This document shows positions 1 to 64,000 of a stretch of 64,000 nucleotides of DNA, piece by piece (position 1 is the first letter of the stretch; each line of letters opens with the position of its first letter). A program made the position numbers and the translations under genes. The notes beneath the pieces were generated by a model, which had not been told where the DNA came from, did not search any database, and saw nothing but the letters and a program-made list of their open reading frames with translations. This DNA is from Candidatus Methanodesulfokora washburnensis (GTDB lineage Archaea; Korarchaeota; Korarchaeia; Korarchaeales; Korarchaeaceae): positions 1-64,000 of the forward strand of contig NZ_RCOS01000146.1 in assembly GCF_003947435.1 (NCBI RefSeq), written 5' to 3'.

Positions 1-97
1 CTTTTCAGCCCGGAGCCTTATTCCAGCCTTTGGACATCCGAGCCACATCCGAGCGACACGCTCAACACAACTATCATGGGCTTGTATTTAAGCTTAT

Positions 98-139
98 CGG
101 CAATTCATCCCACGGTTAAAACCGTAGGCTTTCTTGCCG
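98..139 (+). mobile_element. IS200/IS605-type right-end hairpin (remnant or right terminus)
   Basis: CGGCAA-TTCATCCC-ACGGTTAAAACCGT-AGGCTTTC-TTGCCG: nested inverted repeats plus the 'AATTCATCCCA...GGGCTTTC' pattern typical of archaeal IS605/TnpB 3' ends. Confidence 0.55.
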
Positions 140-214
140 AGTTTCTGTAAGGTAATATCTTGGTATTACATCTGGCTCTCTTACTTTTTATTTATCATGA
201 AAAATTATTTGTCG

Positions 215-874
215 ATGACAATGAAGAGCGTTGAAGTCCGAAGAGGGGGAATCTCTAGTATAATAAGGAGGCTTTTCTCCATATTCTCCAAGAAGAAAAA
301 GGTTGTCCTTGGAATATATGGACCCGTTAATTCCGGAAAGACGACACTAGCCAATAAGATATCCAGAGATTTTGCTGGAGTAAGCGTTGGATCGGTTAGC
401 AGAATACCCCATGAGACTAGAAAGATACAATACGTGGAGAATGTCGAGATAAGAGTTCCTGGTGGAGGTAGGCTTCTCATGGACATAATAGATACCCCTG
501 GTATAGCCACAAAGGTCAGTTATAGGACATTTCTTAGATATGGAATGAAAAAGGAGGAAGCAATAGAGAGAGCTAGGGAAGCTGCCCTTGGTGTTATCGA
601 GGCTATAAAATCCCTAGATAGGGTAGACATAGCCCTCTTAGTGGTGGATTCTACAAAGGATCCAACTTCTCAGGTGAATTTTGTAATAGCAGGAAATCTG
701 AAGTTTAGAGGGATACCCTACATAGTTGTGGCAAATAAGATAGATCTTCCTTACTCTAGGCCTGAGTCGGTGATAAAATCATTTCCTGAGGAGATAGTGG
801 TCCCCATCTCTGCTCTTACAGGAGAGAACATAGAGTTACTTTATGAAAAGATATATGAGGTGGCCAAGAGATGA
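215..874 (+). CDS. Era-like GTP-binding protein (archaeal family)
   Basis: P-loop GPVNSGKTT, DTPG, NKID; start likely at internal ATG of ORF 134..874; followed by DUF2073 and Zn-ribbon partner genes. Confidence 0.85.
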   Translation: MTMKSVEVRRGGISSIIRRLFSIFSKKKKVVLGIYGPVNSGKTTLANKISRDFAGVSVGSVSRIPHETRKIQYVENVEIRVPGGGRLLMDIIDTPGIATKVSYRTFLRYGMKKEEAIERAREAALGVIEAIKSLDRVDIALLVVDSTKDPTSQVNFVIAGNLKFRGIPYIVVANKIDLPYSRPESVIKSFPEEIVVPISALTGENIELLYEKIYEVAKR

Positions 875-1137
875 GGCTTATCATTCTTGGAAAGTTGATA
901 GAGAAAGATCTCAATGAGGCTATTGAGATGGCTGATAAGAGGAATATAGTCATAATGGGCAGAGTAGAACCAGACCTCCATGCCAAGCTTATAGAGGTAG
1001 TAATGAGCAGAGTTGGACCTGATGGAACAGCTGATATAGAGATGGATTCCATAGGTCCTGATGGTCCTGTCGTCATGTGGAGAAGAGGTTCTATTAAAAT
1101 GAGAAAGACCTCTAGAAGGATGGAGTTAAGTTTGTGA
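871..1137 (+). CDS. DUF2073 (OapB/ArvB-like) family protein
   Basis: 88 aa, ATGA overlap with the GTPase gene; conserved archaeal GTPase/DUF2073/Zn-ribbon arrangement. Confidence 0.7.
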   Translation: MRLIILGKLIEKDLNEAIEMADKRNIVIMGRVEPDLHAKLIEVVMSRVGPDGTADIEMDSIGPDGPVVMWRRGSIKMRKTSRRMELSL

Positions 1138-1143
1138 AATAAG

Positions 1144-1506
1144 ATGGTGGTTATCTTGGTCTTCAAGGTTATGGTTAGGTGTCCTGAATGCCGCTTTTCC
1201 AAGATATTAATGGATCCATCGGAGATAATGGAGACCTGCCCCTCTTGTGGAAGTAATAAGCTGGAATACATTGCATTTTGGTCTGTAGAGAAAAAGAAAA
1301 GAGATAAAAAGAAATTTAAGATAAAAGAAACTGAAAAGACCAATAAGACTTTCATAGGACCCGCTATGAGATTACAAGAGGAGGGGACATGGGAGATCGA
1401 CCTTGATAAGGTCATGAAAGAAGATGTCAGCATAGCTGAGGAGGAGGATGGCGAATATTCCCTCTTCTTCAGAATAAATCCTGAGAAATTAAAAGGAGAA
1501 AAATAA
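1144..1506 (+). CDS. Zn-ribbon protein (OapC/ArvC-like, DUF2072)
   Basis: CPECRFSKILMDPSEIMETCPSCGS zinc ribbon; gene context. Confidence 0.65.
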   Translation: MVVILVFKVMVRCPECRFSKILMDPSEIMETCPSCGSNKLEYIAFWSVEKKKRDKKKFKIKETEKTNKTFIGPAMRLQEEGTWEIDLDKVMKEDVSIAEEEDGEYSLFFRINPEKLKGEK

Positions 1507-1508
1507 AT

Positions 1509-1838
1509 TCAACCTTTTATAAGAGAGGACACCCAAGCACCATCGCTGGATATGAAAGTAACCTCGCAACCCTTAATGGAGGAAAGGTTAATCTCTACCT
1601 TAATGCTTTCATCTGGTTTCAAGTATAAATTGGGCTCTATTACGCTCATCACTTCCCCATTGCATCTTATGATCAGCATTTTTATATCTACTACATTTGT
1701 TCCATTATTTTTTAATAAAATTTTGTTATCATATACCTCTTTTATGAAGAAATTGCTTTTCTGCTCTATATGGGAATATAGCAAAATGAAGACTAGGAGG
1801 GATAAAGCTAAAATTAGAGCCACGATTAGCACCTTCAA
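1509..1838 (-). CDS. hypothetical protein with single N-terminal TM segment
   Basis: hydrophobic N-terminus, extracellular beta-like domain; ATGA overlap with TrmB-like gene. Confidence 0.6.
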   Translation of the reverse strand: MKVLIVALILALSLLVFILLYSHIEQKSNFFIKEVYDNKILLKNNGTNVVDIKMLIIRCNGEVMSVIEPNLYLKPDESIKVEINLSSIKGCEVTFISSDGAWVSSLIKG

Positions 1839-2563
1839 GTCGATCCCCCGATTTTTGCAGAAATAGATTTCCTCAAGAAAGACTCAAATAAAGGATCAAA
1901 AAGCCTAGAAAGCTCATTCTTTACGTATATATAACTAGGCCTGCTTCCTTCTATCCCTAAAACAGCTTCTTTTCCATTGCATAATCCGAATATAAATTTA
2001 TTTCTAACCTTTCTAACCCTAAGATTTTCTTTCTCCTCAAGCTCCTCAGCTAACTTACTGTCCAGATCCACTAGAACTAGAGCACTGCTTCCTTTTTCTA
2101 TCCTCTCCACCATATTTTTGTATTGGAATGAGATAGATGTTGGAATTAATACTCTGAGGTCTGATTTCCTTGATAGTATCCATTCCAGCACAACAGGCAC
2201 GGATTTTCCGCCTATCTTCATTATATCCGGGAGATAGTCCCTCATCATATCTATTAATAGTGGATTATTAGATATTTCTGAGAAAATCGACCAAATTCTC
2301 ACGATATCATCCATTTTCTCCTGAATTTCCATCGAGATGATCTCGATTGGATACCTTGCTGCATACCTTACAGGCCTTCCTCCAACAGCTTTTACAAAGC
2401 CCCTGTCAACTAGACGCTTCGTCACTTTATATGTTGTTGTGACTGGAATACCTGATATCTTAACTATCTCTGCTATGCTTAACGGCTTCTCTGAGGAGAT
2501 TAAAGCCATAAATATCTTTTTCTCAGTTTTTTTAAGCTCTAATTTATCAAGAAAATCCTCCAT
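1835..2563 (-). CDS. TrmB-family transcriptional regulator
   Basis: N-terminal wHTH 'KKTEKKIFMALISSEKPLSIAEIVKISGIPVTTTYKVTKRLVDRGFV'. Confidence 0.8.
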   Translation of the reverse strand: MEDFLDKLELKKTEKKIFMALISSEKPLSIAEIVKISGIPVTTTYKVTKRLVDRGFVKAVGGRPVRYAARYPIEIISMEIQEKMDDIVRIWSIFSEISNNPLLIDMMRDYLPDIMKIGGKSVPVVLEWILSRKSDLRVLIPTSISFQYKNMVERIEKGSSALVLVDLDSKLAEELEEKENLRVRKVRNKFIFGLCNGKEAVLGIEGSRPSYIYVKNELSRLFDPLFESFLRKSISAKIGGST

Positions 2564-2566
2564 TGC

Positions 2567-2866
2567 CTATTCCCTTATTATATTGGCTACTATCCTGTTA
2601 TCCTTTATTTTAAGCACCCTTGCTCTCACTGTTTCACCGGGATCAGCAGCTCCATTCACTATAACTTTCATTCCCATATAATTTCCTACTCCCTCACCTC
2701 TTCTAGTTACTGAGGTCACTAGAACTTCTATTTCGTCTCCTGGCTGTACTATCTGTTTTTCCTCTTTATTAAAGGGAGTTCCATACACAAGGCCAGTAGC
2801 TTTCCTTCCAAGATTTCCTCTCCAACTGGAAAAGACGTCCTCATTCTTCGGATTCTTCCTAGGCAT
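2567..2866 (-). CDS. TRAM domain-containing protein
   Basis: VQPGDEIEVLVTSVTRRGEGVGNYMGMKVIVNGAADPGETVRARVLKI. Confidence 0.85.
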   Translation of the reverse strand: MPRKNPKNEDVFSSWRGNLGRKATGLVYGTPFNKEEKQIVQPGDEIEVLVTSVTRRGEGVGNYMGMKVIVNGAADPGETVRARVLKIKDNRIVANIIRE

Positions 2867-3022
2867 CTAAACTTTCTTAAAACCCAATCCTTATTAACTT
2901 TACTGTCTATTTAAATAAACTAATAGATATCTTTTATATTTGTTTAAGCCAGGAGGGGGATTAAAGTTTATGCTAGAATTTATTATTGATCAACTTTTTA
3001 TTTTGTTAAGTTCCGGCATCAT

Positions 3023-3559
3023 ATGATTTTCTCCGGAAGGGCTGGAATTTATGAGCTTTCATCCGATATAAAACTGAGAATAGAGAAAGCAGATGAACTC
3101 AGAAAAGCAAGAGGAAAATTATCTCAATCTATATTGGGGGAGATATCCTCTAAATTCATCATAACAGTAGGGGATAGAGTTCTGAAGTCTGCTATTTCAG
3201 CAGGTTTTATACCTAATGTATGCATATTTGATATGATGGAAGAGAGGAATTTCATAGGACCTCCTGAGAATATCTCAGGATTTCTGCTTCTAAGAACGAG
3301 AAATGAGAGAGGAACTATATCCAAGGATGCTTGGGCATCCGTTAGAGATGCGATAATAATAGCCTCTAGAGGCATAAGAACTGCTGTATTAGTGGAAGGA
3401 GAGGAGGATCTTCTCGGTTTCCCTGCTGTAATTATGGCCCCAGAAGGATCATATGTTCTTTATGGCCAGCCTAAGGAGGGAATAGTTCATGTCCTAGTGA
3501 CAGATGATGTGAAGGATGAAGCTATAAAGCTTCTTTATGAGCTCTTTGAAGTAGTTTAG
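3023..3559 (+). CDS. GTP-dependent dephospho-CoA kinase (DUF359)
   Basis: IITVGDRVLKSAISAGFIPNVCIFDMMEERN; VEGEEDLLGFPAVIMAPEGSYVLYGQPKEGIV. Confidence 0.85.
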   Translation: MIFSGRAGIYELSSDIKLRIEKADELRKARGKLSQSILGEISSKFIITVGDRVLKSAISAGFIPNVCIFDMMEERNFIGPPENISGFLLLRTRNERGTISKDAWASVRDAIIIASRGIRTAVLVEGEEDLLGFPAVIMAPEGSYVLYGQPKEGIVHVLVTDDVKDEAIKLLYELFEVV

Positions 3560-5301
3560 TTTCTGTGTAGAGAATGGTGTCTTATTATCACAAACGGATG
3601 TCTCTCAAAATATCTAACCTCGGATGCTGAGAGAATTGTTTTTCCGGTTGCCAAGACTTCATCCAGCTTGTTCACAACTATGACCTCACTATGGGGCCTT
3701 ATATTTGGATCCAACTCCTCGACAAAGTTGGAGAAAACAGTTGTTCCCCTCGCCACCTCATCTTCATGCTCCTTCTTTACCACAACTCTGCACATTGGCC
3801 AAGGAAGTACCTTAATAAGCAGCTTAGCTCCTTCTATAGAGGGAATAAAGAAGCCATCATGCGGCCTTATGAATCCAATCCTGATATCATCGCTATAGAC
3901 ATCTCTAGGCATTCCGGTTCTTCTAGATCTCCTCACTTTCAAGTTCCTGAATGCTCTTGTTGCTTCAACCCCAAACTGGTATGACAATATGCTTAGGATC
4001 ATCTCCTCATCCGATGGCTCGTCCTTCACATCCTCGTCCATTGACACTGTTTGACCGAACGGAAAGGTATACTTGAGCCCCAGAGGAACATCGCCGTATA
4101 TCGATGTCCTGAAGAATCTCTTTGCTTCAAGTTTTCTCACAATCCTTCTTGCACGAATAACTTCAGGTCTCATCAGAGTTTCAGGTCCGCTGTAGAATAT
4201 TGCACTTCTTTTTGTGACGGGCTCTCTTTCCTCAAGCTCATCTCTATATCTCCATAAGATGTGAATAAGTGCTTTTAGTAGTTTTGGATGTGCTCTAGTT
4301 CTCTCCTGAACTAAATTCCACAGCCATCCCTCTCTTATAGCTGTCCTTATCTTTTTCATCTCTTGAACGCTTACATATAGGTTGTGAATCGAGATTAACC
4401 TCTCTCTTTCCCTTCTCTCCATCTCCTTTATCTCCTTAGCGGAATACTTCGAGCATACAGGACAGCTACAGGGAAGCTCCTCCAGCTCTTCTAAAGGTAT
4501 TGTCCTCTCAGGAGTCATGTATCTTCCCTCGGCCGCATAGAGAGCATATGATGCGGAGTCAAAAGTATCTGCTCCCAGCGCAACGAAAAGAGAGAAGCTG
4601 GATGGAAGGCCTATGCCCCAGAAGTGAACCGGCTTATTTGGTTGAAGGAACATTCTCACTTTCATCAGCAAATCTGCCTGCATAGTGAAGTTATATTCTT
4701 CAAGCGCCACTTTTATCGATCCGACACCGTAGTAATCAAACCCAAGTTCAGAAATTCTTTTTGCAGATTCGCGTACTAAATCATCATAAGGGCCACCCTG
4801 CGGCGTGCCTAACCATAGAGTCCCCCTAAGTTCATTTGATAGAGATTTCCATTCCATAGCATGTTCTATTGTTATATTAACTCCTCTCTCAGCTTCCTCC
4901 CTGCTCATATCGGATGACATAGGCACATCCAGTATGGTTCCTATATCAGTTCCTATAGCATGCTGAAATCTCAGTATCTCTTTATTGCTTATCTCAACAT
5001 CACCATACCTGTAGAGCTGATAAGCACCTGAATCCGTCATTATTATGCCATCAAAGCCTATTGCTGAATGAATTCCGCGCCTTAGGGCATCCTCTCTTAA
5101 TTTCTCGTTTTTATAAATTATATATGAATTCGTTATTATTGCCTCAACCCCTATTCTCTTCATTTCTTCGGGAGTTACAACAGGCTTATTCGGGTTGAAC
5201 ACAGGAAAGAAATTGGGCAACAGGAGCTTCCCGCTCTTCGTGCTTAGCTCGGCAATTCTGGCTGAGGCATCCCTTCTCTTCACCTTTAGGTCGGGCATCA
5301 A
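3556..5301 (-). CDS. tgtA: tRNA-guanine(15) transglycosylase (archaeosine synthesis)
   Basis: TGT catalytic domain (TDSGAYQLYRYGDVEISNKEIL...) plus C-terminal PUA domain. Confidence 0.93.
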   Translation of the reverse strand: MMPDLKVKRRDASARIAELSTKSGKLLLPNFFPVFNPNKPVVTPEEMKRIGVEAIITNSYIIYKNEKLREDALRRGIHSAIGFDGIIMTDSGAYQLYRYGDVEISNKEILRFQHAIGTDIGTILDVPMSSDMSREEAERGVNITIEHAMEWKSLSNELRGTLWLGTPQGGPYDDLVRESAKRISELGFDYYGVGSIKVALEEYNFTMQADLLMKVRMFLQPNKPVHFWGIGLPSSFSLFVALGADTFDSASYALYAAEGRYMTPERTIPLEELEELPCSCPVCSKYSAKEIKEMERRERERLISIHNLYVSVQEMKKIRTAIREGWLWNLVQERTRAHPKLLKALIHILWRYRDELEEREPVTKRSAIFYSGPETLMRPEVIRARRIVRKLEAKRFFRTSIYGDVPLGLKYTFPFGQTVSMDEDVKDEPSDEEMILSILSYQFGVEATRAFRNLKVRRSRRTGMPRDVYSDDIRIGFIRPHDGFFIPSIEGAKLLIKVLPWPMCRVVVKKEHEDEVARGTTVFSNFVEELDPNIRPHSEVIVVNKLDEVLATGKTILSASEVRYFERHPFVIIRHHSLHRN

Positions 5302-5328
5302 CTTACCTCATTAATAAAAAATAGGGGG

Positions 5329-5574
5329 TCATGAGACTATTTCCTCTCCCATCGACTTTAGAAGAATTAGCCCCTTCTTCGTTATGAAAACTCTTTCTCC
5401 CCTGAACTTCTTTCTTCTCTTTATTAAGCCATCGCTTGAAAGCATCCCCAAAACCAGTTCTCTTGCCTCCCTGCTTGGAATAAGTTCAGATGCAACAACC
5501 CCGTCCTCTCCCGCTTTTTCCAGCCTTTTTAGAATCCTAAAGTGCGCACCTAACAGAGTTCTCAATACAGGCAC
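5329..5574 (-). CDS. small winged-helix protein
   Basis: 81 aa with wHTH-like pattern, directly upstream of tgtA on the same strand. Confidence 0.5.
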   Translation of the reverse strand: MPVLRTLLGAHFRILKRLEKAGEDGVVASELIPSREARELVLGMLSSDGLIKRRKKFRGERVFITKKGLILLKSMGEEIVS

Positions 5575-6001
5575 CCTTCCCCCCTCTCAGGTCTCCTCAG
5601 CTCCCCCCACAAGTTTATAGGAGCTCTTGGCTTAATAAAGATTAGCATTTGACAGTTTCCTTGTCTGCGATTGACGAATAAGTTCTCCTCAACATTTAAA
5701 ATAATTAGCAAGACCGTGCAGGAGCTTCTCTTGATATTGATAATAGTTTGAATGAGCTTTTTCTGCTAAGATAATAGATTTACAAGCCTTAATACTGGCT
5801 AAGAGTCCGTTTGGAAGTCGAAGCCCCATCTATTCAGCTTGAAATATTTCATGATTATGGTTTTAGTAGAATATCTTACTGAATATTCTAATTTTAGTTA
5901 ACATAGGAGATAAGCTCTACTTTTCGAATATACAAACTTATCTGGAAGTTTCTTCCGCAACAGATTTATAGAACCCGAGAAAGGTAGAAAAGGGGAGTTT
6001 C

Positions 6002-7147
6002 ATGGAGAGATGGGATGTAATAGTAGTCGGGAGTGGGCCAGCTGGTGCTGCTGCAGCGAAATCTTCTGCTGAAAAAGGTGCAAAAACTCTTCTTATAGAG
6101 GCAAAACCTGAGATAAAGGCATGGAAACCATGTGGAGAGGGAGTGAGCAAGGAGACTTTTAGGACAGCTGGAATAGAGCCTGAACCTGGCATAGTATCAA
6201 ATGAGTTGAATATGAGAGTTTATGCACCAAACGGAAAATATGTAGAGATAGGACAGACCGGGTATGCTATAAACAAGGATCTCTTTCTGCTTGAACTTGC
6301 AAGAAAGGCCGTTGAAGCAGGCTCAGATCTTATAGTAGGCGAGCCTGTGGAGTCAGTGTACTTCAAAGATGGAAAAATTTCCGGAGTTAAAACAGTTAGA
6401 TCGATATATGAGGCTAAGGTTGTCATAGGAGCGGATGGATACAACTCCGTTGTCGCCAAGTCCTGTGGAATCAACAACAAGACAGAGCTAATACCAACAT
6501 ACCAGTATAAGATGACTGGAGTGAAGATAGATTTCCATTCAGGACATATCTTCTTAGGAAACAACATTGCGCCCGGTGGATATGCATGGATATTCCCGAA
6601 ATCAGATAGGATATTCAATGTAGGCATAGGGGTTAGACCAGGGAGCCCGAAGCTTTATCTGGATAAGTTCATTAAAGATCATCCAGAGTACTTCAGCGGA
6701 GCTAAGATATTGGGGGCTGGAGGTGCAGCTGTTCCAATAGGTGGTTTAGCGAAGGAGATAATGGCAGATGGGGTTATTCTAGTCGGGGATGCAGCAGGTA
6801 CTGTTATACCGTTCACAGGAGCTGGCATACACTCATCAATATCTGCAGGAAAAGTGGCAGGAGAGATTGCTGCTGAGGCATCCCTAGCAGATCAAGTGAG
6901 CAAAGAGAGCTTCAAAGACTTCTTCTCAAAGTACGATCCATGGATAAGGAGGATAAATGATAGTTTAAGAGCGATGAGAGTTTTTGAGAAAGTCACAGAT
7001 GATGAGTTCAATCAGCTTGCAGACATACTCACAGCTGAGGACGTGCTAAACTTGGCCAATGGAATAAACATCAGGAAAACAGTGCAAAAGCTTTTGGGAC
7101 ACCCAATACTAGCAGTTAAGATAGCCCATAAACTTCTTACATCGTAG
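6002..7147 (+). CDS. geranylgeranyl reductase family FAD-dependent protein
   Basis: VVGSGPAGAAAA Rossmann motif; GDAAGTVIPFTGAGIHSSISAG. Confidence 0.9.
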   Translation: MERWDVIVVGSGPAGAAAAKSSAEKGAKTLLIEAKPEIKAWKPCGEGVSKETFRTAGIEPEPGIVSNELNMRVYAPNGKYVEIGQTGYAINKDLFLLELARKAVEAGSDLIVGEPVESVYFKDGKISGVKTVRSIYEAKVVIGADGYNSVVAKSCGINNKTELIPTYQYKMTGVKIDFHSGHIFLGNNIAPGGYAWIFPKSDRIFNVGIGVRPGSPKLYLDKFIKDHPEYFSGAKILGAGGAAVPIGGLAKEIMADGVILVGDAAGTVIPFTGAGIHSSISAGKVAGEIAAEASLADQVSKESFKDFFSKYDPWIRRINDSLRAMRVFEKVTDDEFNQLADILTAEDVLNLANGINIRKTVQKLLGHPILAVKIAHKLLTS

Positions 7148-7154
7148 TGGTATT

Positions 7155-7931
7155 ATGCCGATAGAAAGCGGGGATTACATTCTCCTCGTGGTTGAGGGAA
7201 GGAGAGAGAAGAGATTTCTGGTCAGGGTGAAACAGGGAGAGAGCTTTCATACACATAAGGGATATATAAATTTCGATGATATTATAGGAAAGGAGTTCGG
7301 TTCTGTCACCAAAACGAACACAGGGGCCAGAGTCCTGCTTCTTAGACCGACAACGTATGATGTGATGGAAAAGCTCTCCAGAGCAACTCAGATAATATAC
7401 CCCAAGGATGCCGGTTTTATGATAATAAAAGCTGGGATAATGCCTGGGGCCAAGGTACTGGAAGCAGGAACAGGATCGGGATCCATGACAATAGCTCTTT
7501 CAAGGGCTGTAGGTCCAGAGGGCAAAGTTTACAGTTATGAGAAAGATGAGAGATTCTATGAAGTGGCGAAGAGAAACATTGAGAGATTTTCTCTAGGGAA
7601 TGTGGAGCTTAGACTTAAGGATATAAAAGAGGGAGTTGATGAAAAGGATCTTGATGCTGCATTTCTGGATCTGCCGGAGCCATGGGATGTCACTGAAATT
7701 GTTAAAAAAGCGATAAAGCCGGGATCGCCAGTAATCGTATTTGTTCCCTCATTTGAGCAAGTGAAGAAAACAGTTGTTCAAATGAGAAAGACAGGTTTTG
7801 GACTTGTGGAGGTGAATGAGATCCTTATAAGGGGAATAGAATCAGATGAGGAAAGAACTAGACCTTCTACCAGAATGATAGGGCATACTGGCTTTATAAT
7901 ATCGGGAAGGAGACTTCTGGAACAGGAATGA
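7155..7931 (+). CDS. trmI: tRNA (adenine-58-N1)-methyltransferase
   Basis: MPGAKVLEAGTGSGSMTIALSRAVGPEGKVYSYE SAM motif. Confidence 0.9.
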   Translation: MPIESGDYILLVVEGRREKRFLVRVKQGESFHTHKGYINFDDIIGKEFGSVTKTNTGARVLLLRPTTYDVMEKLSRATQIIYPKDAGFMIIKAGIMPGAKVLEAGTGSGSMTIALSRAVGPEGKVYSYEKDERFYEVAKRNIERFSLGNVELRLKDIKEGVDEKDLDAAFLDLPEPWDVTEIVKKAIKPGSPVIVFVPSFEQVKKTVVQMRKTGFGLVEVNEILIRGIESDEERTRPSTRMIGHTGFIISGRRLLEQE

Positions 7932-8010
7932 AGTAGTTTTAGACAGAGTTAAGCTAATTAGCTATGATTATACTATTTTTGTTATCAAAGTCACTTAATT
8001 AAAACCCTAT

Positions 8011-8069
8011 TTCAGCAAGGATTAAATAATAAACCTTGCTGAATTGAGCATCCCTCGTCGAAGAGGGAT
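8011..8069 (+). promoter_or_regulatory. two consecutive hairpins in the leader of the APC transporter
   Basis: TTCAGCAAGG (8011-8020)/CCTTGCTGAA (8034-8043), 10 bp; ATCCCTC (8050-8056)/GAGGGAT (8063-8069), 7 bp. Confidence 0.5.
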
Positions 8070-8100
8070 TGTGAAATCGACGAATGCAGAGGTGATATGT

Positions 8101-9813
8101 GTGGGAACGGAGGAGGCGCCTACACTATTCGTTAGGAGGGCCTCTGGTCTTGTTAGGACCGTTGGACCTTTCACAGCATTCATGATAGTGTTCTCCCATG
8201 TGGTAGGAGGAGGAATACATAAAATGGCTGTAATTGGCATATATACTGCCCCTGGAGCTGATATTCCATTGGCATTTTTGATAACAGGCATCCTTCTAGC
8301 CCTACCCACTGCTTTAATCTACACATTGATGGGAGCAATGATGCCAAGGACTGGAGGAGATTACATATTCATCTCAAGAGGTCTGAATCCAGCTATGGGC
8401 TTTATTGCCTCCTGGGCTTTTTGGGTAAAAGAAGCAGTAAGTTATGGGCTCCTATCGTGGATGTCTGTTGACTTCTTTGCTGGTGCTATCACCGCTGCTG
8501 GAATAGCCCTTCATAATAACTCTCTCCTAGGAATGGCCAAGTGGATGGTAACGCTACAGGGTCACTTAGTTCTGGGATTTGCATTTGCTTTCATATTCGG
8601 GATTATAGCATACCTTGGCATGAGGGTTTACGGCTGGGTAATAAACATACTAGGCGTAATAGCTGTTATAGGATGCCTGACCAACTTGATAATCCTAGGA
8701 GCCTGGGGATTAGCTCCAATGGGAGCCGTTAAAGGATGGGACAGTCTCTATGGCCCCGGTGCCTATGAAAAGATAGTAAATAAGGCGTTTGAGATAGGAA
8801 TGGCAAAGGGAAAGCTTCCTTTGGCTCCATTTAGTATAGCAGATACAATGAGCACTACATCTGGGGCTGTATTCGCATATCTTGGGATAACAGCAGCAGT
8901 TTATGTTGGAGGAGAGCTAAAAACCCCAGTAAAATCTCTTTTCGTAGCCCAAACATTGGGAACTGTGATAATAATGCTTTATTATGTTGGGTTACCATTA
9001 ATTGCCTATTCAGCATATGTAGTTCCTCAGGAGGTGCTGGCAAAGATCCCAGGAGCCATGGATTACCTAGCTAAGAATAATATTCCTGCAAACAGGGTCT
9101 ACTTTACCGTCCTTTATAATTATCTAATGAGTACTCTTGGCGCCAAGGAGGTTGCAAAGCTTATAGGCGTTCCAGATGCCTCATATCTGCTTCCCCCGAG
9201 TGCAGTAACTTCCTTCACTATACCTCTCGTTCCTAGAGGACTGGAGTGGCTACAGGTGATTAACGGAACCTTTGTTGGGATAGTACTTCTGAAGGATCTC
9301 CCTGCTTTCTTCTTAGTGGCCACTAGAATAGTATTCGCGTGGGCATTTGACAGGTTCTTCCCAGAGATGTTCGCTGCTGTTGACTCTAGATTCCACTCCC
9401 CATACTGGGCGATCACCTTAACATTGATATTTGGACTTATATTCCTACTATTACCATACTTCGGAAGTGATTGGGCTGTGGCGGGAGTCTCATCCAACCT
9501 GGCTATGTTTACCGGAATGCTCGGTTGTCTTGCAGGAGCTGTTCTACCTTATACAAGGAGAGATCTATATGAAAAGTCTCCTATCACCTGGAGCATAGCA
9601 GGAGTACCTGTTCTCACCATAATAGGGATATGGGGATGGGCCGCCAACTTCCTCTTCTTCCTGATATCAGCCACGCAAGTCCAAGTTATTGGAATGCTCC
9701 TGATAAGCATATTCCTCGGAGTGGGCTCAGCTGTGTACGTAGCATTCCTAGCATATAACGAGAAGCGCGGTGTAGACATCAGGACGATCTACACAGAACT
9801 GCCTCCAGCCTGA
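8101..9813 (+). CDS. APC-superfamily amino acid permease
   Basis: polytopic APC protein; in-frame GTG at 8101 preceded by GAGGTGAT SD, more plausible than the TTG at 8044. Confidence 0.85.
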   Translation: MGTEEAPTLFVRRASGLVRTVGPFTAFMIVFSHVVGGGIHKMAVIGIYTAPGADIPLAFLITGILLALPTALIYTLMGAMMPRTGGDYIFISRGLNPAMGFIASWAFWVKEAVSYGLLSWMSVDFFAGAITAAGIALHNNSLLGMAKWMVTLQGHLVLGFAFAFIFGIIAYLGMRVYGWVINILGVIAVIGCLTNLIILGAWGLAPMGAVKGWDSLYGPGAYEKIVNKAFEIGMAKGKLPLAPFSIADTMSTTSGAVFAYLGITAAVYVGGELKTPVKSLFVAQTLGTVIIMLYYVGLPLIAYSAYVVPQEVLAKIPGAMDYLAKNNIPANRVYFTVLYNYLMSTLGAKEVAKLIGVPDASYLLPPSAVTSFTIPLVPRGLEWLQVINGTFVGIVLLKDLPAFFLVATRIVFAWAFDRFFPEMFAAVDSRFHSPYWAITLTLIFGLIFLLLPYFGSDWAVAGVSSNLAMFTGMLGCLAGAVLPYTRRDLYEKSPITWSIAGVPVLTIIGIWGWAANFLFFLISATQVQVIGMLLISIFLGVGSAVYVAFLAYNEKRGVDIRTIYTELPPA

Positions 9814-10054
9814 TTTCCTCCTCTTTTTTATATATTTTTTTTCAATTATTTGCCTCAACCCTGAAGTTCCTGATTATTTTTGCTACAGATAACCATGAAT
9901 ATCACATTAATTTTATAAAGATATTCTTAGCAACTAAAATGAGTTTATGCGCACATATAGAAAGCTTGTGGTTTTAAACAGAAGGAGTAAAGATAACGAG
10001 ATACCTCTAAAAGAGATATTATGGAGGAGTACTTGACTCTTAAGTTTTGGAAGA

Positions 10055-10768
10055 GTGAGAAAAATGGCTTTCCCCGGGCATAAATTCCTCATTTCTGAGG
10101 AAATTACACGCATATTTCCGGAATTAAGAGTGGGAGTTTTGGTGGGTGAAGGGCTCTCTATTGAGCATGAGTGCCAAGAGCTGGAGAATCTGAAGAAAGA
10201 AGTTGAAGCGCATATAATCTCTCTGAAGGAGAGATGTGAGCTGCCGCAAGCCATAAACTTGTGGATGGATGCCTACAGGAGGATGGGAGTTAGCTCGAAG
10301 AAGCATGTCCCCACTCTTGTAGCCATGTTCAATCGTGTGGCTAAAGGTAAGCCCATTCCCACCATAAATACATTGGTTGACAGCTACCTAGTTGTTGAAC
10401 TGAGATATCTGATACCTGTCGGCGGATATGACCTAGCGAAGATAGAGGGGAATATCCACCTCAGGACATCCAGCGGGAATGAGGAGTTCATTCCACTCGG
10501 CTCCACTGAGAAGGAGCTGACTAGGCCAGGAGAGATAGTATATTCTGATGAGAAAAAGGTGCTCACGAGATTCCTGAACTACAAGGATAGCGAGCTGACA
10601 AAAATAGAGGCACACACTAGGGACGTTGTGCTTATGATGGAGTCTCTGTCCAAGGAGGACAAGCTTGAGGAGGCCCTAGAGGAGCTCAGCAAGTTGATAA
10701 AGAGGTTCTGCAGAGGATCCACTAGCACCTTTATAGCGGAGGTTGGTGATGGCCCATGGGAGTTGTAG
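10055..10768 (+). CDS. B3/B4 (PheRS beta-like) domain protein
   Basis: LWMDAYRRMGVSSKKHVPTLVAMFNRVAKGKPIPTINTLVDSYLVVELRYLIPVGGYD. Confidence 0.8.
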   Translation: MRKMAFPGHKFLISEEITRIFPELRVGVLVGEGLSIEHECQELENLKKEVEAHIISLKERCELPQAINLWMDAYRRMGVSSKKHVPTLVAMFNRVAKGKPIPTINTLVDSYLVVELRYLIPVGGYDLAKIEGNIHLRTSSGNEEFIPLGSTEKELTRPGEIVYSDEKKVLTRFLNYKDSELTKIEAHTRDVVLMMESLSKEDKLEEALEELSKLIKRFCRGSTSTFIAEVGDGPWEL

Positions 10769-11361
10769 AGAATCTTTTTGTGGGATTTGTCTTGGGCTTA
10801 TCATCAATCGCATCTCCGGGTCCTTTCAATGCTTATCTTGCCAATTTAGCCCTTAAAGGTTGGAAAAGAGCTTTTATTTTTGGAATTGGAAATGCTATCT
10901 CCGACTTTGTCCTTATGGGAGCCACTATCATGCTTTATGAGATGCTAAGGTCGAAAATAGAGGGATTCCTGTGTTACTTCTATTTAGCATCCGCAGTGAT
11001 CTTTGCATACCTAGCATTTGATGCCTATAAGGGAGGGGAGCATGATAAGACAGAGGGCAAGCCAATTTCCGGATCATTTCCTCTGTTTTTGAAGGGATTG
11101 ACTATAGGAGTAGTAAACCCCGTTCAGATTACGTGGTGGTTGACAGCTGGCCTAGCATCAATCTCGATGTTCGGGATACCGTGGATGGCTGGATTAGCAC
11201 TAAGTGGCATGATCTGGATTTCGCTATTTCCCAAGATGATAGAAACTGGATGTGATTATAACAGCAGACTTGCTACATTCATCATAAAGCTTGTATCAAC
11301 ATCAATATTGCTCGCATTCTCTGCTTACTTCTTGCTACTCTTTATCATCAAGTATCTCTAA
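10756..11361 (+). CDS. LysE-family transporter
   Basis: SIASPGPFNAYLANLALKGWKRAFIFGIGNAISDFVLMG; polytopic. Confidence 0.8.
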   Translation: MGVVENLFVGFVLGLSSIASPGPFNAYLANLALKGWKRAFIFGIGNAISDFVLMGATIMLYEMLRSKIEGFLCYFYLASAVIFAYLAFDAYKGGEHDKTEGKPISGSFPLFLKGLTIGVVNPVQITWWLTAGLASISMFGIPWMAGLALSGMIWISLFPKMIETGCDYNSRLATFIIKLVSTSILLAFSAYFLLLFIIKYL

Positions 11362-11624
11362 ATATTATGCAACCGCATGAAATTTTTATTTTCATCTTCT
11401 CTATCTAATCTGGCTTTTTGACGATGTCGACGCTTCTCTCTTAGCAAAAGCCCAGAAATTTCTGTTTTTAGGGCTTCATCGATTTACGTTGCCATCAAGC
11501 CCTCTTTAAAAGCGAGAATATATCATGATTCATTATCAGATGGAACTGGACTGCAATAGGTTCCTTTTATCGAAGCTTTCTGCAGGGTTCGCTGCCAAGG
11601 ATGAATTTCCCATGACAAAAATAG

Positions 11625-11727
11625 TGCCGGGGGCGGGCTTCGAACCCGCGACCTCCGGATATCTCATCGAGCCCTCCTATGCAGAGATTATGAGTCCGGC
11701 GCTCTCACCAGGCTGAGCTACCCCGGC
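11625..11727 (-). tRNA. tRNA-Met (CAT), elongator-like, with 28-nt intron (11661-11688)
   Basis: cloverleaf GCCGGGG...CCCCGGCA; anticodon loop CTCATA^A interrupted after position 37. Confidence 0.9.
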
Positions 11728-11849
11728 CTTTTTTTACAGAGCCAGCAGAGAAATAAAAGCATATGCACTATTGTAGTGTAGATTCATTAATATATATTAG
11801 ATCTACAACTATCTAAAGAACTAGGTTTATATAATCAGGCTTCCAGAAA

Positions 11850-12120
11850 GAAGTGGGCGGTGGGGTAGGGCCGGGGAGGTAGCCGCTCCCTGTACCAGAA
11901 GGCTAATGCTGGGGCCGGATAACCAGCTCGGGCGGATTGCATTCCTGATCCTATAGGGTGGGGTGAGCTGATGATCCTTCGACCCTGCGGATCCCCGGTG
12001 GGGAGAGGATCGCCCGGAGGGGCGATAACCGCTCCTTTGCTGTGGAAATGGGTCAGGCCCGGAAGGGAGCAGCCCTAACACAGACGGAGGATGCTGCAGG
12101 ATATCGGAGGTGAGGGTTAG
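11850..12120 (+). ncRNA. ffs: SRP 7S RNA (ends approximate)
   Basis: helix 8 signature GGGTCAGGCCCGGAAGGGAGCAGCCC; 5' AGGTAGCC...CCCTGTACC domain. Confidence 0.92.
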
Positions 12121-12854
12121 CCCTTCTCCTGATGGATCAGGACTGCATTCCCACCGGGCTGGGGCCCACCGCCCCTTCTTATCCCCTTCACCTTATCCCC
12201 AAATGCTACATATGCCTCATCTGCCATTGAGAGAAAGAGACCCACTTCAACAACACCGGGTATCTCCTTTATCATCCTCAGCACCTCATGGGGTTTCTCC
12301 AAGGGTCTATCTGGGAATAGATCGATTATGTAATTCCCATTGTCTGTGATATATCTTGACGATCCAGCCTCTCTTATCCTGCAAACCCATCCAGTCCTCT
12401 CCATTATCCTCCTTAAGGTTGAAGAGGAGCCAAACCTGATGACCTCAACTGGGAGAGGTTTTCTTGAGCAGAGTTTTTCAACAAGTTTTGTATGATCTGC
12501 TATTATCACATATCTTCTCGAGGAAGCTGCTAGAATCTTCTCCCTCGTCAAAAATCCTCCTCCTCCCTTCAACAGGTTGAGATCCCTATCTATCTCATCG
12601 GCACCATCTATTGTTATATCTGCATACTCAAATTCCTCTAAATCTGCGATCTTTAAGCCTATCTCCCTCGCTTTTCTCGCTATCTCCCCGGATGATGGGA
12701 TAAAGATTCTCCCTTTTCTTCCCTCCCAGCATCTAACAGCATCAAGAAATGCCATCATTGTGGTTCCTGATCCAAGTCCTATCACCTCAGCATCTCCTAT
12801 TAATGTCAGAGCAAACCTAGCCACAATCTCCTTCTCATTCAAGTTATCACCCAA
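12117..12854 (-). CDS. rpiA: ribose 5-phosphate isomerase A
   Basis: VIGLGSGTTMMAFLDAV; ITIDGADEIDRDLNLLKGGGGFLTREKI. Confidence 0.95.
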   Translation of the reverse strand: MGDNLNEKEIVARFALTLIGDAEVIGLGSGTTMMAFLDAVRCWEGRKGRIFIPSSGEIARKAREIGLKIADLEEFEYADITIDGADEIDRDLNLLKGGGGFLTREKILAASSRRYVIIADHTKLVEKLCSRKPLPVEVIRFGSSSTLRRIMERTGWVCRIREAGSSRYITDNGNYIIDLFPDRPLEKPHEVLRMIKEIPGVVEVGLFLSMADEAYVAFGDKVKGIRRGGGPQPGGNAVLIHQEKG

Positions 12855-13998
12855 TTATCTCAATGGCATCTCCATCCTCTAGCTCAAAGTCAGGGCCAAC
12901 TCTCATCGGGCTATAGGGAAGCCTTTTGCTCCACACTTTCGCATATCTGAAGTTCTCATAAAGATCCTTGTGTATTATTCTAGCGACCTCCCTTGCTGTG
13001 GTCCCCCTTCTCACCACCAGAGCTCTCTCTGAGAATCCTTTTTCAGCCTTGGACTTTGTGTACACTCTGATCAGATTTAACTCCTTCAAAATATACTCCC
13101 CAAGAAACTCCCTGTCAACTTCAGAGCTCAGGTCTACTGGTATTACTAGGACACCAAGTTTTCTCAGGGCTTCTACATTCTTCTTCGCAAGCTCATCATC
13201 CGCATGAGTGACAAAGAGGATAAAAGGTTTGTATTTCTTCTCTGAGAGAACTGACTCCTCAACATCGGAAAGGGAGACCTCTCCCTCTATCTCAACCCAT
13301 GCTTGTCTTACTCCATAATTCTCTAGAATTTTTCTCACATCATACTCGCTTCCATCCAGTATCCTTCCCTTATTTTTCACTATTATCCCTGGAGCTGCCT
13401 TGCTTCTGATCACCCTCACTACTCCTCTAGGCTTCTTAAGTGATATGTTATATTTCTCCAAAATAGAAGCTATCTCATTGAATTGATCGACTGGGTTGAT
13501 CCTTCCATCTAAGACTATACCGAGTATGTCTGAATTATATGATAGAGAAATAGCAAGATTTGTAAGCTTACCTCCATCTGGAACTATAGGAGGAGCCTCT
13601 ACAACCTGTATCTGTGCTCCTTTGAACTCCATCATACCCTCCTCAGGCTTTTCAACAGTAGTAAATGGATAGGGAGATATAAGAGGATTTGCATTTGTCA
13701 GCTTTGACAGAACAGTGCTTCTTCCTGAGTTTGTGAACCCTATGAGCACCATTTGAGCAGCTCCTCTCTTCTCAACAGCAAAACCTCCTCTTTTTGACTT
13801 TGCTGCCTTCTGCCTCTCTATCTCATCTCTAAGCTCTGACATTCTTCTTTTCACAAATTTCTCTAGTTTCTCTGTTCCCTTGTGTTTTGGCATAAGAGAG
13901 TAAAACTCTTGAAGTTTTCTCAGCTTCTCTTCAGGACTTTGAGCTTCAGAATACTCCTCCCACTTTTTCAGGGCTTCAGGAGGAAGATTCGTTGGCAC
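12847..13998 (-). CDS. DRG/OBG-like GTPase with TGS domain
   Basis: VLIGFTNSGRSTVLSKLTNANPLISPYPFTTVEKPEEGMM; C-terminal TGS. Confidence 0.9.
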   Translation of the reverse strand: MPTNLPPEALKKWEEYSEAQSPEEKLRKLQEFYSLMPKHKGTEKLEKFVKRRMSELRDEIERQKAAKSKRGGFAVEKRGAAQMVLIGFTNSGRSTVLSKLTNANPLISPYPFTTVEKPEEGMMEFKGAQIQVVEAPPIVPDGGKLTNLAISLSYNSDILGIVLDGRINPVDQFNEIASILEKYNISLKKPRGVVRVIRSKAAPGIIVKNKGRILDGSEYDVRKILENYGVRQAWVEIEGEVSLSDVEESVLSEKKYKPFILFVTHADDELAKKNVEALRKLGVLVIPVDLSSEVDREFLGEYILKELNLIRVYTKSKAEKGFSERALVVRRGTTAREVARIIHKDLYENFRYAKVWSKRLPYSPMRVGPDFELEDGDAIEIIG

Positions 13999-14536
13999 CT
14001 TTCTCCCCCTCCTTGCCCTTTATTCTTATCATCTCACCCAAAGTGAGCCTGTCATGAATAGGTTCTGCATGTTCCTTCTCAAGCTCCTCTGCATATGCCG
14101 GGTTTCTCACAGTTATAGATATCTCTAATATCCTCTCCAAGCTTTTCACGATTTCAGCACTTGGAAGTATCTCTTCAGCTTCTATATGTCTGAGAAGAGA
14201 GGACTTTATCCCCAATGCTTTTGCCAGTTGATCTATTGTCAGGCCTAGATCCTCTCTCGCCTTTTTTATAATTCGGCCAAACCCCTCAATAAGCTCTATT
14301 TCTCCTGGTTGCCTTCTCCTGACTGTAGGTCTAGCAGGCTCTTCCTTGATTCTTGGGGGAGTTTTCTCCTCCTTTATCTCCATTACCCTCTTTGTACTTG
14401 CTCTAAGGCTTCTTGCACAGCTAGGGCAAGCTGTTAGCTTATAACTGCCGAGATCCACAGTGACAGGAGTTCCTACAAATGTCCCACCGCATACCTCACA
14501 TACATATATCTGCTCCTTCCTCTTCATGCTCCCCAT
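13976..14536 (-). CDS. multiprotein bridging factor 1 (MBF1)-type HTH protein
   Basis: N-terminal Zn ribbon CEVCGG...CPSC; HTH GRIIKKAREDLGLTIDQLAKALGIKSSLLRHIE. Confidence 0.9.
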   Translation of the reverse strand: MGSMKRKEQIYVCEVCGGTFVGTPVTVDLGSYKLTACPSCARSLRASTKRVMEIKEEKTPPRIKEEPARPTVRRRQPGEIELIEGFGRIIKKAREDLGLTIDQLAKALGIKSSLLRHIEAEEILPSAEIVKSLERILEISITVRNPAYAEELEKEHAEPIHDRLTLGEMIRIKGKEGEKGANESSS

Positions 14537-14593
14537 TGATGTTCAATGGAGGTTAGTAGTAAAGTTTACTTTTAACTTCAGTCATGACATTTT

Positions 14594-14941
14594 ATGCATG
14601 GCAGAAGCATGAGAGATTTGAGAAAAGCTCTTAGGGGGATGAACATAGATTTCCAGGAGATTGACGCAGAGACTGTCCTCATAAAATTGAGAGATGGGAG
14701 AAGTTATGTTTTCAAAAACCCTAGCGTGATTTTAACAAGAGTTCAAGGACAGGAAACATTTCAGATAGTAGGAAATTATGAAATAGAGTTGCCTAAAAGC
14801 AGCTACTCCCCACCTGATGAGGATGTCAAGCTTGTCGCGTCGCAGGCAGGAGTAAGTGAGGAAGAAGCTAGAAAGGCCCTAATAGATAAAAATGGGGACC
14901 TCGCAGAGGCAATAAACTATTTGTTGCAGAAAGGAGGGTGA
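14594..14941 (+). CDS. nac: nascent polypeptide-associated complex protein
   Basis: NAC domain plus C-terminal UBA. Confidence 0.88.
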   Translation: MHGRSMRDLRKALRGMNIDFQEIDAETVLIKLRDGRSYVFKNPSVILTRVQGQETFQIVGNYEIELPKSSYSPPDEDVKLVASQAGVSEEEARKALIDKNGDLAEAINYLLQKGG

Positions 14942-15426
14942 TTATGGACAGGCTCTGGGCTATATGGAGGATAAAATATATCGAAATAGCTTCGAAAGGG
15001 GAGAGTGGATGCATATTCTGTTCTCTTCAAGAGGAGAAGGATGATGATGCACTAATAATACATAGATCGAAATACTCGTATATACTAATGAATCGTTATC
15101 CATATAACCCAGGTCACCTAATGGTCGCACCCTATAGGCATGTACCATCGCCGGAGATGTTGAGTCAAGAGGAATCAGCTGACCTCTGGAACTCCTTAAT
15201 GATTTCAATAGATGTCATAAGGAGGGCTATGAATCCTGATGGATTCAACATAGGGATGAACTTGGGAAGAGTTGCTGGTGCGGGTTTTGAGGGCCATATT
15301 CATATACACGTGGTGCCGAGATGGAACGGAGATACAAACTTCATGCCAGTTATATCCGACACGAAAGTCCTAGGAGAAGCCCTTGAAAGCACTTATAGGA
15401 GGCTGAAGGAAGTCATGGAAAAATAG
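14938..15426 (+). CDS. HIT family hydrolase
   Basis: CIFC...; GHIHIHVVPRW histidine triad. Confidence 0.92.
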   Translation: MIMDRLWAIWRIKYIEIASKGESGCIFCSLQEEKDDDALIIHRSKYSYILMNRYPYNPGHLMVAPYRHVPSPEMLSQEESADLWNSLMISIDVIRRAMNPDGFNIGMNLGRVAGAGFEGHIHIHVVPRWNGDTNFMPVISDTKVLGEALESTYRRLKEVMEK

Positions 15427-15482
15427 TAAAAATATTTATAATTAGGGAAGCAGATTTATATTAAGGGATAGCGCATGAAGAC

Positions 15483-15556
15483 GGGGGCGTAGTCTAGCTT
15501 GGTTAGGATGGAGGCCTTGGGAGCCTCAGGCCTGGGTTCAAATCCCAGCGCCCCCA
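15483..15556 (+). tRNA. tRNA-Pro (TGG)
   Basis: GGGGGCG/CGCCCCC acceptor; GAGGC CTTGGGA GCCTC anticodon arm. Confidence 0.93.
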
Positions 15557-15831
15557 CTATAATTTTCAACTCCAGAAAAGTTTTCAAGAGTCCTGTTAGG
15601 ATTATAGTGCTCTTTTCATTGGAATTTCTGGTTAATATCTCTATTTAAGCTACTGATATAAACAAGCTAACCTTTCACCATGCTAAACTGTTTCCCGCGA
15701 GAATGTTACAGAACCCATTGGGATCTAATGACATATAGATGACCGGTTGTCCCTACTCAGTCTCTCAAGCTTCCTCTGGAATTTTTTTATACGAATAGCC
15801 TTAGGAAGGCGTGGAGGTAAAAGGATAGAAG

Positions 15832-16794
15832 ATGGAGCTGGAGGAGTCTGAAGCACATCAACGACTTGCCCTGGAGACCCCGTTCTTCAGGGCATATGGT
15901 CTTGAGAAGGTTTTCGGCTTTGGAAGGATATTCATAAAATACGAGGGAGGAAACCCAACAGGTACTCAGAAGGATAGAGCTGCTGTTCTTCATGCCAAAA
16001 GAGCTGCTGAGAACGGATTTGATACGATAACTGTTGGAACTTGTGGAAATTACGGTGCATCAATAGCATACTATGCATCACTAAGTGGGCTGAGATCTGT
16101 TATCTTTGTTCCCAAGGGATATCTTCTTATCAGAGAAAGAGAGATGAGGGATTACGGAGCTGAAATAGTACGGGTAGATGGAAAGTACGAGGAGGCTGTG
16201 AAACTCAGTTCAATAATGGCATCAAGAAACGGATGGTATGATGCAAATCCGGGTGGAAAAAGCAGAAGAATAAGCCTCATGGGATATGCAAGAATAGCAC
16301 ATGAGATATACAGGGAGCTTGGAAGAGCTCCTACAACTGTCTCTGTCCCTGTTGGAAATGGAACTACTCTGGCTGGGATATATCACGGTTTCCTTCTGCT
16401 GAGGAAAAAGGGCTTAATAGAAAGAGTTCCTAGGATGATAGGAGCAAGCACAGTACACGGTAATCCTGTTGTCAGAAGCTTTAAAATGGGATTTAGAAGA
16501 ATGGTTCCTCTAAGCCCGGACAGGATAGTTGAAACAGACGTGAACGAGCCTCTTGTGGCCTATTATTCTTATGAAGGAGATGAGGCGTTAAATGCAATAA
16601 GGAGAAGCGGCGGATATGCGGGTTTCGTCTCTGATGAGAAGATGATTTACTATGCAAACCTTCTCAGGAACTTGGAGGGAATAAGCGTGCTTCCTGCGTC
16701 TGCATCAGCAATAGATGCTTTAAGACAGTTCGTCCTTAGAAGAAGAGTTCGTGGAGATCATGTTGTTGTGATAACAGGGAGGTCGATCATATGA
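15832..16794 (+). CDS. PLP-dependent threonine-synthase-like enzyme
   Basis: KYEGGNPTGTQKDRAA Lys motif; VPVGNGTTLAGIYHGF. Confidence 0.82.
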   Translation: MELEESEAHQRLALETPFFRAYGLEKVFGFGRIFIKYEGGNPTGTQKDRAAVLHAKRAAENGFDTITVGTCGNYGASIAYYASLSGLRSVIFVPKGYLLIREREMRDYGAEIVRVDGKYEEAVKLSSIMASRNGWYDANPGGKSRRISLMGYARIAHEIYRELGRAPTTVSVPVGNGTTLAGIYHGFLLLRKKGLIERVPRMIGASTVHGNPVVRSFKMGFRRMVPLSPDRIVETDVNEPLVAYYSYEGDEALNAIRRSGGYAGFVSDEKMIYYANLLRNLEGISVLPASASAIDALRQFVLRRRVRGDHVVVITGRSII

Positions 16795-17867
16795 AAAAAG
16801 CAGTAATACTGGCTGAGGGTTACTTCGGCACAACAGATGGAAAGACCGCACATGGACTGGTGAGATACTCAAGGAAGTACGAAATTCTGGGGGTTATAGA
16901 TAGCACTCTTGCCGGAAGGGATGCCGGTGAGGTCTTGGATGGCATAAAGAGGGGGATAATGATATACAGCTCCCTTGATGAGGCCTTAGCAAGCTGTCCG
17001 GATGCAGATACTCTGATAATCGGCGTTGCAACTCCAGGAGGTTTTCTTCCGAAAGAATATAGAGAAATAATAAAAAAGGCGATAATGAGAGGCATGAACA
17101 TAGTTTCAGGCCTTCATGAGTTCTTGAGCGATGACCCGGAGCTTTCATCGCTAGCAAAGGAGAATAAGGTGGAGATAGTTGATGTGAGGAAGATTTTTAG
17201 AGATATGAAAATATTCTACACAGGAAAAATAGAGGAAGTTAGGTCCTTGAGAATAGCTGTTCTCGGAACTGATTCAGCGATAGGAAAGAGAACAACGGCT
17301 ATAAAGCTTGTGGAAGAGCTAAATAGATCCGGAATAAAAGCTGTCTTTGTTGGAACTGGACAGACTGCTTGGATGCAGGATGGCAGGTATGGAGTTGTCA
17401 TAGATGCGATGATAAATGACTTTGTTGCAGGGGGAATAGAGCACGAGATATGGAGAGCATATAAGGAGGAAAACCCCGATGTTATTGTCATACCCGGCCA
17501 AGGATCAATACTTCATCCAGCTTTTCCTGGAAGTTTTGAGCTTCTGGCTGCAGGAAAGCCCCATGCAATAGTGTTGCAGCATGCTCCAGGCAGGAGATAT
17601 CTTGATGGATTCCCAGGATATCCCCTTCCGGATTTAGATAGAATGATCAGAGTGATAGAGCTCTTGACAGAGAAGAAAGTTATAGCCATAACTATAAATC
17701 ATGAGAACCTGACAAGAGAACAAGTGGAGGAGTACATAAGGGAGTATGAGAACAGGTATGATGTAGTGGCCTGCGATCCAATATGGCATGGGGTCGGGAA
17801 GATAGTGGAGAGAATAAAGAAGGAGTTTCCTGAGATAGGAAGCAAAGCTGTTGTTAGGGCAAAGTGA
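16791..17867 (+). CDS. DUF1611 (DgcN-like) protein
   Basis: IVSGLHEFLSDDPELSSLA; VLGTDSAIGKRTTA P-loop; FVGTGQTAWMQ; ATGA overlap with preceding gene. Confidence 0.88.
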   Translation: MKKAVILAEGYFGTTDGKTAHGLVRYSRKYEILGVIDSTLAGRDAGEVLDGIKRGIMIYSSLDEALASCPDADTLIIGVATPGGFLPKEYREIIKKAIMRGMNIVSGLHEFLSDDPELSSLAKENKVEIVDVRKIFRDMKIFYTGKIEEVRSLRIAVLGTDSAIGKRTTAIKLVEELNRSGIKAVFVGTGQTAWMQDGRYGVVIDAMINDFVAGGIEHEIWRAYKEENPDVIVIPGQGSILHPAFPGSFELLAAGKPHAIVLQHAPGRRYLDGFPGYPLPDLDRMIRVIELLTEKKVIAITINHENLTREQVEEYIREYENRYDVVACDPIWHGVGKIVERIKKEFPEIGSKAVVRAK

Positions 17868-17872
17868 TCTAA

Positions 17873-19342
17873 TTGCCCGATCTTAAATGCTTTGACAGGA
17901 TATCCATTGGTCCTCCTGTTGTAGAGGGCAGAAGGATATATGCAATCTATAGAGTTGAGGGAGATGGTTTCTGCGATGAGTTTAAACTTATTAACAGCTA
18001 TGAGGAGGATCTGAATGGAAGCTTAGCGGATAAGTTCGCAAGATTAATGGTTCTCATGCCTGCAATTAACTACGGTCTCTTCTCGGATGAAATAGAGGTG
18101 AGATACGGTCTGACGAAGGAGGAGGTAGAATTTCTCAAACATAATATGGATGCGACCGCAAGAGATATATTTGTCAATAGAATAGCAAAAAAGACAGGAT
18201 TTATAAAAGATGAATATATTCCGAAGGATTTTGGACCGAAAGATGCGGAGGTCAGAGCTAAAATATCGGTGAAGGAGGTGATAAAAGACACAGTTGACCT
18301 AAAGCTGGACTATAAGAAGTGTGCTGTGATGAGCTCTGGAGGAAAGGAGTCCCTGCTCACATTCGGTATCCTGAGGGAGATAGGATGCGATACCTATGCT
18401 TGCTTCTTCAATGAATCAGGAAGGCATTGGTTCACGGCCCTGACAGCTTATAGGTATTTCAAGGATAGGTATTCAACGCTGAGAGTGTGGTCTAACGTCG
18501 ACAGATTCTATATGTTCATGAACAGAAGAATGAAAATCCTAGTCCCGAGATTTGAGAGGATAAAAGCTGATATATACCCAGTACATCTCTTCTTCTTCGA
18601 GCACTTCATATTCTCCTTTCTGCCACTTCTATACAAGAGGAGGATCGGAAACATAGTAATGGGAAATGAGTACGATGATCCCAGAGGACAGAGCTATGAG
18701 GTGAATGGAATAAAACATTATAATGCCGTCTACGATCAGACACAGGAATTTGACAAGTACATGACAGAGTGGTTCAGAAGAAGTGGGTTCAACTTCAGGC
18801 AGTGGTCAGCTGTGAGGCCTATAAGCGGCTTGATAGTTGAGAGAATTTTATTTAACAGATATCCTGAGCTATTTAGGCTTCAAAGGAGTTGTCACAGAAC
18901 TCATATGGAGGGAGAAAGGATAATTCCATGCGGAAAATGCATAAAGTGCAATGGGATAATGACCTTCCTTCTTGCAAATGGGATAAATCCAGAGCTCATC
19001 GGGTACAAAAAGGAGGATGTAGAGGATCTGCCGAACAGGATAGAGAAGGGATTAGTCAGACTTGATGAATCCGAGCTGAGACATTCCTCATATCTCATAA
19101 ATGAGAGATATGGAAAGAAAATAGGAATTGCGAGAAGGGACGATACAGTTGAGATGCTGCACTTTGACAGCAGAAACTCGCATTTCGATAATATACCCGA
19201 GGAGTTCAGGGAGCATATATACAGGATATTACTTCAGTATGCAAAGGGAATCGTCTACCTCCAGAAGGATGAGTGGGTTCCTATAGGGCTTGAGGAGGCG
19301 TTAAAGGGTGAGGATAGAGGAAGTGGGAGAGGAAAGACTTGA
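17873..19342 (+). CDS. PP-loop ATPase, MurL-like glutamate epimerase family (tentative)
   Basis: AVMSSGGKESLLTFGILREIG PP-loop; Cys motif PCGKCIKC; operonic after DUF1611. Confidence 0.55.
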   Translation: MPDLKCFDRISIGPPVVEGRRIYAIYRVEGDGFCDEFKLINSYEEDLNGSLADKFARLMVLMPAINYGLFSDEIEVRYGLTKEEVEFLKHNMDATARDIFVNRIAKKTGFIKDEYIPKDFGPKDAEVRAKISVKEVIKDTVDLKLDYKKCAVMSSGGKESLLTFGILREIGCDTYACFFNESGRHWFTALTAYRYFKDRYSTLRVWSNVDRFYMFMNRRMKILVPRFERIKADIYPVHLFFFEHFIFSFLPLLYKRRIGNIVMGNEYDDPRGQSYEVNGIKHYNAVYDQTQEFDKYMTEWFRRSGFNFRQWSAVRPISGLIVERILFNRYPELFRLQRSCHRTHMEGERIIPCGKCIKCNGIMTFLLANGINPELIGYKKEDVEDLPNRIEKGLVRLDESELRHSSYLINERYGKKIGIARRDDTVEMLHFDSRNSHFDNIPEEFREHIYRILLQYAKGIVYLQKDEWVPIGLEEALKGEDRGSGRGKT

Positions 19343-19778
19343 GGAGATAATAAAGCTGGATGAAGAAGTCAGCTGGGAGTTTGTTGATGAAAAAGTAAAG
19401 GAGGAGCTCGGCTATGAAGAGTATGCCAAGAGACATAGGGAACTCTTTCTCGAGCTGCTCAGAAGTCCAGGGGAGCAGAGGTTCTTCGCAGCCTTGGATG
19501 AGAATGGAGATATAGTTGGGGTTGCTTGGATAAAGATAATATGGGACACTGTGAACTATGTGAAGTTCCCCTACCTTATGGACATAAATATAAAAGAGGG
19601 GTACAGAGGAAGAGGTATTGGAACAATGTTGCTCAATGCTGTTGAGGAGTTCTGCAAAAGAAAAGGATATAGGAAGATAGGGTTGAGAGTGGAGAGCTCG
19701 AGAGAGGATCTAGTGAACTGGTATAAAAAGAAGGGATATATCGTGAAATCCCTCTACATGGAAAAAGAGCTAAAATGA
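19308..19778 (+). CDS. GNAT-family N-acetyltransferase
   Basis: YRGRGIGTMLLNAVEEFCKRKGYRKIGLRVE; overlaps preceding gene. Confidence 0.88.
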   Translation: MRIEEVGEERLEEIIKLDEEVSWEFVDEKVKEELGYEEYAKRHRELFLELLRSPGEQRFFAALDENGDIVGVAWIKIIWDTVNYVKFPYLMDINIKEGYRGRGIGTMLLNAVEEFCKRKGYRKIGLRVESSREDLVNWYKKKGYIVKSLYMEKELK

Positions 19779-20491
19779 CAAAGGCAACTTATATTATATT
19801 TTTCAACTATTTCTTTGTAGAGCTGACACCTCTTGTACAGCTCCTCATGCGATCCAGCATCTATTATCTCCCCACCGGACATCACGTATATCCTGCTTGC
19901 ATGTCTAAGCGCTGAAAGTCTGTGCGATACAACCAGTATTATGGAGTTTTTCAGATATTCTATGACTTTCCTCAGCACCATATCCTCTAGAGGAGTTTCC
20001 AGCCCGCTAAGAGATTCATCAAGCAGAAGAACCTGAGGCCTCCTTATTAAGGCCCTAGCAAGGGCAATTCTCTGTTTCTGCCCAAGTGATAGCTTTTCAG
20101 GATCGACAATATCGTCCAATGTGGCAAAGTCTATGCCAGCTACCTCAACTGCTTCCCTAAGCACATCCTCTTCTGCATCATCTCCTAGGGAAAGGTTCTC
20201 GCGCAAGGATGCCTTTAGTATAAAGTCCTCGGAAGGAACATAGTAAATAAGCCTTCTCAGATCCCTCAATCTGAAGGTTCTGTAGTCTGAGCCGTTGATC
20301 AGCAGATGCCCTGAAGAGGGCTCCACAAATCTTATCATAGTCAAGAGAAGAGTTGTCTTTCCGGAACCGCTCGGGCCCGTTATACCTATTATCTCTCCCC
20401 TTTTAGCAGAAAGATTGATTTCCCTCAGAATAGAGAAGCCATCCAGCGTGATGCTCATTTTCTCTGCTTTTAACTCCTCTATAATCTCCAA
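19754..20491 (-). CDS. ABC transporter ATP-binding protein
   Basis: GPSGSGKTTLL, LSLGQKQRIALARAL, LLLDE. Confidence 0.93.
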   Translation of the reverse strand: MEIIEELKAEKMSITLDGFSILREINLSAKRGEIIGITGPSGSGKTTLLLTMIRFVEPSSGHLLINGSDYRTFRLRDLRRLIYYVPSEDFILKASLRENLSLGDDAEEDVLREAVEVAGIDFATLDDIVDPEKLSLGQKQRIALARALIRRPQVLLLDESLSGLETPLEDMVLRKVIEYLKNSIILVVSHRLSALRHASRIYVMSGGEIIDAGSHEELYKRCQLYKEIVEKYNISCLCHFSSFSM

Positions 20492-20512
20492 TGATCTACC
20501 GCTATTAATGTC

Positions 20513-21478
20513 CTATTCTTCAAGGCCAATGATCTCCCTGTATCTCCTTACATAGGGAACCATGCTAAGAGCACCTACGATTTGTCCTGATATGTTCACA
20601 AGGGGCTCGTATATGTTGTACATTGCCCCGGTAAATGATATCACGGTGCCGACCGTGGTATGCCCTATGTAGACAAGATATCCTCCGGCTATGAGCATTA
20701 TAAAGCTGAGCATTCCATACACAGAGTAAAAAGCTTGGTTGAAGAAGACCTTAAAGAACAAAAGCTTAGTTAGATTTCTCATCCAAGAAATCGCAGAATT
20801 CCATGTTCTGTTCAGAAAATACCCTTTGCTTAAAGTTCTTCTTACCAGATCGGAAGCATCAACAACCTGCTTTATCTCTGATGCCATGCCTGACATTGCT
20901 TCTCTCTCCCTTGATGAGTATGTAATCGTCATCCTTGAGGTATACCTGTAGAGAAAGTAAAGCGGGGCTATCGCAATCACAGCGAGCAGGGTGAGCTCAG
21001 GAGATAGAACCAACAGAATTATCGAGCCTCCAATTATTCTTATTATCTGTATAGCGAGAGATGGGATGAAACCTCCGAGGGTATCGCTAAGATTGGGCAT
21101 ATCTGAGATGAATCTGGTGAGAATATCTCCACCAAGCAGCCTAGAACGTGAGTAAAATATCTTATCAAGTGCTTTTCTTGATATAATATTGTAGGCTTTT
21201 ACTCCCAGAATCTGTAACCTGTACTCTGAGAAGAAATTCATCAGACTTGCTACGATGTCTAGAAGAAGCAACAGCAATCCTAGCTTTATAATTAAGCTAA
21301 GTTCTTTGGGTGTCGAGGTAAGATAGTCGATAAGATCCCTTCTGATAGTAGCAAGGAAGAGAGATATCACCATCATCAATGACCACAGGGATAGTATTAG
21401 GAGCTGATCTAGGAGAAGATGCCTCGAGACCTCTAAACAGGAGGAAATGATCCCCTTGAGAGATCCTCTCTCCTCCAA
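20513..21478 (-). CDS. ABC exporter-type transmembrane subunit
   Basis: six-TM ABC_membrane fold (GGDILTRFISDMPNLSDTLGGFIPS); paired with the ATPase. Confidence 0.85.
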   Translation of the reverse strand: MEERGSLKGIISSCLEVSRHLLLDQLLILSLWSLMMVISLFLATIRRDLIDYLTSTPKELSLIIKLGLLLLLLDIVASLMNFFSEYRLQILGVKAYNIISRKALDKIFYSRSRLLGGDILTRFISDMPNLSDTLGGFIPSLAIQIIRIIGGSIILLVLSPELTLLAVIAIAPLYFLYRYTSRMTITYSSREREAMSGMASEIKQVVDASDLVRRTLSKGYFLNRTWNSAISWMRNLTKLLFFKVFFNQAFYSVYGMLSFIMLIAGGYLVYIGHTTVGTVISFTGAMYNIYEPLVNISGQIVGALSMVPYVRRYREIIGLEE

Positions 21479-21545
21479 GCTAATCTACCTTCTTGTACGT
21501 AAGTATTATTAAAGTTTTCGCTAAAAGGGTTTAAAAAGCTTCTCT

Positions 21546-21797
21546 ATGATTAACAGCACAATGAAGAGAGTATCTATCTTACTGCTGGGGATAGCCCTTG
21601 TGGTGATAGGTATTATTATCCCAGAGATGCCTACAGAGTATGGATATCCAGTAAGAATGTGTGCACACGATCATGTTGCACAAATGCTTCTCTCCCTGAG
21701 TCTCATTATAATAGGAATAGTAGTTATTATTGCCGGTTTAGTGGAGAAAGGGCCTAAGTACTTTACGGATACACATCCTATGCCTCCACTTTTCTAG
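21546..21797 (+). CDS. small two-TM membrane protein
   Basis: 83 aa, two hydrophobic segments. Confidence 0.45.
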   Translation: MINSTMKRVSILLLGIALVVIGIIIPEMPTEYGYPVRMCAHDHVAQMLLSLSLIIIGIVVIIAGLVEKGPKYFTDTHPMPPLF

Positions 21798-21848
21798 CTG
21801 ATTAGTCCAGTGAGGTTATGTGAACAACTTCTAAGCACCTGCTTCAAA

Positions 21849-23216
21849 TTAAATGATTAAAGCTATAAATATATCCATTACATTTGTCAAAGTCGGTCCT
21901 GTGAATATTAGATCCCCAAGTCTACTGAAGAACTCATATGAGTTGTTCTCCTTCAGATAGAAATCTGGATTCATCCCCATTCTGAGAGACTCCTCCAATG
22001 ATTTTCCATCTGCGATTGCCCCAGCTGCATCCGAGTTTCCATCTATTCCATCTGTTCCGATTGATGCAATACAGCAGCTGCAGTTTGATATCTCCCTTAG
22101 AGTTGAGAGAACAAATTCCTGATTTCTTCCTCCCCTTCCCTTTCCCCTTAAAGTTACCGTGGTCTCCCCTCCTCCAATTATTGCAACAGGTTTTGAAACC
22201 GTAGACTCTCCATATTCCACTGATTTTGCTATAGAGGCGATGACAGAGCCTGAATCTCTAGCCTCCCCTCTTATCCTAGATCCCAGATCCACTGTTTTTA
22301 TTCCAATTTTCTCAATATATTGTGCCATACTCCTCACAGCAATTCTGTTGTTGGCAATTATGTAGTTGTCAACTCTGTTGAAGATATCATCACCCGGCTT
22401 TGGGGTCTCCTCTATCTCACCCCTGATTCCCTTTCTCAACACATCCATAATGGATGCAGGCATTTTATCCTCCAGATCATACTTCTCTATCACATCCATG
22501 GCATCCCTAAATGTCGTGCTATCGGGCGCTGTAGGACCAGAAGCTATGGAGTCGAGCGGATCGCCTATTACGTCAGATATTATGAGGGATATCACCCTAG
22601 CTTTAGTAGCTTTCGCAAGCCTTCCCCCTTTCACCCTAGATACATGCTTCCTCACTGTGTTTATCTCCTTTATATCAGCTCCGCAGGATATGAGCAGCCT
22701 GTTCATCTTTATCAGATCATCCAGCGATATCCCCTCCTGAGGAAGCTCCATTATGGCAGACCCTCCTCCTGATATGAGGACGAGGAGAAGATCTTCTTCT
22801 TTCAGCTTTTCGGCAATATTGAGAATTTTCTTAGTTCCCTCTATTGAGCCCAGATCAGGTAGAGGGTGACCGGCTGGAATAAGCTCTATCCTACTTGTGC
22901 TGACAGCTTTTTCAGTACCTCTCAGCACATTTACCGCTCCAGATTTTATAATATCCCCTAATGAATCCTCGACAGCCAGTGCCATTTTTGCCCCTGCTTT
23001 CCCAGCTCCAACAACATGAAGCTCTCCTTTAGATGGATTCCAGCTTGAATTTAGTATTAAAATCTCTTTCTCAAGCCTTATCGATCTTTTTGTGGAATTG
23101 TATGAGTCAACAGCTAATATGGCATTTTCAAGAGCATTGAGAACTATTTCTCTTGCTCTTTTCAATATTCCGTCTCTTCTGACTAGAAGAAGATCTTTAT
23201 TTACTATTATCTGCAA
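21849..23216 (-). CDS. glycerate 2-kinase (DUF4147/MOFRL)
   Basis: VVGAGKAGAKMA; LISGGGSAIMELPQEGISLDDL; GTDGIDGNSDAAGAI. Confidence 0.92.
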   Translation of the reverse strand: MQIIVNKDLLLVRRDGILKRAREIVLNALENAILAVDSYNSTKRSIRLEKEILILNSSWNPSKGELHVVGAGKAGAKMALAVEDSLGDIIKSGAVNVLRGTEKAVSTSRIELIPAGHPLPDLGSIEGTKKILNIAEKLKEEDLLLVLISGGGSAIMELPQEGISLDDLIKMNRLLISCGADIKEINTVRKHVSRVKGGRLAKATKARVISLIISDVIGDPLDSIASGPTAPDSTTFRDAMDVIEKYDLEDKMPASIMDVLRKGIRGEIEETPKPGDDIFNRVDNYIIANNRIAVRSMAQYIEKIGIKTVDLGSRIRGEARDSGSVIASIAKSVEYGESTVSKPVAIIGGGETTVTLRGKGRGGRNQEFVLSTLREISNCSCCIASIGTDGIDGNSDAAGAIADGKSLEESLRMGMNPDFYLKENNSYEFFSRLGDLIFTGPTLTNVMDIFIALII

Positions 23217-24490
23217 ACTCTCCTCCTCCCTATCTCAAATCCTTGATCCGAGAACTTAATAAATCCAAATCTCAGGCCACTAGGTCTCTTCTCACATTTT
23301 GTGAGAACTCTTATTTTGCCCTCAGATATGCCTTTGAGCAAACCCACTCCCTCGCATAAACCCTGTTCATCCAGAAGGCCAACATATAAGTTCATATAAT
23401 CGCTTACTGCCTCAGTTTTCATCCTTTTCCCGGTAAGCATCTCAATTTTCCTTATACGCTCTGCATCAGGACAGCTTTCTGTCAATAGATATACAAAAGA
23501 AGGTCCTTCATGACCACATATTGCCCTGACTCCAAGCTCCTTAGATAGGAATTCTAGGGTCTCATTCCCAATATTTCCACCTCCAAGAGGAGACCACTGG
23601 ATGAAAAGGCTATTTATATCCAGTTCTACCTGATCTGAGTTGTTAAGATATCTTCCTATGTTTATCCTCCTTCTTTCCATTCTTTCAGCTACCCCTTTTT
23701 TCCTGATCTCATCTGGAGCTCTTATCCGGATCTTCTTTACATAAGGAGGGATTCTGGATAGTAAATCCCCAAGAGAGCCATCATCTATTCCCACGACCCT
23801 ATCTGGTCTCAAGTTTTCGATTTTCCTGAGTTTAAGCTCGACCGCAGCATCATCTGACACGTATCCAGTCGTGTTTACCAGTATAGCATCAGCTTTTGTC
23901 ATATCTGCCAGCATCCTGACGCCAACAACCATTGGGAGAAGATGTCCTCTCGGGGTCTTATCTCCTATGAAATACATTTTGTCAGGCTCCTTTAACCAAG
24001 GTATAATGGGCAGATCAGAGAAAACAGCTGAAGATATTGTACCAACAGGTCCTATATCCTTTTGCCCTATATCAGAATCCACTATCCCCACTCTAAGCCC
24101 TCTTGCCACCAATTTATTGGCTAAATAAGCTATTATGCTGCTCTTTCCGGAGTCAGAAGCACCGATAAATATAGTGATTCCACTATCAACAGATTTTTCC
24201 ACCTCTCTCCATGAATCTGGAATTTTAGTTTCAGCAGGATGGAATTTTGACCTTATCAGAAGTCTAGAATTCGAAATAGACTCTATTAATAGGGGGATCT
24301 TCCTCTCTTCTATTCTTATCTCTGAGGAAATACTAGCCCCCCATATCTCCACATCCCCGCTTATGACCTTTATCTCAGCCGGAGAATTGAGAATCAGGCT
24401 CTTACCTGCGTTGAGGGAGAGTTCAATCTCGTTAAGCTCAGATGATTCCATCAGGATTTTCGGGAACCAACTAATTTTTAGCTTTTTCAC
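23207..24490 (-). CDS. Clp1/Grc3-type polynucleotide 5'-hydroxyl kinase
   Basis: GASDSGKSSIIAYLANKL; DSDIGQKDIGPVGTIS. Confidence 0.88.
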   Translation of the reverse strand: MKKLKISWFPKILMESSELNEIELSLNAGKSLILNSPAEIKVISGDVEIWGASISSEIRIEERKIPLLIESISNSRLLIRSKFHPAETKIPDSWREVEKSVDSGITIFIGASDSGKSSIIAYLANKLVARGLRVGIVDSDIGQKDIGPVGTISSAVFSDLPIIPWLKEPDKMYFIGDKTPRGHLLPMVVGVRMLADMTKADAILVNTTGYVSDDAAVELKLRKIENLRPDRVVGIDDGSLGDLLSRIPPYVKKIRIRAPDEIRKKGVAERMERRRINIGRYLNNSDQVELDINSLFIQWSPLGGGNIGNETLEFLSKELGVRAICGHEGPSFVYLLTESCPDAERIRKIEMLTGKRMKTEAVSDYMNLYVGLLDEQGLCEGVGLLKGISEGKIRVLTKCEKRPSGLRFGFIKFSDQGFEIGRRRVCR

Positions 24491-24558
24491 TATTGAACGA
24501 ATTGTTGAAGCAGATCACCTAACTTACTCTTTAAATTTTAAGTGCTTGTTAGGGTTTT

Positions 24559-25131
24559 GTGGAATGCAGAAGGATAATAGTAGTAACCGGCTCTGTTGGA
24601 GCTGGTAAAACAACGCTATCGCGGGAGCTAGCTAGAATTTTGCAATGTAGATATATTAATTTAGGAGATTATCTGATCTCCAAGGGTTTAACGGCTGGAA
24701 TTGACAGAAGAAGGAAGAGTATAGTAGTGAAAGAAGGGAATATCATGGATGAGCTGAAAAAGGAGGATTGCCTGATAATAGAGACGATATACCCAAATCT
24801 TCTGAGTGGAATAAGTCCTGATCTCGTCATAGTGTTAAAATGCGACCCAGAGGAGCTCTATAGAAGGCTTAAGGATAGATATGATGCAGAAAAAATAATA
24901 GAAAATGTAGAAGCTGATGTAATTGATACATTTACAATAGAATCTATAAATACATTTGGAGATGATAAAATAATGGAAATTGATACAACCAATACAACAC
25001 TGGAGGATGAGGTTAAGTTGGTGCTGAGCGCCTTAAATGGGTCTGTCAAATTACCAATATTCTTGAATAGGGGATTGGATATCTATATTAAGCTTAACAG
25101 CATAAGAAGAATGCTGCTTGGGCATTCCTGA
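24559..25131 (+). CDS. adenylate kinase family protein (AK6/Fap7-like)
   Basis: VTGSVGAGKTTLSRELA; VIVLKCDPEELYRRLKDR. Confidence 0.85.
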   Translation: MECRRIIVVTGSVGAGKTTLSRELARILQCRYINLGDYLISKGLTAGIDRRRKSIVVKEGNIMDELKKEDCLIIETIYPNLLSGISPDLVIVLKCDPEELYRRLKDRYDAEKIIENVEADVIDTFTIESINTFGDDKIMEIDTTNTTLEDEVKLVLSALNGSVKLPIFLNRGLDIYIKLNSIRRMLLGHS

Positions 25132-25140
25132 AAATCTAAG

Positions 25141-25214
25141 TGCCGGGGGTGGGATTTGAACCCACGACCGCCCGGTCTTCAGCCGGGCGCTCTCCCAGTC
25201 TGAGCTACCCCGGC
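25141..25214 (-). tRNA. tRNA-Phe (GAA)
   Basis: GCCGGGG...CCCCGGCA; CCCGG CTGAAGA CCGGG. Confidence 0.93.
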
Positions 25215-25221
25215 ACAAAAA

Positions 25222-25295
25222 TGGACCGGGAGGGATTTGAACCCTCGGCCTCCCGCATGCCAAGCGGGCGCGCTACCAGACTGCGCCACCGGCCC
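25222..25295 (-). tRNA. tRNA-Ala (GGC)
   Basis: CCCGC TTGGCAT GCGGG; acceptor carries the G3:U70 alanine identity pair. Confidence 0.93.
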
Positions 25296-25316
25296 ACTAA
25301 AACATATTATCTATAT

Positions 25317-25481
25317 TTAAGCTTTGCTCCAAGCATAGCTTCTAAGTCTCTTGCTCCTTCCAAAGCCACAAGAGGCACAATATCCCTTTTTTATGTTAAA
25401 TGAATTCCTACCACACCTTCTGCATCTCACATGAGTTTTTCCTCTGCTCCTCCTTCCCATTGATGGTGTTCCTTTTGTCAT
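25317..25481 (-). CDS. rpl37e: 50S ribosomal protein L37e (not in supplied ORF list)
   Basis: hand translation [54 protein letters not shown]; adjoins LSm gene. Confidence 0.95.
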
Positions 25482-25726
25482 TCCTTCACCTCCTTAGGCA
25501 TAGATATAGCAACAACCATATCTCCTCTCACTAAAACTCTTTTCCCCAGCCTTATGGACTTTCTTTCTCCCTTGTCAACTATTAACTCTTCAGCATCTCC
25601 CAGTATCAGATTAAGATGTCTGTCAAATGATTCCAGCTTTCCTCTTATCCAAAAGCCTGTCTTCAAAGATACGAGGACATCTTCCCTCATGTTCTTGCTC
25701 AGATAGGCTGCTGTGTCGGGCATCAA
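25478..25726 (-). CDS. LSm/Sm-like RNA-binding protein
   Basis: [31 protein letters not shown]. Confidence 0.93.
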
Positions 25727-25800
25727 GGCAAGACCATCGACGATATAAAAACTTAATCAAAGGTTTTTATTCCCCAGCTTCAGCACAGAGGTGTGGGAGC

Positions 25801-26169
25801 ATGAGCAGGATATTCAAGAAGATACTGGGAAAGGAGGAAGAAAAAGAAGAAGAAATTATAGAGGAGGAGAAACCCTTATCTCACTTCCCATCTGTGTCCG
25901 AGAAGGCAATGGCAATAAAACCAATGAGCATGAGATCAATGGATGACATAGACTCAATTGTGAATGAAGTAAACGATGGAAATATAGTTATACTGAGGTA
26001 TGATGACATGGCATCAGAGCCTGAGAAGCTCAAGATGGCACTAGAGAGGTTGAAGGAGAGGATCTTGGATATAGGAGGAGACATGGTTTTAGTGAAATCT
26101 GGAAAGAACAGTCCTCTCCTAATAGCTCCAAGGTTCGTGGAGATATGGAGGACTCCAAAGGAGGAATAA
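25801..26169 (+). CDS. sepF: archaeal SepF-like cell division protein
   Basis: MSRIFKKILG amphipathic N-terminus; DUF552-type core; internal ATG of ORF 25627..26169. Confidence 0.88.
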   Translation: MSRIFKKILGKEEEKEEEIIEEEKPLSHFPSVSEKAMAIKPMSMRSMDDIDSIVNEVNDGNIVILRYDDMASEPEKLKMALERLKERILDIGGDMVLVKSGKNSPLLIAPRFVEIWRTPKEE

Positions 26170-26174
26170 CAGCG

Positions 26175-28055
26175 TCACACTAACCTTAACTTCTCTCCAA
26201 TTGATGGAGCCATGACAGCAGCTCCTATACTTCTGCTCAGCAGTGGTTTAAATGATCTGATCTTCTCTGCCTCTCCATGTACCAGTATTATCCTAGATGG
26301 TTTAGGTATCGATGATGGATATGTGAGAAGCTGAACTTTATCTGCGTGAGCCGAAAATCCCTCTACAAAGTGTATCTCAGCCTTAACTTCAATTTTTCTC
26401 ATCTCACCCATCTCATCCCTTATTCTGATCTCTCTAGCTCCTTCTTTCAGCTCTCTTCCCAGCGTTCCCTCAGCTTGATAGCTCACTAAAACTACTGAAT
26501 TCCTTGGATCAGGGCTCATTCTGATGAAGTAATCAACACTAGGTCCTCCGTTAAGCATGCCCGATGGTGCTATTATGATGCTTGGTCCTCCTGTTGCTAT
26601 TGAATCCTTATCTTCAGTTCCTTTTAGCATTGTGAAGTGCTCATCCGTGAAGGGATCCTTGTCCTCACCGAAGACCCTAGCCTTTATGTAATCTGAGAGA
26701 TAGCTTGGATAAGCTGAGTGTATTGCAGTAGAATCATATACCATGCCATCTATGTAAACAGGAACGTCAGGTATTTCTTTCCTTGAAAAGGCCTCCACCA
26801 AAGTTATCATTATCTCCTGAGCTCTTCCAACAGATAAAGCTGGTATAAGAACTCTTCCATTTCTCTCAATAGTGTCCTTTATTATTTGTATCAACTGCTT
26901 CTCAGCTTCCCATAAAGGAGGCAGAACGTCCTGCTCCCCTCCATAAGTGCACTCCATTATCAGGGTCTCTACTCTAGGAAATGAGGTATCTGCCTTTCCA
27001 AGAAGCTTCGTCTCTCTGAACCTGAAATCTCCTGTGTATAGGATGTTATGCTTCCTTATGTTCAGATGTACTAGGGCTGAGCCGAGTATATGACCTGCAT
27101 TGTAGAAGGTAAGCTTGACATCTGGTGATATATCAACTGTCTCCTCATAATCCAAAACAATCATGTGATTCAGCATCCGGGCCACATCTGCCTCAGAGAA
27201 ATAGGGAATTATACCCTGTCTTCTCGATAGATTTATGTAATCAAGGAGAAGAAGCACTATTAAATCTCTTGTAGGCCTTGTAACGTAAACAGGGCCCCTG
27301 TATCCATATTTGAAGAGAAAAGGAAGAGCTCCTGAGTGATCAAGATGAGCATGGGATATTATCACTGCATCTATCTCATCTAGATCTATTAGATCATAGC
27401 GAGGAAATGCCTCCCCCCTACCCAAGCTTATTCCTGCATCAAGAAGTACTGATCCCTCATTTGTGGTAACAGCTATGGAACTCCTTCCAACCTCTCTTGC
27501 CCCACCAAGGAAGCTTACAAATATCCCTCTCTCAATACCGATGGGCTCTCTGTATATCCTCTCTGCTATTTTTCTCATTATCTTCTTTCTCTCAGCTGAG
27601 CCTTCGATTAAGTAGTTGTATATTGTGTTAAGAAGACCTGACTCCATCGTTGGAGCCCTTAAGACAACAGGCCTCCATCCAGTCTTCTTCAGTATTTCAT
27701 TTATGTAATAACCGCTTTTTCCCACGACATAGCCAGTCCTTTTAGCTATTATGTATATCTCTCTTGTCTCCTCTACAGCTCTTATATCTGTTATCTCAGC
27801 TTTTTGGGGTATCATCTCCCTTATAACTCTTTTCGCATCCTCCTCTGGAAGCATTTTTCCTGAGGACATCACTATTATCTTTTTTCTCAGAAGCTTTGCT
27901 GCCTCACCAACAGTGTTATTTGATTCTAGGAAGCTTGATGGATCATCCACATAAACCACAACAAAAGGACCCTCAAGTTCAACCTTCTTGACTTCGCCTA
28001 TCCTCGAAAGAACCTCCTTTACTTTCTTCTTTATCTCAGAAGGGCCTCCTTTCAA
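26175..28055 (-). CDS. beta-CASP ribonuclease aCPSF1 (KH domains)
   Basis: HAHLDHSGALP; GEDKDPF; FSAHAD; GKSGYYINEILKKTGW KH. Confidence 0.95.
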   Translation of the reverse strand: MKGGPSEIKKKVKEVLSRIGEVKKVELEGPFVVVYVDDPSSFLESNNTVGEAAKLLRKKIIVMSSGKMLPEEDAKRVIREMIPQKAEITDIRAVEETREIYIIAKRTGYVVGKSGYYINEILKKTGWRPVVLRAPTMESGLLNTIYNYLIEGSAERKKIMRKIAERIYREPIGIERGIFVSFLGGAREVGRSSIAVTTNEGSVLLDAGISLGRGEAFPRYDLIDLDEIDAVIISHAHLDHSGALPFLFKYGYRGPVYVTRPTRDLIVLLLLDYINLSRRQGIIPYFSEADVARMLNHMIVLDYEETVDISPDVKLTFYNAGHILGSALVHLNIRKHNILYTGDFRFRETKLLGKADTSFPRVETLIMECTYGGEQDVLPPLWEAEKQLIQIIKDTIERNGRVLIPALSVGRAQEIMITLVEAFSRKEIPDVPVYIDGMVYDSTAIHSAYPSYLSDYIKARVFGEDKDPFTDEHFTMLKGTEDKDSIATGGPSIIIAPSGMLNGGPSVDYFIRMSPDPRNSVVLVSYQAEGTLGRELKEGAREIRIRDEMGEMRKIEVKAEIHFVEGFSAHADKVQLLTYPSSIPKPSRIILVHGEAEKIRSFKPLLSRSIGAAVMAPSIGEKLRLV

Positions 28056-28057
28056 GA

Positions 28058-28702
28058 TTACCTCCTCTCAATCATCTTCTGTATCTCATCTCTTTCCAAG
28101 AATTTCACGCCTCTTTCATCGACAACGGTTAGATCTATGCCATCTCCTGTTGCAGAATCCCTCGAGAGAGCTGATAACATCGCATTTAGCGCAAGAATTT
28201 TCCCTTTTTCCACGCTTATTTCGGTTGAATAGCCCTCTTCGATCACAGAAATTGCAACAGGGGAGCCTGAGCCAGTTGCTATATAGTTCTCCTCTGTTAG
28301 TGTGCCATAGAAGTCTACATTAAAGAGATGAGGTCCACTTCTGTCAACACCACCCACTATGAGATGAGCTATCAGTATATAGGGTCTGTATGATCTGAGC
28401 ATCAATGCAAGGTACTTTGCTATCGAGCTTATTGGCATTTCCCTCTCTTGATCTAGTTCGTACAAACTTGATATGGCTGAGAGAATTGTTGTCAAGTACT
28501 GCCCATCTGCCACAAGACCTGATATCGTTGCAACAGCTCTGTTTGATATCTTTATCGTCTTTCTAGCATTTTTGCTAGCAATGAAGGTCTCTGATGATGC
28601 CCTCCTATCCGATGCTATCACAACTCCATCCAAACACTTTATCCCGACTGTTGTAGTTCCCTTCAGCATCTTCTCATAGACATCGGGTTTCATGAAAACC
28701 AC
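28058..28702 (-). CDS. psmB: proteasome beta subunit
   Basis: KGTTTVGIKCLDGVVIASDRRAS catalytic Thr. Confidence 0.95.
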   Translation of the reverse strand: MVFMKPDVYEKMLKGTTTVGIKCLDGVVIASDRRASSETFIASKNARKTIKISNRAVATISGLVADGQYLTTILSAISSLYELDQEREMPISSIAKYLALMLRSYRPYILIAHLIVGGVDRSGPHLFNVDFYGTLTEENYIATGSGSPVAISVIEEGYSTEISVEKGKILALNAMLSALSRDSATGDGIDLTVVDERGVKFLERDEIQKMIERR

Positions 28703-28797
28703 CTTAAAAGCAATTCAAATAAGAGCTGCTTATATTTAAGCATAATCTCAAATAAAATAAAATTCGCTTCAAATCTCCTAGTTTCTAGGAGCTTCTA

Positions 28798-29125
28798 TCG
28801 GATAGTTAAAATTTACTATCCGTTCCACCCCAGTCTTAGCCTCATAAGTGGCTGTTACCATATTAGCTTAAATCTATTTAAGTCTACCTATTTTGAAATC
28901 ACTGGCTGCAGCTTTAAGGTTTTTTGTATTGTCGCATTACCGACCCTATTGCGACGATGTAAAGAGAAAAAAATTATTTAAAAAAATTATACTTATTAGT
29001 TATAGAAGCTTACTGATTTTTAAGCTACTGAGTAGTATTTACTAGACAATAGATTAGCCTCCTAGCAGACCGTTGTCGGATAGTCATTTTATAACTATCC
29101 GTTCCATCTCGGATAGCAACTATCC
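28798..29125. repeat. three CGGATAG...CTATCC(G) palindromic units
   Basis: CGGATAGTTAAAATTTACTATCCGTTCCA (28798), CGGATAGTCATTTTATAACTATCCGTTCCA (29077), CGGATAGCAACTATCC (29110). Confidence 0.7.
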
Positions 29126-29161
29126 TCATTGATGGCTTTCAGGGGCAACGGGGCTCCCCTC

Positions 29162-29233
29162 ATCCTGTGTATATCCTGTTCATGCCCATTCGGTGCTACA
29201 TACCACCACATATCGGGCACAGAACACAGGGAT
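29162..29233 (+). promoter_or_regulatory. long imperfect hairpin in gcvH leader
   Basis: ATCCTGTGT...GTTCATGCCC pairing with GGGCACAGAAC...ACAGGGAT. Confidence 0.45.
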
Positions 29234-29356
29234 CTCCCATTTATGAATTTATCGTGTGGTTATATCCAGAAAGGTTATATAAAGTTAACTATCTGGAAAC
29301 TGCTGAGGAACCCAATAAGGTTAAATATTCGACAATTCCGATGGCATGTGACCTCT

Positions 29357-29773
29357 ATGAGCGTGCCAGCAGACAGGTATTACACTAAAACCCACGAATG
29401 GGCCCTTCCCTTGGGTGGAAAAAGGATAAGGGTTGGAATAACAAAGCATGCAGTCGAGGAGCTTGGAGATATAACCTATGTGGAGATCAGACCTATTGGA
29501 ACTAGAGTCAGAGCTGGAGAACCCATCGGAACTATAGAAAGCAATAAGGCCACTGAGAAGATATATGCCCCTATTAGCGGGATTATAGTTGAGAGAAACA
29601 GGGAAGCTGGAGTAGTTGAGGAAGGATCTGAGGAGTTCGGAGCTGGAGAGATTGAAAGGATAGCGGATGACCCCTATGGAAGTGGATGGATAGCCGAAAT
29701 CGAGGCAGATAATCCTGAGGAGTTAAATAATTTATTAAAGGCTGAGGAATATGAGAAACTGCTTAAGAGTTAG
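29357..29773 (+). CDS. gcvH: glycine cleavage system H protein
   Basis: RYYTKTHEWALPLGGKRIRVGITKHAVEELGDITYVEI; lipoyl Lys in TIESNKATEKIYAP. Confidence 0.93.
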   Translation: MSVPADRYYTKTHEWALPLGGKRIRVGITKHAVEELGDITYVEIRPIGTRVRAGEPIGTIESNKATEKIYAPISGIIVERNREAGVVEEGSEEFGAGEIERIADDPYGSGWIAEIEADNPEELNNLLKAEEYEKLLKS

Positions 29774-30143
29774 GATAAAGGGAAATTGCTCTGAGAAACT
29801 CATATCAGCGCTGAAGATAGCTTCAGAGGTGATCCCAGAGCTTTGCTTTTTCTTCTCAGATATAAATACAGAATATGAGGTGACAGTGGGAAATGAAGAA
29901 CCGCTGAAGGGAGCATCAGGCGTATTTGATATCCCAAGAAAAACAGCTTATGTGGTGGATTTGGATGGAAGATACAGGCTCTCGAGAGCAATACTTCATG
30001 AGATAGGTCATATGCTTGGATTGAACCATTGTAGCAACAGGAATTGTGTGATGAGCGAGCTTTCGTGCCTTGATGATTCATATCCTGAGTTCTGCCATGT
30101 ATGCAGGGCTGCTCTTAGGGAGGGGATAGCACGAAGTACATAA
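29751..30143 (+). CDS. archaemetzincin-like zinc protease
   Basis: HEIGHMLGLNHCSNRNCVMSELSCLDDSYPEFCHVC (HExxHxxGxxHCx4CxMx17CxxC). Confidence 0.88.
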   Translation: MRNCLRVRIKGNCSEKLISALKIASEVIPELCFFFSDINTEYEVTVGNEEPLKGASGVFDIPRKTAYVVDLDGRYRLSRAILHEIGHMLGLNHCSNRNCVMSELSCLDDSYPEFCHVCRAALREGIARST

Positions 30144-31366
30144 AGGATCCTATTCATGGATACATAAAAATAAATGATATTGAGCTTAGCATTATAGAGA
30201 CAAGGCCTCTCCAGAGACTGAGAAGGATAAAACAGCTTGCGGGCTCTGAGTACGTCTACCCAGGAGCTATACACACAAGATTTGAGCATTCCATAGGCAC
30301 TATGCACATGGCTGGCCTCATTGCTGAGACACTTAAAGATTTAGGAGTTGATGTAGTGCAACTGTCAAGACTTCAGGGTCTACTTCATGATGTCGGACAT
30401 GGGCCCTTTTCTCACACCTTCGAGCCTGTTCTTGAGAGAATATGTGGGTTAAGCCATGAGGAAATGACCCAGAAGATAGTAAAAGAGACTGAAATATCAG
30501 ATGTTCTGAGCAAAAATGGATTTGATCCAACCGAGGTTGCGGATTACTCAATAGGAAGAGGAAAAATAAGGTATCAAAATCAGATAATAAGATCTCCATT
30601 CGATGCCGACAAGCTAGACTTCACGATGAGGGATTCCTATCACACTGGAGCTGGTTATTATGTAGATGCATACAGAATAGCATATAATGTGGGAATTATT
30701 GATAACTCACTTGGATTGAACATAAAGGCACTACCAACGCTTGAGTCCCTGCTCATCTCAAGGCTTCTATCCTTCAGATCCATATACTTTCACAAGACAT
30801 CAAGAGCCGCACAAGTTATGTTAACGAGGGCAATGGAGATAGTTGCTGATAGGCTTGAAGTTGAGGAAGCAGCAAAAGATGTGGAAAAATACATTCAGCT
30901 AGATGACTACACAGTGTGGAATGTGATAAGGAGTGATCCAAGAACAAAGAGCATATTTGAGGATCTGGCGAATAGAAGGCTACTAAAAGTCGCATATGAG
31001 GATATCTTATATAGAAGAGAGGGTGATCTATCCCTTCTCGAGAGGAAGAGTGTGATAGAGGGGATAAGGGATGAGATAGCTAATAGATCAGGAGTTCCGA
31101 GAGAGGAGATATACGTAGATACTCCACTGCTCCGCACACTTCCCATGGAGGATATGTCCCTTGAAGTTCTCTTCTTCTCATCAGAGGGAGGTGAAATCAA
31201 GAGATTAAATGCAGAGGAGATATCTCCAATAATATATCAACTGAGAAGGACTGTTATGAGCACTTTGAGGGTTTACACTAGAAGAGAGAATGTGGAAAAA
31301 GTGAAAAAAGCAGCTGAAGAGGTCTTCAGAGGAGGAAGCTCATTTTATTACAGGGTGTCATACTAG
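30131..31366 (+). CDS. HD-domain phosphohydrolase (SAMHD1/dGTPase-like), apparent ACG start
   Basis: (M/T)[56 protein letters not shown] upstream of the listed ATG; SD GGAGGGGAT. Confidence 0.85.
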   Translation, partial: [411 protein letters not shown]

Positions 31367-31400
31367 CAGATTTTTAATTAGGTCTCCCTCAACTAAAGCT

Positions 31401-33320
31401 GTGGAGAAGCAGAGGAAGTATATAGAGCATCCTCTGATAAAGCCGGAAAAGATAGAAGCAAGGATATACCAGCAGGTCATAGCAGCAAGAGCGGTCGAGA
31501 AAAACACGCTGGTTGTCCTTCCAACGGGCTTAGGAAAAACAGCAATAGCAATAATGGTTATCGCATATAGGCTTCATAAATATGGTGGGAGGGCATTGAT
31601 AATGTCTCCAACTAGACCTCTTGCAATACAACACTGGAAGAACTTGAAAGATGTCCTGAAAATAGATGATATAGTCCTAGTGACAGGAAGGGTGGGTCAA
31701 GAAAGGAGAAAAGAGATATGGAGCTCTGGAAGGGTTTTTGTGGCAACGCCACAGGTTGTAAAGAATGATCTGGAGAGAGGATTTCTCTTTTTGGATGACT
31801 TCACGCTACTTGTATTCGATGAGGCACATAGAGCTGTTGGCTTGTATCCCTACGTGAAGATAGCGGATCTTTACATGAAAAGGGCAAGAAATCCGAGAAT
31901 TCTTGCTCTTACAGCTTCTCCAGGAGGAAATGAGGAGAGCATATTGGAAGTTCTCAAAAACCTGTATATAGAGAACGTTGAGGTCAGGACAAGAGAGAGC
32001 AAAGATGTCGCACCTTACCTCTCGGATCTTGAGATAGAAGTAGTGAATGTCCCCCTTAGCAAGGAGTATGAGGAAGTAATCGGTCTTCTCAAGAGTGCAA
32101 TTAAATCAAAATCCGATGAGCTCAGAGGAATGGGTGTTGATCTAGGACAAAAAGTTAGCATGAAAAACCTTCTTGAGACCCAGAAGATTCTAGCCGCCGA
32201 TGGAAGAGGAAAAGAGCTTCTAATAGTGAGTGCTATGATAAAAATTCAACATATCTTGGATCTAATGGAGATAGAGGGGGCTTCTATGGCTTACGACTAC
32301 CTGAAAAAGCTTATGAGAGGAGAAAAAGCTGCTGACAGGATTTTGATAGAGGATCCTTTTATAAAAAAGCTAATTCCAATGCTTGAGGAGCTATCAGGAA
32401 GACCTCACCCGAAGATGGATCTTCTTAGGGAAATTGTGATGAAGTTCAGGGGAAAAAAGATGATGATATTCACAAACTACAGAAGAACAGCTTATGAGAT
32501 ATATGATCTCCTTTCAAATATGAATGGAATAAAACCTTCTGTTCTTATAGGCCAACAAAGGAAGGGAGAACAGGGAATGAGTCAAGAGGAACAGAGAAAA
32601 ATATTAGAGGAGTTTATATCGGGCAACTGCAATGTCCTAATATCAACTAGTGTTGGAGAGGAGGGATTGGACCTACCAGATATGGATATCGTCTTGCTTT
32701 ATGATGCAACTCCATCTAGCGTGAGACATATACAGAGGAAGGGAAGAGTAGGAAGAATTCGCCCTGGAAAAGTAATAGCACTTCTTAGCAGAGGAAAAGA
32801 AGCTGGATTTTTCAAATTAGCATCAAGAAAGGAGAAGGAAATGGAAATAATGCTAAAAAGAGCTCTTTCTATGAGTAGAGCTTCTCCTCTTTCCCTAGAG
32901 GAAAGGCAGAGGGAAAAGATTCCTATAAAAGTGGACTTTAGGGAGGTAAATGGTCCTGTTGCAAGACTTCTTATATCCAGAGATGATGTTTCAATCGAGC
33001 TGGTGAAGATGAACGGAGTTGATTATATGATAAATGATAGAATTTTTGTAAGCAGATTAACGCAGGGAAAAATTCTACTTATAGGGGATATGAGTCTGTA
33101 TCTTAAGGAATTGAGAAGAAGATATCCCTTGCCAGTTATTCTGCTTGAAGGACGTGTTCAGGAAGAAGAGAAGATAGCAGAACTGGCATCTCTTCTAGGA
33201 ATTCCTGTTGTAAGGACAAAGAACCCTGAGGATACTGTAGATGCTTTAATCAGGATTTCAAGGGAGGGGGAAAGATCATATGGCGGAAGTAAGAAAGGAA
33301 AGATTCTTAATAGTCCATAA
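31401..33320 (+). CDS. Hef/FANCM-type SF2 helicase without nuclease domain
   Basis: VVLPTGLGKTAIA; VFDEAHRA; TSVGEEGLDLPDMDIV; QRKGRVGR. Confidence 0.9.
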   Translation: MEKQRKYIEHPLIKPEKIEARIYQQVIAARAVEKNTLVVLPTGLGKTAIAIMVIAYRLHKYGGRALIMSPTRPLAIQHWKNLKDVLKIDDIVLVTGRVGQERRKEIWSSGRVFVATPQVVKNDLERGFLFLDDFTLLVFDEAHRAVGLYPYVKIADLYMKRARNPRILALTASPGGNEESILEVLKNLYIENVEVRTRESKDVAPYLSDLEIEVVNVPLSKEYEEVIGLLKSAIKSKSDELRGMGVDLGQKVSMKNLLETQKILAADGRGKELLIVSAMIKIQHILDLMEIEGASMAYDYLKKLMRGEKAADRILIEDPFIKKLIPMLEELSGRPHPKMDLLREIVMKFRGKKMMIFTNYRRTAYEIYDLLSNMNGIKPSVLIGQQRKGEQGMSQEEQRKILEEFISGNCNVLISTSVGEEGLDLPDMDIVLLYDATPSSVRHIQRKGRVGRIRPGKVIALLSRGKEAGFFKLASRKEKEMEIMLKRALSMSRASPLSLEERQREKIPIKVDFREVNGPVARLLISRDDVSIELVKMNGVDYMINDRIFVSRLTQGKILLIGDMSLYLKELRRRYPLPVILLEGRVQEEEKIAELASLLGIPVVRTKNPEDTVDALIRISREGERSYGGSKKGKILNSP

Positions 33321-33756
33321 GAGCAAGAGAAAAGTTCTCTCTGGAGCTGTCCTAGCACTGGCAGATATGAATGGATCAAGAGATGAGCTTAAAATAAGAC
33401 CGAGTGGGAAGAGAGGAATAAGAGAGTTCTCTGTTTTCGTAAAAAAGAGTAATACCTTCCCCCTTTCCCAGAGTGAGGCCAGAAACATAGCATTAAGAAT
33501 AATGAACAGAGGGGAAGAACCTCTATCCTTTTATTTAGTAATAAAGTATTTTTACATAAACCCTTCTACAGGAAGAAGGGTAAACCTGAAATATGACAGA
33601 TACAATCTGGAGTTTCTCCCTGAGAAAAGAGGTATATTAATGCAGATAGAAGGTATTAAGACAATGTACAGAACTCCTCCAAATGTTCTAGCAAGTATGC
33701 TGATAGAAGGGATAAGGCTGAAGCTGGGAGAAGATGTGAGACTTGAATTCGCTTGA
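33280..33756 (+). CDS. hypothetical protein
   Basis: 158 aa ORF overlapping helicase 3' end; no family recognised. Confidence 0.6.
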   Translation: MAEVRKERFLIVHKSKRKVLSGAVLALADMNGSRDELKIRPSGKRGIREFSVFVKKSNTFPLSQSEARNIALRIMNRGEEPLSFYLVIKYFYINPSTGRRVNLKYDRYNLEFLPEKRGILMQIEGIKTMYRTPPNVLASMLIEGIRLKLGEDVRLEFA

Positions 33757-34155
33757 TCAGTGCTTAGACCTTTTTTCCTCCTCTTTCTTTCTGCCAAGCC
33801 TCTCTATTATCTTCTGAATTGTTAAAAGAGCTTCAGAGATCTCTTTTATTGATGCTGACATCGTAATAGAGGATTCTTTCGGGTAGAAATCTCTCAGCAT
33901 CTCCTCAAGTTTTGATGAAAGGATATCTCTGATCCCAATAAGCCTCATTCTCACCTTTTGCTCCTCTGCTTCCTCCTCCGATGAGACCAATATGACAGGT
34001 ATTCCACAGTAAACACAAACCACTTCTCCATTTGGCTTCTGAAAGAGGGGTGTCCCACATCTTGGACAAGTGTCCTCTAACATTTTGAACCCTCTTTTTA
34101 ATGCCTCAGCCATCTTTTTTGCCCTTGTTCCCTCATCTATAATCTCGTCCGGCAT
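33757..34155 (-). CDS. SSSCA1/UPF0148-like Zn-ribbon protein
   Basis: KMAEALKRGFKMLEDTCPRCGTPLFQKPNGEVVCVYCG. Confidence 0.85.
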   Translation of the reverse strand: MPDEIIDEGTRAKKMAEALKRGFKMLEDTCPRCGTPLFQKPNGEVVCVYCGIPVILVSSEEEAEEQKVRMRLIGIRDILSSKLEEMLRDFYPKESSITMSASIKEISEALLTIQKIIERLGRKKEEEKRSKH

Positions 34156-34281
34156 CCTGATTTTTCCCTTGAATCACATATTTAACGGTTACGATGATAT
34201 CCATTAAAATATATCACAGAAAGCTTATATCCGAGATCCTCTGCTGACTGCATTAGACCTGTTGTCTGTGGAGGTGGTGTT

Positions 34282-34566
34282 TTGCCCCGCAAAAAGTCTG
34301 TTGTTAAGGAGGAGTATGAGAGGATACTTCAGGAGGCAATACAGAGGTTGGATAAGATATCCCAGAATAGAAGTGCACCGAAAAACATAAGGAAGGCCAC
34401 TACAGATGCGATGGAGATCCTAAGAAGTGAGGATATCTCATATGGCATGAGATCAAGCAAAGCTATAGCAATATTAAACGAGATAATGAACGATATAAAC
34501 ATGCCCTTCCCCATAAGATCTGAGATACTGCTCATAGTAGGTTTACTCGAAAAGATAAGAGACTAA
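34282..34566 (+). CDS. UPF0147 family protein
   Basis: NRSAPKNIRKATTDAMEILRSEDISYGMRSSKAIAILNEI. Confidence 0.85.
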   Translation: MPRKKSVVKEEYERILQEAIQRLDKISQNRSAPKNIRKATTDAMEILRSEDISYGMRSSKAIAILNEIMNDINMPFPIRSEILLIVGLLEKIRD

Positions 34567-34569
34567 AAT

Positions 34570-35739
34570 CTATTCTGTAAGCTTATCACCAAGATAAGGT
34601 CTCATAGAACTAAGAACAATTTTCCATTCCTGATCCCCGAAGATTCCTTCCTCTCTCTGCCATTTTTGTAGCTCGTATAGGGGTTTTATCAGGTCTGGAT
34701 CGCTTTCAAACTTATCTCTGATAGGTTCCAGAAATTCGATCAGAAAATCTGATGCAAACTCCTTTAGATCTGCTGGGTGGATCATTCCATCCATGTAAAG
34801 CCTTTCTAGCTCCTTATATGATGAAACTTCTACAGTTCCTCCTCCAGCCTTTCTCGACAGTTTTAGCTCAGCTTTTCTATTACCTCTCAATATTATATCT
34901 CTGTATATCGAGAGAACTGGATTTATCAAGTTTCCCTCCTCATCGTACTGGTTTCTCCCTGGAGGACAAAAAGCCGCCTTTATCTTTTCCTTTATCATAT
35001 CAGGAGGATCGTGTACAGCTATGTGTGTCTGGGGCTTTGATTTACTCATCTTCTCTCCCTCCAACAACCCCGGAGAGATCTCCGTGTGTATAGCTACTGG
35101 TATATATCTTCTAACCTTTAGATCCAAATTTTTCGAGAATATCTCCCTAGCTAGGGCGTGTATTTTCCTCTGATCAGTTCCTCCTATCGCTATGTCCACT
35201 CCTAAGTAGAGTATGTCAAGCGCCTGCATTAATGGATATATCATCTGTGACACGTATGGATTTCTGCTCTCTCTAGCTATTATGGACATAGCCCTCCAAG
35301 ATCTCCTAGAGGTTACCTTTGTGGATATGTAGAGGAGATCCATCACATAGTCCTGTGAGAGCTGATAATCACTTCCAATAACTATCTTTATCTGAGGAGA
35401 TCCTATTATATGAAATACTTCCTTATAATAAGTCTCGCAAAGTCTTCTTATCACATCTTCCGGGCCTTTTCTGTTTAAAACTGCATGCACATCTGCCATC
35501 AGCGCTATAGCATCTATACCTGCTTCAATCATCTCAGCCAGCTTTATTATAGTGGAAACAGCTCCAAGATGTATTGGCCCTGATGGTTCATATCCCACAT
35601 ATGTTGTCAGCTTTCTTCCAGAGGAGAGCAGCTCCCTGAGCTCATTCATTGTCATCACATTTTCCTCTATGGGTTCAGCAACACCTCTTAGGACGAGGGA
35701 GAGCCTGTCCATCTGCATCAGAAGAAGGTTACGGCACAC
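34570..35739 (-). CDS. tyrS: tyrosyl-tRNA synthetase
   Basis: YVGYEPSGPIHLG; GTDQRKIH; KMSKS. Confidence 0.93.
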   Translation of the reverse strand: MCRNLLLMQMDRLSLVLRGVAEPIEENVMTMNELRELLSSGRKLTTYVGYEPSGPIHLGAVSTIIKLAEMIEAGIDAIALMADVHAVLNRKGPEDVIRRLCETYYKEVFHIIGSPQIKIVIGSDYQLSQDYVMDLLYISTKVTSRRSWRAMSIIARESRNPYVSQMIYPLMQALDILYLGVDIAIGGTDQRKIHALAREIFSKNLDLKVRRYIPVAIHTEISPGLLEGEKMSKSKPQTHIAVHDPPDMIKEKIKAAFCPPGRNQYDEEGNLINPVLSIYRDIILRGNRKAELKLSRKAGGGTVEVSSYKELERLYMDGMIHPADLKEFASDFLIEFLEPIRDKFESDPDLIKPLYELQKWQREEGIFGDQEWKIVLSSMRPYLGDKLTE

Positions 35740-35791
35740 ATATTAAATCTTTTGGATAAATGTTTATGACCTTCCTCATCTCAGCAACCCG

Positions 35792-37210
35792 ATGACCCTG
35801 CCTGACCTAGTGCTGAGCGATACCCTAACTGGTGAGAAAAGCAAATTCATACCCATAGACCCTCCACAAGTGAAGATGTATGTATGCGGCCCGACAGTAT
35901 ACGATGAACCCCACTTAGGTCATGCAAAAACCGCTGTTTTCTTTGATATCGTCAGGAGATATCTTAACAGACTCGGTTACAGCGTTTTTTATGTAGTAAA
36001 TATTACTGATATAGATGACAAAATAATAAATAGAGCTCTCGAAGAAGGAGTTGACTGGAGAGATATAGCTAAGAGGTATGAGGAGGAGTATTTCAGAGCA
36101 ATGGACTCTTTGAAGGTGCTTCCAGCTACAGTAAATCCGAGAGCAACAAATTTCATATCAAGGATGGTTGAATTTATATCAGGTCTTTTGTCAAGCGGGA
36201 AAGCTTACATAACTCCTGATGGAGTTTACTTCGATATTGAAAGCTTTGAGAGATATGGTCTTCTGTCTAAGATAAGAATGGAGGATCTTCTAAGGGATCC
36301 CAGGATCGAAAAAGGAATAAACAAGAAAAACCCTGCTGATTTTGCTCTCTGGAAATTCTCAAAACCAAACGAGCCAAGATGGAAATCTCCATGGGGAGAT
36401 GGAAGACCAGGATGGCATATAGAGTGCAGCACAATGATATACGAGCTCATGGGACCATCTATAGATATACATGGAGGGGGAAGTGATCTAATATTTCCAC
36501 ATCATGAGAATGAGATAGCACAAATAGAGGCCCTAACTGGAAGAAAGTTCGTCAGATATTGGATTCACGTCGGTCTTCTCCAAGTAAGGGGGGAGAAGAT
36601 GGCAAAATCCCTGAAGAACTACTTTTCTGTTAGCTCAGCCTTAGAAAGCTACGATGCAGATACCATCAGGATATTCCTCACATCAGCTCACTACAGAAAG
36701 CCCTTGGAGTTCTCTCCAGAATCCATAAACAGTACCAAAGAAAGGGTGAGATCTTGGAAGGATTCTACAATGAGAGCCCTGAAGTACTCAGAAGAGGGAA
36801 GAAAAGGTGATCTAACTGAAAATGAGAGAAAGATAAAGCTGGTGATTGATAATGAGGTAAGAAAATTTTTCTCGGCGATGAGCGATGATTTTAACACTCC
36901 ACTGGCATACTCATCCATCGATATCATCTCGGCAACTGCCTCTAGAATAGTCTCTGAGAGTTTATCCTACAATCTCGCATCAGAAGCCTTCTTTGGTCTA
37001 GCAGAGATCTCATCGATATTAGGGATAGACCTTGTTGCTAAGAAAGAAACGAAGGAAAGGGGATATATAGAGGCCTTAATAGAGGTCAGAAAGCAGTTAA
37101 GAGAGATGAAAATGTATGAAATAGCTGATAAAATAAGAAAAAAGCTCATGGATATGGGAGTGATAGTTGAGGATAGAAATGGAGAGACTATTTGGTGGAT
37201 AAAAGAGTAG
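35792..37210 (+). CDS. cysS: cysteinyl-tRNA synthetase
   Basis: VKMYVCGPTVYDEPHLGHAK; KMAKSLKN. Confidence 0.95.
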   Translation: MTLPDLVLSDTLTGEKSKFIPIDPPQVKMYVCGPTVYDEPHLGHAKTAVFFDIVRRYLNRLGYSVFYVVNITDIDDKIINRALEEGVDWRDIAKRYEEEYFRAMDSLKVLPATVNPRATNFISRMVEFISGLLSSGKAYITPDGVYFDIESFERYGLLSKIRMEDLLRDPRIEKGINKKNPADFALWKFSKPNEPRWKSPWGDGRPGWHIECSTMIYELMGPSIDIHGGGSDLIFPHHENEIAQIEALTGRKFVRYWIHVGLLQVRGEKMAKSLKNYFSVSSALESYDADTIRIFLTSAHYRKPLEFSPESINSTKERVRSWKDSTMRALKYSEEGRKGDLTENERKIKLVIDNEVRKFFSAMSDDFNTPLAYSSIDIISATASRIVSESLSYNLASEAFFGLAEISSILGIDLVAKKETKERGYIEALIEVRKQLREMKMYEIADKIRKKLMDMGVIVEDRNGETIWWIKE

Positions 37211-37213
37211 ATC

Positions 37214-37277
37214 AGAGGCCTCAGAGCAGGTCAGTGAGATCACTGTTCACTCTCGTCGCCTCTCATCATCGGCCTCT
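37214..37277 (-). ncRNA. C/D-box sRNA candidate
   Basis: stem AGAGGCC/GGCCTCT; C ATGATGA; 12-nt guide GAGGCGACGAGA; D' GTGA; ACA; C' GTGATCT; 12-nt guide CACTGACCTGCT; D CTGA. Confidence 0.75.
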
Positions 37278-37742
37278 CAGGCTTCTAGCAATCTCGAGTT
37301 CTGAGAGCATGTTCTCATAGTGAGTTCCAGTCCAGTAATATTTATTACACTTGTTACAGACAAGTATCTGTTTTCCTGATCTCACAACAGCATCAGGAAC
37401 TTTTCCGATCGCCTCCTCCGGTCTAACCCTTCTAAGAGGAGTGTTACACGTGGGACATCTGGTTTTATCAAGATTTATTTCAAGCTGAATCCCATACTTT
37501 GCTGATATTTCTGCCAGAGCTCTAATTGGATCCTCGGGGACAAATTCAACCCTTATGTTTCTCTTCACAGCTCTCTTGAACAGATTTTCATCTCGTGTTA
37601 ATATAACACAATTTCTCTCTTCTGCTGCCTTAAGGGCTAGATCATCAAAATTTCCCATACCAAGATCTGTTATTACACTTACTCCAAGAATTCTGAGCCA
37701 TCTAGCAAGTTTTCCCAGCATCTCATCAGCTATGAACTCCAT
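37266..37742 (-). CDS. Mut7-C RNase domain protein with Zn ribbon
   Basis: FIADEMLGKLARWLRILGVSV; CPTCNTPL...CNKC. Confidence 0.92.
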   Translation of the reverse strand: MEFIADEMLGKLARWLRILGVSVITDLGMGNFDDLALKAAEERNCVILTRDENLFKRAVKRNIRVEFVPEDPIRALAEISAKYGIQLEINLDKTRCPTCNTPLRRVRPEEAIGKVPDAVVRSGKQILVCNKCNKYYWTGTHYENMLSELEIARSLRGR

Positions 37743-37762
37743 ACAACCGCCGTTATAAATGA

Positions 37763-37835
37763 TAGCCCCGGCCGGATTCGAACCGGCGTCACCGGGTCCA
37801 GAGCCCGGTGTGCTTGACCGCTACACCACGGGGCT
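37763..37835 (-). tRNA. tRNA-Gln (CTG)
   Basis: AGCCCCG...CGGGGCTA; CCGGG CTCTGGA CCCGG. Confidence 0.92.
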
Positions 37836-38100
37836 GAGAAAAGGGGAAGCTTGGTATAAAAATCTTTTTCAAAAAAGCTTTTAAAGTGCTTAAGTCATAT
37901 ATTTTCTAATGTAATAGTTTATTATTAAGATTCCTTTTTTCCCTCAAAAGAAGGAATAGCCCTCTATTATTCCTCTAAGATTTCGGTCGCTTTTCCCCTG
38001 TTCTGTCAGAAACACGCTCTTGTAGAAGAATTTTAAAAAAAAGAAAAAAATGTAGATAAAAGAATTTTAAATAAAACATCTTTAGAACTGATGACCTCAT

Positions 38101-38985
38101 ATGAGGGAGAAGCTGGGCTCATGTAGTTTCTGCATCAGGTGGTCCACAAGAGGATTTGCAATATCAATCCTGCTACTAATAGCTTCAATATACCTCAGGA
38201 TAACCCCTCTTATCGTGATATCTGCCGCTGTATTCACCTTCTTCTCCGTGCTTACCACTCTACACTTTATATTTTACGTCAGAAGAAGGGAGAAGTGCAT
38301 AAGAAGGGTCAGCGGGGAGTCAAGGAGGAGGTTTATATCAACTGCATTTAAGCTTGTTGTGGGCCTCGCTTTGTACAGCATGCTGGGCAAAATACCGGAG
38401 ATATCAGCTAAACCGGAGATAAAGCCTATGAGGTCGGTTGAGCTTGCTGGAAAGGATTTGGAGGAAGCTGTAGGTAAAGCTACTGCATCTAAAGATCTGA
38501 GAAACGTATTGGATGGATTTAAGGCAGATTTAAGAAGTGCCAAGGCAATCCGTCACTTTTTGTCCTTTAACGGAAGGGAGCTAACACTTCTAGCTGTCGT
38601 AGTGCCTATTAGTGATAACAGTATTGCAACTTATTATGAGTACTCTGAGCCAGTAAGCAATATAAGAACACGAGCATATCTAATTAGCATAGAAAATGAG
38701 AAAGCGGCTATTAAAAGAATAAGCATCAACAATCACCTCATAGAAACAGAAGGCTCATGCGTATATGAATGTAGCACAGATAGCGACTGTCCTTGGGGAG
38801 AGACTTGTATTTCAGAATGCTGCTCCTGGGATCAAGGATGTCTTGGGCGATGCTGTGGTCCATGCATGGTGGCCTGTGCGGGCAGTCTAGCCTCATGTCT
38901 AACCTGCGTGCTTCTTTGGTGTCCATTATGTGCAATAATATACTGCTGCACACAAGTAGAATATATTTGTACACCAACCCCGTAG
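38101..38985 (+). CDS. membrane-anchored/secreted precursor with Cys-rich C-terminus (archaeocin-like candidate)
   Basis: N-terminal TM segments; RRRFISTAFKLVVGLAL; 18 Cys in the last ~77 aa incl. CMVACAGSLASCLTCVLLWCPLCAIIYCC. Confidence 0.7.
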   Translation: MREKLGSCSFCIRWSTRGFAISILLLIASIYLRITPLIVISAAVFTFFSVLTTLHFIFYVRRREKCIRRVSGESRRRFISTAFKLVVGLALYSMLGKIPEISAKPEIKPMRSVELAGKDLEEAVGKATASKDLRNVLDGFKADLRSAKAIRHFLSFNGRELTLLAVVVPISDNSIATYYEYSEPVSNIRTRAYLISIENEKAAIKRISINNHLIETEGSCVYECSTDSDCPWGETCISECCSWDQGCLGRCCGPCMVACAGSLASCLTCVLLWCPLCAIIYCCTQVEYICTPTP

Positions 38986-38997
38986 AGATGATCGGAA

Positions 38998-39513
38998 ATG
39001 AGCAGAATGGAGGTTCTCTCTGATATTCTTATCCTTCTATCCATTCTCCTTTTTTCCATCCATTCCAAGCTTGGCCTAGATTTCTTCCCGGAGATACCTT
39101 TCCTCTACACCTTCTCACTTATAGTTATACTTATATATCACTTTTATAAAAAGAAAGAGGGGATATCGAGGACATTCTATCTAGTGAGTATTATAGCATT
39201 TATCTTATCATCTATATTAAATCTGTTTTTGTTTCTTATACTTGGAAACAGTATAATACTTAGTCTTCAATACTTGCTTAATTTGGTAATCAGCTCGATA
39301 ACATACCCCTATTTTGTTGTTCAAAAGCCAAAGATAATTGCATTAAAAGCTTCCCTTACAATATCAGCAATTCTCTTCCTTACTTACCTAGTGACATACG
39401 AAGAACATCCTTCCATGATCCTAATGTGTCTATCAATCTCTTTGCTGCCATGCTTACCCTTTCTCCACCTCCTCATCTCTTCTATTTGCATGAGTTTACA
39501 AAAAATAAAATAA
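38998..39513 (+). CDS. polytopic membrane protein (possible immunity/export partner)
   Basis: 171 aa, about six hydrophobic segments, same strand, 12 nt after the Cys-rich gene. Confidence 0.65.
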   Translation: MSRMEVLSDILILLSILLFSIHSKLGLDFFPEIPFLYTFSLIVILIYHFYKKKEGISRTFYLVSIIAFILSSILNLFLFLILGNSIILSLQYLLNLVISSITYPYFVVQKPKIIALKASLTISAILFLTYLVTYEEHPSMILMCLSISLLPCLPFLHLLISSICMSLQKIK

Positions 39514-39599
39514 ATTACTAGTAAACTAGATAGGATTGCATGAGGATTAATGTTATAGTCTTTATTAATCCATTTCATGTTGACGTAGAAAAACCTTTT

Positions 39600-40340
39600 T
39601 TAGATCCTGCTAATTGCCTTTTTTATGATCTCCACTTTTTCTTTAATATTCTCTTCTCTCTCTACATAAGTCCCTATCACGATAATATCAGCTCCAGCCT
39701 TAGCTCTTTCTGCAGCAAGCTCAGGAGATCTTATTCCTCCTCCCACTATTACTCCAAGCTTTGTGTTCTCTGATACTATTTTCACAGCTTCGACTGGAAC
39801 TGGTTCCTCTGCACCACTTCCGGCCTCTAAGTAGACCCATCTCATTCCGAGAAGCTCTGCTGCTGTTGAATAAGCTAGAGCTATCTCTGGCTTCTTTCTA
39901 GGTATTGGATTAACCCATCCAACCCATCCTGCCGCACTTTTATGACCTGGCTCGAATATCAAATAGGCAGTCGGTATTGCCTCTATTCCCAGTCTCTTTA
40001 CGGTGATTGCAGCTAAAGCCTGAGCCTGTATTATCCAGTAGGGATTTGATGAGTTTAAAAGGGACATGAAAAGTATTGCATCTGCCTTTCCTGATACTCC
40101 GTCCACATTTCCAGGAAAGAGAATTACAGGAAGGGAAGCAGATTTTTTTATCGAGCTTACCACTTCATCTAGCATTGCACCTGCTCCTATTGATCCTCCC
40201 ACTAGTATTATGTCGGCTCCTCCCTTTTCAGCTTCGTATGCAATTTTCCCAGCTTTATCAGGTTCAGTCGAGAATGGATCTATAAGAATAGCAAGTAAAG
40301 CTTCCTCAGAAGACCTTCTTCTTATCTCGTCCTCTATCAT
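39600..40340 (-). CDS. geranylgeranylglyceryl phosphate synthase
   Basis: LIDPFSTEPDKAGKIAYEAEKGGADIILVGGS; YLEAGSGAEEPVP; VGGGIRSPE. Confidence 0.95.
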   Translation of the reverse strand: MIEDEIRRRSSEEALLAILIDPFSTEPDKAGKIAYEAEKGGADIILVGGSIGAGAMLDEVVSSIKKSASLPVILFPGNVDGVSGKADAILFMSLLNSSNPYWIIQAQALAAITVKRLGIEAIPTAYLIFEPGHKSAAGWVGWVNPIPRKKPEIALAYSTAAELLGMRWVYLEAGSGAEEPVPVEAVKIVSENTKLGVIVGGGIRSPELAAERAKAGADIIVIGTYVEREENIKEKVEIIKKAISRI

Positions 40341-40393
40341 ATGGATCCTCTCCTAGCCTCACGCTTATTTAATAAATTGGCGTCCCTGTTTTT

Positions 40394-40930
40394 ATGGCCA
40401 TCCGTGTGCTTGCAGTAGATGATGCACCCTTTAAAAAAGGAGTTGATAAGTGGACCTTCATAGTCTGCCTTTTGTTCAGAGATCTAATTCTAGAGAAAGC
40501 AATAAAGGCTAGAATCGAGGTAGATGGTTCCGATGCAGAGGAGAAAATAGTGGAAGTAGTAAATAACCTCAGAGGAGAGGTTAACATCCTCATGCTACAT
40601 GGAACGACAATGGGTGGTTTTAACATGATAAACCTGAGCTCTCTCCACAACAAATTGGGGATTCCAGTAATATCATTCCTTGAAAGAGCTCCCAGAGATG
40701 ATCTGGTTGTTCATGCACTTAAATCCGCTGGAAAGGAGGATAAAATAGAGGATTTCTTGCGACAACCTAAGTATACTCCTTTTAAGACTAAATACGGGAT
40801 AATTCACTGCCTTTTTGAAGGTATAAATGAGAGAGAAGTCGAGGAAATTTTGAAAAGGTATTGCATTGAGTCAAAATTTCCAGAACAGTTAAGGATAGCC
40901 AATATAGTGGCATCCATTGCGAGATGCTAG
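40394..40930 (+). CDS. DUF99 family protein
   Basis: VLAVDDAPFKK; MLHGTTMGGFNMINLSSLHNKLGIPVI. Confidence 0.9.
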   Translation: MAIRVLAVDDAPFKKGVDKWTFIVCLLFRDLILEKAIKARIEVDGSDAEEKIVEVVNNLRGEVNILMLHGTTMGGFNMINLSSLHNKLGIPVISFLERAPRDDLVVHALKSAGKEDKIEDFLRQPKYTPFKTKYGIIHCLFEGINEREVEEILKRYCIESKFPEQLRIANIVASIARC

Positions 40931-40932
40931 CT

Positions 40933-42735
40933 TCATTCCATTTTTCCATACTTAATCCAGAGTATTTTTCTATAAAGAGCTTTTTCCTGTTCACTGAGCT
41001 TTGAGAAGAACAATGATCTAAGCTTCTCATCTTCTATTTCTCTAACATCTGTATAGAGAACTTGACCTTCTTTTATGTTTCTTCCAACAACCCCTCCTTT
41101 TATCGAGATAGCTACCCTTTCACCAGCTCTAGCCATCTGCTTTCTGTTTCCTTCTTGTTGAATCTCAAGTACTGTCCCAACCTTCTTTCCTTTATCATTT
41201 ATAAGGGGATAGCCAGGTAGTATTCTTCCGGAAACAACCTCAACTCCTATTATAGCTGGATCGCTGTTTCTGAAGGTATAACCAGGGAGAAAAGTCAATT
41301 CTGCTGGAAATACCACAGTTGAAAGTAGCTTTTCCTCCAGCTTTCTTTCAACTTCAGCTATGTGTCCCTTCAGGCCTTCTACTAGTTCATATATTATGTT
41401 ACTTTTTATTATCCTAACTCCTCTCTCACCTGCCTCCTGCTCAACATCAGGCGGGACTCTAACATTAAATGCAAGAATTACTCCATATTTTTCATCCTCC
41501 TTCGAAATTATTGAGGCTTCAAACACATCTGATCTGCTTACATCTCCTATATCGCCTCTTCTTATTGGAATTCCTTCTGCTTGAAGCATACCGGATATCG
41601 CTTCCAAGGAGCCCAAAGCATCTGCTCTTACAATAACTCCTATCGCATCCGATCTTATAAGTATGCTCCTCACCTCTTCCTCTATTTCTCTTTTTATCTC
41701 TTCTGCCTCCTCTTCACTCTCCACGACATATATTGGGGCTCCTGGAATCACTTTATCCAGATCTGGAGCAACTATCATGATGCCAGAAGCAGCTTCTGCG
41801 AACTCAACTCTTTGAAATTTTGACTTTATCCTTATTTCTTCTAGCGGTCTTGGTCTCAATATCGCTCTAACCCTTGTTATAACAGAGGAATCAACACCTC
41901 CTATGAGTATTCGATCTCCCTCTCTTAGGATCCCATCGTATAAAATTGCTGCAACTACAGTGCCCTTTCCGGGCTCCTTCTTCACTTCAAGAACCACTCC
42001 TCTTCCTTTTCTCCCACTTATCTCCAGCTTATCCAGCATGTACCTCTGGACTAATCCTATTAGAACAGCTATAAGATCCGGAATTCCTTCCCCTGTCATC
42101 GCACTTGTTGGAACTATTGCTAGTTTCTTTGTAAAATCCCTTACTCTATCATATCTATCTGAATCAAAGCCCATCTCAGCAAGCTGTCCAACCACCCTGT
42201 AGAGAAGTCTGTCAAGCTCAGCTATTGTCTGCGGACTTTGATCATTTACTGCCTCTATGAAAGGCCTCCCCTCCACAGATTTCCATCCCTCAAGTGTGTC
42301 TATCTTGTTTAGTGCCACGACAAACGGAGTTTTTCTCAGCCTCAGTATATTTATTGATTCTACTGTCTGTTGCTGAACTCCACTGTGCACATCAACAACA
42401 AGAATTGCTATATCTGCTAGTGATCCTCCTCTCCTCCTGAGATTTGTAAATGCCTCATGCCCGGGTAAATCTATGAAAAGAAGTCCCTTTGCCTTAAACT
42501 CAAATTTTAGTCCTATCTTCTTGAAAATAGGATCACAAAGAGATTTTATGACGTCATATGGAACTTCTGATGCTCCTACATGCTGTGTTATAGCCCCCGG
42601 TTCTTTTGCAGCTACTCTTGTCTTCCTTATGTAATCCAACAACGAAGTTTTGCCAGCATCGACATGACCTAGCACTGCAACAAGGGGCTGTCTGTACACC
42701 TTCTGATGGGACACATCAATCTCCCTCCTAAACAT
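40933..42735 (-). CDS. infB: translation initiation factor IF-2/aIF5B
   Basis: VAVLGHVDAGKTSLLDYIRKTRVAAKEPGAITQHVGA; LPGHEAF; NKID. Confidence 0.97.
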   Translation of the reverse strand: MFRREIDVSHQKVYRQPLVAVLGHVDAGKTSLLDYIRKTRVAAKEPGAITQHVGASEVPYDVIKSLCDPIFKKIGLKFEFKAKGLLFIDLPGHEAFTNLRRRGGSLADIAILVVDVHSGVQQQTVESINILRLRKTPFVVALNKIDTLEGWKSVEGRPFIEAVNDQSPQTIAELDRLLYRVVGQLAEMGFDSDRYDRVRDFTKKLAIVPTSAMTGEGIPDLIAVLIGLVQRYMLDKLEISGRKGRGVVLEVKKEPGKGTVVAAILYDGILREGDRILIGGVDSSVITRVRAILRPRPLEEIRIKSKFQRVEFAEAASGIMIVAPDLDKVIPGAPIYVVESEEEAEEIKREIEEEVRSILIRSDAIGVIVRADALGSLEAISGMLQAEGIPIRRGDIGDVSRSDVFEASIISKEDEKYGVILAFNVRVPPDVEQEAGERGVRIIKSNIIYELVEGLKGHIAEVERKLEEKLLSTVVFPAELTFLPGYTFRNSDPAIIGVEVVSGRILPGYPLINDKGKKVGTVLEIQQEGNRKQMARAGERVAISIKGGVVGRNIKEGQVLYTDVREIEDEKLRSLFFSKLSEQEKALYRKILWIKYGKME

Positions 42736-42830
42736 GCTAAAGAACTTATTTAATATTTACTCAGCATTAAGATAACCACATTACCTCCAGTTGCTTCAAT
42801 GCTTTAATAATGAAAAACTTGTATATAAAG

Positions 42831-43031
42831 TTAGCTACTCATGGATTTGGCAACCCACTTCAATTTCTTGGGATTCCTTCCCAGTTTTATCATGTTCTTC
42901 ATGCATTTAGACGAACAAAAGAACAGTATCGATCCGTCAGATCTCACGTACATAATCCCAGTTCCAGGGGGAATTTTCCTACCACAAAGCTTGCATTTTC
43001 TAGCAAGAGAGCTAACTGACATAAATAACAC
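42831..43031 (-). CDS. rpl24e: 50S ribosomal protein L24e
   Basis: [31 protein letters not shown]. Confidence 0.95.
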
Positions 43032-43032
43032 C

Positions 43033-43251
43033 TCACTTCGGCTTCAGTTTCCTAGCTTCTATTTCAGTTTCCCTTAAGAGCAGTATATCTCCTACTTTCA
43101 CGGCTCCCTTCACATTCCTAGTCAGCACTCTTCCCTTATCCCTACCGGCCAGAATCTTGGCTCTCACTTGCGTAACATCGCCTGCTATTCCAGTTCTTCC
43201 TATTATCTCAACAACCTCCGCAGGAAATGCTTTGTCCTCCTTTTCTGGCAT
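43033..43251 (-). CDS. rps28e: 30S ribosomal protein S28e
   Basis: [41 protein letters not shown]. Confidence 0.97.
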
Positions 43252-43318
43252 CTATACCCCCTTTATCTAGAGGATCTTGCAACCCGGTATTTAAATTTTT
43301 ATGGGAAAGATAAAGGAT

Positions 43319-43711
43319 CTATTGTGGGGTTCCTCTTATCTCATTTATCTTCCCCTTTATAGCATCTATGAGATTTCCTGCTTGTCCTGGATCTACTATA
43401 GCCACAGAAGATGAAGCAACTTCTAATCCAGCAGCTTTTCCAAGCTCAAGTTTACTTGGAACGTATGCATATGGTACCTTTCTCTCATCGCAGAGCAGTG
43501 GAAGGTGCGCCACTATTTCTGGAGGATTGACATCCTCTGCTATCACTACAAACTTTGCTTCTCCTCTTTCTATGGCTTTTGTTGTCTCGTTTACCCCCTT
43601 TCTTAGCTTTCCACCTGAAGTCCTCACAAGATTTACCATTTCATATATCTTTGGAATTACGTCATCCGGAACCTTGAACTTCACATAGAAGGGTTTGTCA
43701 CTTCTGCTCAT
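43319..43711 (-). CDS. rpl7ae: 50S ribosomal protein L7Ae
   Basis: [36 protein letters not shown]. Confidence 0.97.
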
Positions 43712-43769
43712 TCTTCATTCCCTCCCACCGGCCTTGTGCAAATGAGGTATTAAAGCATTACTTCCATAA

Positions 43770-44837
43770 CTAAAGTATATTTCTCTGCAGAGCCCATTCG
43801 AGAGTCCTGCCTGTTAAAACAAATCTCCTCGACAGCCTCAGCTCCTCCACAGATCTTGAGTTTGTTAAAGCCATCGATAACCTTAGCTCTTCTATCATCC
43901 TCTTTAATAAAGATCTTATTCCATCAAGCCCTTCTCTTTTAAACGAAACTAAAAATGGCCTAGCTGCTCCAACGAAGTGAGCCCCCAAGGCTATTGCTTT
44001 TGCTGCATCTATTCCAGTTCTTATTCCCCCAGATCCTATTATTTTAGCCCTCTTTATATGTTTTCTCACTTCTATTATGCCAATAACTGTTGGAATCCCC
44101 CAGTTTATAAAATTGTATGCTGTATCCCTTCTCAATCCGCCTGATCTGCTCCCTTCTATAACTGCCCAATTTGTCCCACCAGCTCCAGCTACATCTATGT
44201 ATGAGGCACCTGCTGACTCCAGCAAAGTTGCTACTTCTCCAGAAATACCGTTTCCAACTTCTTTCACGACTAAAGGTACATCTACCTCCCTAGAAATATC
44301 AACTAGATTGCTAAAGAGCTCTGGAAACTCTCTGCAACCCTCAGGCTGAAGGAGCTCTTGAAGAAAGTTCAGATGGATCGCCAGAGCATCTGCTTCTATT
44401 GCCTCAACAACAGCTTTTGCATTCTCAACAGCTTTTTCTGTTGATATATGAGACATGCCCAAATTTGCTATTAGAGGTACATCAGGTGCCCTTTCCCTAA
44501 CTATTTTATATGTATCTATTAGAGATTTATCCTCTAGCATTGCTCTTTGGCTTCCGACGCCTATCGCAACACCAAATTCCGATGCTGCTATTGCTAGTGC
44601 TTCATTTATCCCCTTAGAGAGGTCACTCCCTCCTGTTATTGCTTCTATTATTATTGGTGCTTTTACAGGCTTACCGGCAAAATTGGAGCTTAGATCTACT
44701 TCATCAGGGGATATATCAGGAAGTGCATGATGTAGGAGAATCACTTCATCAAACCAATTCATCTCTTTCCTTTCTACACTCTCCAAAAGGGCCAGTTCTA
44801 TGTGCTCAATTTTTCTTTTAGATGTCTCATTCTGCAC
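43770..44837 (-). CDS. fni: type 2 isopentenyl-diphosphate delta-isomerase
   Basis: EAITGGSDLSKGINEALA; VGSQRAML; VKEVGNGIS; DVAGAGGTNWAVIE. Confidence 0.95.
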   Translation of the reverse strand: MQNETSKRKIEHIELALLESVERKEMNWFDEVILLHHALPDISPDEVDLSSNFAGKPVKAPIIIEAITGGSDLSKGINEALAIAASEFGVAIGVGSQRAMLEDKSLIDTYKIVRERAPDVPLIANLGMSHISTEKAVENAKAVVEAIEADALAIHLNFLQELLQPEGCREFPELFSNLVDISREVDVPLVVKEVGNGISGEVATLLESAGASYIDVAGAGGTNWAVIEGSRSGGLRRDTAYNFINWGIPTVIGIIEVRKHIKRAKIIGSGGIRTGIDAAKAIALGAHFVGAARPFLVSFKREGLDGIRSLLKRMIEELRLSMALTNSRSVEELRLSRRFVLTGRTLEWALQRNIL

Positions 44838-45672
44838 GAAATATCACCGATGCGTACCCGACAACCGATCCCCTTTCTCCAGTCATCTCTCCACTTGTCA
44901 TGTATCTAACCAGCTCCCCCTTTTTCACCCCACAGAGCTTTGAGAACTCGATGGCAATAGCGACAGGACTTGGACCGCACATAGATATTCCATGCTCATA
45001 TATGGCGTTGAACAATCCCTCTGAATCCATCTCTACTATCCTCCTCAGAGCAATTTCATCCTTCTTCCTAGCTATATCATCTGGCTCGTAGTGAGTCATA
45101 TCAGAGGAAGCAATGACAATGGCATCTATTGAGTTTTCTTTCACAATTCTCCATATCGCATTTCCTATGCTTCTAGAGAATCCCTCATCCTGATCCAAGA
45201 CTATCATCGGCACTATTTTTATATCCCCAAATATTGCTTGAATAAATGGTAATTGAACCTCGACTGAGTGCTCCATTGTGTGAGGTGAGTTCTCCAACCT
45301 TATCCCACTGACCTCTTTTGAAAGCCTTCTTGATATATCTAAATCAACGCTCACCAATCCTAATGGTGTTTCCCACTCCTCATAAAGCGGGATTGATGCT
45401 CTTCCTCCAATTCCTGTGTGATTAGGTCCTATTATGAAGAATATTTCTGGCTTTCCATCTTTAGAGAGCTCATAATACCCAGCAGCTGCCGTTGGACCAG
45501 AATACACGTATCCCGCATGAGGAGAAACGATGCCCTTTATTTTCCTGTTTCCTGAAACACCTTTTGGTATTCCCTCAAATCCAGCTCTTTTGAAAGCCCA
45601 TTCCAGCATTCTGATTAGATCTTCTTTCCTATCAGGATAAAAGCTTCCAGAAACTGCAGGAGATCTTCTCAT
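44827..45672 (-). CDS. MEMO family protein
   Basis: VSPHAGYVYSGPTAAAGY; IGPNHTG; SSDMTHYEP. Confidence 0.95.
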   Translation of the reverse strand: MRRSPAVSGSFYPDRKEDLIRMLEWAFKRAGFEGIPKGVSGNRKIKGIVSPHAGYVYSGPTAAAGYYELSKDGKPEIFFIIGPNHTGIGGRASIPLYEEWETPLGLVSVDLDISRRLSKEVSGIRLENSPHTMEHSVEVQLPFIQAIFGDIKIVPMIVLDQDEGFSRSIGNAIWRIVKENSIDAIVIASSDMTHYEPDDIARKKDEIALRRIVEMDSEGLFNAIYEHGISMCGPSPVAIAIEFSKLCGVKKGELVRYMTSGEMTGERGSVVGYASVIFRAE

Positions 45673-46328
45673 TATTTCAGCCCTATTATCCTAGTGGCAA
45701 AACTATCATAACCCTCTGGAAGCTCCCCGTCTGGGGGTATAGATCCTCTAGCCCTGAGAACTTCTCTTGTGAGAAGCCAAAATATGAAGGCCAAAGCTCT
45801 TCTTCCCTTGTTGTTTGTCGGTATTGCCAAGTCTATATATTCCAGCGTGTTATCCGCGTCGACCAGTGCCACAACTGGTATTCCTACTTTAACAGCTTCA
45901 TCATGTATCTGCTTGTCAACTCTCGGATCGGAGAGCAGTACAACCTCTGGTTCGATGTAGAGAGGAGCTTGTGGATTGGTTAGCACCCCTGGCAATATTC
46001 TGCCAGTTATGGCTCTGCATCCAGTGTACTCCGAGAATTTTTTAACCGGCCTAAAGCCATATATTCTAGCTGATACCGCCAGAACAGCATCTGGAGGAAA
46101 TCTTGATATAAACTTTGCCGCTATTCTTATTCTTTCGTCTGTCTTCTTTATATTCAGCATTGAGAGACCATCGGATCTTATTTTGTATATAAAACGGCTC
46201 ATATCCTTGGTTCGCATTTTGGAACCGACATGAATTCCGGCTGACAGATATTTCTGCTTCGGTACCAAAAGCTCGCTGTCATCCACCATAGGTATGTTGT
46301 ACAGATCGGATTTTCTATCCGACAACAC
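45672..46328 (-). CDS. rps2: 30S ribosomal protein S2
   Basis: YLSAGIHVGSKMRTKDMSRFIYKIRSDGLSMLNI. Confidence 0.96.
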   Translation of the reverse strand: MLSDRKSDLYNIPMVDDSELLVPKQKYLSAGIHVGSKMRTKDMSRFIYKIRSDGLSMLNIKKTDERIRIAAKFISRFPPDAVLAVSARIYGFRPVKKFSEYTGCRAITGRILPGVLTNPQAPLYIEPEVVLLSDPRVDKQIHDEAVKVGIPVVALVDADNTLEYIDLAIPTNNKGRRALAFIFWLLTREVLRARGSIPPDGELPEGYDSFATRIIGLK

Positions 46329-46329
46329 A

Positions 46330-46518
46330 TCACCTCCTCATCGACACAACTTCCCTGATCTCCACATGACTGAGAAACATCCTTCTACAGCAGTATCTTT
46401 CTATTCCTAGCAAATCTAAGACATCCTCTGGGTTCTCCCCAGCCCTCACTCTCTTTATATATTCTTCCCACTTGTCTCCTATTAGCTTTCCGCATGAGAA
46501 ACATCTTATGGGGAACAT
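46330..46518 (-). CDS. rpoN: DNA-directed RNA polymerase subunit N
   Basis: [20 protein letters not shown]...[12 protein letters not shown]; internal ATG of ORF. Confidence 0.95.
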
Positions 46519-46592
46519 CAACACTCCTCTTGCGATGATCAATATCACCGGTTAAAAAGTTAAGGGCTACCTCCCATCTAGATAATAGAGGT

Positions 46593-47582
46593 GTGATCAT
46601 GTTCGAGTTGTGGGTTGAGAAGTACAGGCCAAAAAGGCTAAAGGATATAGTTGGACAGGATGAAGTGATAGAAGCCCTAACGGGATTTGTTGAGAAGAGA
46701 TCAATGCCGCATCTCCTGTTTGCCGGACCAGCTGGGACAGGAAAGACCACAACTGCTTTAGCTCTTGCAAATGAAATTTATGGCTCTGAGGAGCTTGTTT
46801 CTGCTAACTATATGGAGTTGAATGCCTCAGATGAGAGAGGAATAGATACAATAAGGGTGAAGATAAAAGATTTTGCTAAGACAAAAGCTCTTGGAGAAGT
46901 TCCATTCAAGATAATACATTTAGATGAGGCCGATAATCTCACATCCGATGCACAGCAGGCTCTTAGAAGGATAATGGAGATGTATTCAAGCAATGTTAGG
47001 TTCATATTAGCTTGTAACTATTCATCCAAAATAATAGATCCTATTCAATCAAGATGCGCTGTCTTTAGATTTAATCCCTTGACTGATGATGCCATAATAA
47101 AGAGGTTGAGCTACATAGCAGAACAGGAGAAGATCCAGATAGGGGATGATGGATTCAAGGCAATAGCTTATGTTGCTGAGGGAGATCTAAGAAAGGCCAT
47201 AAATATACTACAAACGGCATTTGCTGTTGCAAAAGGAAAAATAAGCCCGGAAATAGTGTACAAAATATCTGGTTTAGCCATGCCAGAAGAGGTAAATGAC
47301 ATAATACGCCTAGCTCTAGAGGGTCAGTTCCTAGAGGCGAGAACATCCGTGAGGAATTTGATGATAAACTATGGAATCTCTGCTGAAGATCTGGTTAGAC
47401 AGCTCCATAGACAGATATTGCAGTATGATGGTATAGATGATGTAAAAAAGGCTGAGATAGTCTCCTATATAGGAGAGATAGATTTTAGACTGGCTGAGGG
47501 CGGAAATGGAGATATACAGATAAGCGCACTTCTATCAAAAATAGCCTCCATAGGAAGGGGGTCTCATGCTTCCGTGGGTTGA
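46593..47582 (+). CDS. rfcS: replication factor C small subunit
   Basis: EKYRPKRLKDIVGQDEV; GPAGTGKTTTA; LDEADNL; SRC. Confidence 0.97.
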   Translation: MIMFELWVEKYRPKRLKDIVGQDEVIEALTGFVEKRSMPHLLFAGPAGTGKTTTALALANEIYGSEELVSANYMELNASDERGIDTIRVKIKDFAKTKALGEVPFKIIHLDEADNLTSDAQQALRRIMEMYSSNVRFILACNYSSKIIDPIQSRCAVFRFNPLTDDAIIKRLSYIAEQEKIQIGDDGFKAIAYVAEGDLRKAINILQTAFAVAKGKISPEIVYKISGLAMPEEVNDIIRLALEGQFLEARTSVRNLMINYGISAEDLVRQLHRQILQYDGIDDVKKAEIVSYIGEIDFRLAEGGNGDIQISALLSKIASIGRGSHASVG

Positions 47583-48789
47583 GAAGTACAGGCCAAAAAG
47601 GCTAAAGGATATAGTTGGACAGAATGAAGCTATCGAACAGATAATGAAGTGGATAGAGGATGTAAGAGCAGGAAAAAAGGTTAAACCTCTGCTGATATAT
47701 GGACCAGCTGGGACAGGAAAGACCACAGCGGCATACGCAATAGCAAATGAACTTGGATATGATATAGTTGAGATAAACTGCGCCGATTTGAGAGATAAGG
47801 AAAAGTTAAACAGAGTGCTTGGAGGATTAGGATCATTCTCTCTTATCGAAGAGTCGCCAAGAATAATCCTCTTTGATGAGGTTGATGCCCTTCCAGCGGA
47901 AGGAAAAACAATATCCTCTCTTCTCAAGGAGATACTCTCAAGAGGAGACATGCCTGTTGTAATGACAGCCAATGATGTATATGAGAAGCATATGTATGGA
48001 ATAAGGAACTTGGCTGATACTGTTGAGTTCAAAAAGCTCGGTGTCAGGGATATTGTGAAAGTTCTGTCCAAGATAGCCACAATGGAAAAGGTAAACCTAC
48101 CTGAGGAAGCAATAAAGAAAATAGCATCCGGATCTGATGGAGATCTGAGATCTGCTATAAATGATCTTCAGTCTCTAGCTGAGGGATCTGCCGATCTGGT
48201 AAACTACTATGGAAAGATATTTGGCCAAAGAGACAGAGAAGCTGATATATTCAGAGTATTAGGATCTGTTTTCTCTGGCAAATATTGCACCAGAACAAGG
48301 TTCTTAACAAGCACACTGGACATGGATCAAGATATGTTCATGCGATGGATTGAGGAAAATCTCCCAATAGCAATAAAGGATCCCCCTTCTCTGTCTCTTG
48401 CTTATGAATATGTCTCTTTAGCTGATATATTCAGATCAAGAATTGTGAGAACGGGAAATTGGAAGTTAATGACTTACATAAATGAATTTTTGACCTTAGG
48501 CGTTTGCTCAGCCAAATCTCTCAGCAAATCGTCAGGATTTGTGAAGTTCAAGTTTCCATCTATAATAAAAGAGCTGGCATCTACAAAGGAGGAAAGAGCT
48601 GAACTTAAGGATGTACTAAGAAAAATAGCCAAAAACACCCATACCTCGAGCAATGTTGTGAGAAGAGAAATTCTTCCACTTATAGCTGCCCTCTGCAAGA
48701 GGAATAAAGACTTAATGAGAAAAATTGCTAGGGATATAGGAGTGGAAGAGGATCAGCTAGAGAGCATAATCGAATCTATAAAAATATAA
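47566..48789 (+). CDS. rfcL: replication factor C large subunit
   Basis: EKYRPKRLKDIVGQNEA; GPAGTGKTTAAYA; DEVDAL. Confidence 0.96.
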   Translation: MLPWVEKYRPKRLKDIVGQNEAIEQIMKWIEDVRAGKKVKPLLIYGPAGTGKTTAAYAIANELGYDIVEINCADLRDKEKLNRVLGGLGSFSLIEESPRIILFDEVDALPAEGKTISSLLKEILSRGDMPVVMTANDVYEKHMYGIRNLADTVEFKKLGVRDIVKVLSKIATMEKVNLPEEAIKKIASGSDGDLRSAINDLQSLAEGSADLVNYYGKIFGQRDREADIFRVLGSVFSGKYCTRTRFLTSTLDMDQDMFMRWIEENLPIAIKDPPSLSLAYEYVSLADIFRSRIVRTGNWKLMTYINEFLTLGVCSAKSLSKSSGFVKFKFPSIIKELASTKEERAELKDVLRKIAKNTHTSSNVVRREILPLIAALCKRNKDLMRKIARDIGVEEDQLESIIESIKI

Positions 48790-48792
48790 TCT

Positions 48793-49095
48793 TTAAGTTC
48801 CAGTTTTTCCACTTCTTCCAGAGAGTGAAAGAAGGAAGTTTCTTATCTCTACAGTTAGGGGATTATTATAATTAAGATAAAAAACTCTTATCCTCCCAAA
48901 TCTCTTTTCTCCAACTATTCCCCTGCTCAAAAGGGCATTTAAATGCCTGCTTACAGCCATATAGCTTAGTCCTGTTTCCCTAGATATCCTCATTATGTTT
49001 GCCTCTTCTTTCAGAAATAAGAATACTATTATTTTTAATCTAGGTGCCGGAGCCAGTACTTCCTCTAGGTTTCCCAGATAATCCAATTGACTCAA
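48793..49095 (-). CDS. winged-helix (ArsR-like) regulator
   Basis: LKIIVFLFLKEEANIMRISRETGLSYMAVSRHLNALLSRGIV. Confidence 0.8.
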   Translation of the reverse strand: MSQLDYLGNLEEVLAPAPRLKIIVFLFLKEEANIMRISRETGLSYMAVSRHLNALLSRGIVGEKRFGRIRVFYLNYNNPLTVEIRNFLLSLSGRSGKTGT

Positions 49096-50261
49096 TCCTC
49101 TTTTACCTTTAATAGAATTGAGAGATCCTTTTTTAGCTCAGAGGATATGCTGGAGGATGGTGCTCCTTCAAGAGATATCAATGTTGTTTGTCCTTTAACT
49201 CCCTTTCCAGACCTTCTCGTTGTTATAAATCCAGCTTTATCAAGAGATTTTATTCTGCGCCACAATGCTGTGTGCTTGAAGGGAGGAATTCCATACATTT
49301 CACATAGCATTCTGTACTCCTCTTCTACCTTTCCCATTGGTATCCATGCATCCGAAGATTTCTCCAGCAAGTTTGATATCGCTAGCAGAAGCACTTTCTC
49401 ATGAAGCTCGAGAGACATCAAAGCTCTTCTGTCTGTAAGCGGTTGATCCATCGAAATAGCCATCCTTACATGTTCGGGGGTTATCCTATCCGATTTATTA
49501 GCCTCCGCGAACATCGCTGACTGATAAAGCATGCTTAATGCTAGTCTGGCATCACCACCTCTAGCTGCTATTTCAGCTATCATTGACAGAATGTCATCAT
49601 CATAGGATCCAGAAAAAAGCCCTATTTCTGCCCTATACCTCAGTATATCCATTATTTCCTCCTTGGTGTATGGCTCTAGAGCTATCCTTATGGTTATAAA
49701 TGAAGAAATAGACCTATCTAGGAGATAATCTGGTGTCCACTCCCTAGATATAAGTATTATAGCTGGAGGTCTCGCCCCAGATCCCTCGCTTATCCTGAAG
49801 AGTGAGTACAGGAGATCTCCTCCATCTCTTAAATACCCAATCTCATCCAAGATTATCAAGATATTCTTATCTTTTATGAGCTCTTCGAATGCCATAAGTG
49901 CCTCTTGAAGCGAGAGACCTCTCTCCGGGAGGCCAGAACTTAAGCCCTTCATTATCTTATGCAATACTAAAGAAGATGTTCTGTATTTCCTACAGTTAAC
50001 ATGTAAATATTTTATTGAGATCTCCTTGGATATATTTATCGCAAATCTCAGGGAGAGAGCTGTCTTTCCGAGGCCTGGTTTCCCCATTATATATGCATTC
50101 CCTGCTATTCGACCAGACTTACTTACCATCGCAGATTCAAGCAGTTCCAGCTCTTTCTCCCTGTGTGGAAGACGTTCTGGGACGAATGACTCTGAGAAGC
50201 TGTCTTCGTCTCTGATTATTCCTCCAGAAGCATGTTTTAACATGCCTATATTCAAGGACAT
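49092..50261 (-). CDS. cdc6: Orc1/Cdc6 replication initiator
   Basis: PERLPHREKELELLE; IMGKPGLGKTALS; ILDEIGYL; C-terminal winged helix. Confidence 0.93.
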   Translation of the reverse strand: MSLNIGMLKHASGGIIRDEDSFSESFVPERLPHREKELELLESAMVSKSGRIAGNAYIMGKPGLGKTALSLRFAINISKEISIKYLHVNCRKYRTSSLVLHKIMKGLSSGLPERGLSLQEALMAFEELIKDKNILIILDEIGYLRDGGDLLYSLFRISEGSGARPPAIILISREWTPDYLLDRSISSFITIRIALEPYTKEEIMDILRYRAEIGLFSGSYDDDILSMIAEIAARGGDARLALSMLYQSAMFAEANKSDRITPEHVRMAISMDQPLTDRRALMSLELHEKVLLLAISNLLEKSSDAWIPMGKVEEEYRMLCEMYGIPPFKHTALWRRIKSLDKAGFITTRRSGKGVKGQTTLISLEGAPSSSISSELKKDLSILLKVKED

Positions 50262-50370
50262 CCCCGATTAAGATCAATGGCCTTCATTGATAATACTTTC
50301 ATCTGTTGTGCTAAATAGAGAGGTGGGGAAAAGTTTTCTCATTGCTGCCGGAAAGCTGGCCTATTAACTT

Positions 50371-51411
50371 TTATACAACTCTTTTATATTTTTTATATCT
50401 GATATAATACAGAACTAGGATAATAGATGATATAATGGACGCTATAAGAGGTGGTGCATATATGAAAGCTGGGTTCACTATACTGGACATTACCTGATTG
50501 TAATAAGCGAGCAACTCTGTCTTGTTGTATTTCAGGAGAGGAGGAGTTAGAGTAGATAGCGCTATAAACCCTTCAAAGAACTTTCTCGCAGAAGATCCTG
50601 TATTAGATGGACTATTTGAGAAAACCTTTCCGGAAAGTGCTTTGTACGCCTCGTTATAGTTTTGAGCAATGGATCCGATATCTTCTGCTGAAGTAGATGC
50701 ATATATTTTGAAAATACCTATTTCAACTCCTGTTAACTTAGCTGAGTATGGATTTGTTGTGAACCAATTCACAGCAACTCTCTTAGTTCCTTGTTGTTCC
50801 ACAATATATATCATTGATGGTTCTGATGGCAGCACAAAGCTAACTTTGTAGTTCGGTGGTAGTATAAAGGTGAGGTTAAACACATCATACATACCTAGAT
50901 AAAGCTCAGATATTCTAGAGTCCTCCGGCATTGTGCTATACACTACAGCTCTGGTTCCATTCGATGTACGTATTTCCCCAGATACTACCTCAATGGGGAT
51001 TGAGATACTGGCCTTCAGGAACCTGTAACTTCCTAAAGTACCATTTACAATCGATATAGAGGGGTCGGATGAGGGGGAGAATTTAAGAAAGCCTCCTAAA
51101 AGCGGTTTATCTGTCAGATTTCTCACCTTACTTACCAAAATTCCCTTGAACTTCTGTTCTGTTATATTTGAGATCAGTTTCATGTACTGATCTGCCATGG
51201 ATCCATACCATGAGAAATCCACGTATATGTTTCCCCTAGTCTCTGAGTATATGTCGAAGACCACGTTTATCGCAAGGGAGTAAGGTTTTTCAGAGAGGGG
51301 TTGAGCCCCGACATAGAGTCCCTGTAATAAAAGGATTAGAATGACAACAGCTTTTTCGGAGTTCATAATAACTTCATGCATGGTACCCTTATTAAATAAT
51401 AGCGGTGCCAT
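50371..51411 (-). CDS. hypothetical secreted/membrane protein
   Basis: N-terminal signal-like and C-terminal TM segments. Confidence 0.6.
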   Translation of the reverse strand: MAPLLFNKGTMHEVIMNSEKAVVILILLLQGLYVGAQPLSEKPYSLAINVVFDIYSETRGNIYVDFSWYGSMADQYMKLISNITEQKFKGILVSKVRNLTDKPLLGGFLKFSPSSDPSISIVNGTLGSYRFLKASISIPIEVVSGEIRTSNGTRAVVYSTMPEDSRISELYLGMYDVFNLTFILPPNYKVSFVLPSEPSMIYIVEQQGTKRVAVNWFTTNPYSAKLTGVEIGIFKIYASTSAEDIGSIAQNYNEAYKALSGKVFSNSPSNTGSSARKFFEGFIALSTLTPPLLKYNKTELLAYYNQVMSSIVNPAFIYAPPLIASIISSIILVLYYIRYKKYKRVV

Positions 51412-51495
51412 TTTGACGTCCTTGATTTTGGCTGTAGACGAGGTAATTAAATAAAAGAAAAACCCTATCTTTAGAAGAAAAGCTAAAATATATGA

Positions 51496-52623
51496 GTGGA
51501 GGTTATGCTCATGATGAATTCTGCAAAGAAGGCAGGAATAGCTGAACTTGGATATTTAAAGTGGCTTCTCAAGAAAAATCCATTCTCATCCATCTCTAGC
51601 GAAGCTCTGAGCGAGATTACTCCCCTTCATGTTGATACTGAGGTGGATAAAGATTTAGCTAGAATTGTTAGGAGCACGATAGAGAGGGGAACTAAAGGTC
51701 TGCTATTTGTAGTGGGAGAGTTTGGAAGTGGAAAGACTCACAGGCTTAGGCTTATCTCTGAGCTTGTAGAGAGAATTCCCTGTTATTACATAAAAGTTGA
51801 TGTAGAGAGCCTAGGAGGCCTTGTGAGAAGAATATATGAGAAAATAGAAGAAGAAGGCCTCCTGTCTAAGATAGAGGCAATCTTAAAGTTGAGAGAGGAA
51901 AGGATAATACATGACAACTATGAGGATCTAGCGGAGGACATAGCAAATATATTGTCTCAGAAAGGGTATTTTATATTAATGTTAGATGAAATTGAGAATC
52001 TTGTCCAGAGAAGCAGTAGGAAAGAGCTTGAAAGACTCGGCTCTTTCCTCCACAGACTTTATGATAGGATCGAGAGAGGGATTATAGTTATAGCCTGCGT
52101 GCCCAAAGCATTCAATATACTCAATTTGTATATAAGGGATATACCTTATAACAGAGTTGTTGTGAAAAGAATAAGTAACGAGGAAGCGGAGCTCATACTT
52201 AGCAAGAGGCTTCAGCTTTGCAGGGAAGGAGCTGCCAGAAGGATTTCTCTTGACTCGCTTTATCCATTTAAGAGGGAGACTGTACATAAAATGAATGAGA
52301 TTGCTGGAGGAAATCCTAGAAGACTCCTTAAATATGCTAGGATGCTTCTTGCTTCATCTGTTGCTAGCGTGCTTGAGGGAAACGCTATAGGACCAGAATT
52401 TCTCCTGAAGGAGTTTTCTCCGACAAAAGGAAGTAGCCATGTAAAGAACGACTACAATGGAGTGTTTAAGACAATAAGAAACAAATTCGGAGAGAGAAGT
52501 TTTTCTATAATAGAGGCATCTAAGGTAATTAACCTCCCAATATCCGAGACAAAAGAATTACTTGAGAAATTGGTTGAGGAGAACAAGCTTATGAGGGATG
52601 GGTTTAGATATAAAGTCTGTTGA
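51496..52623 (+). CDS. Orc/Cdc6-like AAA+ ATPase
   Basis: VGEFGSGKTHRLRLI; LMLDEIENL; C-terminal winged-helix-like region. Confidence 0.75.
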   Translation: MEVMLMMNSAKKAGIAELGYLKWLLKKNPFSSISSEALSEITPLHVDTEVDKDLARIVRSTIERGTKGLLFVVGEFGSGKTHRLRLISELVERIPCYYIKVDVESLGGLVRRIYEKIEEEGLLSKIEAILKLREERIIHDNYEDLAEDIANILSQKGYFILMLDEIENLVQRSSRKELERLGSFLHRLYDRIERGIIVIACVPKAFNILNLYIRDIPYNRVVVKRISNEEAELILSKRLQLCREGAARRISLDSLYPFKRETVHKMNEIAGGNPRRLLKYARMLLASSVASVLEGNAIGPEFLLKEFSPTKGSSHVKNDYNGVFKTIRNKFGERSFSIIEASKVINLPISETKELLEKLVEENKLMRDGFRYKVC

Positions 52624-52745
52624 CATTCTTGCTTTCTATTTTTATCGGAGAAAAATTTCTGGGATTTTCTCCAGTAATCTCATCTTTATGCGTTTTGATG
52701 CAAAGCACATCAATACAAATCCTAGAATCTTATTGATTAAATAGC

Positions 52746-53102
52746 TTAAGGCTGATTTGCTGATTGACCTTTCCTTCTTTCCATTTCTCTTATCAGGTTT
52801 TTCCAGAACTCAACTATTTTAATTTCCCTTTCATCCGGGTTTCCAAGATCAAGAAACCATTGATCAAGCTTTCTTCTTAGGTCTATCAGTTCATTTTTTC
52901 CGAGAGATTTTACCCTAAACACAATCGCTTTTGATTCTCCATCCTTCATTGATTCTATTATTCCCTCCACCATCTTTCTGTAAACCAGATCGTCTATCTC
53001 CTTCGATAGATCCTCCAGTTCTTTGATTCTATTCTCTCCTCCATTGATCAAAATATCGGCTAACTTCTCAAATAATTCCATAAAAATCACCTCAGAGGTC
53101 AC
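52746..53102 (-). CDS. hypothetical protein
   Basis: 118 aa ORF; likely starts at internal MELFEKL with SD GAGGTGAT. Confidence 0.55.
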   Translation of the reverse strand: MTSEVIFMELFEKLADILINGGENRIKELEDLSKEIDDLVYRKMVEGIIESMKDGESKAIVFRVKSLGKNELIDLRRKLDQWFLDLGNPDEREIKIVEFWKNLIREMERRKGQSANQP

Positions 53103-53158
53103 TACTCAAGATCTTCATCATAGATTATCAGCGGGCTCGATGAGATCATCCCTCCTCT
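53094..53158 (-). ncRNA. second C/D-box sRNA candidate
   Basis: stem AGAGG/CCTCT; C GGGATGA; D' CTGA; C' ATGATGA; 12-nt guide AGATCTTGAGTA; D GTGA. Confidence 0.4.
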
Positions 53159-53488
53159 TGGCAAGAACTAGATAAGCAAGTATTTATAAGTTTTTGCAGG
53201 AAGAAGAAAATAGGAAACCTTATAATATGTAAAATTAGTATACATATTGAGATACATTTAAATTTCTTGTGTTTATAAAGCTTTTTTGTTCTTTCCTCTC
53301 ATAAGAGCATTTATTCTCAGGAGCTTCTCTATCTAATATCTGTTAGGCTCCTTTTAGATTTATTTCTTATTTAAAACATTTTTCTCGAGGGATACAGTTA
53401 CTTGGGTTCTGTTCTGAGAGGCTGCTTGGAAAAATAGCATTTAGTTATCTGAGGGATAAGCTTTTAATTTATCTTTAACCCAGTATAG

Positions 53489-53560
53489 GGGCCGGTGGTC
53501 TAGCGGTATGACGCCGCCCTCACGCGGCGGAGGCCGTGGGTTCGAGTCCCACCCGGCCCA
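53489..53560 (+). tRNA. tRNA-Val (CAC)
   Basis: GGGCCGG...CCGGCCCA; CCGCC CTCACGC GGCGG. Confidence 0.92.
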
Positions 53561-53580
53561 TTTTGAGATAAGGTGATTAA

Positions 53581-53862
53581 ATGGCAAGATTTTCCGTGGA
53601 TAGGCTTGCTAACATGCCTGTTGTTACAGACAAAGGTATAATGCTAGGAGAGATAGTAGATCTGATAATAGACGAGCTTACGGGAAAGATTACATATATA
53701 GTAGTGAAAAAGACAAAAGGGTCTTCTGAGAGCTTCCTGCAGAAGCTAAGGCATGATAAGGAGGGAAATGTACTCCTACCCTATGCATCTATAAAGTATA
53801 TAACTGAGATGGTTGTTGTAGATGAAAGATACTTAAGAATCCAAGCGAGCAAAGGTGCATAG
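53581..53862 (+). CDS. PRC-barrel domain protein
   Basis: LANMPVVTDKGIMLGEIVDLIIDELTGKITYIVV. Confidence 0.88.
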   Translation: MARFSVDRLANMPVVTDKGIMLGEIVDLIIDELTGKITYIVVKKTKGSSESFLQKLRHDKEGNVLLPYASIKYITEMVVVDERYLRIQASKGA

Positions 53863-54031
53863 TTATAAATATTATAACAGAAATCAAAAAATCACCCTTT
53901 AAAAAGCCCAAGAAATTAACGCTCTATACGATACCTATCAAACCTTTTATGTTTATAAAACTTAAATAATGTTGTGAAAAGTCAACTTCAGACGCCAAAT
54001 TTTATAAACACAACAATAACCGAGTTATTCA

Positions 54032-55633
54032 ATGCAGACATCCCGCTTCTGGATAGATGAGCTCGCTAATAGAATAATAGAGGATGTGGAGAGAAAGAAC
54101 AGAAAAGTTCAGGTTTACAGAGTTGAATCTGGAATAGGAGCTAGTGGTTTTCCTCATATAGGATCTGTTGGGGATTCTATAAGAGCATATTCTGTAAAAC
54201 TTGGCCTAGAGAATCTTGGAAAGAAGAGCGAGTTGATAGCATATAGTGATGATAGAGATGGTCTTAGAAAGATTCCCCATGGGATACCGGAGGATTTTAG
54301 AAAATATCTAGGGATGCCGGTGACAGATATACCAGATCCATTTAGATGTCATTCCAGCTATGGAGAACATATGAGCAGCATGCTTATTGAGTCTCTAGAG
54401 AAGCTGGGTATAGAGTTCACGTTTATATCAGGCACAGAGGCCTATAGATCAGGTCTCTTGACAGAAGAGATATCAATTTTACTTAAAGAAAACGAAAAAG
54501 TGGATAGAATAATAAGAGAGGAAGTTGGAACAAGCAAGCCAAGAGGGTGGATACATTACTGGCCTGTTTGCGAAAATTGTGGTAGGATTTACACCACTAG
54601 AGTCATAAAAGTACTGCCTGAGGAGAGAAAAGTAACTTACGTATGTGATCAGGAGTTCATGGGGATTAAAGGTTGCGGTTATACTGGAGAAGCTAGATAT
54701 GACAGAGGAGAAGGTAAACTTTCATGGAAAGGAGAATTTGCTGCTAGATGGAGGGCCTTAGGAATAATATTTGAGCCCCATGGAAAGGATATAGCTGATT
54801 CCTTCAGAGTAAACGCAAGAATTTCAAAAGAGGTACTTAACTACGAACCTCCGTATACTATACGTTATGAGATGTTTCTCGACTCAACAGGAACTAAGAT
54901 ATCCAAATCAAAGGGAAATGTGATAACTCCTCAAGATTGGCTGAAATATGCTCCTCCTGAGACTATAAGACTTCTTATGCTCAAGAGATATTCAGGAACA
55001 AGGAATATATCCTTGGAGTCAATACCATCTTACATAGATGAGCTGGAGAAAGCTCTTCTGAACTACAGCAACATAGATAGAATAAAGAATCCTAGAGATA
55101 GAGAAAATCTGAGAAGATTGGTGGAGTACACATTTCTCATGAGAGAAGTTCCTCCTCCTCCGAAATTCTCCTTCAACACCATAATGAACATAGTGAGCAT
55201 ACTCCCCAAGGGATCGGAGGATGAGCTTATCAATCTAGCTGCCGAGCTAATTGGAAAATATTACGATATCCCAAAAGATGAGCTCTTATCAAATAGGGAT
55301 TTCAGGGAAAAGGTAATATTTGCATTAAATTATGTAAGGGATATAAAGCCATCTGTCACTCAGGAGATCCTTTTAAGAGAAGATATATTTAATGCAATTA
55401 AAGAATTTTTAGACAGACTTGATGAGAAGATGAGCGCAGAAGAAATACAAAATCTAGCTTTTGACCTGATAAAAAAGCATGAAATTAAGACAGAGGACTT
55501 CTTCTCCTCTTTTTATAAATTGCTCAGCGGAGAGCCGAGAGGACCAAAGCTAGGCCCACTAATCAAGAGACTAGGTATAAACAGGGTAAAAGATATTATT
55601 GAAAACAGCATGAAAAATATTAAGGTGGTATGA
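54032..55633 (+). CDS. lysK: class I lysyl-tRNA synthetase
   Basis: SGIGASGFPHIGSVGDSIRAY; STGTKISKSKGNVIT. Confidence 0.95.
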   Translation: MQTSRFWIDELANRIIEDVERKNRKVQVYRVESGIGASGFPHIGSVGDSIRAYSVKLGLENLGKKSELIAYSDDRDGLRKIPHGIPEDFRKYLGMPVTDIPDPFRCHSSYGEHMSSMLIESLEKLGIEFTFISGTEAYRSGLLTEEISILLKENEKVDRIIREEVGTSKPRGWIHYWPVCENCGRIYTTRVIKVLPEERKVTYVCDQEFMGIKGCGYTGEARYDRGEGKLSWKGEFAARWRALGIIFEPHGKDIADSFRVNARISKEVLNYEPPYTIRYEMFLDSTGTKISKSKGNVITPQDWLKYAPPETIRLLMLKRYSGTRNISLESIPSYIDELEKALLNYSNIDRIKNPRDRENLRRLVEYTFLMREVPPPPKFSFNTIMNIVSILPKGSEDELINLAAELIGKYYDIPKDELLSNRDFREKVIFALNYVRDIKPSVTQEILLREDIFNAIKEFLDRLDEKMSAEEIQNLAFDLIKKHEIKTEDFFSSFYKLLSGEPRGPKLGPLIKRLGINRVKDIIENSMKNIKVV

Positions 55634-56113
55634 TTGTCAGAGGAAAGAGAAAAAAGAATCAAAGCTCTGCTGGAGCTAAGAGATATCCTTAAGAAAAGAG
55701 TTAAGAGATTAAATGAGGAGGTGGAGAGACTTTCAAGGATAATAGAGATAATAGACGATGTGCTTGTGAAGGAAACTATGGTCACAGCAGATCTGATGAA
55801 AAAGCCTGAAGGGAAGAGAATTGAGATAAAAGATTCGAAAAACAGAGTTATAGGATCAATAATATACGATGAGATTAACAGATTCATAAGGTTTGAGCCT
55901 GGAGAGATAGAAATAAGCTCTGATAAAAAGCCAATAAAATCTTGGATAGAAGGAGAACTTAGATCGGTGAAAAATGAATTTCCTGAGATGGAATATTCCA
56001 TAAACAGCTCAGGTGGAAAGCTTATTAGCATAGAAATAAGGAAGTTTCCAAGAGATAAGGGATTTGAGCTTATAAGGAAGATAAGATGGGCCGTAACACA
56101 TGCACTGGCTTAG
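55634..56113 (+). CDS. hypothetical coiled-coil protein
   Basis: 159 aa, TTG start immediately after lysK stop. Confidence 0.6.
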   Translation: MSEEREKRIKALLELRDILKKRVKRLNEEVERLSRIIEIIDDVLVKETMVTADLMKKPEGKRIEIKDSKNRVIGSIIYDEINRFIRFEPGEIEISSDKKPIKSWIEGELRSVKNEFPEMEYSINSSGGKLISIEIRKFPRDKGFELIRKIRWAVTHALA

Positions 56114-57222
56114 TGTATGGATGAAAGTATTATCCCTACAGTTCTATCAACAGAGTCCCAGGTGGAGAATCTCTTTGCGATTTCATCTGCCCTTTTATGG
56201 TATTTTGGATCATCCAAAACAGTTTTTACACATTTAAAAAATAGATCTATCTTGTCCTGCTCCAAGATCATACCGACTCCTATTCTCTCTATGCTCCTCG
56301 AGTTCTCCTCCTTCTCGCTGTGACCTGGAACCGGTATTGATATTACTGGTATTCCGGATAAAATTGCCTCGGATATTGTCGTATGTCCTCCTCTACATAC
56401 CACTAAGTCGGATTTTTTGAGAACTTCCCATTTATTTTGAAGCCACCCATAGATCACATAATTTCTTCCTTTTTCTACATAGGAACTTCCGGCATCTCCA
56501 AGAGAAACCGTGAATTGTATATCCTTCTCATCATTCTTCCTTATCAGCGGAATAAGAGATTTTATTAAGGGAATTCTCTCATGAAGAGGCCCAGATATGA
56601 GTACCAGAACCCTTTTTTCTTCTCCATTCACCTTTTTGACTCTTTTCACTATGGGTCCAACAAACTCAAGTCTATCATACAGGCTTTTTGGAAGATCCTC
56701 TATATGAGCTTTACTTATAGTATAGGGAGGTGGGAGGTCCGCCATTATAACTGAGTTTGACAGATTCCAAGCAGTACTCATGAGCTTAGTTGTCCCTTTC
56801 TGGAGAAGAGGGCTCTTCAACAAAATCCTTGGCTGGTTTACTATTACAGATAGAGGAATTTCTAAGGATCTAGCGGCTATTATAGTTGATATTCTAGAAT
56901 CAGAGATCACAACATCGGGCTCTACTGCCTCTATGTTCTCTAATTCTCCCTTTACATGACCAAAGAACCTGAAAGCGTACACTGGAAGCCTTGCCAAAGT
57001 TCCTTTTATGTCAGGACTTCCATCTTCCCTCATCTTCCAAGTAACCCTTCTTCCTCCGATCACAACCGGAATATCGGAGGATTCTCTGGCTATGTATCCC
57101 AGCCCATCCCCATAGGATGATAAAAAGACTTCATAGCCTCTCCTCATCAGCTCTCTGGCTATATTTATGCATCTAGAGGCATGTCCATAGCCTATGCCCA
57201 TAAAGGATATGTAGAACCTCAT
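56110..57222 (-). CDS. GT28/MurG-like glycosyltransferase
   Basis: GIGYGHASRCINIARELMRRGYEV; VVCRGGHTTISEAILSGIPVISIPVPGHSEKEENS. Confidence 0.85.
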   Translation of the reverse strand: MRFYISFMGIGYGHASRCINIARELMRRGYEVFLSSYGDGLGYIARESSDIPVVIGGRRVTWKMREDGSPDIKGTLARLPVYAFRFFGHVKGELENIEAVEPDVVISDSRISTIIAARSLEIPLSVIVNQPRILLKSPLLQKGTTKLMSTAWNLSNSVIMADLPPPYTISKAHIEDLPKSLYDRLEFVGPIVKRVKKVNGEEKRVLVLISGPLHERIPLIKSLIPLIRKNDEKDIQFTVSLGDAGSSYVEKGRNYVIYGWLQNKWEVLKKSDLVVCRGGHTTISEAILSGIPVISIPVPGHSEKEENSRSIERIGVGMILEQDKIDLFFKCVKTVLDDPKYHKRADEIAKRFSTWDSVDRTVGIILSSIH

Positions 57223-57824
57223 CAGCTCACTCTTTTCACCGGCCCAAGAGGCCTCACTTCTTCAAATATCTCTGCCTCAAATCTGTAAATTTCGGTCCCT
57301 TTTTTCTTCCAACAATCTTCAGATAATCCTGCTTTCAGGCAAGTCTCGCTTAAAAATGTCTCCTGATCCCATCCATACTCGGTTGCAACTTGAGGAAGAA
57401 GAAGTCCACTTCTTACACCTCTTTTTACGATTAATCCGTGTTTTCCTATCTCAATAAGAGACGGAAGTTCTTCTAATTCTGCATCTATCCTCTCAGGTAC
57501 GGTAAGCACGGATACTTCTATCACAATTTTTGGAAGTTCTGACAGAGAAAGGGGAGGAAATCTAGGATCTTCCAAAGCTGCAGCTATTGCAGCCCTTTTA
57601 ACAGCCTCCCAAAGAGGATATACAGGATAAGGAAAACCTATACAACCCCTGAGAAGTTTTTCTGGATATCTATATAGCGTGACGAAAACGCCTGATTTCT
57701 CCATGAGTCTTTCGTCCTCTGTTTTTTCATCTATAATCTCTCTGTCTATTAGGTACCTCTCTATAGCTCTCCTAGCAAGCCTTACTAGGCTTTCTCCTTG
57801 TTTTTCAGAAAGCCCTGACTGCAT
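57222..57824 (-). CDS. AMMECR1 domain protein
   Basis: LRGCIGFPYPVYPLWEAVKRAAIAAALEDPRFPPL. Confidence 0.95.
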   Translation of the reverse strand: MQSGLSEKQGESLVRLARRAIERYLIDREIIDEKTEDERLMEKSGVFVTLYRYPEKLLRGCIGFPYPVYPLWEAVKRAAIAAALEDPRFPPLSLSELPKIVIEVSVLTVPERIDAELEELPSLIEIGKHGLIVKRGVRSGLLLPQVATEYGWDQETFLSETCLKAGLSEDCWKKKGTEIYRFEAEIFEEVRPLGPVKRVS

Positions 57825-58410
57825 AGCCTCCCTCCAAGAGAATATCCCTTAGCTTATAAACTGCTCTTTTTACATCTCCTTCCACTTTAGCTCCAGTACA
57901 TACAAGACTTCCGGAGGAGAATATAAGAAAAACTACATCGGGATCCTTCATCCTGAAAATAAGACCTGGAAACTGTTCAGGTTCGTATAATGTGTTGGGC
58001 ATATCCATAGCCAATCTCTCTATATCTACCTCAAGGAAAAGAGATGCAGAGGCTACTATGTTCTCAGCCTTTATGAGAGGCTTGGATCCAACCTTTATTC
58101 CATGCTTCTCAAGTTTTTCTATCGCTTTATATATAGCTCTTGCAGATTCTTCGACTGATTTTGTCCCGGTACAGACAAACTTTCCACTACTGAAGAGAAG
58201 AAGCGCTGCCTTTGGCTCGCTTAGTTTAAGAACAAGACCAGGAAATTTATCAGGTTCGTACCTAGATTCTTTTATTCTCTTAGCTATTTCATGAAGATCT
58301 AACCTCTGATTTATGTCAGCGGAGGACACCACATTTTGTATTTTTATCTCTGGATCTCTTTTCGGAATTATCTTTCCTTTTGAGCGTTCTTCTGAACCTC
58401 CCTTTTCCAT
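57805..58410 (-). CDS. tbp: TATA-box-binding protein
   Basis: two TBP repeats: YEPDKFPGLVLKL...SGKFVCTGTKSVEEA; YEPEQFPGLIFRM...SGSLVCTGAK. Confidence 0.97.
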   Translation of the reverse strand: MEKGGSEERSKGKIIPKRDPEIKIQNVVSSADINQRLDLHEIAKRIKESRYEPDKFPGLVLKLSEPKAALLLFSSGKFVCTGTKSVEESARAIYKAIEKLEKHGIKVGSKPLIKAENIVASASLFLEVDIERLAMDMPNTLYEPEQFPGLIFRMKDPDVVFLIFSSGSLVCTGAKVEGDVKRAVYKLRDILLEGGYAVRAF

Positions 58411-58566
58411 GAGAACACCTGAGAATATTTAAAGGGGTAACATTTAAATATTTTGTTGAGCTTTCTAGCTTTTAATATACTACTTTATTGTAGCAATATA
58501 GAACAATAATTAATAACATCTGATCAAAAAATAGTTATTATAAAAAGGGAGGAGAAGCTAATATTC

Positions 58567-58848
58567 TTACTCCTGCGAGAGTTCTATCTCTATAACGCTT
58601 ATGTCCCTTCTTGTTCCATCTGGACTTATTATCTCCTCTGTACCGGTCCTTATGTCAGAGACCTTTATCTTTCCTGGGAAGTATTTTAGTCTCGCTATCT
58701 CTGCTACATCCACAGCTCTCGATATAGCTCTCCCCCTTGCCTTGAGGACGACTTTCTTTACCCCCCTGTTTATCTGGAGGGTAACGGCCATAACATAGTT
58801 TATTGCCGGTTTCCTACCGACGAAGACAGTTCCCTCCTCTGAACTCAT
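58567..58848 (-). CDS. albA: DNA/RNA-binding protein Alba
   Basis: VFVGRKPAINYVMAVTLQINRGVKKVVLKARGRAISRAVDVAE. Confidence 0.96.
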   Translation of the reverse strand: MSSEEGTVFVGRKPAINYVMAVTLQINRGVKKVVLKARGRAISRAVDVAEIARLKYFPGKIKVSDIRTGTEEIISPDGTRRDISVIEIELSQE

Positions 58849-58930
58849 ATTGACACCCCTTTGACATTGTGTTTGCTGACGGTATTCCGGTAAGCAATCA
58901 AATAAAAAGATTCTGTTCCAATTTTAGTAT

Positions 58931-59176
58931 TTATTCCCTTTCAATATAAACAGGCAATCTTCCAAGTTTGTACTCCAATTTAGCTAACTCCACTGGATCA
59001 CTTAGCCCAGGTGGTATCTCATTCTCCTTCAAAAGAAGTGGGGCTCCAGCAGCTATCTGCTGGGCCCTAGCAGCTATGATTCTTACTTCCTCAAATTTTG
59101 AAAAAATATTTTTCTGTTCTTTAGTCTCCAAACTCAGACCCTTCTTCTCCTTTACTCTCAGGTTTCTTTCCTCCAA
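58931..59176 (-). CDS. rpoK: DNA-directed RNA polymerase subunit K (Rpb6); start may be downstream
   Basis: ARAQQIAAGAPLLLKENEIPPGLSDPVELAKLEYKLGRLPVYIER. Confidence 0.82.
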   Translation of the reverse strand: MEERNLRVKEKKGLSLETKEQKNIFSKFEEVRIIAARAQQIAAGAPLLLKENEIPPGLSDPVELAKLEYKLGRLPVYIERE

Positions 59177-60773
59177 CTTTGCCAGCTGCTGCTATTATGT
59201 CATCGACCTTAAGTACAGTAGTTGCGAATTCTGCAGCAGATCTTATTGCATATTTGTGTACTCTCAGTGGTTCTATTATATCGTTCTCGAACATGTTGTC
59301 TACTTTCCTCTTCAGCACATCGAAACCGTATTTGTTCCTTCCTTCTACATGGGCTTTCTTCAGCTCAGCCATCATTGTTATCGGATCCTCACCAGAGTTC
59401 TCTATGAGAGCCCTTGGTATGGACTCAAGTGCTTCTGCGAACTTCTCCACTACTATCTGTTCCTTTCCTCCGAGCTGCTTTGCATATTTATCTAACTCAA
59501 GTGCTAGGGATACGTGAACTGCACCGCCTCCAGGTACAACATATCCGTCCTCGACTACGTCCCTCACAACGCTCAGTGCATCATGCAGACTGCGCTCTGC
59601 CTCATCTATTACCTGCTTTGATCCGCCCCTTATCAATATTGAGACTGCCTTTGGATCCTTGCAATTCTCAACGAAGACCATCTTATCCTCTCCGACTCTT
59701 CTCTCTTCTACTAGGCCAGCATAGCCCAAGTCAGCTGGTGAGATATCTTTTATATTTACAACTATGCTTGCACCCGTTGCCTTAGCTAACTTCTCTATAT
59801 CCGACTTTCTTACCCTTCTAACTGCCATGATTCCTCTTTTAGCTAAGAAATGCTGAGCTACATCGTCTATTCCCTTCTGACAGAACACCACATTTGCCCC
59901 AGCTTCAGCTATTTTGTCCACCATCTCTTTCAGCATTGCTTTCTCCTGTTCTAAGAACTCGTTCACCTGAGTGGGAGATACTACTCTTATCTTTGACGAT
60001 ATCTCCGGCTTCTTTATCTCCAATGCACTTTCAATAAGGGCTATCTTGGCATCCTTTATCAACTTCGGCATATCTGGATGTACTACCTCTTTGTCTATAA
60101 CAAGACCTCTTGTGAGCTTGGTGTCAAATATAGATCCTCCTTCCTTCTTCTCAAGTTTTATATTGTCCAGATCAACGACTCTTTTTCCATCCCTTTCCTC
60201 ATAGACAGAGAGAACAGCATCCGTCACTATCTCAGCTAGGTAGTCCTTTGCAGCAGCTATGAGCTTTGAGCCCATTGCTATCTTTGCAACTTTTTTCAGA
60301 AGTTCTTTGTCATTCCACTGGACTTTTTCAGCAAGTTTGCTCTCCAAGACATCTATAGCATATTTTGCAGCCTTTCTATAGGCCTCTAGTATTATTGTCG
60401 GGTGTATGCCAAGATCTAGGAGCTCTTGGGCTTTTGATAGAAGCTCTCCAGCCAATATCACGACTGTTGTAGTTCCATCTCCAACTTCCTGCTCCTGTGC
60501 TTTTGCAAGATCAACCATCATCTTAGCAGTTGGATGCTCCACTTCCATTTCCTTCATTATAGTTGCCCCGTCATGCGTAATAACTACATCTCCAAACGGA
60601 TCAACAAGCATTTTTTGCATTCCCTTGGGGCTTAATGTTGATTTCAGTGCCTCACTTATCGTCTTTGCCACCATTATGTTCAGCCTTAACGCCTCCTTAC
60701 CTCTAGTCCTAGAGGTACCTTCTTTCAGCAGAATCACGGGTATAGCACTTACAGTCTCCCTTCCGGCAGACAT
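59121..60773 (-). CDS. thsA: thermosome subunit
   Basis: [52 protein letters not shown]. Confidence 0.98.
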
Positions 60774-60892
60774 TGGTGATCACCTCCAGATAAGATTCAG
60801 CAATTATTATCTTCAACACCGATTTAAAAACTTTTCATGGAATTTAAAAAAATGAGAAAGCATCCTTTAAGGCTCAACTGCCAAATTCTGAG

Positions 60893-63718
60893 ATGCAGCT
60901 AGACCCAAGTTTGATTAAGTTGATATCAAAGAGGTATAAGAAGATCACAAATGTCCAACTGAAATCAATTCCAGTTATTTTAAGCGGGAAAAATGTTATA
61001 ATAAGCTCCCCAACTGGAACAGGAAAAACTGAAGCTGCCCTTTGGCCATTACTAACTCTGATGAAGAAGCACGGTGCAAGGCCCATTTCCCTGATATATA
61101 TAACCCCTCTCAGAGCTTTAAATAGGGATTTAGAGGAAAGAATAAGATTCTGGGCTGAGGCAATGGGTTACAGAGCAGAGGTCAGGCATGGGGATACGGA
61201 TCAGGTTGTAAGAAGAAGACAAGCTTTGACTCCTCCTGATATATTGATAACAACCCCGGAAACTGTACAAATACTTTTAGTAGGGAAAAGATTGAGAAAT
61301 TATCTTGAAAACCTTAGATATGTTGTTATTGATGAAGTACATGAACTGATAGATGATAAAAGAGGCGCACAGTTATCCCTAGTTTTAAGCAGAATGAGAG
61401 CAATAGCAGGGAAATTTCAGGTCATTCTCTTGTCAGCTACAATACCCAATCCAGCAGAAGCTGCAAGACTTTTTCTGGGTAACGATGATTTTGAGGTAGT
61501 GGAAGTTCATGCAATTAGAGAACTAGATATTAAAGTGGAACTCCCGGATGTAAGCGAGGAGGATTATAACACAAGTTCTAAATTATTAATAGATCCTGAG
61601 ATGGCATCAAAACTTAGGAGGATAGCTGAAATCATAGAAAATTCCAGATCAGCTCTTATATTCACTAACACGAGATCGATGGCTGAAGCTCTTACAAATA
61701 AGCTTAGAAGCTATCTTAAGGATAGAAAAGCTATAAGCATCCACCACAGTTCTCTTTCAAAGGATTCAAGGGAACAAACAGAGAAAGAATTCAGAGAAGG
61801 TGCATTAAATGCTGTCGTTGCTACAAGCTCTCTAGAACTTGGAATAGATATAGGATATGTGGATATAGTGGTCCAGTTCTCCTCACCAAGACAAACTACT
61901 AGATTAATACAGAGAATTGGGAGAGGTAGTCACAAGCCAGATGAGCCTGCAAAAGGTTTCATAATAGCACAGGATCCAGATGATTATCTAGAATCTCTTG
62001 TGATAGTCAAAAGAGCAAAAAGACAGGAACTTGAAGGAGGAAAGATGTTCAGAAAACCCCTAGATGTATTAGCTCATCAAATAGAGGGCGAGATTATAGC
62101 TAAGGGAGTAATCTCAATTAAAGAACTGCTCAGTCTGCTCAATTCCTCGTATATCTACAGAAATTTAAGTGAGGAGGAACTGGAGGAGCTACTTTTATTC
62201 ATGCATGAAATAGGATTGCTTAGATACAACAAAGAGAGCAAAATGGCCTCTGTATCAAGATATAGAGCTTACGAATATTACTTCTCAAATCTATCGACGA
62301 TACCAGATGTGAGGACCGTACCTGTAATAGATGATTCATCCGGTTTCTTCTTGGGATCCCTCGATGAGATGTTCGTCGCTGAATATCTGAAGCCTGGAGT
62401 CAAGTTTGTGTTTCGAGGTGCCGCATGGCAGGTAAAAGAGATAGAAAGTGGAAGAGTTTATGTTAGAGCAGCAATGGACCCAAGCGGAGCTATACCAAGT
62501 TGGATAGGAGAAGAACTCCCAGTGACCCTTGAGACCGCAGTAAGTGTGGGAAGATTGAGGGAGAAAATAGCTGAATTGATGATGAGTGGAATGGACACAG
62601 AAAAAGCAGTTGAAGAGCTTCTTAAAGAGTTCCCGTTCACACAAAAGGAGGATATTATGAGGGGAATAGAGCCCATAATGAGACATCTCAGTTTAGGATA
62701 TCCTCTTCCAACAGATAAAAAAATTGTCATAGAGGAGGCTCCTGGAATAGTTACAGTTCATGCAACCCTAGGGACTCTCATAAATAGGACTCTTAGCAGA
62801 ATGATAGCTTATTATTTGGCGAAAAAATACGGCTTGATAGTAAGGACTGATGAAGATCCCTACAGAATATTCATAATTGGAGCTAGTGGCGATTTAATAA
62901 GACATCTATTCATTCAAATAATTGAAGAAGGGATTGAAGATCTTTTAGAGGTAGTAAGGGAGACCGGTTTTTATAGGGTTAGGCTAGTTCAGGTCGCGAA
63001 AAGATTTGGGGCAATAAAGAAAGATGCTGATATAACCGGTATCAGCATAAGGAAACTTGTAGATGTCTATCGAGGAACTGTCATCGATAAGGAAACATTG
63101 AATGAAGTTCTTACAGTAGATCTGGACATAGATGGCTTGAAAATGCTATTTGATCTCATTAAGAGTGGAAAAATAAAGATAGAATACTTCAGAAGCAAGG
63201 AATTATCCCCAATAGCAGCAGAGGGATTGAGGAGATCCCCTTACTACTTGGAATTTGTGCCTCCCTCATTTCTGGAAAAAAGAATGCTAGAAACTTTCAA
63301 GATGAGGCTTATGAGAACTCAATTGCTGCTACTTTGCTCTAACTGCTGGCAATGGAGCTCTTGGGTAAGCATATCCTCTTTATTAGAGCTTAAAGAGTTG
63401 AGATGTCCAAAATGCAACAGCAATAGATTGGCCGGGCTTCATGGAAAGGATTCTCAGCTTGCACTAGAGCACATCAAAAGATCAATTGAAAGAGGTAGAC
63501 CTTTTATTCCTGATTCTAGACTTGCAAATAAAGTTTTTGAACTGGGAAGGCTTACTGAAGAGTTTGGAGTTATAGCTCTTGTCTCAATGGGAATAAGGGG
63601 ATATAAGATAGAGGATTTGAGGAATTTGTTATCTGAGAACAGGAGTATTGATGAGCATTTTCTCTCAAAATTAGCTTTTATAGAGAAGGAATCAATAAAA
63701 AAGAAGTTAAAAGATTGA
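60893..63718 (+). CDS. Lhr-type large ATP-dependent helicase
   Basis: SSPTGTGKTEAALWPLL; DEVHEL; TSSLELGIDIGYVDIVVQ; QRIGRGSH; C-terminal CxnC. Confidence 0.92.
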   Translation: MQLDPSLIKLISKRYKKITNVQLKSIPVILSGKNVIISSPTGTGKTEAALWPLLTLMKKHGARPISLIYITPLRALNRDLEERIRFWAEAMGYRAEVRHGDTDQVVRRRQALTPPDILITTPETVQILLVGKRLRNYLENLRYVVIDEVHELIDDKRGAQLSLVLSRMRAIAGKFQVILLSATIPNPAEAARLFLGNDDFEVVEVHAIRELDIKVELPDVSEEDYNTSSKLLIDPEMASKLRRIAEIIENSRSALIFTNTRSMAEALTNKLRSYLKDRKAISIHHSSLSKDSREQTEKEFREGALNAVVATSSLELGIDIGYVDIVVQFSSPRQTTRLIQRIGRGSHKPDEPAKGFIIAQDPDDYLESLVIVKRAKRQELEGGKMFRKPLDVLAHQIEGEIIAKGVISIKELLSLLNSSYIYRNLSEEELEELLLFMHEIGLLRYNKESKMASVSRYRAYEYYFSNLSTIPDVRTVPVIDDSSGFFLGSLDEMFVAEYLKPGVKFVFRGAAWQVKEIESGRVYVRAAMDPSGAIPSWIGEELPVTLETAVSVGRLREKIAELMMSGMDTEKAVEELLKEFPFTQKEDIMRGIEPIMRHLSLGYPLPTDKKIVIEEAPGIVTVHATLGTLINRTLSRMIAYYLAKKYGLIVRTDEDPYRIFIIGASGDLIRHLFIQIIEEGIEDLLEVVRETGFYRVRLVQVAKRFGAIKKDADITGISIRKLVDVYRGTVIDKETLNEVLTVDLDIDGLKMLFDLIKSGKIKIEYFRSKELSPIAAEGLRRSPYYLEFVPPSFLEKRMLETFKMRLMRTQLLLLCSNCWQWSSWVSISSLLELKELRCPKCNSNRLAGLHGKDSQLALEHIKRSIERGRPFIPDSRLANKVFELGRLTEEFGVIALVSMGIRGYKIEDLRNLLSENRSIDEHFLSKLAFIEKESIKKKLKD

Positions 63719-63905
63719 TACTAGAGATAATTTTAGGTTACCGAGCTAACATATCGTCACTCTCAACAGCATTCTCTGTGTGACTCCATTTCTGATCGAA
63801 CCATTCAGGCCTTAATGGGTAAATAAGACACCAAAATGTGAATTAAAGAGAAACAATAGCGCATAGAGCAGCTGTAAAGTTAAACAACTTGACAAAATGG
63901 ATAGT

Positions 63906-64000
63906 TCATCTCATACCTACAGCTGAGAGTATTCTCCTGGCAGATTCTCTTATATTATCGGATCCTGTTATAGCTCTTCCCACCATGATAAAATCAGCTA
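63906..64000 (-). CDS. pyrF: orotidine 5'-phosphate decarboxylase, C-terminal part (truncated by window)
   Basis: hand translation ...ADFIMVGRAITGSDNIRESARRILSAVGMR*. Confidence 0.75.
   Translation of the reverse strand, partial: ADFIMVGRAITGSDNIRESARRILSAVGMR

Follow-up and report, generated by a model that had tools for sequence, protein, structure and literature searches.

A candidate archaeocin-type toxin-immunity cassette with an exchangeable Cys-rich peptide in hyperthermophilic archaea

Two adjacent genes in the window (the whole 64,000 nt stretch analysed, contig C127 of the 2.94 Mb Candidatus Methanodesulfokora washburnensis genome, which is in 179 contigs) very probably form an archaeocin-type toxin-immunity cassette. 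A preliminary description of this DNA had proposed an archaeocin/immunity pair here, and that proposal is now well supported by the co-variation of the peptide with its partner, by allele swapping, by an orphan partner, by even Cys numbers and by the occurrence of Tat motifs together with TatC. We also lean, with less assurance, towards the view that the pair represents an unnamed archaeocin class spread across hyperthermophilic archaea, in which disulfide-ladder hairpin peptides, with a warhead unrelated to that of halocin C8, are carried as an exchangeable warhead-plus-immunity unit at a fixed site behind a constant prodomain. A literature search yielded no description of the family; the work of Makarova et al. 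2019, reportedly a survey of archaeal toxins, lay outside the coverage of that search and may mention the family as a candidate.

Layout, insertion site and distribution

The precursor gene and, 12 nt after it on the same (+) strand, the gene for a membrane protein are open reading frames at the positions given for them in the preliminary description, and the six TM segments assigned there to the second protein agree with the six hydrophobic segments that we count. The N-terminal TM region, the twin-Arg-like segment and the hydrophobic helix of the Cys region that had been read in the 294 aa protein are likewise all present. Its tail had been put at ~77 residues with 18 Cys; the Cys count stands and the length is corrected to 75 residues (220-294). 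The features of the locus are as follows.

37763..37835, - strand: tRNA-Gln (ctg), bordering the insertion site on the left; adjoins the GGGPS gene in most relatives
38101..38985, + strand: prepropeptide gene, 294 aa, with TM hairpin, Tat-like signal, prodomain and Cys-rich peptide; open reading frame, also backed by homologues elsewhere in the phylum and in the Thermococcaceae
38116..38289, + strand: hydrophobic hairpin of two helices at the N-terminus (residues 6-63), containing C8xxC11; AF2 helices 6-32 and 36-63, pLDDT about 54-71
38317..38385, + strand: Tat-like signal ESRRRFISTAFKLVVGLAL, residues 73-95 region; from the sequence, with equivalent motifs in L005 and L006
38431..38748, + strand: prodomain, residues 111-216, predicted E-H-H-E-E-E-E-E-E; AF2 pLDDT about 87-97 over most of it, and alignment A3
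38758..38982, + strand: Cys-rich peptide at the C-terminus (residues 220-294, with 18 Cys), a candidate for the mature toxin; even Cys counts and Cys co-loss pairs
38833..38943, + strand: hydrophobic helical hairpin within the Cys-rich peptide, residues 245-281; AF2 helices 245-252, 254-261 and 263-281, pLDDT about 78-89
38998..39513, + strand: polytopic membrane protein of 171 aa with six hydrophobic segments, the candidate for immunity; open reading frame and co-variation test
39600..40340, - strand: geranylgeranylglyceryl-phosphate synthase-like (GGGPS; PcrB family) gene, right border; Pfam PF01884 2.1e-59, order kept in relatives

In relatives the tRNA-Gln and GGGPS genes are often 50-130 nt apart; in the window the gap is ~1.76 kb and is occupied by the cassette. 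Searches of both window proteins against Pfam, NCBIfam and PADLOC gave zero matches above cut-off, and no dedicated protease or transporter was identified beside the window cassette.

A protein search that covered 60 relatives and the window's own genome detected homologues within the window's genus and family, and also in one distant archaeal family, which we infer from gene content to be the Thermococcaceae. By profile search, 4 of the 29 genomes from the window's phylum carry members, as do 41 of 94 Thermococcaceae genomes (several of these 41 have only fragments or broken copies), and across 394 archaeal genomes searched the convincing members were restricted to that phylum and the Thermococcaceae. 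A divergent second subfamily (L069, L075, L076) is joined to the family by profile comparison (2.5e-12), and genome G003 holds three loci of the family. In every intact member examined, a signal or TM segment is followed by the prodomain and then by the Cys-rich C-terminus, and directly downstream of the precursor gene lies a gene for a small membrane protein, which usually overlaps it or starts within about 20 nt of it. Plasmids and viral contigs yielded zero homologues, so that a plasmid or viral origin is unsupported. Comparison with solved protein folds and viral protein folds gave no match at E <= 0.001, and nothing convincing was found among PDB sequences. The weak matches L007 and L009-L018 (minus L017) were discarded as chance or unrelated membrane proteins; L008 and L017 were kept, of which L017 gave no further lead.

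The precursor and its Cys-rich peptide

The S-R-R-R-F-I segment of the window precursor (residues 74-79) precedes a hydrophobic segment, as do the corresponding motifs of L005 (KRREFL) and L006 (SRRRFI) in alignment A3. TatC was found in all four genomes of the phylum that have full or partial members (G000, G003, G012 and G016) and was absent from the Thermococcaceae (0/15 genomes tested), the members of which begin with an ordinary short hydrophobic signal. Tat motifs occur only where TatC exists, and the window precursor is a predicted Tat substrate. We also note two observations on the N-terminal hairpin: a congener protein (L003:1408-1869, G002:C71) has a TM hairpin 55% identical to that of the window protein, a different and Cys-poor C-terminus and a different membrane protein downstream, and the viral family phrog_14571 has a weak match to the hairpin only (window 38101-38304, residues 6-68, E 6e-4).

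The presence of 18 Cys within 75 residues has a binomial chance of about 1e-20, on an assumed background of 0.9% Cys. AF2 with the family alignment predicts for this region a strand (234-244), two helices (245-261 and 263-281) and a second strand (283-292). The Cys number is even (14, 16, 18 or 20) in 39 of 39 Cys domains, the second subfamily included, compared with an even count in 14-27 of the 39 for comparison residues, these domains being related and hence not 39 independent draws; throughout the family the number varies by twos between groups. Cys columns are co-lost in nested pairs, 251-277 and 252-274 with phi 1.00, 247-282 with phi 0.94, and 259-266 and 240-283 with phi 0.70. Because these nested pairs match the AF2 hairpin, they suggest a disulfide ladder and disfavour metal binding, and the sequence comparison and model together point to a domain that is disulfide-bonded rather than metal-binding. 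What the preliminary description had named as evidence against its own reading, a metal-binding tail with no conserved neighbour, is not what the homologues have; their Cys are lost in pairs and every intact precursor examined is followed by a partner. It had also suggested looking for a conserved cleavage site before the Cys region, and there the homologues share no motif beyond the start of the Cys domain itself. In the N-terminal Cys loop, TIGR04201 (Cys-rich repeat) and Dumpy DPY scored below cut-off, and these matches were set aside.

Co-variation of the peptide with its partner

The partners are largely unrelated to one another; most are predicted to have 2-4 TM segments, as against six in the window partner, and Pfam gave zero matches to them above cut-off. 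Across 30 non-redundant thermococcal loci, the median identity falls from 63% in the prodomain to 40% in the Cys domain and 14% in the partner. Similarity of the prodomain tracks genus (0/5000 permutations); that of the Cys domain (1424/5000) and that of the partner (501/5000) do not. When the contribution of the prodomain is removed, Cys-domain similarity and partner similarity are correlated with a partial Pearson coefficient of 0.67, a value reached in 0/10000 permutations (maximum 0.28). This signal comes from a minority of related pairs; the majority of partner pairs sit at background and hold no rank information, which keeps the rank version of the correlation at only 0.09. The nearest neighbour by Cys domain is also the nearest by partner in 23/30 loci, as against 9/30 when prodomain and partner are compared in the same way.

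At one orthologous site, both flanks are common to 14 loci by blastn, and in 12 of these the median identities are 82% upstream, 72% in the prodomain, 56% in the Cys domain, 54% in the partner and 80% downstream, with a baseline of 53% for shuffled partner sequences. The pair L031 and L039, which belong to one genus, have flanks that are 93% and 92% identical, Cys domains that are 54% identical and partners that are 51% identical. With flanks conserved and both the Cys domain and the partner at or near random identity, the latter two are therefore exchanged as a unit. Their physical adjacency adds to their co-variation, but linkage alone is insufficient, since the equally adjacent prodomain and Cys domain are only loosely coupled. 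The co-variation points to a candidate immunity function in the separate downstream gene.

An orphan partner, as is expected of immunity genes in toxin systems, lies directly after the GGGPS gene in G013 (L118:2288-2911); it is homologous to the partners in G016 (69% identity) and G012, and a search for a precursor in genome G013 found none. The relic L074 retains a broken precursor N-terminus and a downstream gene that resembles the partners of L056, L058 and L066. For the window's own partner, the search of relatives brought up no convincing homologue, so its putative role is carried over from the family.

As a toxin-immunity cassette, the pair would most likely work as follows. The precursor would be exported via Tat in the window organism and presumably via Sec in the Thermococcaceae, which are without TatC, and the prodomain would keep the C-terminal peptide harmless and/or assist its folding. 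The C-terminal 75 residues would form a helical hairpin stapled by the nested disulfide ladder, plus a small N-terminal Cys loop, and the oxidised peptide would be freed by proteolytic cleavage around residues 217-220. The peptide would then insert into the membrane of related archaea that have no matching partner, and the 171 aa downstream membrane protein would protect the producer. We infer these properties of the pair (export, cleavage, toxicity, membrane target and immunity), that of membrane action because the hairpin is hydrophobic and all partners are membrane proteins.

Known systems and alternative readings

Polymorphic toxins have a constant N-terminal part, an exchangeable C-terminal warhead, an immunity gene just downstream and orphan immunity genes. 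The window family resembles them in its constant N-terminus, in a swappable C-terminus that varies with the adjacent gene (predicted immunity), and in its orphan partner. It differs from them in its small peptide warhead and simple signal, with no large delivery protein seen, and Pfam, NCBIfam and PADLOC found no known delivery or toxin domain above cut-off in the cassette. The VARTIG system, a known conflict system of Thermococcales with a hypervariable Ig module, C-terminal shuffling and distinct membrane proteins downstream (PMC8416519), is similar in being a hypervariable locus in that order with a shuffled C-terminus and such downstream proteins; unlike the Cys-rich peptides of the window family, VARTIG are large Ig-domain surface proteins, and no sequence relation was seen.

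The preliminary description had called the pair halocin C8-like, and this holds for the layout and for the probable mode of action but not for family membership. Like the window precursor, halocin C8 is made as a preproprotein (ProC8, 283 aa) that goes out by the Tat pathway (in the window, predicted export) and has a middle domain and a C-terminal peptide of ~76 residues, and its immunity peptide HalI is reported from the same precursor (PMC11509114). The window family differs in its C-terminal domain, which is unrelated by profile and has 14-20 rather than 10-12 Cys, and in its candidate immunity function, which resides in a separate, co-swapped membrane gene.

That the family nevertheless is a true member of the halocin C8 group whose C-terminal domain has diverged seems to us unlikely; this reading concerns ancestry and is compatible with the toxin-immunity mechanism. 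The common layout speaks for it, as do Thermococcus C8 precursors with an E-H-H-E6 prodomain and small membrane partners: in one thermococcal precursor type the prodomain is also predicted as E-H-H-E-E-E-E-E-E (AF2 pLDDT about 80), so that the same fold may be present and common ancestry of the two prodomains is plausible on the models. The profile similarity of these prodomains is weak, with E 0.001 and a probability of 21% in one comparison and E 0.02 in a second, where the best decoy scored higher. The TIGR04449 model, a check that the preliminary description had proposed, gave no match in the members tested (A1 members, L036, L048, L057, L066, L075 and L077) and zero matches in the window's genome G000, yet it detects L085, L088 and L090 at 1e-9 to 1e-10 and recovers members from 7 of the 94 Thermococcaceae genomes (one of them below cut-off). 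In hhalign the Cys domain scored 9.7 against the halocin C8 domain, equal to the decoy mean of 9.7 (decoy maximum 13.5), and a direct match between the two was rejected on this decoy-level score.

The thermococcal halocin C8-domain precursors occupy different loci, in which the layout is similar and the membrane partners are likewise small. Those in Thermococcus (L088, L089, L083, L090-L094) are of two prodomain types, about 262 aa and about 316-332 aa, and in the loci read they have small membrane genes downstream; homology of the window prodomain to the longer ones (A5) was unsupported by profile comparison. At the Thermococcus locus L084:513-2472, a truncated second prodomain fused to a different Cys-rich tail, together with another small membrane protein, comes after a halocin C8-domain precursor and its partner, an arrangement that resembles a tandem spare warhead cassette.

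A secreted peptide and a membrane protein that co-vary, with alleles that swap at one site, could also serve as a polymorphic peptide-receptor or kin-recognition system, in which the membrane protein would be the cognate receptor of a Cys-rich peptide used as a signal or as a tag on the surface. We regard this as quite improbable, given that the smallest partners have 71 aa and about two TM segments, with neither a signalling domain nor a Pfam match above cut-off, and that a hydrophobic stapled hairpin would be unusual as a soluble signal. The long hydrophobic N-terminus of the window protein and the putative nature of the cleavage would also suit a Cys-rich domain that is anchored at the cell surface or binds metal, encoded beside an assembly or export factor; this has very little to recommend it in view of the universally even Cys numbers (39/39) and the pairwise Cys co-loss in hairpin register, and an assembly factor is not expected to be swapped with the C-terminus or to persist alone.

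To our knowledge, peptide warfare in hyperthermophiles is nearly undescribed. If the toxin-immunity reading is true, roughly four in ten sampled Thermococcaceae genomes hold part or all of such a cassette, and since this family includes genetically tractable species, antagonism and immunity would be directly testable in it. The peptides would be very stable, heavily disulfide-bonded and probably membrane-active scaffolds, and the common site would serve as a model of how archaea swap toxin alleles.
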